This document shows positions 1 through 33,801 of a stretch of DNA of 33,801 nt, piece by piece. Source of the stretch: an uncultured Saprospiraceae bacterium (lineage in GTDB: Bacteria; Bacteroidota; Bacteroidia; Chitinophagales; Saprospiraceae); contig CALBWK010000214.1 of the NCBI GenBank assembly GCA_937969415.1, positions 1 through 33,801 on the forward strand, written 5' to 3'. The notes beneath the pieces were generated by a model. It did not search any database. It was given only the letters and a program-made list of their open reading frames with translations, and was not told the DNA's origin. Numbering within the stretch: position 1 is the stretch's first letter; the number at the start of each line of letters is the position of its first letter. The position numbers and the translations under genes are program-made.

Positions 1-84
1 GGTATGCTTTATAAAAAGATGAAATAACCCTGATTTCGGTAATTCAGGAATTGCGTCGAGTACTAGCTTCGTTATAATATGAAA

Positions 85-103
85 ACCTCTCTCAAAAGGA
101 GGT
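85..103 (-). terminator. weak hairpin downstream of the DUF6089-like gene
   Basis: On the minus strand an ACCTC / GAGGT stem with a 9-nt loop is followed by a short TTTT. It lies about 30 nt past the stop of the barrel gene. The stem has only 5 bp and the T tract is short, so this may be a weak terminator or chance. Confidence 0.3.
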
Positions 104-134
104 AATAAAAGTGGATAAGAGGCTACCACTAGAT

Positions 135-929
135 CTAGTAATTGCCTCTAGTAATCTTAGGACATTGTATCTGCCCAAAATAGCGCATCAAGCCTATGGT
201 TAAGAAAAAGACTTTGTCATTGGCTTCGCTGTTGCCACGCTGTGTACCAGGTGCTCCAAATCCATCAACAGTGGATGGATTAGATAAGGCTGCACCTATG
301 GCTGAGCTGGGAGCACTACCAGGATATAAGCCACTCACATCATCGATATAATCTGAGGCCGAGTTACGACCACTTAGGTTGATATTGAAACTCCAATCTC
401 GATTGTAATCCCACTTGAAGCCCATACCATAAAACCAGGTCCCTGTCGCCAGTCCATAATCGACACCTTCTGTCATCAATTCTCTAAGGGAATGTGATTG
501 ACCTTGAAAGTCCGCGACAGGATTATAACTCAGTATAGAAAATCCTGTAAAAATATAGGGTGTATAATACTGATCGTCACTCCCATGTAGATAGGGGAAA
601 AAATTAAATTCTATACTAGCATTGAAATCCAATACATTGGATCTGAAATTGAGATTTCTATCTAATTGGAATTGATTGTTAGAGTCTGCATCAGTACCAC
701 TTATGCGGGCATAATCTACACCTCCACCCACGCTGACTCTTTCATTGAAATTTCTCCGCATCTTGAAGCCGAGCGCTATTCCAGGGTCTGTAATAGAAAA
801 GTCAGGATTAAGATCACCAAAATAATGAGCAAGCCCGATGTGTCCACCTATCTCGACACCCTTTTGTGCACCTATCTCTAGCGTACAAAAACTAAGTAAA
901 ACCGCAAAAAAATAATGGTATATGCTCAT
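135..929 (-). CDS. outer-membrane beta-barrel protein, DUF6089-like
   Basis: This 264-residue protein has an N-terminal signal peptide (about residues 1-21, ending in GAQ). A run of alternating amphipathic strands rich in G, Y, F and N follows, as expected of an outer-membrane barrel. The opening 'GLAHYFGDLNP' followed by a 'GxxxRRNFNERVSVGGGVDYARISGTDAD' type pattern (shown here in condensed form) resembles the DUF6089 family of Bacteroidota. The C-terminal region 'FFLTIGLMRYFG' looks like a final strand. Its precise function is unknown. It is the last minus-strand gene before the window edge, 58 bp downstream of the propeller receptor gene, so the two may be co-transcribed. In many Bacteroidota DUF6089 genes lie near uppS and bamA; if that holds here, those genes would lie beyond position 1, which cannot be seen. 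Confidence 0.7.
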   Translation of the reverse strand: MSIYHYFFAVLLSFCTLEIGAQKGVEIGGHIGLAHYFGDLNPDFSITDPGIALGFKMRRNFNERVSVGGGVDYARISGTDADSNNQFQLDRNLNFRSNVLDFNASIEFNFFPYLHGSDDQYYTPYIFTGFSILSYNPVADFQGQSHSLRELMTEGVDYGLATGTWFYGMGFKWDYNRDWSFNINLSGRNSASDYIDDVSGLYPGSAPSSAIGAALSNPSTVDGFGAPGTQRGNSEANDKVFFLTIGLMRYFGQIQCPKITRGNY

Positions 930-987
930 TTATCCTATCAGCCAAAGAAACGTCTGAAACACTCTTTTTTGTATAAAGATGGCTGAC

Positions 988-3183
988 TTAAACAGTTATT
1001 TTACCTTTTAGCCACCATCCGAACCACAAAAGTAATAAGGATATAAGAATTAATGGCAAGCGCCAAGCACTTACTGACTCTGAGGTAGCCTCAACAGTCT
1101 CCTCAAGGACTTGGATTTTGATAGGGTCAGTGGTGTATTTGACGCCATAGACATCATCAACATACTTCGCTACAAGCGTATAATGGCCTCCAACTAAAGT
1201 TTCAAATAGGTACTCACCACTATTGCTCCATTCAGAACTGTTTTCTCCTTCATAATTAAGATGATAGGAGTATTTAGCTTTATTATCGTAATAGTTAGTC
1301 GAGGCAAAGTTGAGCTTAAGCGGTAGGTCCTTTTTCATTACTTTAAATACACCATCTTCTCTAACTAGTTGCCTACCCCCTTCTGTAGTCGCATAGACTA
1401 AGTCCATTTGGTCCATAATGCTTGAAATCGAACCATTGAGATCTACATCTATAAGGTTATTATTACTTGCTATGACAAGTTTATCACCACTGACGTTATA
1501 TAGTCTAGCTTGTTCCATTTTCTGATGAAGCGGCAGAACTCTAGTTATAATTTTCTCACCATTAAGGGCTTTTCCTTTATCGAGTGCCACTAAGGATCTA
1601 GGCGTAAGCAGCCATATATCATCTTGCTTTTCTGCGATATCTAAGATCGTTACCGGTGCCATATTAATCATCGATACGAGGTTATTCTCCATATCTATTA
1701 CTACAAGTCCCTTATGTGTAAACGTGACAAGTCGCCCATAGGAAGCAAACTGATTTTGCGAAAAGGGATATCCTTCGCGATGATGGGCTGGCAATACTGT
1801 TTCTAAACGACTTTTTGTCAATGAATAAATTGCATTTTCACTGAATACATAATCTCTACTATCTGAGATTTGCTTATAAAAAACCTCTTTATCCACATTA
1901 ATCATTGTGTAGCCTATCTTATCCTTTCTGTACAATCCATCCGTTGTCAAATGAAATTCTTGGCCATCAGCATAGCTTACATCTAACAGATTGGTTTTTT
2001 CACTTTTGATTCGCTTGAGTACTTGGGCACTATCTGAGGCTATTACAAGACCTTGTCCATTAGAGAATAGCAGCTTTACCTTGTTATCTTCAGTGACAAT
2101 ATGTTCTGGTGCTTTCTTTCCTTTATGTTTTTCCCATATTTGTTTTTCGGGATTGTAACCATATACTGAAGTACCATCGGAGTAGTACCTGTTGTTTCTT
2201 ACCTCATAATATTTTACTGGAGATTCCTGCTTTTCATTTACAAGCGCTTGTTGGCTGTAGGCCTGTTGTGGCAAGATATGTATAGACTCTTCAGATAAAA
2301 CCATCAAGCTCTTATCCTCTCTTACAGTCATCTTTAGCAAGTTTTCGTAATCAGAAACTGGCAAGGATATTTTCTCGGACTTTAGTTCTGGTGAAATTTT
2401 AATAAGAGCATCTTTGGTAAGGCAGTAAATGATATCTCCATCTACAACAATCTGTTCTACAGCTTCTTGTGTATATTCTGATAAATCAAGTTGAAATTCA
2501 CCTATTGAAGAAATACCACCATAATGCCCAACATAAACACCTGTACTACCATTCCGACAAAGAGTTGTACAGGCATCACTTAACAAGCCAGTACTTTGAC
2601 GATACTCTTTAATTAAAATCTCTGACTGGCCCATTGGCTTTTCGAAACTTACCAACCCGTGATCTGCTGTTGCCAACCATACGACCTGCTGGTAGACAAA
2701 TCCATCCGTATAAGTATAGTCTTCAGGATTATATTGGTGAAAGAACTTGAATGCTAAATGGTGTTCCTCCTTAGTTTTGAAATATATTTTATCTGAAATT
2801 TTCCAGCTATCTCCATTAGCGAACTTCAGATAAATTCCCTTTTTGACCCGGTCGAGTATATCTAAATGCCCATCCTTACTCAAGTGCGCCATATACCCAT
2901 TATCTAGAGGGTATAGAATAGGCTGATCATAGCCACATTGTATTCTGTTCTCTAACAGTGTAGAATCAAGAGCCGTGATTAACAATGCTTCTTTCTGATT
3001 CAGGATATAGCTCCCCTGTGTTGTCACTAATACCGTCTGGCCACTATCTGTAATATAAAAATCCAAGTAATGACCATCTACTACAGGTTGGAAGCTAATC
3101 GATTGCCCTACGACTATACTGAATTGCAAGCTAGCGCCCACAAAAACAATCAGTGTGTACAGGAAAAGGCAAATCCGAGTCAT
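988..3183 (-). CDS. propeller/Y_Y_Y receptor-like protein without output domain
   Basis: This 731-residue protein begins with a signal peptide (about 1-26). It then has a long beta-rich region with recurring short 'xxDGxVYQQVVWLATADHGLVSF' type blades (residues about 30-620; condensed), as in two-component regulator propellers. Residues 632-700 resemble a Y_Y_Y domain, with YSYHLNYEGENSSEWS followed by GGHYTLVAKY. A single membrane segment (708-726) is followed by only five or six residues. Full-length relatives continue into a histidine kinase, LuxR/LytTR or adenylate-cyclase domain. Here nothing follows, and the next gene starts 58 bp on, leaving no room for a frameshifted remnant. It could sense an extracellular ligand and signal through a partner, or be a decayed receptor. 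The assignment rests on fold-level pattern only. Confidence 0.6.
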   Translation of the reverse strand: MTRICLFLYTLIVFVGASLQFSIVVGQSISFQPVVDGHYLDFYITDSGQTVLVTTQGSYILNQKEALLITALDSTLLENRIQCGYDQPILYPLDNGYMAHLSKDGHLDILDRVKKGIYLKFANGDSWKISDKIYFKTKEEHHLAFKFFHQYNPEDYTYTDGFVYQQVVWLATADHGLVSFEKPMGQSEILIKEYRQSTGLLSDACTTLCRNGSTGVYVGHYGGISSIGEFQLDLSEYTQEAVEQIVVDGDIIYCLTKDALIKISPELKSEKISLPVSDYENLLKMTVREDKSLMVLSEESIHILPQQAYSQQALVNEKQESPVKYYEVRNNRYYSDGTSVYGYNPEKQIWEKHKGKKAPEHIVTEDNKVKLLFSNGQGLVIASDSAQVLKRIKSEKTNLLDVSYADGQEFHLTTDGLYRKDKIGYTMINVDKEVFYKQISDSRDYVFSENAIYSLTKSRLETVLPAHHREGYPFSQNQFASYGRLVTFTHKGLVVIDMENNLVSMINMAPVTILDIAEKQDDIWLLTPRSLVALDKGKALNGEKIITRVLPLHQKMEQARLYNVSGDKLVIASNNNLIDVDLNGSISSIMDQMDLVYATTEGGRQLVREDGVFKVMKKDLPLKLNFASTNYYDNKAKYSYHLNYEGENSSEWSNSGEYLFETLVGGHYTLVAKYVDDVYGVKYTTDPIKIQVLEETVEATSESVSAWRLPLILISLLLLWFGWWLKGKITV

Positions 3184-3413
3184 CCTTACTTACAAATCAA
3201 AGAATATACCAAGTCACCTTATAAATTAAGTAGCGTAAAGTAGATGTCGTTTGTGATTAATTATGGAAGATCGATGTATCTGAGAGCAAACTTTGGAAAA
3301 GGTTAAAGAATCCTCTTTCAAAAGCGCTTGGTTATAGCTCTCTAGGCTATCTGGATCCGAAATTTCATCTAGAGCAAGTCCATCGTAGAGATGAAAATTA
3401 GCTTATGTCAGCT

Positions 3414-4076
3414 TTAAAATCTAAGGTCTTCAATATGGACGCCTTCATATTGAGAAGAATCAAAAGTGAAGGTGCTCTTATTGGCCTCATAAGCCTCTAC
3501 CCCCGAGATGGTTAATGTATGTCGAGAACCGTCTTTCATAAATATCTTGAGGTGATGAACTTGATTGGTTTTACTGAATACTGCCAATCGCATTTTAGCA
3601 TAATCTGCAAAGTCATCTGTAGGCTTACACTCGATATAAGTTACATCCTGGTCATCCTCTTTTCCATACTGCGTGATGGCAAAAATCAGTTGATCAGACT
3701 CATCCAACTTAAAAATATCAGATGGAGACATAAAGTCTTCTGATGTCTCAAAGTCCGCATCATTAATCTGAACCTCATTAAGTTCTTCTATATACATCCA
3801 AACTTGTTCTGTATCAGAAATAATCTTTCTACCCTGCATCTCCAATACAAACTTCTCACCGGACTGAATGAGCATCCCTGGCTGGGTCTCCTTAGCTTGT
3901 CCAGGAAACTCCATTTCAAGTGCAAAATCAATCTTCTTTGCGGAGTCCGTCAGATAATTTTTCTTAATTGTCTTGAGTAGGGCTAGTGCATCTGGATCAG
4001 ATTGCTCTGCGACATCTTGCGCTTGTGCCGTAAAAATCAAACTGCTACATAATAGGAAGAGTAAGTAGTGTCGCAT
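3414..4076 (-). CDS. lolA: LolA-like outer-membrane lipoprotein carrier protein
   Basis: The product is 220 residues with a signal peptide (1-20, ...FTAQAQ), so it is periplasmic. The body matches LolA-type proteins: 'ALLKTIKKNYLTDSAKKIDFALEMEFPG' like start (condensed), then 'LIQSGEKFVLEMQGRKIISDTEQVWMYI', the usual strand pattern in which the test lipid-binding sheet reads 'xKFxLexxgxxixsDGkxxWxYx'. LolA carries lipoproteins from the inner-membrane LolCDE complex to the outer membrane. In Bacteroidota lolA often sits just downstream of ftsK. Here the same order on the minus strand is preserved but interrupted by cvpA and a small exported gene. No promoter of the TAnnTTTG type was seen directly upstream. 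Confidence 0.8.
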   Translation of the reverse strand: MRHYLLFLLCSSLIFTAQAQDVAEQSDPDALALLKTIKKNYLTDSAKKIDFALEMEFPGQAKETQPGMLIQSGEKFVLEMQGRKIISDTEQVWMYIEELNEVQINDADFETSEDFMSPSDIFKLDESDQLIFAITQYGKEDDQDVTYIECKPTDDFADYAKMRLAVFSKTNQVHHLKIFMKDGSRHTLTISGVEAYEANKSTFTFDSSQYEGVHIEDLRF

Positions 4077-4137
4077 AGTCAGAAGTTTAGTGTAATAACC
4101 AGATATTGTTATAACAAGTGAGTTGCCGAAATGTTAA

Positions 4138-4662
4138 TCATTTCTCATTGAGATAGTAATCTGCAAAAGTAGGGAAGGCAGCACTGCCTATATGGCTAAA
4201 ACAACTTGAGTCTAAGGCATCCATTTTGTAGGCTTTAACAAATTTGCCTAGGAATAGAGTTAACAGATCAAAGTCCATATTTCTTGAATTGGGCTTAGGA
4301 AAATAGACAAGGTGCTTAATTGTACCATCTGCATTCCAAAATACATTTAACCAGATCTTGATGCCCTTAATATCAAATTCTGAGCGCTCAGCATATTGCT
4401 CCATATCACTGAGCATCAACATCCAAGTTCTATAAGCCAAATCCATAGAGTCATTGCACACCGTAAGTAATGGATTGCTACATTCTGAGACAAGGGATTC
4501 ATAGGCCTCCTCGTTCTGACCGATTTGAAATACCGCAGGTAAGGAATCTATAGCTACAGCACTATCTGATAAGTGGCTGTTACTGGCCATTACTGAGCCA
4601 GACGAAAGCGCAATAAGGGCTAAGCCATTGAGGATTGATATGATGAAAGAAGGGATTTTCAA
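4138..4662 (-). CDS. small exported protein of unknown function
   Basis: A 174-residue protein with a likely signal peptide (1-26, ...SSGSVMAS). The start codon is TTG: an in-frame TAA lies two codons upstream, and the next ATG is at residue 25, which would remove the signal peptide. The mature part contains 'IKIWLNVFWNADGTIKHL' followed by a proline/lysine turn. This faintly recalls the TonB C-terminal-like proteins of Bacteroidota that carry a 'vxfxxxxdGxixxl' strand pair, but the resemblance is weak. Two cysteines near residues 61 and 69 (SECSNPLLTVC) could pair in the periplasm. It precedes lolA by 61 bp on the same strand and may be co-transcribed. I do not recognise a family. Confidence 0.55.
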   Translation of the reverse strand: MKIPSFIISILNGLALIALSSGSVMASNSHLSDSAVAIDSLPAVFQIGQNEEAYESLVSECSNPLLTVCNDSMDLAYRTWMLMLSDMEQYAERSEFDIKGIKIWLNVFWNADGTIKHLVYFPKPNSRNMDFDLLTLFLGKFVKAYKMDALDSSCFSHIGSAAFPTFADYYLNEK

Positions 4663-4784
4663 ACTTTAACTTCTGGGTTTAAATATATGAAATTAACGAG
4701 CAGTATGACTTTTAAGTAAACGACCTTTCAAGGCTTTAGGCTATCCTTAACGCCTTAGATGGGTAATGTGCCTGATCGAGTAAT

Positions 4785-4800
4785 GGTTAATATTCCCGTA
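4785..4800 (+). other. 16-nt match to a conserved 23S rRNA segment in an intergenic region
   Basis: GGTTAATATTCCCGTA in the 180-bp divergent spacer upstream of cvpA matches, from memory, the well-conserved 23S rRNA stretch GGTTAATATTCC(C/T)GTA. The flanks match poorly. It could be chance, or a remnant of an rRNA fragment. Confidence 0.25.
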
Positions 4801-4843
4801 TTCTAAGCGATGCGGTCTATATTTGACTGCACAACACATAACT

Positions 4844-5395
4844 ATGGTCCTAGATATTATCGTTTGTCTACTCGTCGCATTTGGTTTTTACCAAGGTTGG
4901 AGCCGCGGCTTGATCAAGACAGTATTTGCCAGTTTATCTCTGCTCATAGGTATCGTTGCAGCCCTTAAGCTCTCCCCTATCGTCATCAACATCTTGCAGA
5001 GTACCTTCTCCATCAACCCAGCTATCACCTTTGTCGCAGGCTTTGTTTTAACCTTTATCGTGGTGATGGGGCTTATCAGATTTATAGGCAACAAACTAGA
5101 GAAATTGCTGGAGGCCGTCAAGATTGGTGGCATCAATAAGCTGGCGGGAGGCTTACTCCTAGGTGGTTTTTATGCACTCTTGATCAGTTTTGGTGTCTAC
5201 TTTATGGATAAAGTATCATTAGTCTCAGACGAGCTTAAGGCGAGTTCATTTACTTATGCCTACATAGAACCTCTACCCGAAATGTCCAAAGGGGTCGGTC
5301 AGAAATTGCAACCACTCTTTACTGGATTCTGGGATAAGATGATGGAAACAATGGACACCATCAAAGAAACCGGAGAAACTATAGAGGCTGGATAA
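4844..5395 (+). CDS. cvpA: CvpA family membrane protein
   Basis: The protein is 183 residues from the ATG at 4844. The reading frame also opens at a TTG at 4823, but the ATG gives the family-typical start MVLDIIVCLLVAFGF, so I prefer it. Four hydrophobic segments lie at about residues 2-18, 24-44, 58-80 and 97-118, with 'GWSRGLIKTVF' after the first, a hallmark of CvpA (colicin V production) proteins. CvpA is an inner-membrane protein needed for colicin V export in E. coli and for bile-salt tolerance in enteric bacteria; its mechanism is unclear. The gene is plus-strand and is flanked by minus-strand genes on both sides. A hairpin terminator follows at once. Confidence 0.85.
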   Translation: MVLDIIVCLLVAFGFYQGWSRGLIKTVFASLSLLIGIVAALKLSPIVINILQSTFSINPAITFVAGFVLTFIVVMGLIRFIGNKLEKLLEAVKIGGINKLAGGLLLGGFYALLISFGVYFMDKVSLVSDELKASSFTYAYIEPLPEMSKGVGQKLQPLFTGFWDKMMETMDTIKETGETIEAG

Positions 5396-5400
5396 AAGCA

Positions 5401-5440
5401 AGATGGCCATCCCGGGGAGGACAGCCATCTCTATATTTTT
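5401..5440 (+). terminator. intrinsic terminator after cvpA
   Basis: AGATGGC (5401-5407) pairs with GCCATCT (5424-5430) around a 16-nt loop, followed by CTATATTTTTATT. It starts 5 nt past the cvpA stop and separates it from the converging ftsK. On the minus strand the T tract is poor, so it probably serves mainly cvpA. Confidence 0.7.
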
Positions 5441-5467
5441 ATTATGAATCAAGCTTAGCTTGCTTGC

Positions 5468-8038
5468 TTAGCCATTACTTTTTAGATGCTCAAAGTAGTG
5501 AGTCAGCTCCATTTCTGAGGTAAACAATACCTGTCGTGGCTTACTACCATTAGCCTCGCCCACTATACCTAGATTCTCTAATTGGTCCATGATACGACCT
5601 GCTCTATTGTAACCTAGTGATAATCTTCTTTGGATACTTGAAGTCGATCCCGACTGAGAAGAGACGATGAGTCTTGCCGCTTCCTCAAACTTTGGATCCA
5701 GCTCTGACCATTTCAGATTAGAACCACCTACCTCTGTATCATCTACGACTTCAGGAAGGTGGAATGGTTCAGCGAAACCTTTCTGTTCACTAATATGCTC
5801 TATCACTCTCTCTACTTCTGGTGTATCTACAAAGGCACACTGCAATCTGACCAAATCACTGCCTACATTGAGTAGCATATCTCCCTTTCCGATCAATTGC
5901 TCCGCCCCTTTAGAATCCAAGATCGTTCTTGAATCTTGAAGAGATGTCACCTTGAAGGAGATTCTTGCAGGGAAATTGGCTTTTATCATCCCCGTAATAA
6001 TCTTAACAGAAGGTCTCTGTGTCGCTATGATCAAGTGGATACCTATCGCCCTAGCCAACTGTGCCAGTCTTGCTATTGGCATTTCGATTTCCTTACCAGC
6101 AGTCATAATCAAATCCGCAAACTCATCTATAACCAAGATGATATAAGGCAGGAATCTATGCCCATCATTAGGATTCAATTTTCTACCAACAAACTTCTTG
6201 TTGTAGTCCTTGATATTTCTAGCCTTACCTTTCTTGAGTAAGTCATATCTCTCGTCCATTTCGATGGTCAGAGAGTTAAGAGTATGAATAACTTTTTTGG
6301 TATCTGTGATAATGGGCTCGTCATCTTCACTAGGCAAAAATCCTAAGTAGTGCTTGTCCAGAGATGAGTACGGAAAGAGCTCCACTTTCTTAGGATCGAC
6401 CATTACCAGCTTAACTTGTGATGGGTGCTTCTTGTAGAGTAGAGACATCAAAATGGTGTTGATACCCACTGACTTACCCTGTCCAGTCGCACCGGCAACA
6501 AGTAAGTGTGGCATCTTAGCCAAGTCAGCGACAAACACCTCATTACTGATTGTCTTACCCAGCACGATAGGCAAATCCATTTTCGCATTCTGAAACTTAT
6601 CAGAATTAACTACCTCCTTGAAGGAGACTATTTGTTTTTTCTTGTTAGGTACTTCTATCCCTACTGTACCTTTTCCAGGCATCGGAGCTATGATCCTGAT
6701 ACCTAGGGCTGCAAGACTCAGGGCGATATCATTTTCAAGACTCTTGATCTTACTGATCTTAACTCCAGGTGCAGGAACGATCTCATAGAGTGTTACTGTG
6801 GGACCTATCGTCGCCTTGATCTTTGTTATTTCGATTTTATAATTGAGGAGAGTCTTGATAATCTGATTCTTATTCTCTTCAAGTTCCTGTCTATCGATAG
6901 TAACTTGATGTTCAGAATAGTTTTCTAGCAGCTCTGTCGTCGGAAACTTATACTTTGATAATTCCTTAGTCGGGTCATAAGGTTCTACATCTGAGGGTTG
7001 ATTTTCCTCTTCTACATAGAGTTTGGTACTGTCCATATCTGGCCCCTTGGTAGGACCATTATCATCTGTAAGTGGTGTTTCTGGACTGGCCAATTCTAGT
7101 TCCAAGTCACCACTAGGAGCTGTTGATTCTTCCTTGGCAGCTAGCTTAGCTGAGAGTGCAGAAGCGGCCATAATACTGGCTGCCTTAGCAGAGATAGAGG
7201 GCTTAGCTTCTTCAGTAGGAGCTTCACCACCAACCTCAAGATCTAATTCTAGTCCTTCTTCTGGTGCACTTTCCCCTTTGTCTTTACTTAAGTCTCTTGG
7301 CCTCAGTGTTTGAAGCTTTTCAGTTTCTACCTCAGCTTCTTCTTCAGTAGTATCAAAAGCTCTCTTTTCTGGGAAGAGTGCAGATAGGCTTTCACCTATA
7401 AAATCCATCTTAGGAATAGGGATTCTGTCTGTCAGACCAGCTAGATTGACACCTTGGATCTGCATCAGAGGATTAACCACCCAGATAAAAGTGGCGAAGA
7501 CCATTAGAATAAGTAGTAATACCAATCCAACCTGACCCACAAAATTGATCAAGTAATTGCATATCGAATAGCCCATCAATCCACCCCAACAAAAGGCTGA
7601 ATCTCTAGTGATGAACTCCATTAATACAGAGAAAAAGCAAATCAATAGAAAAGTATGCAAGGCAAAATTGAAGTATTCGCTGAGGGGTGTCTTTCTAATG
7701 AGCGCAGTACCTAGCTTGGCAAACAACAAGACGAAAAGAAATGAACTCAATCCAAATCCCCAATAAAAGAAGAAATGTGAGGTAAAAGCTCCAAGTCTGC
7801 CCAACCAATTCTGGACACTCACTTCTCCATCAAAAAGGATCCCTCCTGAGAGTGATAGCACTTTGTCTTGGTCAAATTTCCAAGTGAAAAAATAGGAGAT
7901 GAAAGCTATCGTCAAGTAGATAGCGATGAAAAAACAAATGGCACCAAATATTTTGGTTATACGTTCATCTCTAAAATTAAACTTCTTACCACTAGACTTC
8001 TTCCTTCTAGTGGACTTCTTCTTTGTCCTTTTTGCCAT
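5468..8038 (-). CDS. ftsK: FtsK/SpoIIIE family DNA translocase
   Basis: At 856 residues this is the standard Bacteroidota FtsK. A basic N-terminus (KRTKKKSTRRKKSS) is followed by four or five membrane segments within the first about 205 residues, then an acidic, Ala/Glu-rich linker (about 225-350). The alpha/beta motor follows, with Walker A GATGQGKS at 516-523 and Walker B ILVIDEFADL with D638-E639. The C-terminal gamma winged-helix domain (about 785-850) contains RRLSLGYNRAGRIMDQLE, which in E. coli FtsK reads KOPS DNA motifs. The protein pumps chromosome dimers across the septum and activates XerCD at dif. All key motor residues are present. A CAAATGTA box on the plus strand (minus-strand TACATTTG) lies 38 nt upstream of its start. 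Confidence 0.95.
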   Translation of the reverse strand: MAKRTKKKSTRRKKSSGKKFNFRDERITKIFGAICFFIAIYLTIAFISYFFTWKFDQDKVLSLSGGILFDGEVSVQNWLGRLGAFTSHFFFYWGFGLSSFLFVLLFAKLGTALIRKTPLSEYFNFALHTFLLICFFSVLMEFITRDSAFCWGGLMGYSICNYLINFVGQVGLVLLLILMVFATFIWVVNPLMQIQGVNLAGLTDRIPIPKMDFIGESLSALFPEKRAFDTTEEEAEVETEKLQTLRPRDLSKDKGESAPEEGLELDLEVGGEAPTEEAKPSISAKAASIMAASALSAKLAAKEESTAPSGDLELELASPETPLTDDNGPTKGPDMDSTKLYVEEENQPSDVEPYDPTKELSKYKFPTTELLENYSEHQVTIDRQELEENKNQIIKTLLNYKIEITKIKATIGPTVTLYEIVPAPGVKISKIKSLENDIALSLAALGIRIIAPMPGKGTVGIEVPNKKKQIVSFKEVVNSDKFQNAKMDLPIVLGKTISNEVFVADLAKMPHLLVAGATGQGKSVGINTILMSLLYKKHPSQVKLVMVDPKKVELFPYSSLDKHYLGFLPSEDDEPIITDTKKVIHTLNSLTIEMDERYDLLKKGKARNIKDYNKKFVGRKLNPNDGHRFLPYIILVIDEFADLIMTAGKEIEMPIARLAQLARAIGIHLIIATQRPSVKIITGMIKANFPARISFKVTSLQDSRTILDSKGAEQLIGKGDMLLNVGSDLVRLQCAFVDTPEVERVIEHISEQKGFAEPFHLPEVVDDTEVGGSNLKWSELDPKFEEAARLIVSSQSGSTSSIQRRLSLGYNRAGRIMDQLENLGIVGEANGSKPRQVLFTSEMELTHYFEHLKSNG

Positions 8039-8075
8039 TATGAGTAAATCGGTTAGGTAAATCTGTTAGGCAAGT

Positions 8076-8083
8076 CAAATGTA
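8076..8083 (-). promoter_or_regulatory. candidate -7 box for ftsK
   Basis: Reading the minus strand gives TACATTTG, an exact match to the Bacteroidota -7 consensus TAnnTTTG, 38 nt upstream of the ftsK start. About 20 nt further upstream there is TTC rather than the expected TTG, so the -33 element is imperfect. Confidence 0.45.
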
Positions 8084-8270
8084 TGTTAAATCTTCATATG
8101 ATGAAAATCTGTAACATATAAATTGCTGATTTATAGACATATAGTGTATTCTCATAATGTAACTCTTTGATTTTCAAGCCTTTTAGGTAGGAGTAAAAAG
8201 ATAGAGAAATGTTGTAATTGTTCATTGTCAGGTTCTTTTTACGTTTAGCTGCTTACAAAGGAGAGGCTCA

Positions 8271-8303
8271 TTAGAGAAAATAGAAGCGGTATATCTACAT
8301 TTG
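8271..8303 (+). promoter_or_regulatory. candidate promoter for the saccharopine dehydrogenase-family gene
   Basis: TACATTTG at 8296-8303 matches the -7 consensus TAnnTTTG. TTA at 8271-8273 stands in for the -33 TTG at a spacing of 22 nt. The gene starts 23 nt downstream of the -7 box, implying a leader of roughly 15 nt. The rest of the 287-bp divergent spacer (8039-8325) shows nothing else recognisable. Confidence 0.5.
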
Positions 8304-8325
8304 CGGCTCATTATAAAAAAATGAT

Positions 8326-9462
8326 ATGCGCTATAAGATACTTATCGCTGGTTCTGGAGGAATAGGTTCTGCTGCAGGTCTTATCCTACAAGCCTCTAAG
8401 GAACTTGATACTGAAGTCATTATGGCGGATAGATATGCTACCTCAGCGCAAAGCTCAGCAAACTACATCAATGAAGGCAGCGATGGTAATGGCGCTAGTC
8501 CTCTAGAGATGCCTGCCGACGGAATGTCTCCAGAGCTAGAAGCTGCACTAAAATCTGCAGATATCATTCTCGACTGCCTCCCTGGTAGCCAAGCACCTAG
8601 AATGGCAGGCTATGCTAAGGAATATGGCTGTCATTATGCCAACCTCACGGAATATGTAAAAGAGACCGACGAGGTGACAGAAATAGCCAAAGGATCAGAT
8701 AAAGGTTTTATTCTCCAGACTGGCCTTGCCCCTGGTTACATAAATGTAGTAGCGCATCACCTCTACAAAAGATTCTGTAGTAAGCACGGTGTAGAAAAAG
8801 TCGACGCTATCGATATGCGGGTGGGTGCGCTCTCCCAAAACGCCAAAGCACCATATTTCTATGCTTATACATGGAGCCCTATAGGCGTAGCTACTGAATA
8901 TGTCAAAGACGCCATCGTCGTGAAGGCTTATAAAACAGAAATGATACCTTCTCTCTCTAAGACTGAGACTATTATCTTAGATGGAAAGACTTATGAAGAT
9001 GATTTTACTTCTGGTGGAGCAGCAGATCTACCCAAAGCACTTGCTGGCAAGGTAAAAGACTTGAGCTACAAGACACTAAGATTTCCTGGACACTATGCTT
9101 GGGCTAAAAACATCATTACCAATACACCAGCAGGAAAAGATAAAGTAGAGCATCTTAATGAAACGATGCTTGGTCAAATTCCTGCAGTGGAAGATGATGT
9201 GGTCATCGTCCACGCCTCTGTAAAAGGACAGGACAACAAAGGCGCCCTCAGAGCTGAGGAAGCCACTTTCCATATCTATCCTTCTCAGGTCGGCAAGCAC
9301 ACACTCAGAGCCATACAAACGACGACGGCTGGTCCACTTTGTGAAGCAGCTAGATTACTGCTGACTGGAGAATACTCTGGTCCCGTGTTCCAAAGTATGA
9401 TAGACACCCATTCATTTCTCAATGGGCCTTTCGTCAAAGGTATTTATGGAGAAGTAAAGTAG
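8326..9462 (+). CDS. saccharopine dehydrogenase family protein
   Basis: The protein has 378 residues. It opens with a Rossmann NAD(P)-binding motif (ILIAGSGGIGSAAG, glycines from residue 9) and a second strand ending in an acidic residue (VIMADR). A long C-terminal catalytic-type domain follows, with 'TGLAPGYINVVAHHLYKRF' and 'SGGAADLPKALAGKVKDL'. The length fits the saccharopine reductase / lysine-dehydrogenase-like branch, which acts in the cytoplasm in lysine metabolism by oxidising or forming a secondary amine. The exact substrate cannot be told from sequence alone; other members make carboxynorspermidine or are of unknown use. It is a single-gene unit with its own promoter, converging on the SRPBCC gene with 21 bp between stops. 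Confidence 0.8.
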   Translation: MRYKILIAGSGGIGSAAGLILQASKELDTEVIMADRYATSAQSSANYINEGSDGNGASPLEMPADGMSPELEAALKSADIILDCLPGSQAPRMAGYAKEYGCHYANLTEYVKETDEVTEIAKGSDKGFILQTGLAPGYINVVAHHLYKRFCSKHGVEKVDAIDMRVGALSQNAKAPYFYAYTWSPIGVATEYVKDAIVVKAYKTEMIPSLSKTETIILDGKTYEDDFTSGGAADLPKALAGKVKDLSYKTLRFPGHYAWAKNIITNTPAGKDKVEHLNETMLGQIPAVEDDVVIVHASVKGQDNKGALRAEEATFHIYPSQVGKHTLRAIQTTTAGPLCEAARLLLTGEYSGPVFQSMIDTHSFLNGPFVKGIYGEVK

Positions 9463-9483
9463 AAATACATCTCCACCAGTCAT

Positions 9484-10071
9484 CTATCTGACAGGGCTTA
9501 TATCTACTTTTTCGCTAGCAGGTACCGCGTAGTAATCTGTGGTGTTATTATTCACTAGCGTTTTTAGAGCCTCGATGTTCTCTTCTTCTTGCTTTTGGAA
9601 TGAGTTGGTAAACATTTCCATCAAAGCAAACATAGACTTCATTATAAGCCCACTCCCTTTAACCTTAGAGATGGTCTTTATTTCTGTACCTGCCGAAGTT
9701 TCGGTAAACTGGATCTTCTGATCAAAATCCATCATATCACTATCAAAATGTAAATCGACTTCCTCAAATTCTTTGATGGAAGTCACCGTTTCTATCATTT
9801 CGAAATCTGGTTGACCTTCCCCTGGTTCTACGACAACCTTATAAGTACTGCCGACCGCACCTTCCTCTCCAGATAGTAACTCCATACTTTTAAATCCTTT
9901 GAGCCACTGCTTATACTTTGAGGCATCTTGAGTCACAGCCCAAGCTTCTTTAACTGACTTATTAGTCTGTATTGTGTGACCATATTCTACCTCGGGTCTA
10001 AGGACACCTACCAAAATAAACAACACGACAAGTATGAGGATAAGTGATAAGAGTCCTTTTAAAAATTTCAT
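9484..10071 (-). CDS. membrane-anchored SRPBCC (START-like) family protein
   Basis: This 195-residue protein has one N-terminal hydrophobic segment (about 5-24). The next part looks like a helix-grip lipid/ligand-binding fold of the polyketide cyclase / SRPBCC type: 'HTIQTNKSVKEAWAVTQD' opening, 'YKQWLKGFKSMELLSG' and 'GSTYKVVVEPG', then the long C-terminal helix (about 140-172, IMKSMFALMEMFTNSFQKQEEENIEALK). Ligand and role are unknown. The membrane anchor suggests the domain faces the periplasm or is held at the inner membrane. It stands alone between converging and diverging neighbours. Confidence 0.75.
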   Translation of the reverse strand: MKFLKGLLSLILILVVLFILVGVLRPEVEYGHTIQTNKSVKEAWAVTQDASKYKQWLKGFKSMELLSGEEGAVGSTYKVVVEPGEGQPDFEMIETVTSIKEFEEVDLHFDSDMMDFDQKIQFTETSAGTEIKTISKVKGSGLIMKSMFALMEMFTNSFQKQEEENIEALKTLVNNNTTDYYAVPASEKVDISPVR

Positions 10072-10135
10072 GCGATCGTAGTTAATTTAACTAATACAGG
10101 TTTGGACTCTAATATATTAACATTCTCAGATTCCC

Positions 10136-10167
10136 TTCACTATGTAGCCTCACATGAGATATCTTTG
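10136..10167 (+). promoter_or_regulatory. candidate promoter for the sulfatase operon
   Basis: TATCTTTG at 10160-10167 is an exact TAnnTTTG -7 box. TTC at 10136-10138 lies 21 nt upstream in the place of the -33 TTG. The sulfatase ATG begins 20 nt past the box. The same TATCTTTG octamer occurs ahead of rplU and the DUF937-OmpA gene. Confidence 0.55.
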
Positions 10168-10187
10168 CTATACATTATAATAGTATT

Positions 10188-12764
10188 ATGCCTTGGATCC
10201 TCAGAATTTTAGTGCAGTGTTTTCTTATAATCAGCCTCCCTTATCAACTTATTTCCCAGCAATCAGCACCCAATATCTTATTGATTATAGCAGATGATAT
10301 GGGCAGTGATGTGACAAATGGATTCGGCTTTGAAGGCGAAAAGCCCGTAACACCACATCTAGATGGCCTAAGAGAGTCTGGTGTTATATTTTCTAATTGC
10401 TGGGCAACTCCTCAATGCTCTCCTACACGAGCTGCCATAATCAGTGGAAAATACGGTATCAACACAGGTGTAATGCGTCCGCCTGGTCCGCTAGATCCCA
10501 TCCACACCTCTGTATTTACCAGAATCAAAGAGTTAAGTCCCTATGATTATCAAGTCGCAGCTATAGGAAAATGGCACGTCGGAGGTAATAACAATGATAA
10601 TCATCCAGCAGAAACAGGTGTCGACCATTTCGAAGGAACACTCTCTGGAGCTGTTCCTGATTATTATGACTGGACCAAAATAACCAATGGAGAATCTTCA
10701 CCCGTGACCGACTACGCTACCTCACATCTCACTGACGCTTCCATCGACTGGATAGCAGATCAAGAAGATAATCCTTGGCTTCTGTGGTTAGCCCACTTTG
10801 CGCCTCATGCCCCCTTACAAATTCCGCCGGATGGCTTATACACAACTGAACCCACCAATAATAGGACAACTTATTTCTCTATGATAGAAGCAATGGATCA
10901 CGAGATCGGCAGACTCTTAGAAAGTATGGACCAAGAGACCAGAGATAATACAATCATCTTATTTGTAGGTGACAATGGTACAACTAACTCGGGTAGTACT
11001 TTTTATCCAAGAGGCCATGTCAAGGGCTCTATCTATGAGGGCGGGCTACGCGTGCCACTTATCGCTAGCGGGAAGCTCGTAGACCGTATAGGAGAGACAG
11101 AAGCGGGCCTTGTCCAAGCAGCAGATCTACACGCTACAATTCTAGAACTGGCAGGCGTATCCCTACCAGGAGGCATAGACAACAGTCTGAGTATCAAATC
11201 TCATCTCTCCTGCGAAGGACAAGAGCTCCGAGAGATTATGTATAGCGACTATGATGATAGCAACATCTTGTTATGGGCGACACGGACTGAGCGCTATAAA
11301 CTCATAGAAGATGCAGCAGGTAATCAAGAATTCTATGATGTGATAGAGGATATTCTCGAAGAAGACAATCTAATAAATAGTCTGACACCAGAACAACAAG
11401 AAATAAAAGAAAGGCTAGAGACAGAAGCGCAGGTAATAAGAAATGGATGGTCGTGTAATGACGGCATCCAAAATGGAACTGAAACGGCCATAGATGATTG
11501 TGACAGTGACTGTGCTGAAGTTGATATATTGAGTACTGAAAACATCGGTTGTTGTGAGTCACCTTCTTTCCCTAGTGTCTTCTATGAATTTGAAGAAGGA
11601 GGTCAGCGAATGCTATACACTAACACCTATCCGAATCACGATTTCTGTTTCAACAATCAGATACCTGCCCCCAACTACAAACTGTACCGTGTGTCCCGCG
11701 AGCCAAGGGTGACTGGAGAACTCACATCGGTAACACGTGAAAATGGCAGACCTGCCAACTTTTTTGGTGTCGCACTCAATGGCATATTTATGATGCCTAC
11801 TCCTGCATTGCCTTTCGTTTTTGAAAACACTGCAACAGGAGAGTATAACTGGGATTGGGTATTCGAACCGACAGTCAATCAAGGGAGTGGTTCGGAACTC
11901 GTTTCACTAGATTGTGCTAGTGCCCATACCAACTCCAATGGCTACCATTATCACGGCAATATGTTTGAGTATGTCGAGCAGTTGCGCTCAGGAATTTCGA
12001 CAACAGATGAGGTGCCTAGTGAACCCCTCCAAGTCGGTTGGGCTTCTGATGGGTTTCCAATTATGTATAGATTTGGTCCTGACAAAGATGGCAATCTAAG
12101 AGAATTACACCCTAGCTTTCAATTGAAATCTGGCTTACGTCCTGGTGATGGCATCTCTGCGCCTTGCGGAGCATATTCTGGAAAATACTCTGCAGATTAT
12201 GAGTACATCTGTGGCAAGGGAGACCTAGACCAATGCAATGGCATCAATGTACCCATCACTCTAACAACAGTTCTAGGCCAAGAGACCTTTGAGTACTATT
12301 ATGTAGTGACTTCCGATTACCCTCAATTCTCTCGTTGTATGGTGGGGGAATTCAGCGAAGATTTCAGCAATAGTGCGCCTAGCCTTGAGGGTGAGGACCT
12401 AGACATGGATGGCTTTATAGATACTTATGATTGTGACGATACCGATCCTAACATCAACCCTCTCGCAGAGGAAATCAATAATAATGATATCGATGAGAAT
12501 TGTGATGGGCTACTTACCACTACCCTTGACCTATCTGATCAAGGCTTTGCAATACACCCTAATCCTAATTCGGGAGAATTCTGGGTAGAATTGCCAAGTC
12601 AAGGTGAATTTAATCTTAAGCTGACATCCATCTCAGGGAAAGTAATTGTCGAAAAAAACAAATCAGGTAGAGTAGAATTTAGCGATCTGAGTCTCGGCAC
12701 ATATATCCTAAGTGCCTATCGCAAAGGGCAGTTACTCGGATCTAGCAAAATTATTGTACAATGA
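10188..12764 (+). CDS. secreted sulfatase fused to YHYH, MopE-like metal-binding and T9SS sorting domains
   Basis: The protein has 858 residues. A signal peptide (about 1-23) leads into an arylsulfatase domain (about 27-415) opening with NILLIIADDMGSD. Cys77 in CSPTRA would be oxidised to formylglycine; IGKWHVGG, APHAP, GDNGT and GHVKGSIYEGG supply the other active-site groups, so it looks catalytically complete. Residues 423-442 form a cysteine spacer of the 'C-DGIQNG-E' type often seen in secreted Bacteroidota proteins. A Cys-rich YHYH domain follows (about 449-730, signature GYHYHG at 585-590). Next is a DxDxDG...DCDD...NCDG metal-binding motif like that of MopE (737-774), then a type IX sorting tail (about 785-858, starting IHPNPNSGEFWVELP). 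It should reach the cell surface or medium through T9SS. The substrate is unknown. No sulfatase-maturation enzyme or SusCD pair is visible here. The gene overlaps the next one by 4 bp. Confidence 0.88.
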   Translation: MPWILRILVQCFLIISLPYQLISQQSAPNILLIIADDMGSDVTNGFGFEGEKPVTPHLDGLRESGVIFSNCWATPQCSPTRAAIISGKYGINTGVMRPPGPLDPIHTSVFTRIKELSPYDYQVAAIGKWHVGGNNNDNHPAETGVDHFEGTLSGAVPDYYDWTKITNGESSPVTDYATSHLTDASIDWIADQEDNPWLLWLAHFAPHAPLQIPPDGLYTTEPTNNRTTYFSMIEAMDHEIGRLLESMDQETRDNTIILFVGDNGTTNSGSTFYPRGHVKGSIYEGGLRVPLIASGKLVDRIGETEAGLVQAADLHATILELAGVSLPGGIDNSLSIKSHLSCEGQELREIMYSDYDDSNILLWATRTERYKLIEDAAGNQEFYDVIEDILEEDNLINSLTPEQQEIKERLETEAQVIRNGWSCNDGIQNGTETAIDDCDSDCAEVDILSTENIGCCESPSFPSVFYEFEEGGQRMLYTNTYPNHDFCFNNQIPAPNYKLYRVSREPRVTGELTSVTRENGRPANFFGVALNGIFMMPTPALPFVFENTATGEYNWDWVFEPTVNQGSGSELVSLDCASAHTNSNGYHYHGNMFEYVEQLRSGISTTDEVPSEPLQVGWASDGFPIMYRFGPDKDGNLRELHPSFQLKSGLRPGDGISAPCGAYSGKYSADYEYICGKGDLDQCNGINVPITLTTVLGQETFEYYYVVTSDYPQFSRCMVGEFSEDFSNSAPSLEGEDLDMDGFIDTYDCDDTDPNINPLAEEINNNDIDENCDGLLTTTLDLSDQGFAIHPNPNSGEFWVELPSQGEFNLKLTSISGKVIVEKNKSGRVEFSDLSLGTYILSAYRKGQLLGSSKIIVQ

Positions 12765-13213
12765 TCAAAGTTCTCTTCTTATGGTCAATTATGCTCAGTA
12801 CCCTAGGCTATAGTCACGATGCGAGAATGGCTGTGTTCAGAATTTCGCAAACAGACAGTCAGTTACAAATTGATTTAAGTTTTGACATAGAGGACTATCA
12901 TAATTCGCTTAACTTGACAGAAGAACAGGTGACAAGCAAACAACTAGCTCAATATCTTAATGCAGTCACTGATTGGCGGATTAACGATATAGACAAAGGA
13001 AATATTCTTGTTTCTAACTTGAGTACTATAGGAGACCATTATCATGCTACCTGTACTATATCGACTTTAAAATCTATCAGTACTTTAGACATTTCTAATA
13101 GTTTCTTAACGGGTGTCAAGGGTCATTCAAATATTATCATATTGGACCTCAACGATACTTTTAGAGATTTCAGAATGCACGCAAAACGTACGTCACTAAC
13201 GGTTAGTTATTGA
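12761..13213 (+). CDS. small exported protein, DUF6702-like
   Basis: This 150-residue protein starts within the stop codon of the sulfatase gene (ATGA overlap), a sign of translational coupling. A signal peptide (about 1-18) ends before SHDARMAVFRI. The mature part is beta-rich: 'SQLQIDLSFDIEDYHNSLNL' early, then a strand with GDHYHATCTI, and a C-terminal 'SNSFLTGVKGHSNIIILDL' block. This order resembles the DUF6702 family of Bacteroidota, whose members start HPxxxSxxxI after cleavage and end with a similar 'NsLLxxxxxQxNxv' block. The match is partial, so the name is tentative. The gene context suggests a periplasmic or surface partner of the sulfatase. Confidence 0.55.
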   Translation: MIKVLFLWSIMLSTLGYSHDARMAVFRISQTDSQLQIDLSFDIEDYHNSLNLTEEQVTSKQLAQYLNAVTDWRINDIDKGNILVSNLSTIGDHYHATCTISTLKSISTLDISNSFLTGVKGHSNIIILDLNDTFRDFRMHAKRTSLTVSY

Positions 13214-13217
13214 AAAA

Positions 13218-13763
13218 ATGAAAAAGAGTATAGCGATACAAGAGACAACAACTTGGTTGACAGAAATAGTTATTGGCCTGAACTTGTGTCCATTTGCTCA
13301 TAAAGTTTATACAGAAAACAGACTAACCTTAGATGAAATAAAATACTCCGAACAGGCACTACTTGATCACACTAATGACATCATTTCAAACTTACTCAAC
13401 CCCGACTCATCTACAACAACGACACTACTTATCATCTCTGAAGGTCTCGAAGATTTCAACTTTTACTTAGACACATTGTATGCGCTGGAAGAATCACTGA
13501 AAAGTCAAGGCCTGCACGAAGAAATACAATTAGCTAGCTTTCATCCACGGTACACATTCGAAGGAGTTGATCCTACGGCCGTACAAAACTATACCAATAG
13601 AAGTCCTTACCCGATTATACATTTTCTAAAGGTGGAAGAGATGGCAGAGGCAATAAAGGCACATCCAGACACACACAGTATACCTGCAGAAAACATCAAG
13701 AAACTTAACAAACTAGGACTAGAAGCTTTACTCAAATTATATCACACCCCAAAGACTACCTAA
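13218..13763 (+). CDS. DUF1415 family protein
   Basis: The protein has 181 residues with no signal peptide. It carries the DUF1415 signatures: WLTEIVIGLNLCPFAHKVY near the start (Cys24-Pro-Phe-Ala), LASFHPRYTFEG in the middle and NYTNRSPYPIIHFLKVEEM towards the end. The function of this family is not established, though the conserved CPFA and FHP motifs suggest an enzyme. It starts 4 bp after the upstream gene and is probably the last cistron of the sulfatase operon. Its stop overlaps the converging membrane-protein gene by 8 bp. Confidence 0.85.
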   Translation: MKKSIAIQETTTWLTEIVIGLNLCPFAHKVYTENRLTLDEIKYSEQALLDHTNDIISNLLNPDSSTTTTLLIISEGLEDFNFYLDTLYALEESLKSQGLHEEIQLASFHPRYTFEGVDPTAVQNYTNRSPYPIIHFLKVEEMAEAIKAHPDTHSIPAENIKKLNKLGLEALLKLYHTPKTT

Positions 13764-14145
13764 ATCCTGAGAACCAATTGAGTAATAGCTCACATACATA
13801 GGCGACTGCACAAGTAAAAGAAAGTCCAGCAGCAATACCAGAATAGAAAGCAGGTCCATTTTGCTGGACATTGAGCAATAATATCACAATACCTATGATA
13901 GCTAAGCCTAACAAAAACCAAGTCATCTTAGACTCTACTGTGCTCTCCAGATTCTGTGAAGGGATATGCCTTTTTCTAAAATGAAACCAAGACACCAATC
14001 CAAAAAGGGAACAACCTAATCCCAAGCCACCTAAGAGTTCAAATCGAAATATATAAAACAGAACGGAGCCTAATATCGAGAAAACTAGGAAGATGCCAGT
14101 TGTCATTCTTACCGTTTGCGCTTTACGATCTGGTGGGTTTATCAC
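13756..14145 (-). CDS. small integral membrane protein of unknown function
   Basis: The frame gives 129 residues from a GTG start, with four hydrophobic segments (about 15-33, 36-53, 74-91 and 96-120). An ATG at residue 14 (position 14106) would give 116 residues starting MTTGIFLVF and keep all four segments; I cannot decide between them. No family is recognised. It begins 9 bp after the acylphosphatase stop and is probably the third cistron of the PTP operon. Its 3' end overlaps the converging DUF1415 gene by 8 bp. Confidence 0.6.
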   Translation of the reverse strand: MINPPDRKAQTVRMTTGIFLVFSILGSVLFYIFRFELLGGLGLGCSLFGLVSWFHFRKRHIPSQNLESTVESKMTWFLLGLAIIGIVILLLNVQQNGPAFYSGIAAGLSFTCAVAYVCELLLNWFSGFR

Positions 14146-14154
14146 AGACTAAAA

Positions 14155-14424
14155 TTACCTCAATATTTCGAAACCTTCATAGTCGTGTGCAGGAACTGTA
14201 TCGTATATCAAAGATTCTACAAGGGCTGTAGTAGGGCCTATATGACACCAGGTAATAAATTCAAGTAAAGTAGATTTTTCTCCTACTGCTTTAATCTGCA
14301 CGCTTCCATCAGAGACATTCTTCACTGTGCCTACAAGTCCTAGTCCATCAGCCTTCTGTTTGGTATAGTACCTAAAGCCTACTCCTTGCACTCTACCTAC
14401 AACCTTTATGTTATAACTAAGCAC
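14155..14424 (-). CDS. acyP: acylphosphatase
   Basis: At 89 residues it matches the normal size of acylphosphatases. The signature VVGRVQGVGFRYYTKQKA holds the catalytic Arg18, and GTVKNVSDGSV holds the catalytic Asn36. The enzyme hydrolyses carboxyl-phosphate bonds such as those in acetyl phosphate or 1,3-bisphosphoglycerate, in the cytoplasm. The start is GTG, 3 bp after the stop of the tyrosine-phosphatase gene, so the two are almost certainly co-transcribed. The family is very recognisable. Confidence 0.92.
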   Translation of the reverse strand: MLSYNIKVVGRVQGVGFRYYTKQKADGLGLVGTVKNVSDGSVQIKAVGEKSTLLEFITWCHIGPTTALVESLIYDTVPAHDYEGFEILR

Positions 14425-14427
14425 AAT

Positions 14428-14877
14428 CTAAGTATGTGTATTAATAAATCCATCGATAGCCAGTTCTATCATATCAAATACAGCATCGAAACCGCCCTCA
14501 TAATAAGGATCAGGCACTTGCCGATTTTGTCCCGGGAAAGCATAATTCATGAGTAGCTTGACTTTCTGCTTATTTGCTTCGCTGCTCGCTAACTTCATCA
14601 AGTCTTTATGATTATTACTATCCATAACGAGGATATAATCATACTCCTCGAACATCGAAATATTAAAATTTTGTGCTCGTTGATTCGCGATGCAAATATT
14701 GTTCTTTAGAGCAACGTCAATCGACCTAGAATCCGGTTTCTCACCAGTGTGCCAAGATGAGGTACCACAACTATCTACAGCCCAAGGCAATTCGAGTTTT
14801 TTAATTTTGTCTTGTAATATTCCGTGTGCTATAGGCGACCTACAAATGTTGCCGAGACACACCATCATAATCTTCAA
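14428..14877 (-). CDS. low-molecular-weight protein-tyrosine phosphatase
   Basis: This 149-residue protein carries the CX5R phosphate loop VCLGNICRSP (Cys7, Arg13) at the N-terminus and the general acid Asp123 in VPDPYYEGGFD. Both are diagnostic of LMW-PTPs, cytoplasmic enzymes that dephosphorylate tyrosine residues. In other bacteria they often regulate tyrosine kinases that control exopolysaccharide, but no BY-kinase or polysaccharide gene lies nearby. The start is TTG, giving the family-typical MKIMMVCLGN; an ATG three codons in (MMVCLGN) is an alternative. It heads a three-gene operon with acylphosphatase and a membrane protein. Confidence 0.9.
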   Translation of the reverse strand: MKIMMVCLGNICRSPIAHGILQDKIKKLELPWAVDSCGTSSWHTGEKPDSRSIDVALKNNICIANQRAQNFNISMFEEYDYILVMDSNNHKDLMKLASSEANKQKVKLLMNYAFPGQNRQVPDPYYEGGFDAVFDMIELAIDGFINTHT

Positions 14878-14914
14878 ATCGTGAATTTTATTATTGCTAT
14901 AATGATGAAGTCTT

Positions 14915-14922
14915 CAAAAATA
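14915..14922 (-). promoter_or_regulatory. candidate -7 box for the PTP-acylphosphatase operon
   Basis: The minus strand reads TATTTTTG, matching TAnnTTTG, 38 nt upstream of the PTP start. No clear -33 TTG was found at the right distance. Confidence 0.35.
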
Positions 14923-14960
14923 AACAATACAGGGAAGTTGTTTTGAAAGATTTATCTTAA

Positions 14961-17900
14961 TCATGTAAAATTCGAGACATCAAGAGATTTACAATACCTG
15001 ATTAATCGATGGTAACAGGGGTTTCGTTCCAATATCTCCTTATTACCAAGTATAATAATATTCTCCTTAGCTCTCGTTAAAGCTACATTTAATTTTCTGT
15101 CTATTCCTTCTTCTGATACATTCATTATGCTTTTCAATAAGTTATGCTCATTGATAGCAAGTGATATAATTATTTGATTTCTTGATCCACCTTGATAACG
15201 TTCTACTGTATCTATAGTAACTCGATTTTCTTGCTTAAAGAAGATTTGTGATTTTATCAGAGCAATCTGAGACCGAAAGGGTGTTATTACGCCGATACAA
15301 TTCCCATCTAAGGTTTGATTATTATAGGCATATATGTCCACCCATATTTGAGTAAGCTTTGCCACTAGCTCAGCTTCGAGAGCATTTGTCTTACTTGTCA
15401 AAGTAGGATCTACAGGAACATCAATGAAAATCATCCTATTGTGGACGAGCCACTCCTGCTGTTGTGTCTCACAACTTAATTGAGGCTCATTGACCAAGCG
15501 ATCCATACCTGGTAGTACCTTAAGTTTAGATTCATAGAATTCAGGACTTATAAACTCTAAAATATCCTTATGCATCCTTCCTTGATGACTGAGACCTCCA
15601 TAGGACCAAGTCCACTTATTCTTGACAGCGTTGTGATACAATCTTTCAAAAAGGGAAATTCTCCTATCCTTAATTCCGAGCTCAGATAATCCAGTATCAG
15701 TAATAATACTTTGATTGCTCGGCTGGGTAACGACTGCGGGTAGCTGCTTATGGTCTCCTATCAATATGGATTTCTTAAATTGCTTCAGTAGACCCACCAG
15801 CATTGGCTCTAGTAATTGCGAGGCCTCATCAATTATGGCAACATCAAACTGTTTTAGCTGCTTCATCTCTCTTTTGCCTTGGTAAGAAGATACCGTTGAG
15901 ACTATCACCCTTGAATTCCGAAATAAATCTAAGATTTCTTGCCTTGTCTTAATGCTCTCGGTTCTAGTGGAAAGAAGTTGCGGTACATACTTCTTTCCTG
16001 TAGAGTGACGTGAGCCTATACGCAGATAATTACCATCTAGCAAGTCGTGTATTGCAGAACAAATTTCATCCACTGCCCTATTGGTATAAGCCAGCAGAAG
16101 AATATCAGAGGAAGTGTGAGCTATGTAATAGCCGACTAAGTTTTTTATCATCACACTCGTCTTGCCGGTACCGGGGGGACCCCACATCAAGAAATAATCC
16201 TGAGCTGATATAGCATCACGCATAACTCTCACCTGCTCACGTGTCATATCTACATTATCATAAGTAATTAGTTCTTCCGGAGGCGTCGGAGCATCAATGC
16301 CGAGCAATCTGTTCTTATATCCTTGATGAGCACTTATAAAATCAAATAAGCCATAGAATTGATGATTAAAACCTGAATCCAAAACATCTGACTCTAGATT
16401 CCAATAATCAAACCTTCTAAACAATTCAAAATTCTTTTGTCTTGCTCGCAAGCGCACAGTCACTCTATCTGTATTGATCTCGATAATCGTACATTTAAAT
16501 ATCTGGCTAGACAAAGGAGAAGGGCCTTCCTCATTTTCTGGGTAGAGCACTGTCACATCCCCTACTCTAAATTTTGACAATGTATTCGATCTATTAGTAA
16601 AACCTAGGCTGAGCAGTGGAACTTCTCTATCCGTCTCATTCTTGGTGATTTTCAAGAGAGAGAGAATACTGAATCGGTCTATCTTTTCTAGCAAAGGATC
16701 CAACCACAGAGAAGCCAGTCCATTGGATTTGTGGACACCGTGTCGTCCTATTTTGGACAACTGGAATTCTCGACTTATAAAAGCTACAAAACTTCTGTAA
16801 TACTTCTTTTCATTATCTGTAGCCTTGGAGAAAAACTCCCAGAATTTTTTAGCATCTCGACGTAGGAATCGATATTTTTCTGAGATACTATCGGGATTAA
16901 GTTTGGCTAAGAAATTATCAAACGGCGGTTCATCAATTTTTGTCAGCACTTCTTCGAGTATGACGATACTGTTTCGGAGTCGCAAGGCTTCCATTTGTTT
17001 TTGGCGCACCTTAGCCGCAAAACGTAGTCGCTTGTGATCGTCACCAGAATACAGAATATAACTTGTCGACTTTACTTTGTTATCATAGACCGACTCTATA
17101 AGTAAATCATACAAAAGGGTTTGCACATAATGATTTTGATTTAATCCATAAGCATGCGCTTTATAGACCTTGCCACTTTTAAGCTCGACTATATCAGACT
17201 TACGTGTCTCTTCGTCATAGTGATAAAGATCTAGTCTCCCTTGCAGGCCAAATTCATTAGAATAGAAACTCGGCTCTAAATAAGTTTTATCCTTAGTAAT
17301 CCCTGCATCAGCTAGTTCGGTTTTGACTACTTTTTTAAGATTAGAAAAGTGTCGCTTAACTTTATTCATCGTCTCCTTGACTGTCTTATCTTCCATAAGA
17401 GAAAACATCTCTGGACCTATTTTAAAAGTGCTTTGCATTACATCTTTAAACTCTAGATCAGGATTATGGATAAGCTCATCTAGGTACTGATTGACAATGT
17501 TCCCTACAAGCATATGGACGGTTCCTTCTGAAGGAATTAATTTCCTGCCGAAATAATTGAGTGCAGTTGTCCCATCCGATGAAAAACATTCCGAAACAGA
17601 AGTAACACCAAAAAGAAAATCGGGCCTCAGCACAAGACCTGCAGCAGTACATTCCTCATCACCTATAAAGTTGACATCGATAAGATTAACACTGATCGGC
17701 AAGGCCACATAGGTGGTAAGATTCTGGATTTGTTCGGCAAAGGACGTTGTATTAATTGTGCAGCTGTAGGTGACATCAGCTCTTTCTTCATCAATGATCG
17801 ACAAGACACCTTGACTATCAATACCCAACAACAACGCTTTAAAAACCCTCTTATAATCGGAAGGAGATCTTTGAGTCTCTTTTATTACGAGCTTCGGACG

Positions 17901-18260
17901 TGGGTATTCTGACTGCCACTCATAATCTGAAAGGTGTCTTATTACAGTCTGCATCAGGTATAGACCAAACCGTATGTGTAATACAAGATCACTGTCTAGG
18001 TAGGCTTTTTTCTCTACTTGTCTTCTGAAATAATGGCTCTCGAAGACTAATCTGCTCGGAATATCAAAACGTACACCTGAAAAAGCGATCCTACTAAATA
18101 AAGTTGTAAAGCCTATAGATTCACTTTCAGTAAGATGCTCATACATCAAAGAAAATAAGATAAATGTCTGATCCAACTCCTTGATACCCAAGGCCTCAAC
18201 CCTAGATAGCCTGATCATTTGGCGCTCCAATAACTCAAAGTAAGTTGGTCCTTCTTTCAT
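14961..18260 (-). CDS. Dna2-like nuclease-helicase (PD-(D/E)XK nuclease plus SF1 helicase)
   Basis: The protein has 1099 residues. Residues 1-200 are unrecognised. Residues about 210-445 resemble the Dna2/Cas4 branch of PD-(D/E)XK nucleases: LRPDFLFGVTSVSECF, then GRLDLYH (Asp344), IVELKSGK (Glu359, Lys361) and NHYVQTLLYDLL (Gln380, Tyr384). After a linker the SF1 (Upf1/Dna2-type) helicase follows: Walker A GPPGTGKT 694-701, DEAS 811-814, GDHKQLPA 835-842, ITPFRSQ 992-998, VERYQGG 1019-1025 and NVALTRAK 1058-1065. Relatives unwind and cut DNA 5' flaps in replication and repair; some bacterial ones belong to defence systems. Only Cys225 of the four Fe-S cysteines of classic Dna2/Cas4 has a counterpart. 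The gene stands alone, without methylase or defence neighbours. Confidence 0.85.
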   Translation of the reverse strand: MKEGPTYFELLERQMIRLSRVEALGIKELDQTFILFSLMYEHLTESESIGFTTLFSRIAFSGVRFDIPSRLVFESHYFRRQVEKKAYLDSDLVLHIRFGLYLMQTVIRHLSDYEWQSEYPRPKLVIKETQRSPSDYKRVFKALLLGIDSQGVLSIIDEERADVTYSCTINTTSFAEQIQNLTTYVALPISVNLIDVNFIGDEECTAAGLVLRPDFLFGVTSVSECFSSDGTTALNYFGRKLIPSEGTVHMLVGNIVNQYLDELIHNPDLEFKDVMQSTFKIGPEMFSLMEDKTVKETMNKVKRHFSNLKKVVKTELADAGITKDKTYLEPSFYSNEFGLQGRLDLYHYDEETRKSDIVELKSGKVYKAHAYGLNQNHYVQTLLYDLLIESVYDNKVKSTSYILYSGDDHKRLRFAAKVRQKQMEALRLRNSIVILEEVLTKIDEPPFDNFLAKLNPDSISEKYRFLRRDAKKFWEFFSKATDNEKKYYRSFVAFISREFQLSKIGRHGVHKSNGLASLWLDPLLEKIDRFSILSLLKITKNETDREVPLLSLGFTNRSNTLSKFRVGDVTVLYPENEEGPSPLSSQIFKCTIIEINTDRVTVRLRARQKNFELFRRFDYWNLESDVLDSGFNHQFYGLFDFISAHQGYKNRLLGIDAPTPPEELITYDNVDMTREQVRVMRDAISAQDYFLMWGPPGTGKTSVMIKNLVGYYIAHTSSDILLLAYTNRAVDEICSAIHDLLDGNYLRIGSRHSTGKKYVPQLLSTRTESIKTRQEILDLFRNSRVIVSTVSSYQGKREMKQLKQFDVAIIDEASQLLEPMLVGLLKQFKKSILIGDHKQLPAVVTQPSNQSIITDTGLSELGIKDRRISLFERLYHNAVKNKWTWSYGGLSHQGRMHKDILEFISPEFYESKLKVLPGMDRLVNEPQLSCETQQQEWLVHNRMIFIDVPVDPTLTSKTNALEAELVAKLTQIWVDIYAYNNQTLDGNCIGVITPFRSQIALIKSQIFFKQENRVTIDTVERYQGGSRNQIIISLAINEHNLLKSIMNVSEEGIDRKLNVALTRAKENIIILGNKEILERNPCYHRLIRYCKSLDVSNFT

Positions 18261-18332
18261 TTAAATATGTGTAGTTAGAAATAATAATTGAAGTTAATTG
18301 AACTATTAACAGTCTCTAACACCTTAGTTAGA

Positions 18333-18366
18333 TTGTACTAGTTTGGGCAAGAAAAAAGTATCTTTG
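18333..18366 (+). promoter_or_regulatory. candidate promoter for the DUF937-OmpA gene
   Basis: TATCTTTG at 18359-18366 matches the -7 consensus exactly. A TTG at 18333-18335 lies 23 nt upstream, slightly farther than usual. The start codon is 108 nt downstream, implying a leader of about 100 nt with no obvious structure. Confidence 0.45.
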
Positions 18367-18474
18367 GCATAGTTATTTCTCCCAAAGCACAGATTAGCAC
18401 CCCCAAACTGATTTTCATCATTCCTATTTTGTTGGAACTAAATTGAATCTAATTTCTAATCTAAATAACTTAAA

Positions 18475-19926
18475 ATGAATTTATTGGATATGGTTAAGGA
18501 CCAGGTAACTGGCTCCTTAGGCTCTCAAGCAGCGAAGTTTCTAGGAGAATCTGAGTCTGGCGTGGGAAAAGCACTAGACGGAATTTTCCCTGTTTTATTG
18601 GGCAAGATGGCGGATACTGCTGATGATAGCAACGGCTTAGGAAAGCTGTTTGATATGGCTAAAGGTCAAGATGCGAGCATTCTTGATGACATAGGTGGTC
18701 TATTTGGCGGTGGAGCAGGCAATGTTGCTAAGCTTATGAATGGCGGATCTGGTGTTTTGAATCTATTATTGGGTAACTCAACAGGAGGCCTAATAGATAA
18801 GATTGCTGGCTTCAGTGGTCTTAAAGGATCTGCTGCTTCTTCATTGATCAAAATGGCAGCGCCATTCTTGATGTCTATGGTCGGAAGACACATCAAAAAC
18901 AAAGCACTAGATGCAGTTGGTTTTGGAAAATTCTTAGGAGAGCAAAGAGGTAATATTCAGTCTTCTATGCCACAAGGATTACTTTCTTCACTAGGAGCTG
19001 GATTCTTAGGTAAAGGTGCAAGTGCTGTTTCTGGCTTAGCTAGCGATGGTATGGATGCAGGTAAGAAAATTGTAGGTGGAGCTACTGACGCAGCTGGAAA
19101 AGTTGTAGGTGGTGCTGCTGACGCAGGCAAGAAGCTTGTAGGCGGTGTAGGCAATGTTGCTGGTAGTGCTGCTAATATGGCTGGTGATGTCGGTGGAGCT
19201 GCTGTCAAGACAGGAGGCTCTATATTGAGATGGTTAATTCCTCTTTTAATCCTATTAGGAGTCGCTGGATGGTTTGGCATAGGCCCAGGTCTAGGTGGTG
19301 CTGCAGATGCTGCTAAAGGCGCTGTAGAAAAAACCGCTGATATGGCAGGTGATGCTGCTAAAGGTGCTGCTGATATGGCAGGCGATGCGGCTAAAGGTGC
19401 TGCTGATATGGCGGGTGATGCTGCAGGTGCGGCTGGCGATGCTATGAAAGGTGCTGCTGGTGCTATCGGTGGTATGTTTGGTAAAATTGACGAGGTTGCA
19501 AAAGGCGCTCTTGATAAAATCAAATTCACTGCTGGATCTGCTGGATCTGAAATGATGAAGTTCATCGACGGCGGATTCAAAGGAGACGGAAGATTTACTT
19601 TCAAGAACCTCACATTTGCTACAGGATCTGCTAACATCGACGGTGCTACTGCTGTAGAGGTTGATAATATGGCAGCTATCCTCAAGGCTTACCCAGGTGT
19701 TAAAGTAAATGTAGAAGGCTACACTGATAACACTGGAAATGCAGATGCTAACGTACAGTTATCTCAAGCCAGAGCAAATGCTGTAAAAGCAAGATTGATG
19801 GCTAAAGGCATCAACGCTGCAAGAGTAAACACTAAAGGTTTTGGAGCTGCTAACCCAGTTGCTGATAATGGCACAGCGGAAGGTAGAGCACAGAACAGAA
19901 GAATAGAAATGGTTATAATGAAATAA
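18475..19926 (+). CDS. DUF937 / 11-mer repeat / OmpA fusion, inner-membrane protein
   Basis: This 483-residue protein has no cleavable signal. Residues about 3-150 match DUF937, whose members are Gly/Leu-rich (YidB-like) proteins of unclear role. Residues 195-248 form imperfect 11-residue repeats (AGKKIVGGATD, AGKVVGGAADA, GKKLVGGVGNV and so on). One membrane segment sits at 251-270 (LRWLIPLLILLGVAGWFGIG). A second 11-mer array follows (about 286-330, KGAADMAGDAA type; 33-bp DNA repeats). The last 110 residues (374-483) are an OmpA peptidoglycan-binding domain with the binding Asp in GYTDNTG and Arg in LSQARA. Positive charges before the segment predict DUF937 in the cytoplasm and OmpA in the periplasm. 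It is followed by a strong terminator, so it is monocistronic. Confidence 0.85.
   Translation: MNLLDMVKDQVTGSLGSQAAKFLGESESGVGKALDGIFPVLLGKMADTADDSNGLGKLFDMAKGQDASILDDIGGLFGGGAGNVAKLMNGGSGVLNLLLGNSTGGLIDKIAGFSGLKGSAASSLIKMAAPFLMSMVGRHIKNKALDAVGFGKFLGEQRGNIQSSMPQGLLSSLGAGFLGKGASAVSGLASDGMDAGKKIVGGATDAAGKVVGGAADAGKKLVGGVGNVAGSAANMAGDVGGAAVKTGGSILRWLIPLLILLGVAGWFGIGPGLGGAADAAKGAVEKTADMAGDAAKGAADMAGDAAKGAADMAGDAAGAAGDAMKGAAGAIGGMFGKIDEVAKGALDKIKFTAGSAGSEMMKFIDGGFKGDGRFTFKNLTFATGSANIDGATAVEVDNMAAILKAYPGVKVNVEGYTDNTGNADANVQLSQARANAVKARLMAKGINAARVNTKGFGAANPVADNGTAEGRAQNRRIEMVIMK
19336..19434 (+). repeat. three tandem 33-bp repeats inside the DUF937-OmpA gene
   Basis: The unit GCTGATATGGC(A/G)GG begins at 19336, 19369 and 19402, exactly 33 bp apart. 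Each copy encodes ADMAGDAAKGA. Differences are mostly silent (GGT/GGC, GCT/GCG), so the repeat is kept at protein level. Degenerate copies continue to about 19470. Confidence 0.85.
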
Positions 19927-19949
19927 TTTTCTTTAACCAGAAAAATTCA

Positions 19950-19982
19950 GAGGCTGTCTCGCAAGGGGCAGCCTCTTTTTTT
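19950..19982 (+). terminator. intrinsic terminator after the DUF937-OmpA gene
   Basis: GAGGCTG (19950-19956) pairs with CAGCCTC (19969-19975) around a 12-nt loop, followed by an uninterrupted T tract. It is 23 nt past the stop codon and is the clearest terminator in the window. Confidence 0.9.
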
Positions 19983-20048
19983 ATTCTTTTTTGGTGTTGC
20001 TATGGGTAGTTAGAGATTCAACTTAGAATTTACTAAATTGACTACTTG

Positions 20049-21296
20049 ATGATCAGATTGTTAGGCATAGCTATTTTTCTTCTACTTTTCTTTACCGCTC
20101 CAGCACAAGAAACGAAACACCAATTTAACTTTATTGGAGATGGAGATCACATCACTGTTCCTTTCAAATACAGACAAGGCTTTATTGTCTTAGATGTCAC
20201 GCTTAATGGGAAAGACCCACTGAAACTCATCCTAGATACAGGTGCAGAAAACATCATACTATTCAAGTACTCAGCGATAGATAATTACAACCTAAGTGTG
20301 TCTAAAGACATCCAACTTGTAGGTAGTGACCTCGAACAAGTTGTCGGTGCTTCGATTTGTAGATTTAATAAAATCCAACTAGAGTCAGGTGTCGCCTTTT
20401 CCAATGATCTTATCGTACTTAAGGAAGATATCTTGGCCCTAGACCAGATGATTGGACTACCGATAGATGGTATTCTTGGAGGTCGCGCCTTCTGGGGACA
20501 GACTATAGAACTTGACTATATCAAAGAAGAGCTGACCATCTATAAGAGTAAAGCGACTCCACTCTACGCCAATGATATAAATTATCAAGCCTACCCCATA
20601 ACTTTAGAAAATCATAAACCTTATATCAATCTCACTTATCGAGATCATAATGATTCAGCCATCGACTTAAAAGTGCTGATTGACACAGGCTCAGCCTTAG
20701 GGTTATTACTCTTTTCCCATGCAGATAGTACGCTGAACCTGCCTCCAATCCATATTAGGACAGCTCTTGGCAAAGGCATAGGCGGGGACATCTTAGGATA
20801 TGTGGGTAGGCTGCCCAAGGTAGAACTCAGCGAGGTCCATATTTTCAATGGAGTGGTGGCTTACTTTCAGGACGTCGAAGAAGATGTAAATCCTGACATC
20901 TATGCGAAACGACTTGGATTAATAGGTAATCCTCTGCTAAGCAGATTTGATGTAGCTATTGACTATCTCAATAGTGTTGCCTATCTCAAAACCAATGACC
21001 GATTTGGAGATGCATGGCAGCACGATATGAGTGGGTTGCAGATTTTTGCTTCAGGTCGAAAATTGACAGAATTTGTTGTCAATGCTGTTTTTGACACTAG
21101 TCCCGCCCAAGCTGCTGGATTTCAAAAAGGGGATATTATCAAGCGTGTAGGCATCTGGGGGTCCAATCTATTGAGTATGAGCTCACTAAGTGATAAACTC
21201 AGTAAAAAAGAGGGCAAAAAACTGAGAATAGTCATCAAAAGAGACGGTAAAAAACTTGTCAAAAAGATAAAATTAAGGGATTACCTAAGCCCATAA
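20049..21296 (+). CDS. exported retropepsin-like aspartyl protease with PDZ domain
   Basis: The protein has 415 residues from the ATG at 20049 (a TTG just before it also opens the frame). A signal peptide (about 1-19, ...FFTAPAQ) is followed by two retropepsin-type half-domains, each with a catalytic motif: LILDTGAEN (Asp63) and VLIDTGSAL (Asp212). Having both halves in one chain is common in Bacteroidota 'aspartyl protease family' proteins. A PDZ domain follows at about 335-400 (SPAQAAGFQKGDIIKRVG), and the tail is very basic. It is probably a periplasmic protease with peptide-binding control; the substrate is unknown. It is isolated between a terminator upstream and a 31-nt palindrome 2 nt downstream. 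Confidence 0.85.
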   Translation: MIRLLGIAIFLLLFFTAPAQETKHQFNFIGDGDHITVPFKYRQGFIVLDVTLNGKDPLKLILDTGAENIILFKYSAIDNYNLSVSKDIQLVGSDLEQVVGASICRFNKIQLESGVAFSNDLIVLKEDILALDQMIGLPIDGILGGRAFWGQTIELDYIKEELTIYKSKATPLYANDINYQAYPITLENHKPYINLTYRDHNDSAIDLKVLIDTGSALGLLLFSHADSTLNLPPIHIRTALGKGIGGDILGYVGRLPKVELSEVHIFNGVVAYFQDVEEDVNPDIYAKRLGLIGNPLLSRFDVAIDYLNSVAYLKTNDRFGDAWQHDMSGLQIFASGRKLTEFVVNAVFDTSPAQAAGFQKGDIIKRVGIWGSNLLSMSSLSDKLSKKEGKKLRIVIKRDGKKLVKKIKLRDYLSP

Positions 21297-21298
21297 CC

Positions 21299-21329
21299 AC
21301 TTAAATGACTGACAGTCAGTTGTTTAAGT
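21299..21329. promoter_or_regulatory. 31-nt near-perfect palindrome, TetR-operator-like
   Basis: ACTTAAA and TTTAAGT form the outer arms, TG/TG the next pair, and ACTGAC-A-GTCAGT the core. Each arm is thus 15 nt around a single central base, with only the two TG/TG positions not Watson-Crick complementary. The core TGACTGACAGTCAGT resembles operators of several TetR-family repressors. It lies 2 nt past the protease stop and 25 nt upstream of the rplU -33 element. No T tract follows, so it is a poor intrinsic terminator. Confidence 0.6.
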
Positions 21330-21354
21330 AGTTTCATCAAGGAGGTCCTAAGTA

Positions 21355-21385
21355 TTGGAAATACCTTTCAAAAAACATATCTTTG
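21355..21385 (+). promoter_or_regulatory. rplU-rpmA promoter
   Basis: TTG at 21355-21357 and TATCTTTG at 21378-21385 are separated by 20 nt, matching the Bacteroidota housekeeping promoter (TTG, 19-21 nt, TAnnTTTG) in every part. The rplU start is 31 nt beyond the -7 box. Confidence 0.75.
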
Positions 21386-21416
21386 CAATCCTTTTGGAGA
21401 AAACTAAATAAGAAAC

Positions 21417-21722
21417 ATGTTCGCGATAGTAGAAATAGCAGGTCAGCAATTCAAAGTAGAGCAAGGGCAAGAGATCTTTGTTCATAGACTCGATGCTGAT
21501 GAAGGAGCTTCTGTAAGCTTCGACAAAGTGCTTATGACTGGAGGAGGCGGTTCTGCCACTGTAGGGACACCTACTGTTGCGGGTAGTGTGAAAGCTACAG
21601 TCCTCTCTCACCTCAAAGGAGACAAAGTAATCGTCTTCAAAAAGAAGAGAAGAAAAGGCTATAGAGTCAAAAATGGACACAGACAGTCTTTCTCTAAAAT
21701 CAAAATCGACAGCATAGCATAA
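21417..21722 (+). CDS. rplU: 50S ribosomal protein L21
   Basis: The 101-residue product reads as L21 throughout: MFAIVEIAGQQFKVEQGQ at the start, DKVLMTGGGG and VGTPTVAGSVKATVLSH in the middle, and the basic VFKKKRRKGYRVKNGHRQ block near the end. L21 binds 23S rRNA in the large subunit. The length is normal, with no C-terminal extension, which matters because some Bacteroidota L21 proteins carry the HhH-type tail found here on L27. It is the first gene of a two-gene unit with rpmA, 33 bp downstream. Confidence 0.97.
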   Translation: MFAIVEIAGQQFKVEQGQEIFVHRLDADEGASVSFDKVLMTGGGGSATVGTPTVAGSVKATVLSHLKGDKVIVFKKKRRKGYRVKNGHRQSFSKIKIDSIA

Positions 21723-21755
21723 GCTGTCTTACATTCACCCAGAAAGTAAACTAAA

Positions 21756-22418
21756 ATGGCACACAAAAAAGGTGTAGGTAGTACGGATAACGGCCGTGAT
21801 TCAAATCCGAAATACCTCGGTGTAAAACTCTTCGGAAGTCAATACGCCAAAGCAGGAAATATTATCGTCAGACAACGTGGTACTAAATATCACCCAGGCG
21901 AAAACGTATATATGGGTAGAGACCATACACTACATGCCAAGATAGAAGGTACTGTCAGCTTCACGAAAAGAAGAGGCGGAAAGACTTTTGTACATATAAT
22001 TCCATTGGATTCTGATGGTGGTGCCGCAGTAAAGTCTCCTAAAGCAAGAAAAACTGAAGCTAAGCCTAAAGCAAAAGTAAGTGCTACTGTAGCTGCCGCA
22101 AGTACTGCAGCCAGCGCTACAGCAGTTGCTGCTAATGCAGGTAAGCCTGACAAACTGACTAAAATCGAAGGAGTAGGTCCTAAGATTGCTGAGCACTTGA
22201 ATGCCGCAGGTATCACAACCTTTGCAGGATTGGCAGCAACTTCTACAGACAAGCTTCAAGAAATCTTGACAGCAGCTGGACCTAGATTCAAAATGCACAG
22301 CCCAGCTACTTGGCCACAACAAGCTCAATTAGCTGCTGATGGCAAGTGGGACGAGCTAGAGAAACTACAAGATGCCCTAGACGGCGGAAGAGTTGTCAAC
22401 AATAGCGAAGAAGAATAG
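21756..22418 (+). CDS. rpmA: 50S ribosomal protein L27 with C-terminal helix-hairpin-helix extension
   Basis: Residues 1-88 are a complete L27 ([50 protein letters not shown]). Usual L27 proteins end near residue 85-90. Here an Ala/Lys-rich linker (about 93-131) leads to an extra domain (132-215): [19 protein letters not shown] (HhH-type) followed by a helical part with a conserved-looking [21 protein letters not shown]. The same kind of tail is found, from memory, on L21 or on stand-alone proteins in other Bacteroidota. The role of the tail is unknown; HhH domains usually bind nucleic acid. The N-terminus has no cleavable extension of the Firmicutes type. A terminator follows. Confidence 0.95.
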
Positions 22419-22440
22419 TCAAGACAAAATTCAACATATT

Positions 22441-22476
22441 AAAAGGGCTGCCTCTCAAGGTGGCCCTTTTCTTTTT
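22441..22476 (+). terminator. intrinsic terminator after rpmA
   Basis: AAAAGGGCTGCC pairs with GGTGGCCCTTTT (two G-T wobbles) around TCTCAA, followed by CTTTTT. It closes the rplU-rpmA unit, and its symmetric A/T ends could also serve the converging gene. Confidence 0.85.
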
Positions 22477-22506
22477 GTCCTCAACTTAACTGTATTGTAT
22501 TTATCC

Positions 22507-23253
22507 TTAGATGATACCGACTGCCTCCTTTTTGATCCAGCCTTGAGCCTTATTAGCGAGGCCCACTTTATACCAGGCATCCAGTTGATCAAGTATCTCA
22601 ACCTTAACGCCTGGCGTTAATTCTTCTAAGATTTCGGATTTATCAAGAGGTTCGTTGACCAAGGGAGCACTGCTCAACACTACTCCATCGTCTTGTGCTG
22701 TCTCATTATAATGTGCTGATCTGCCAGCAAAATAACTCAATAGCAATAGAGGGAAGAGTACCGCTATAAATTTCAAGCCTCTTACTCTGAGAGAGGCGTC
22801 TCTAGACAAAGTCCATAAGTAGAGGCCATACAAAAGACAGATAACGAACACCAACTGTAGAATGACCCAAGCACTTGACGACAATAATCCGTGAAGACCT
22901 CTCCATATCCGTAACACAAAAAAAGCCGGCACCTTAAGTACTTCCAGTTCTACATTCTCATTAGCAATGGCAAGGTTTTCCTGGATGTTATTATCACCGG
23001 GGTTGAGTTTTAAAGCCTTTTCAAAATGGAGGATGGCTTCGCCCAACTGTTGGTTACTATAATAGGCATTGCCTAGATTGTAGTGCAGCTCTGCAGACTG
23101 ACCCTCATCCAACAATTGCTTATAAGCACTTATGGCTCCCAGGTAGTCTCCTTCATTATAAGCTTTATTGGCAGCTAGAAAGGCTGTACTTTCTTGACCC
23201 GTAACTAACAAGGCACCGAATAAAAAAACCAATAAGAGTGTAACCCGCATCAT
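22507..23253 (-). CDS. BatE-like TPR membrane protein with SH3 domain
   Basis: The preferred start is the ATG at 23253 (MMRVTLLLVFLFGALLVTGQ), which puts a signal peptide at the N-terminus and gives 248 residues; the frame is open 16 codons further upstream. Mature residues about 22-100 hold two TPR-like repeats (AYNEGDYLGAISAYKQLL, LHYNLGNAYYSNQQLGEAILHFEKAL). Two membrane segments follow (about 125-148 and 160-178). A C-terminal SH3-like domain ends the protein (about 190-248, LTPGVKVEILDQLDAWYKVGLANKAQGWI). This architecture is that of BatE from the Bacteroides aerotolerance (Bat) operon. No batA-D or moxR gene is near, so it works apart from that cluster or has another role. It is the last gene of a four-gene minus-strand run. 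Confidence 0.7.
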   Translation of the reverse strand: MMRVTLLLVFLFGALLVTGQESTAFLAANKAYNEGDYLGAISAYKQLLDEGQSAELHYNLGNAYYSNQQLGEAILHFEKALKLNPGDNNIQENLAIANENVELEVLKVPAFFVLRIWRGLHGLLSSSAWVILQLVFVICLLYGLYLWTLSRDASLRVRGLKFIAVLFPLLLLSYFAGRSAHYNETAQDDGVVLSSAPLVNEPLDKSEILEELTPGVKVEILDQLDAWYKVGLANKAQGWIKKEAVGII

Positions 23254-23315
23254 AGCCTCAAAAATATTAAGATGGCACGAACTTACAAACTTAGGTGCCA
23301 AGTGCTGGGCATCCT

Positions 23316-25301
23316 TTATCCACCAGTGGGAGGCTTAGTTGCAGGTTTGGGTTGAGTGTTTGTTTCTTTGGTAGGGAGTTCTTGAGATTTTTCTATATCC
23401 ATAGGTGTACCTAGAGCTTCGAGCACATCTGCTTCAAAAATATCCGGAGGTCCATCTTCTGGTGAGTGTATGGGAGATTGCACCTCAGACCGTTGTCGTA
23501 GCTGAAACAAACCTAAGGGCCTACGACTGATCTGCCAATTGTATCCATCTAGTCTTTCTTCTGCAGTAGTTAATAAGTCCATCGGTGTCATTGTCGACTC
23601 TGGTTCTGTATAGAATTTGATATAATCCAGTTCCTCTCCTGCAAAGTAAAAAGTCATCTGACTGCACAACGTCTTATTGCTACCGACATAAGCCTCTTCT
23701 TCATCTTTAATGAAATATAGAGACTCTGCATTACCAACCACATTCATTTTCTTGAGTTGATTACTGTCCAGGAACGACTGTAACAATCGACCCTTTATCT
23801 GGTCACTATAGCCCGTCTCATGTCGCGTGATGATGAAAGCCCTTTTCTTGGCTACAATCTGGCTAACCTTATCTTCCTTCAGCACTATATCTATGGTGTC
23901 TCCGCTAAACTGTGTTGTATCCGACCAACATACTGGCGATCTAAATAGCGTAAAAGTCGAATCTATACTTCCGTAGTACATAGAATCACATACCGCTTGC
24001 AAGTCACTCTTATAAATCTGGACGGCGTCCATAGCTTTAAGATAAGTCAGACTATCATTGGGCTCAGCACTCAATAACGTATCTGCAGCTACATACAAAG
24101 TATCTTCCTCTACGACCTGATAGAAAAGCGGCCGCTGGTCTTTCACGATAGCTTTTACGTAAGTGCTGCTATCCCGATAATGCATTTCATCAGCAACGAT
24201 GACCCTATTCTCTACTGTATCGGTCCAGATGGCACTCCCCCGTGCCACGCCAAAATCAGTCAGCTTATCATACGAGATTGAGTCTGCCTCCAGTACCCCC
24301 TGCTCTCCACTAACTGATGTCTCTCCGTAAGAAAGAAAGCTTTCTGTCTCGGTGTTGTAATAAATATAATCGCCCTCTATAAGCTGATCCTCTTTCTGAT
24401 AAGACGCAGCGCCTTCGAGCTCTACCTCATCAGCCAATTCATTGAAGACTATAAGCGCACCTTTGGCTACACTGACCGAGTCTCTGACTTCTGCATTGCC
24501 CTTAAAAGTAACCGTGCTATCTACTTCAGAGACAAATATATCTTCAGCAAATGCCACCTTGGAACCCTCAACGATCACAGCGTCCTTACTGAAAAAGGCT
24601 TGCTTGGAGACAATATCATAATAGCCTGACTCACAGTAAATCTGCTTCTTCTTTTGTGTAATATATGTGGGGCCAAGAAAATAGGCTCTATCGATATCTG
24701 TATCATAATCTAGAGAATCTGCTGTCAGATTAAAATCTGTATCCCTAATAACAACCTGATCTACAAACTGGGCCTTACTCTTCTGCACATCATAATAACC
24801 TCGGATACTCGACAAGACCATTGTCTCTCTCTGAAGAATAGCTGTATCCCTAAATGTTCCGTATTTGGTATCGAGATTGTAGTCCAGTCTATTTGTAAAT
24901 AGCGACTTGCCTTTAGTCTCTACTACAACATTATCATAGAGCTGTGCCACCTTGGAATCCGAGTTATAGTAGAGAGAATCTGTAAACATATTGGTTGTGT
25001 CTTGAATAATCACAACCTCGCCGACCGCAGTCATCTCGATCCCTAATACCTTAGCAGAATCGGCAAACATAAATATGCTGTCTTGGAAGGCTTTTACATT
25101 ACCTGAGTAATAAGTTATGTCATTGTCATCAACTCTTTCAAAAACGAATTTGTCAGAATTTTTGACTTTGACAATTGAGGATTCTTTTTTTTCTTTCTCC
25201 CCCGCTTGTGGATCAGGCTTATCCTGTGCACCCAGTATTGCAGCGCATAACTGCAGACACAGACAACAAAGTATTATTTTGATATGGACAGTTCGATGCA
25301 C
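23316..25301 (-). CDS. OstA-like (LptA/LptD N-domain type) protein
   Basis: The product has 661 residues. The start is GTG, with no in-frame alternative nearby, and leads into a signal peptide (about 1-25, ...AAILGAQ). From residue about 45 it consists of many short beta repeats of the OstA type ('xxFxxDSLxYxxDxxxaxxxGnVxVxxxxxxxxad'), for example DSLYYNSDSKVAQLYDNVVV, DSLDYDTDIDRAYFLG and DYIYYNTETESFLSYGE. A repeated beta-jellyroll of this kind carries LPS across the periplasm in LptA. The C-terminus has EERLDGYNWQISRRP and a Pro/Thr-rich tail. It lies 7 bp from the CAP-domain gene and is probably in an operon with it. Confidence 0.85.
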   Translation of the reverse strand: MHRTVHIKIILCCLCLQLCAAILGAQDKPDPQAGEKEKKESSIVKVKNSDKFVFERVDDNDITYYSGNVKAFQDSIFMFADSAKVLGIEMTAVGEVVIIQDTTNMFTDSLYYNSDSKVAQLYDNVVVETKGKSLFTNRLDYNLDTKYGTFRDTAILQRETMVLSSIRGYYDVQKSKAQFVDQVVIRDTDFNLTADSLDYDTDIDRAYFLGPTYITQKKKQIYCESGYYDIVSKQAFFSKDAVIVEGSKVAFAEDIFVSEVDSTVTFKGNAEVRDSVSVAKGALIVFNELADEVELEGAASYQKEDQLIEGDYIYYNTETESFLSYGETSVSGEQGVLEADSISYDKLTDFGVARGSAIWTDTVENRVIVADEMHYRDSSTYVKAIVKDQRPLFYQVVEEDTLYVAADTLLSAEPNDSLTYLKAMDAVQIYKSDLQAVCDSMYYGSIDSTFTLFRSPVCWSDTTQFSGDTIDIVLKEDKVSQIVAKKRAFIITRHETGYSDQIKGRLLQSFLDSNQLKKMNVVGNAESLYFIKDEEEAYVGSNKTLCSQMTFYFAGEELDYIKFYTEPESTMTPMDLLTTAEERLDGYNWQISRRPLGLFQLRQRSEVQSPIHSPEDGPPDIFEADVLEALGTPMDIEKSQELPTKETNTQPKPATKPPTGG

Positions 25302-25308
25302 TATCGGA

Positions 25309-25842
25309 TTAACCCTCTCGGTATGTTGTGCTTACCCGCTTAGTCTTGGGCGGCATCACTGTTCCAAAATGGTGGACCCAATACTTCCCTACGCGAGAGA
25401 GGCCCATTTCTGTCATTTTAGGATCCATAATCATCTTACAATGACTATCGCTGGCGAGCCAATCTTTGAGTGCTTGCTGAAAGTCTGTCTGACCAACAGC
25501 TAGATTTTCGCCGATATTCTGCCATTTGTAACCAATCTTATCTGCTCTATCTCCAACATCTTCTCCTCTTCTCGATTTATGTCCAAAGTAATTGTACTCA
25601 CTCATTTCCTTAGCGTGTAGGTAGGCGCTATACTCTAACTTATCACTCCAAGTCAAGGGATTGACTTTGGGCATACGCTTTCTGCCACATCGACATCCTT
25701 TGGTTCTTATGGCATTAATTTCCTTAAGTAGGTAGGACACTCGGCGCTGATGTCTATCCTCTTCAGTAGTCTCAATTGCGGTCTGTGCAGAAAGGCTATT
25801 AAAGCCAAACAAGAGAAGCATCGAAATCATTAATCTAAACAT
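25309..25842 (-). CDS. secreted CAP (SCP/PR1) domain protein
   Basis: This 177-residue protein has a signal peptide (1-19, ...SLSAQ) and one CAP domain. The typical signatures are LTWSDKLEYSAYLHAKEM (His of the cavity), NIGENLAVG, and WLASDSHCKMIMDPKMTEMGLS, ending in YWVHHFG. CAP proteins are secreted or periplasmic and of varied, often unknown, function. A CxC pair (KGCRCG) near residue 50 could bind metal or form a disulfide with Cys of SHCKM. It sits between the DUF2007 gene (11 bp) and the OstA-like gene (7 bp). Confidence 0.88.
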   Translation of the reverse strand: MFRLMISMLLLFGFNSLSAQTAIETTEEDRHQRRVSYLLKEINAIRTKGCRCGRKRMPKVNPLTWSDKLEYSAYLHAKEMSEYNYFGHKSRRGEDVGDRADKIGYKWQNIGENLAVGQTDFQQALKDWLASDSHCKMIMDPKMTEMGLSRVGKYWVHHFGTVMPPKTKRVSTTYREG

Positions 25843-25853
25843 AGGCCCTTATT

Positions 25854-26276
25854 TTATTGAGCATTAAGCTCGGTATGAAATTGAAACGAGAACCAGGATA
25901 AAAGGATAGCTAGTAGGATAAATATTAAGAGATAAATAAGATTTATTGGTTTAGTCTGAGACATTTTTTCGTCGTGCTCATTTATTTCTTTCTCAAACTG
26001 AATGTCTCCATGGTCAGCTTCTCTGAAGTCAATATCAGGATTTGGTTGAAGTGCATCAGCTTCCATTTGCTGAATCAGCTTTTCAGCCGCCTCAAATTGG
26101 TCATAAAGCACTTCAATTTCCATACCTATGCCCATTAAAGGATAGATACTAGAGCTGTTATTATTCCGTATGCGGACATCGATATCTTCTGCACGCAATC
26201 TAGACACCATAATATGCGCCGCTGAGTTATTGGGTAGCTGCCTGATAACTTTATATGTTGCCGAAGCTTTAGACAA
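25854..26276 (-). CDS. DUF2007 family protein with C-terminal membrane anchor
   Basis: The 140-residue product starts at TTG; the next Met is at residue 24, inside the domain. Residues about 8-72 resemble DUF2007 (putative signal-transducing protein): 'YKVIRQLPNNSAAHIMVSRL', then 'EDIDVRIRNNN' and 'IEVLYDQFEAAEKLI'. The structure of that domain is like GlnB/PII. A hydrophilic linker leads to a membrane segment (about 112-130). The role is unknown. It is the first gene of the run DUF2007 - CAP - OstA-like - BatE-like. Confidence 0.75.
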   Translation of the reverse strand: MSKASATYKVIRQLPNNSAAHIMVSRLRAEDIDVRIRNNNSSSIYPLMGIGMEIEVLYDQFEAAEKLIQQMEADALQPNPDIDFREADHGDIQFEKEINEHDEKMSQTKPINLIYLLIFILLAILLSWFSFQFHTELNAQ

Positions 26277-26398
26277 TACTGGGTTTTTCGTTAATAAGGT
26301 AAAGATACTCTGTGTATGGTATTAATATCAAATCAATCGCTGGGCCAGCTTCTGAGTTGCAAAAGGGGCTAAGAATCTTCGTGTGGACCACAAAAGAT

Positions 26399-26977
26399 CT
26401 AGTTTGTCGTAAATCTATACATCAGAGAGAGTGCGGTACTATTGCTGTTAAGGGAAAAATTGACTTGATAATTTTCGATACCACTATCTCTGTAATTAAA
26501 ACTACCGATAAGAGAAGGAATGACCTCTAAAGACAGGGCAAATCTGCTGGAAACAGCATACTGAAACCCTATAACGTAGCCTATAGCTGGTGCTGCTCTT
26601 AGATTATTGCTTCTGCCAGGAATGGAACTATCAACAATGTCATAATCCAAAAAAAGACTGTATTCCAACCCTCTATAAAAGGAGAGCTCATCTGTTATGG
26701 GTCTATATTTCTCTACTCCAAATGCATAACCTGCCGCTAGATCGAAGTTACTATTTATAGAATTGAACGCAATCTGGGTCGACAGAAACCTATGTCGTCT
26801 CACTTTTCCGCTAGGCATATGGCGCTTATAGAACAAATTGAAGTCATCAAACCCTGAAAATCGTAGGCCCAATTCCCTATTCTCAGAGGTATTTGCCATG
26901 TTGTCTTGACCATTAACAAAGTAAGTCGCGAGCAAAATAAAACAGATGATAAAGAGGTTTTTTGTCATAAAATGCAT
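26399..26977 (-). CDS. small outer-membrane beta-barrel protein
   Basis: This 192-residue protein has a signal peptide (about 1-23, ...YFVNGQ). Alternating amphipathic strands follow: RELGLRFSGFDDFNLFYKR, SNFDLAAGYAFGVEKY, YRGLEYSLFLDYDI, YVIGFQYAVSSRFALSLEV and a final ALSLMYRF with C-terminal aromatic. That fits an 8-stranded outer-membrane barrel of the OmpW/OmpX size class. Start codons at residues 1 and 4 are both possible. Its function is unknown. It stands apart from the downstream DUF2007 run by about 120 bp in which I see nothing. Confidence 0.65.
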   Translation of the reverse strand: MHFMTKNLFIICFILLATYFVNGQDNMANTSENRELGLRFSGFDDFNLFYKRHMPSGKVRRHRFLSTQIAFNSINSNFDLAAGYAFGVEKYRPITDELSFYRGLEYSLFLDYDIVDSSIPGRSNNLRAAPAIGYVIGFQYAVSSRFALSLEVIPSLIGSFNYRDSGIENYQVNFSLNSNSTALSLMYRFTTN

Positions 26978-27094
26978 TGAATTATATGTTAATTAAAAAT
27001 GTGTAGACAACCAATTTGGCTTAGAAACATTACAAGTATAGTTTATTGGACTTAAAGTCTTTAATTTTATAAATGAGCTAAAAACTACGAGTTT

Positions 27095-27580
27095 ATGAAA
27101 TCAGGTATCATATTAAGACTACTATTTATGCTATCCTTAGTGATGGTAGTGGCAATAATAAGTTGTTCGGAAGAGGACATCCTTGAGACTGATGCAGAGT
27201 TAATACCCTATTTTGACATATTTGCAGAAGAGGCTGCCATCAGAGGAATAGTCGTAGATTATGAAGCAGAGCGCATAGAGGGGCTTATCCAAGATATAGA
27301 AGAGTCGCAAGTGCTAGGACAATGTTTTAGAAATGTCGAAAGACCAAGAAAAGTTGTCATTGACAGACAAACATGGAATGAAGCTGATGAAGCCAAGAAA
27401 CAATTCCTTATTTTTCACGAATTAGGGCATTGCTTTCTCGAAAGGGGGCACCTTGATGCCAGGGATGATGAAAATAATTGCGTTAGCATTATGCACAGCA
27501 CGACCCAATTATGTCCCGATTTTGAATTAACTGACGAAAACAGAGAATTTTTTCTAGATGAATTATTTGATAGCCAATAA
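27095..27580 (+). CDS. lipoprotein, HExxH metallopeptidase-like
   Basis: The protein has 161 residues. A lipoprotein signal peptide ends at Cys24 (VVAIISC), followed by Ser-Glu-Glu-Asp, which resembles the lipoprotein export signal that directs Bacteroidota lipoproteins to the cell surface. FHELGHCFLERGH (His108, Glu109, His112, and a third possible zinc ligand, His119) together with the downstream CVSIMHS 'Met-turn' (Met133) recalls metzincin-type zinc proteases, though the third histidine is one residue later than in HExxHxxGxxH. It should be membrane-anchored, probably on the outside. Its 3' end overlaps the FKBP gene by 23 bp. Confidence 0.75.
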   Translation: MKSGIILRLLFMLSLVMVVAIISCSEEDILETDAELIPYFDIFAEEAAIRGIVVDYEAERIEGLIQDIEESQVLGQCFRNVERPRKVVIDRQTWNEADEAKKQFLIFHELGHCFLERGHLDARDDENNCVSIMHSTTQLCPDFELTDENREFFLDELFDSQ

Positions 27581-28058
27581 ATATCAGGCGTTAGGCCTTT
27601 TCCTTTTTACATTCATTTTTATGTCTTGCGGAGGTGGAGAGTGTGATTTACAACTCAATCTTCCAGATCCAAGCAATTCAGACATATTCAATAATGAGTT
27701 AGCTCAGATCGATAGCTACCTGGAACAAAATAATCTAACTGCAAATGTTACCCCATCAGGGTTACACTATATAATTGAAGAACCTGGCAACGGACCGCTT
27801 AGACCTAGTCTCTGTGACGAAGTCAATGTAGACTACAGAGGCTACTTTATGAATGGGGAAGTCTTTGACCAAAATGACGGCATCTCCTTCGGACTCAATA
27901 ATGTTATCAAAGGATGGGGAGAAGGCATACAACTCTTTGGACGTGGAGGCATAGGAACGATAATAATTCCGTCATATATGGGATATGGGGGATTCCCTCC
28001 TCCGGGCATCCCTGCCAATTCCATACTGATCTTTGATGTAACAATCAACGACTTTTAA
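27558..28058 (+). CDS. FKBP-type peptidyl-prolyl isomerase lipoprotein
   Basis: The 166-residue product has a lipoprotein signal ending at Cys24 (FIFMSCGGGE). Residues about 86-166 are an FKBP domain: EVNVDYRGYFMNGEVFD, FGLNNVIKGWGEGIQLFG, and IPSYMGYGGFPPPGIPANSILIFDVTI. Such enzymes speed cis-trans isomerisation of prolyl bonds and help folding in the periplasm. The start lies 23 bp inside the preceding metallopeptidase gene, suggesting linked translation. Unlike its neighbour, it has Gly-Gly-Gly after the lipidated Cys, so surface export is not predicted. Confidence 0.9.
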   Translation: MNYLIANKYQALGLFLFTFIFMSCGGGECDLQLNLPDPSNSDIFNNELAQIDSYLEQNNLTANVTPSGLHYIIEEPGNGPLRPSLCDEVNVDYRGYFMNGEVFDQNDGISFGLNNVIKGWGEGIQLFGRGGIGTIIIPSYMGYGGFPPPGIPANSILIFDVTINDF

Positions 28059-28098
28059 GGAAGCTATCAGCGACGCGTCATATCTCCCAGGCTTCCTG

Positions 28099-29016
28099 AT
28101 GAGGAATGGGCATCTCAATACGATATATCCTACCCTCTTTAGAAAGCAACCTGTACCTGACTACCATCGGGAAGAGCTTACTACGTTTGATGATGACTTC
28201 TTAGATGTAGATACCCTATTTCAAAACAATAATAAGCTGGTTGTACTTTGTCATGGCCTTGAGGGCAGTAGCCAGTCACAGTATATTATGGCCACAGCAG
28301 ACCTCCTCAGCAAGAGTGGCTGGGATGTGGTATGTATCAATTATCGCTCTTGCTCTGGAAGGATCAATAAGCAAAGACGTATGTATCACAGTGGGGCTAC
28401 TTATGACCTCGATACAGTAATCAAGTATTATATTGACAATTATAAGCAGCTTGCACTTGTAGGCTTCAGCTTAGGTGGTAACCTTGTACTGAAGTATAGT
28501 GGGGAACGAGCCGGTGAGTTAGATGATAAAATAAGACAAGTTGTTTCTGTCTCTGTTCCTGTTGATCTCCTCGCAGGCTCATTAAATATCAGCAAGAAAT
28601 CAAATTTTCTTTATCAGAATAATTTCCTCAAGTCACTGACTCTTAAGATCAAGGAAAAACATAGGCAGTTTCCAGACAACATAGATCTATCCTTGCTCAA
28701 AAGGATAAAGACCCTCTACGATTTTGACGATTATTATACAGGACCGTTGCACGGATATAAGAATGCCCGCGATTATTATGCACAGTGCAGCAGCCAGCAG
28801 TTTTTAGGAGCTATAGACCGAGACACCTTGATCATCAATGCTCTAGACGACCCGTTCTTGCCAGAAGCCTGTTATCCTTACAAGGAAGTCGCGGCTAATC
28901 CTCGACTACAATTGATAACCCCTAAATATGGCGGTCATGTAGGTTTTGTGCTGCGAGGAGAACGATATTTCTGGATAGAGAAGAAAATAGCTTCCTTCCT
29001 AGATCAGTCAGCATAA
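28099..29016 (+). CDS. YheT-like alpha/beta hydrolase
   Basis: This 305-residue protein matches the YheT (UPF0017) group of alpha/beta hydrolases: NGHLNTIYPTLFRK near the start, LVVLCHGLEGSSQSQYI for the oxyanion region, INYRSCSGRINKQRRMYHSGATYDL, and the nucleophile elbow VGFSLGGNLVLKY. The acid and base are probably in ALDDPFLPEACYP and KYGGHVGFV. Substrates of this group are not settled (short esters in vitro for some). The codons directly upstream read SYLPGFL, resembling the usual family N-terminus, but contain no ATG, GTG or TTG. It follows the FKBP gene by 40 bp. Confidence 0.85.
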   Translation: MRNGHLNTIYPTLFRKQPVPDYHREELTTFDDDFLDVDTLFQNNNKLVVLCHGLEGSSQSQYIMATADLLSKSGWDVVCINYRSCSGRINKQRRMYHSGATYDLDTVIKYYIDNYKQLALVGFSLGGNLVLKYSGERAGELDDKIRQVVSVSVPVDLLAGSLNISKKSNFLYQNNFLKSLTLKIKEKHRQFPDNIDLSLLKRIKTLYDFDDYYTGPLHGYKNARDYYAQCSSQQFLGAIDRDTLIINALDDPFLPEACYPYKEVAANPRLQLITPKYGGHVGFVLRGERYFWIEKKIASFLDQSA

Positions 29017-29018
29017 AA

Positions 29019-29048
29019 AAAACGGAATCCTGAACCAGAATTCCGTTT
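29019..29048 (-). terminator. terminator between the YheT-like gene and dodecin
   Basis: AACGGAAT (29021-29028) pairs with ATTCCGTT (29040-29047). On the minus strand the stem is followed by a run of eight Ts, giving a strong terminator for dodecin; on the plus strand only TTT follows. It is shared between the converging genes. Confidence 0.8.
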
Positions 29049-29070
29049 ACTATTCTTGAAAGCTAAACGC

Positions 29071-29280
29071 TTAGGCACCACTACCTACTTGGAAAGTTAC
29101 CTTAAGATTAACTCTGAATTCTTTTACTTTCCCTTTTGTCACTACAACACTCTGACTCTGAACATAAGCGGACTTAATGTTCTTAACAGACTTAGAAGCC
29201 TTAGCAATGGCAACTTTGGTTGCATCTTCCCAGCTCTTAGGAGAGTTTGCTAAGATTTCAATTACTTTCATTACAGCCAT
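29071..29280 (-). CDS. dodecin
   Basis: At 69 residues it has the normal size of dodecins, small proteins that form hollow 12-mers and store flavin (FMN or riboflavin) or CoA. The core reads MKVIEILANSPKSWEDATKVAIAKASKSVKNI, with the flavin-stacking Trp in the SWEDA motif, then the C-terminal strands KEFRVNLKVTFQVG. It forms a single-gene unit with the terminator described above. Confidence 0.93.
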   Translation of the reverse strand: MAVMKVIEILANSPKSWEDATKVAIAKASKSVKNIKSAYVQSQSVVVTKGKVKEFRVNLKVTFQVGSGA

Positions 29281-29336
29281 AACATATTTGATTTAGATTA
29301 TTTAAATAATACATTGCAAATATGAATAATATATAA

Positions 29337-30158
29337 CTATCTCTCAATAGGTACCTTATCAAGAAATCCATAAATAAAAACAGAAGACACGATTAACAGG
29401 ATACCTGGTATTGGTCTAAGGATATGAAATCGGGTATACGGGCCAAGTGGATAATGCCAAAATCCTTCTGGAGAAAATTTAAACAGGGTAAATAAAGCAG
29501 GGTCGTCATATTTTGGATTGACGGTAAACTCACCCATCAGAATCATAATAAAAAGAAGAAGGAGGGTTATAACAAGCAGAACGCTATCTAGTCGCTGCCA
29601 CCACTTTCTTTTGTCCCCTTTTTCAGCTGGTTCTTGACAAAACCAATGCCCTAGTAAGCCCAGTCCTGTTCCTGTAGTATCCAAAAAAATGTCGTTGAAG
29701 TCATAATAGTTAGCCCTAGTATCGAGAACGAGATACTGATACAACTCATCATAAGCACCTAAAAGTGTAGCCAGTATCGCAGCAGCCATATAACTAGGCT
29801 GTACTTTTCTTAGCAAAAATGAGAGTATAGCATATTGCAAAAAGTGAATAGCCTCTATATGAATAACAAATAAGACTGTAAAACTTAACACAATTGATAT
29901 AATGGCATAGCCTACAATTAACCAAATAGCAGTAGGTACTGTTTTGGATCTAGAGCTTCTATATAAAGCTATAGATAGAACAAACAATGCTATGAGCACA
30001 ATTGAAGTAACTATATTATTATAGGTACGCCGGCTAAATGACCCAAATAAATCATTAATGAAGCCCCCCACCTCGACATGTAATAAGACACTGAATAGAT
30101 AGAAGGCTGTAATACCTAACCATAGCAATACCCTCATTGCTCCATTTCTTTTATCCAT
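29337..30158 (-). CDS. VanZ-like integral membrane protein
   Basis: The 273-residue protein has about seven hydrophobic segments. The middle matches VanZ-like proteins: IEAIHFLQYAILSFLL, then GAYDELYQYLVLDTRANYYDFNDIFLDTTGTGLG with the usual D-E-x-x-Q and R...D motifs. VanZ proteins include the teicoplanin-resistance protein, but most members have no known role and no resistance genes are nearby. Its start is 20 bp after the aminotransferase stop on the same strand, so the two are probably co-transcribed. The C-terminal segment with GPYTRFHILRPIPG is not part of typical short VanZ domains. Confidence 0.75.
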   Translation of the reverse strand: MDKRNGAMRVLLWLGITAFYLFSVLLHVEVGGFINDLFGSFSRRTYNNIVTSIVLIALFVLSIALYRSSRSKTVPTAIWLIVGYAIISIVLSFTVLFVIHIEAIHFLQYAILSFLLRKVQPSYMAAAILATLLGAYDELYQYLVLDTRANYYDFNDIFLDTTGTGLGLLGHWFCQEPAEKGDKRKWWQRLDSVLLVITLLLLFIMILMGEFTVNPKYDDPALFTLFKFSPEGFWHYPLGPYTRFHILRPIPGILLIVSSVFIYGFLDKVPIER

Positions 30159-30178
30159 AAGTAAGATCGAGATAAAAT

Positions 30179-31402
30179 TCAGACCACTTCAATTATTGCT
30201 GCAATAAGGTCATCAACTTGCATATCCGTCAGGTGAAGATTAAAGGAAGCTCTATTATAAAGTACTTTTTGTATACCTACCTTCTTTAGATGGAAGCCAT
30301 AGTCATCCATTAATTGGCTAAATACTTTGCTGTTATTTTGGCCTTCTATTCTAAAAGCAGTAATTCCACCATAATCTTTTTGATTACCAGCAAAAATAAT
30401 CTCCGGAATCTCGGCTAGTCCCTCCCGAAATCGAGTACTCATAGCTCTAAGACGTATGCTTTTGGCGGTTAGCCCTATGGAATCTTGAAAATCTAGCACA
30501 GTATCTAGAGTCATCCACTTCTCGAAGGCAAAAGTCCCAATCCAAGTAAACTTATCTATAAGGTCTTGCTGGTTCGCAGCATATGAGGTGGGAGGATATA
30601 AGGATGCAATCTTATCTTTCTGCACATAGAGCAATCCACAGCCTAAAGGTGCTGAGAGCCACTTATGGAGGCTAGTAGCATAATATTGGCAGCCTATTTT
30701 TTGTACATCAATTGCAAAATGGCCAACAGCATGAGCGCCATCAATAAGGACATCTATGTTATGTGCATTCGCTAAAGTCGAAATTTTAGCAACTGGCATA
30801 ATCTGACCTTCACGATGCGTGACATGAGCAGCGATGATCAGACGCGTTCTCTTGTTGATTTTTGCTCTATATCCGTTAACGATGTCTTGTTCTGAGTCCT
30901 CATTAAGATCTAAAAGAACTGTTCTGATAACTATCCCATATCGCTTCTTAAGCGTTTTCAATGAGTTCCAAACAGACGGATAATCAACTGTGGAGATAAC
31001 CACCTCATCATCCTTATTCCAGAGGATACCAAAAAGTACATCGTTGATCGCTTCAGTGGTATTCCTTACCAAAGCTATATTCTCTACATTGACATTGATG
31101 AGTTGAGCGAGTCTTAGTTTGCTATGATCAATAATATCTTGATGATGTGCATAGACCTCATAAGGAGCAAAAGCAGAAAGGGCTTTTTGGTGAGCCGCAA
31201 CAGAATCAAGTACTATTGTAGGTTGCACTCCTGCACTACCACAATTAAAGTTGATCAATCCTGAAGCATTACGTGGATAGAGGGTGCTAATATCCGCCCA
31301 GTCTGCCCAGTCTATAGATTGTAATCTGGCCAGATGGCTACCAAGAGGTAAGCCAGCAAATGAATAAGAAAGTCCCTTTAAAAAGGATCTACGGTTTGAC
31401 AT
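30179..31402 (-). CDS. Tat-exported class V aminotransferase
   Basis: The product has 407 residues from the ATG at 31402; five more codons upstream are open, but the Tat-like signal begins with MSNRRSFLKGLSYSFAGLPLG. Body motifs fit class V PLP enzymes (isopenicillin-N epimerase / cysteine desulfurase branch): ALVRNTTEAINDVLFGI for phosphate binding, VLIDGAHAVGHF with the cofactor Asp, and ATSLHKWLSAPLGCG with Lys247 as the PLP Schiff base. Secretion of a folded cofactor enzyme by Tat is consistent with PLP loading in the cytoplasm. The substrate is unknown. It precedes the VanZ-like gene by 20 bp. Confidence 0.82.
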   Translation of the reverse strand: MSNRRSFLKGLSYSFAGLPLGSHLARLQSIDWADWADISTLYPRNASGLINFNCGSAGVQPTIVLDSVAAHQKALSAFAPYEVYAHHQDIIDHSKLRLAQLINVNVENIALVRNTTEAINDVLFGILWNKDDEVVISTVDYPSVWNSLKTLKKRYGIVIRTVLLDLNEDSEQDIVNGYRAKINKRTRLIIAAHVTHREGQIMPVAKISTLANAHNIDVLIDGAHAVGHFAIDVQKIGCQYYATSLHKWLSAPLGCGLLYVQKDKIASLYPPTSYAANQQDLIDKFTWIGTFAFEKWMTLDTVLDFQDSIGLTAKSIRLRAMSTRFREGLAEIPEIIFAGNQKDYGGITAFRIEGQNNSKVFSQLMDDYGFHLKKVGIQKVLYNRASFNLHLTDMQVDDLIAAIIEVV

Positions 31403-31713
31403 ATTGATAAAATACACATTCTATTAACAAAGATTAATTTAAAAGCTGACTTTTGAATAAATCCTGCGTCTAACATAACGAGGCAAGCAACGAAAAGGCC
31501 ACTGATCTAAAGCGAATTGCAGTGTGGTTAGGTATGAATTCAATCTCATAACTCTCGAATTACACTTTAAAATTGTCAAAATTCAGTATCTACTGATACT
31601 AGTATTTTATAGGCAATAGTTTTGCTAAAAAAAGTCATTTCGTTAAATTGTGGGGCTGACACGGCCTTTCCAGCTGATCTTTCTCTCTATAAAAATTTAT
31701 TAATTCAATAATT
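31403..31713. other. 311-bp intergenic region, one small hairpin and a weak promoter
   Basis: The stretch is AT-rich with no supported gene. AGTATC (31585-31590) and GATACT (31595-31600) form a perfect hairpin with loop TACT. A weak promoter-like pair follows, TTTG at 31621-31624 and TTAAATTG at 31643-31650, which could serve the micro-ORF. Nothing else is recognised. Confidence 0.5.
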
Positions 31714-31803
31714 ATGAAATCTAAGTGGTGGTTACTGATTCTATTCATCTACTTAATTGTAGTAATCGTTTTGCTTGCAAAATTTGTTTTTAACTTACTC
31801 TAA
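31714..31803 (+). CDS. 29-residue single-pass membrane peptide
   Basis: This short frame (ATG to TAA) encodes MKSKWW, then a continuous hydrophobic stretch of about 20 residues with one Lys near the end, closing NLL. The positive N-terminus predicts N-in orientation. The amino-acid composition is that of a real small membrane protein rather than random frame, but no family is recognised. It lies 56 bp upstream of the OmpA-type gene and on the same strand, so it may be its first co-transcribed partner. No homology test could be done. Confidence 0.45.
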   Translation: MKSKWWLLILFIYLIVVIVLLAKFVFNLL

Positions 31804-31859
31804 CGATTCAAAAGAAATTCCATTTTTTTTAAAATATAACTAACCAAACCAACTCAAGA

Positions 31860-32711
31860 ATGAGAAATCCTCTGTTATGGCTATTTTTTCTTTTACTCTG
31901 GCTCATATTTGGCTGGTGGCTATGGAGTATGTTTGTCTGTCCAGTTGTAGCTGATTCTTGTTCCATCTGGGAAATAGAAGACGGAAATAGACTAGACTAT
32001 GAAGCTGGCAATTACGTACATTTCAAAAGAAATAGTGCAGCCCACCTTACTGACGTACCTGCCTCCACAAAAGGAGTGCAAACAATCGTCAACCACTTAA
32101 AAAAGAATACAGATAGAAGTGCTCTGATTACAGGTTACTATACTGGCCAAGAAACCAATAGTAATCCATTGATGAATCTCGGACTTGCAAGAGCAGAAGA
32201 CATCAAAAGATGGATGACCAGCCTAGGCGCATCTGCTAGTCAAATTGCAACTACTTCTAAGATAGATTCTTCTTGTTATAGAAATGATACACTCAGACAA
32301 GGTGCGATAGTTAGCTTTAGTGATCTAAAGAAAGATAACAATCGACTTGCGGCTATAAAGAACAGTCTGACTACAGCGCCGATAACCTTATATTTTGCAA
32401 CTGGATCAGATACACCTCAGATATCTGATAGTCAGAGAAGCTCATTTAGAGATTTATTTTATTATCTAGACAATGTGCCGAGTGCAAGAATAGAAGTAGG
32501 CGGACACACTGATAATGCAGGTGTACTTACAAACAACATGACTCTCTCTCAAAGTCGAGCTCAGGATATCAGAAATTATATTCAGACACACGGAGGACTT
32601 CCGATTACGAGAATGGATGCTGTTGGCTATGGTCCTAATCAACCAAAAAACCCGAATGATACGCCACAAAATATGGCGCTCAACAGAAGGGTGGAAGTCA
32701 TCTTGAAATAA
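31860..32711 (+). CDS. membrane-anchored protein with two OmpA-like domains
   Basis: The protein has 283 residues. A signal anchor lies at about 5-27 (LLWLFFLLLWLIFGWWLWSMF). Residues about 55-150 look like a degenerate OmpA domain: NSAAHLTD, ALITGYYTGQETN and NLGLARAEDIKRWM keep the arginine but have lost the aspartate of the HTDN motif. Residues about 172-283 are a full OmpA domain (LYFATGSDTPQISD, EVGGHTDNAGVL, LSQSRAQDI, NRRVEVILK), with the Asp and Arg that hold the diaminopimelate of peptidoglycan. It is predicted as an inner-membrane-anchored, periplasmic peptidoglycan binder. It is the middle gene of the right-edge cluster; the repeat protein starts 35 bp later. Confidence 0.85.
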   Translation: MRNPLLWLFFLLLWLIFGWWLWSMFVCPVVADSCSIWEIEDGNRLDYEAGNYVHFKRNSAAHLTDVPASTKGVQTIVNHLKKNTDRSALITGYYTGQETNSNPLMNLGLARAEDIKRWMTSLGASASQIATTSKIDSSCYRNDTLRQGAIVSFSDLKKDNNRLAAIKNSLTTAPITLYFATGSDTPQISDSQRSSFRDLFYYLDNVPSARIEVGGHTDNAGVLTNNMTLSQSRAQDIRNYIQTHGGLPITRMDAVGYGPNQPKNPNDTPQNMALNRRVEVILK

Positions 32712-32746
32712 CTAATTAAAAAAACAATACTTAAAATACTACGATA

Positions 32747-33700
32747 ATGACATTATTTATCTGCTTTGGAAAAGTGTTCGGACTTGGTCTCTTACTATTT
32801 GGATGGCCAATTTGTATACTTCTACCTCTATTGCTAATGCTAGGTGCATGGTTTTTGGGATGGGCATTTGGATGGAATAGATTTAGAGAAAAATTTGGAT
32901 CACTAAGTGACGGCAATGGTGGCGATTGGAAAAACAAGTACAGCTCACTAGACCTCAAATATCAAAAACTGCTTAAATCAAAAGGAGGAGCCTCAGGTGC
33001 TAGCAGTGGTGATTTAAGCTTATGGAAAAAGAAGCACTCTGACTTAGAAACAAAATACCAGTCACTCTCGTCAAAGTATGAATCCGATAAGACTTCTTGG
33101 ACTTCTCAATTATCTTCCGCTACTGCAGCTAGTAGTCAACTACGTGAGATAGAAGTTGTAAAGGAAGTAGAAGTGATTAAGGAGGTAGAGGTTGTTAAAG
33201 AAGTTGAAGTTGTCAAGGAAGTAGAGGTCATTAAAGAAGTAGAAGTTGTCAAAGAAGTAGAAGTCCTTAAGGAAATAGAGGTAGAAAAGATTGTAGAGAA
33301 GATCGTCGAAAAGCCTGTCGAAGTCATCAAGGAGGTAGAAGTCATTAAAGAAGTGGAGAAGATAGTAGAGAAGCCTGTTGAAGTTATTAAGGAAGTGGAG
33401 GTAATTAAAGAAGTGGAAAAGATAGTCGAGAAGCCTGTAGAAGTCATCAAGGAGGTAGAAGTCATTAAAGAAGTAGAGAAGATAGTAGAAGTAATTAAGG
33501 AAGTGGAGGTCATTAAAGAAGTAGAGAAGATAGTCGAGAAGCCTGTAGAGGTCATCAAAGAAGTGGAGGTTATCAAAGAAGTAGAAAAGATCGTCGAGAA
33601 GCCTGTAGAAGTGATTAAGGAAGTGGAGGTAATCAAAGAAGTGGAAAAGATAGTAGAGAAGCCTGTGGAAGTCATCAAGGAGGTAGAAGTCATTAAATAA
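32747..33700 (+). CDS. membrane protein with long V/E/K/I repeat rod, stop codon inside the repeat
   Basis: The open part is 317 residues. Residues 4-43 form a long hydrophobic region that could be one or two membrane segments, followed by WNRFREKFG. A coiled-coil-like part (about 60-130) carries two related copies, KNKYSSLDLKYQKLLKSK and KKKHSDLETKYQSLSSKY. From residue 134 it is pure repeat: first EVEV(I/V)KEV units, then a 20-residue unit of the type VEKIVEKPVEVIKEVEVIKE. The TAA at 33698-33700 replaces GAA of the other copies, and the same frame continues in repeat to the window end. Positive charges after the hydrophobic part argue for a cytoplasmic rod, but orientation is uncertain. The true C-terminus is out of view. 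Confidence 0.7.
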   Translation: MTLFICFGKVFGLGLLLFGWPICILLPLLLMLGAWFLGWAFGWNRFREKFGSLSDGNGGDWKNKYSSLDLKYQKLLKSKGGASGASSGDLSLWKKKHSDLETKYQSLSSKYESDKTSWTSQLSSATAASSQLREIEVVKEVEVIKEVEVVKEVEVVKEVEVIKEVEVVKEVEVLKEIEVEKIVEKIVEKPVEVIKEVEVIKEVEKIVEKPVEVIKEVEVIKEVEKIVEKPVEVIKEVEVIKEVEKIVEVIKEVEVIKEVEKIVEKPVEVIKEVEVIKEVEKIVEKPVEVIKEVEVIKEVEKIVEKPVEVIKEVEVIK

Positions 33701-33801
33701 GTAGAGAAGATAGTAGAAGTAATTAAGGAAGTTGAGGTCATCAAAGAGGTAGAGATAGAGAAGATTGTAGAGAAGCCTGTAGAAGTGATTAAGGAAGTGG
33801 A
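33146..33801 (+). repeat. tandem coding repeat, mainly 60-bp units
   Basis: At protein level the unit is VEKIVEKPVEVIKEVEVIKE (20 residues, 60 bp) from about 33320; one copy near 33477-33520 lacks the EKPV part. Earlier copies are shorter (EVEVVK/EVEVIK). Codon use varies between copies (GTA/GTC/GTT, ATT/ATC, GAA/GAG), so the array is old rather than freshly expanded. It runs off the window end. Confidence 0.9.
33701..33801 (+). pseudogene. in-frame continuation of the repeat gene after the TAA
   Basis: The same frame reads VEKIVEVIKEVEVIKEVEIE and further repeat to the window edge with no other stop. It is either the severed end of the upstream gene, or evidence that the TAA is a read error or a recent mutation. 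Confidence 0.6.

Follow-up and report, generated by a model that had tools for sequence, protein, structure and literature searches.

YHYH domains (PF14240) are known from phage tails, from diatoms and from numerous bacteria, and the literature that we found on them consists of a prediction plus mere mentions. The prediction, as given in the accessible part of PMC7824862, is of a Zn2+ site formed by a His triad and an Asp in a phage-tail YHYH protein; pelagiphage YHYH domains are grouped with carbohydrate-binding and host-recognition domains in the available sections of PMC7029224. DUF6702 is described as a metal sequesterase and anglerases as metal-binding or transport proteins (PMC12537917, in the part available): PaDUF6702 binds Ni, Co and Cu with a preference for Ni and has His28 and His32 as further proposed ligands, and a crystal structure of RbAng-1a has Cu on His1. 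Copper is also bound by the surface proteins MopE and CorA; in MopE it is held by two histidines and a kynurenine, according to the accessible text of PMC3423442. Finally, the S1 formylglycine sulfatases are represented by solved structures. We analysed a window of 33,801 nucleotides from an uncultured Saprospiraceae bacterium in which relatives of these proteins are encoded by two overlapping genes. In our best reading, the pair would specify a surface sulfatase with a metal-dependent, probably copper, YHYH module and the metal carrier of that module.

The larger gene (10188..12764, + strand, as are all features below) encodes one chain of 858 residues, in which an S1 sulfatase, a Cys-rich linker, a YHYH domain, a D-rich motif and a type IX secretion (T9SS) tail follow one another. 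The open reading frame and the Pfam and NCBIfam matches agree on this architecture, as a preliminary description had it. Pfam detected the sulfatase domain (PF00884) at residues 28-324, with 149 bits against a cut-off of 25, and SGSH_C at residues 281-414 with 37 bits, so that the catalytic domain and its SGSH_C part occupy 10269..11429 (residues 28-414). The active site, with Cys77 in CSPTRA (codon 10416..10418), was indeed found complete: among 76 aligned relatives, C77, R81, D36, D37, K128, H130 and H207 are kept in each of the 74 sequences spanning them, as are D262, N263 and K279 in each of 75, and because the active-site residues are kept throughout, the match is beyond chance. Within the C-x-P-x-R motif (C77-S-P79-T-R81), P79 is present in 69 of 74 relatives. 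We take the conserved residues to act as metal and sulfate ligands. The closest solved relatives include 6bia, 9fo1 (S1_16), 6b0k (iota-carrageenan) and 9hh3 (S1-19), with E-values from 1.5e-35 to 1.5e-39, and carrageenan sulfatases are thus among the nearest. The window protein has the same domain and active-site residues as these enzymes, but it is joined to a second domain and belongs to a clade associated with YHYH genes.

From its sequence context, Cys77 is expected to be converted to formylglycine, and the genome encodes an FGE-like protein in which the Cys pair CNDSYC can be read by eye (L004). FGE being a copper enzyme (PMC4505483 and PMC12123546, in the parts available), the metal proteins of the locus could serve to supply this Cu(I) enzyme so that Cys77 is converted, for which the FGE-like gene would speak. 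However, FGE had to be discarded as a YHYH neighbour, the neighbourhoods giving a single weak match at 27%, and a clear sulfatase lies in just 6 of 54 stretches around other YHYH genes. Such a maturation role is very improbable.

At the C-terminus, a T9SS type A sorting domain (12552..12758, residues 789-857) is detected by TIGR04183 (26.8 bits, over the cut-off of 23); the Pfam model Por_Secre_tail falls slightly short on the same residues (26.2 versus 27.0). GldK/GldJ-like genes, judged by eye, are present in the genome. The protein features thus support a sulfatase exported by a T9SS-type route and carrying a second module, which is plausibly metal-binding. The Cys-rich spacer reported earlier lies at 11454..11552 (residues ~423-455), and the DxDxDG...NCDG motif at 12396..12509 (residues 737-774, with NCDG at 771-774). 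With MopE/CorA the chain has in common a D-rich motif whose Pfam model takes its name from MopE. However, Cu-binding_MopE scores 26.9 bits at residues 748-774, slightly under its cut-off of 27.0, and residues 746-780 contain no His and no Trp, so that the motif lends no support to copper binding and we rejected it as a copper site; presumably it is a Ca-type spacer instead. The preliminary description had argued for a metal-binding second module from MopE, a ground that fails; the idea itself is plausible on other grounds, namely the partner gene, SCO1 and MbnP.

The architecture recurs. In a sample of at least 79 loci, drawn by patterns in the fused query and thus no census, a sulfatase is fused to YHYH in 67 of the 78 genes studied, all of them in Bacteroidota going by the records; related genomes make these counts non-independent. 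Our literature search found neither a published account of a sulfatase-YHYH architecture nor a described tie between sulfatases and a YHYH or metal module, so the combination turned out to be recurrent in the sample and yet, as far as that search went, undescribed.

A YHYH profile match had been named as the check on the second module, and PF14240 matches residues 500-720 (11685..12347; E 1.4e-32) at 113.7 bits, its cut-off being 25. The signature itself is there, its exact letters being Y586-H587-Y588-H589 (11943..11954) and not the 585-590 given before. In the alignment C455 is invariant, C442 nearly so, and the charged residues of the domain are invariant. Among 72 YHYH proteins sampled more broadly (57 non-fused and 15 of the 67 fused), D575 is kept in 72, H580 in 71 and D621 in 72; the set was picked by the motif [YFHWL]H[YFW]H, and conservation of 586-589 is therefore partly by construction. 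That motif is present in 124 of 139 YHYH proteins, the other 15 having YHHH (13), YHNH (1) or YHSH (1). Moreover, identity to the window protein is higher in the YHYH domain than in the sulfatase in each of 64 full-length fused proteins. This conservation looks like that of an active site, and we propose a metal site made of the YHYH motif together with D575, H580, D621 and D681.

An AF2 model of residues 436-735 (11493..12392; mean pLDDT 92.5, pTM 0.91) matches viral YHYH proteins by fold, as in cyanophage S-RIM14 (E 3.9e-12, TMq 0.62). In the PDB, no structure reached E<=0.001 with Foldseek (best 1.5), and none of 685 chains compared by VIA-align 2 scored Z>=2; searching PDB sequences with a profile likewise gave no match at E<=1. 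Novelty of the fold does not follow from such absences. A viral scan with the YHYH alignment gave 10 stretches, none confirmed, and tblastn found partial weak matches in 87 phage records, at ~28% identity over 53% among the 20 matches listed. The window domain thus shares profile and predicted fold with phage-tail, diatom and bacterial YHYH proteins, as well as the His triad and Asp of the available PMC7824862 text; unlike them, it shares a chain with a sulfatase, and a DUF6702-type gene accompanies it.

This partner gene (12761..13213) overlaps the fused gene by 4 nt and encodes a DUF6702/anglerase-like secreted protein of 150 aa. Counting fused and unfused YHYH genes together, 67 of the 78 have such a partner no more than 200 bp away, and the identical 4-nt overlap occurs in 32 of the pairs. 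Nine of the 78 have no partner in the locus: five of these have at most 220 bp of sequence past the gene, and L041, L079, L115 and the truncated L096 lack one despite downstream room. The signal peptide and cleavage site, both assigned by eye, would leave His19 (codon 12815..12817) as the apparent mature N-terminus. This His is kept in all 62 copies of one alignment (62 of 68; L070, L077, L083, L090, L105 and L110 excluded) and in 67 of 68 in a fuller one. DUF6702 (PF20420) is matched at E<=0.01 by 57 of 62 scanned members (best 3.6e-19), the window partner alone scoring 21.2 against a cut-off of 24. The best structural match of the partner model is Cu-bound Ang-1 (9gce; Z 11.9, rmsd 2.8, 122 aligned), model residue 19 aligning with residue 1 of the 9gce chain; ZrgA (Z 11.5, tied) and PA4063 come next, and the following rows are at Z 6. 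Going by the model and the cleavage site, the partner thus has two anglerase features, a beta-sandwich and a His as first mature residue.

The partner resembles the DUF6702 sequesterase and Ang-1 in its N-terminal His after an apparent signal peptide, its beta-sandwich fold and its size. In contrast, it overlaps a sulfatase-YHYH gene, whereas known DUF6702/Ang-1 genes adjoin M1 peptidase genes or are fused to HupE/UreJ-2. The other two histidines of PaDUF6702 have no conserved counterpart either: near the His28/His32 positions the partner has just H47, which is unconserved, in an alignment without PaDUF6702 itself. By analogy, we infer that the partner binds metal at its N-terminal His. Homology of the partner with the MORN-like protein of YHYH-SCO1 operons was considered and not found (hhalign probability 0.8%). 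The label "MORN-like" is our own reading, and the L134 copy has no Pfam match.

The idea that the YHYH domain holds a metal rests on this overlapping gene and on the SCO1 and MbnP genes beside related YHYH genes. SCO1 lies within 3 kb of 21 of 60 Bacteroidota YHYH places, where 0.23 would be expected, and MbnP within 4 kb of 8 of 60, with 0.16 expected (both expectations computed with rounded genome sizes; the 60 places are what remains of 71 rows once 11 second pieces of genes already counted are removed). Neither gene is near in 31 of the 60. SCO1 also occurs in a planctomycete YHYH operon (L113). We opened seven plasmid regions of the 12 records matched: both Persicobacter (Bacteroidota) regions have SCO1, and none of the five non-Bacteroidota regions has SCO1, MbnP or MbnH-like genes. 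In many cases, the Bacteroidota relatives of the window domain are thus linked to copper genes. The window differs from these linked genes in that an HMM search of it revealed no SCO1- or MbnP-like gene.

Copper is not compelled as the YHYH metal, since fold relatives of the partner include zinc proteins and PaDUF6702 prefers Ni. If the YHYH domain were a zinc-dependent hydrolase, the fusion would combine a sulfatase with a second hydrolase, and the copper neighbours seen elsewhere would belong to other subfamilies. The Zn2+ site predicted in the accessible part of PMC7824862, the Zn in the solved ZrgA and PA4063 and the five copper-gene-free non-Bacteroidota regions all speak for it. Yet SCO1, MbnP and multicopper oxidase genes adjoin YHYH genes in Bacteroidota, and SCO1 in the planctomycete operon; the best partner match is Cu-bound, although ZrgA trails it by less than 1 Z unit, which amounts to a tie. 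Altogether we judge a zinc hydrolase unlikely.

The copper genes adjoin not only many related YHYH genes but also several sulfatases of the same clade. Members of this clade lie beside YHYH genes with SCO1 (L134, L146, L113), with MbnP/MbnH-like genes (L121, L155) and with a multicopper oxidase (L119). Close relatives of the window sulfatase sit at a YHYH locus in six of the seven Bacteroidota genomes having one, with up to 4 candidates scored per genome. There are exceptions: one clade member has no YHYH within ~6 kb (L106), another is 66 kb away from it (G242), in Persicobacter a sulfatase that HMM scoring places close is on a different plasmid from the YHYH operon, and one relative has lost the YHYH domain (L094). 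A quick tree with SH-aLRT support only, whose YHYH-adjacent rows were chosen for lying by YHYH and whose 20 background rows were high scorers, places the window sulfatase in a clade whose members tend to accompany YHYH genes.

We propose that the pair at 10188-13213 forms a module of two genes. Its larger product would be exported by the T9SS and carry a formylglycine S1 sulfatase and YHYH, both of which look catalytic; in YHYH, D575, H580, H587, H589 and D621 would hold a transition metal, with copper the likeliest. In the periplasm, the small co-translated partner would bind metal at its N-terminal His and deliver it to the YHYH domain ahead of export or in its course. Once outside the cell, the two domains would act on one sulfated substrate, the sulfatase stripping sulfate and YHYH performing a metal-dependent chemistry. 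Taken as a whole, we advance this model tentatively, as quite possible without being probable. A broader claim, which we consider doubtful, would make the YHYH proteins of Bacteroidota, and of at least one planctomycete, an unrecognised class of secreted copper enzymes with DUF6702-type, SCO1 and MbnP/MbnH-like loaders, fused in the window to a cooperating sulfatase; if true, the window would encode a copper-plus-sulfatase machine for sulfated polysaccharides. In any case, the N-terminal-His partner, the YHYH-following sulfatase clade and the repeated SCO1/MbnP link provide handles on the role of YHYH, and raise a possible coupling of copper chemistry with polymer desulfation.

The wider neighbourhoods bear on what such a module might act upon. 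From 25 of the 79 loci we collected 173 neighbours of at least 150 aa (161, plus 12 over 900 aa), leaving out YHYH, sulfatase and partner genes; 150 were tallied by family and 23 scanned singly. In the tally the largest family has 5 members, among the best 25 of 186 families, any other having at most 2. Proteins over 900 aa were left out of the tally, which would hide SusC; the later single scans covered them and found no SusC. The 23 single scans yielded a single TonB receptor, in L072, and a single chondroitinase-B-type lyase, in L110. No SusC/SusD, GH or PL was found among seven window neighbours scanned, and none recurs in the surveyed loci. A carbohydrate utilization locus (PUL) as conserved context was thus not seen in the 25 of 79 loci scanned, and the earlier suggestion of a carbohydrate-related second module finds little support in the neighbourhood, L110 being the one exception.

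The survey also bears on copper or nickel acquisition, in which the surface protein would capture metal, the sulfatase strip sulfated ligands or chalkophores, and the DUF6702-type protein receive the metal. The sequesterase and transport roles given in the available text of PMC12537917 would suit it, as would the MbnP/MbnH-like and SCO1 genes that adjoin YHYH genes elsewhere, but no uptake gene recurs, the single TonB receptor being all that was found, and YHYH conservation resembles that of an active site; we hold it to be quite unlikely. Improbable, too, is a reading in which a conventional carbohydrate sulfatase uses YHYH as a binding module and the partner gene is hitch-hiking. The pelagiphage grouping in the accessible part of PMC7029224, the carrageenan sulfatases among the nearest solved relatives and the L110 lyase favour it; it sits badly with a partner kept in 67 of 78 cases across families, where no other family exceeds 5 of 150, and with the invariant charged residues of YHYH. 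For the two-gene model, the lyase gene of L110, placed directly before a YHYH - partner - sulfatase group, speaks for a polysaccharide substrate at that locus and fits a sulfated polysaccharide.

Profile searches established that the open reading frame at 10188-12764 (+) is genuine and is built as the preliminary description had it, from a sulfatase, a YHYH domain, a MopE-like motif and a T9SS tail. The S1 sulfatase domain covers residues 28-324, SGSH_C extending to 414 (Pfam), and the YHYH region fits its profile well (PF14240 at 500-720, 113.7 bits against a cut-off of 25). The MopE-like motif at 748-774 scored 26.9 bits (Pfam cut-off 27.0), and the T9SS tail 26.8 with TIGR04183 (cut-off 23) and 26.2 with the Pfam model (cut-off 27). 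The sulfatase active site is indeed intact: C77, R81, D36, D37, K128, H130 and H207 are found in 74/74 relatives, and D262, N263 and K279 are kept in 75/75 (alignment). Within its own genome (95% complete), the fused gene is the sole YHYH match at E<=0.001. It also seems to encode the only S1 sulfatase, because the second of two PF00884 matches (L003) has no CxPxR site; by eye it resembles a phosphodiesterase. Five PF03781 matches are present: by eye, one (L004) carries the FGE-type pair CNDSYC and two (L005, L006) resemble GldK/GldJ.

When one genome per species was scanned, 79 loci were gathered among the matches listed, and there 67 of 78 YHYH genes, window included, are fused to a sulfatase. 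Three of the 11 unfused genes (L090, L096 and L105) resemble interrupted or cut fused copies. By record title, the hosts of fused loci are Saprospiraceae, Lewinella, Polaribacter, Algibacter, other Flavobacteriales, Chitinophagales and unplaced Bacteroidetes. The possibility raised earlier, that the architecture is common and already described, is half borne out: it recurs, but no account of YHYH joined with a sulfatase was found in the open-access literature. In all 64 full-length fused proteins, identity to the window is higher in the YHYH domain than in the sulfatase (means 60.6% vs 54.7%); together with the intact sulfatase residues, this argues that the second domain is no decoration. At one locus (L072:2438-8532), two fused genes stand in tandem with a single DUF6702-type gene in between.

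We searched 395 Bacteroidota genomes with the window sulfatase domain (E<=1e-50), scoring up to four candidates in each genome. A match was found in 7/395, at a YHYH locus in 6/7; in the seventh (G242), YHYH is on the same contig at a distance of 66 kb. This count is a fairer test than a quick tree of 49 sulfatases, because the adjoining rows of the tree were picked for lying by YHYH. In the tree, a single clade (SH-aLRT 100) takes in 16 fused-family rows, 8 YHYH-adjoining rows, the G242 copy and a Sumerlaeota sequence (L106) with no YHYH seen within ~6 kb, but none of 20 background sulfatases, drawn from high scorers of another search. One of the 16 (L094:5935-7509) keeps the T9SS tail and is devoid of the YHYH domain. 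The sulfatases beside YHYH in L109 and L148 fall outside the clade, on long branches. Since the fused rows nest inside the clade, separate sulfatase and YHYH neighbours are likely the ancestral arrangement; L101, with separate genes but placed among fused rows, may reflect a later split.

In the YHYH domain, H484, D575, H580, Y586-H589, D621 and several cysteines are invariant across 72 aligned relatives. A broader collection of 72 YHYH proteins, drawn from several contexts, keeps D575 in 72, H580 in 71, D621 and G622 in 72 and D681 in 70; this set was chosen by the motif, so conservation of the motif there is a selection criterion. Outside it, 15 proteins without the motif keep H-x-H as YHHH, YHNH or YHSH, and they include all eight MbnP-adjoining ones. 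The AlphaFold2 model (residue n being protein residue n+435; mean pLDDT 92.5, pTM 0.91) matches annotated cyanophage YHYH proteins by fold (S-RIM14, E 3.9e-12). The sole mechanistic proposal found for YHYH (PMC7824862) makes it a tail hydrolase that depends on Zn and has a His triad plus an Asp; PMC11992049 and PMC7029224 do no more than mention the domain. A Loktanella plasmid (L199:3230-6651) carries two YHYH genes either side of two PEBP/YbhB-type genes.

At its stop, the fused gene shares 4 bases with the start of a 150-residue gene (12761-13213, +). Among the matches listed, this partner is in the locus for 69/78 YHYH genes, within 200 bp for 67/78 and with the identical 4-nt overlap for 32 of 78, counts drawn partly from related, non-independent genomes. 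Its presence is no selection effect, because it was not part of the locus query. Five of nine partnerless loci (L075, L085, L087, L107, L116) end <=220 bp past the gene; L041, L079, L115 and the truncated L096 have no partner although enough sequence follows to hold one. The partner also occurs near unfused YHYH genes (L101, L108-L112, L114), and therefore goes with YHYH. No other neighbour family common to the loci exceeded five members (150 proteins, 25 loci; best 25 of 186 families), and 23 further neighbours, scanned singly, were a mixed bag.

PF20420 (DUF6702) was matched by 57/62 partners scanned, the window copy scoring 21.2 bits against 24. All 62 copies share His19, which comes right after the apparent signal peptide, as well as Tyr65 and Asn124; His93 and His122 are kept in 53/62. 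By fold, the partner model (pLDDT 92.1) agrees best with 9gce, the Cu-bound Ang-1 domain (Z 11.9, rmsd 2.8, 122 aligned; residues 19-150 of the model on 1-156 of the chain), a score that ZrgA ties (Z 11.5); PA4063 comes next (Z 10.4), then rows at Z 6. ZrgA and PA4063 were both solved with zinc. DUF6702 was named in one paper of the open-access literature. According to PMC12537917, RbAng-1a holds Cu through N-terminal His1 and an Asn, and PaDUF6702 is a tight binder of Ni, Co and Cu that shows no significant oxidase or peroxidase activity. Family, fold match and the relatives' metal binding make a putative metal carrier the natural reading of the partner. The source genome has a second, canonical DUF6702 gene (C184:25093).

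Copper-linked genes are also found near YHYH, which matched in 39/395 Bacteroidota genomes. SCO1 lies <=3 kb from 21/60 YHYH places (0.23 would be expected, given SCO1 counts and genome sizes) and MbnP <=4 kb from 8/60 (0.16 expected); one or the other is near 29/60. HMMs built from L118 and L134 were applied to 54 fetched YHYH stretches: 19/54 had the order YHYH, a protein we read as MORN-like, SCO1, and 7/54 had MbnP and an MbnH-like gene, while one more stretch (L120) had an MbnH-like gene at a contig end. A clear sulfatase adjoins YHYH in 6/54 (L119, L121, L134, L146, L148, L155), of which L134, L146 and L148 also have the SCO1 order and L119 reads YHYH, multicopper oxidase, redoxin, sulfatase; L170 has a sulfatase fragment at the contig end. 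Two other loci combine these elements: L113 (Planctomycetota) reads YHYH, MORN-like, SCO1, sulfatase, and L101 (Saprospiraceae) YHYH, DUF6702-type, sulfatase, SIMPL-like (by eye), YHYH, MORN-like, SCO1. The YHYH/MORN-like/SCO1 operon recurs in Bacteroidota (L133-L138, L140, L142-L151, L153, L154, L203, L206), and no mention of it was found in the open-access literature. In seven loci (L118, L121, L126, L128, L155, L161, L163), MbnP and an MbnH-like gene for a di-haem peroxidase accompany YHYH, whose motif there is YHHH or, in L128, YHSH.

These neighbours (SCO1, MbnP/MbnH-like genes, multicopper oxidase) and the Cu-bound anglerase match favour copper. A firm claim is weakened, however, because the partner's relatives bind Zn and Ni, because 31/60 YHYH places have neither SCO1 nor MbnP near, because both are absent from 5/5 opened non-Bacteroidota plasmid YHYH regions and, by HMM search, from the window itself, and because the Persicobacter sulfatase and its YHYH operon are on different plasmids. 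We propose that T9SS export would bring to the surface a single chain bearing a formylglycine sulfatase together with a YHYH domain that holds metal, that the co-translated N-terminal-His protein would gather metal and load the YHYH domain, and that both domains would act on one sulfated substrate. The sole direct hint to this substrate, a uronate polymer, comes from L110:1151-3463, a 770-residue chondroitinase B-family lyase (PF14592, 559 bits) followed by YHYH, partner and a convergent sulfatase. This family acts on uronate polymers such as dermatan sulfate or alginate.

In the window, a DUF1415 gene (13218-13763) begins a few bases 3' of the DUF6702-type gene, an order shared by the nearest relative (L038). 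Further on, the minus strand carries a large helicase gene (14961-18260; Pfam AAA_11, AAA_12 and weak Dna2); another gene joins DUF937 with an OmpA domain (18475-19926).
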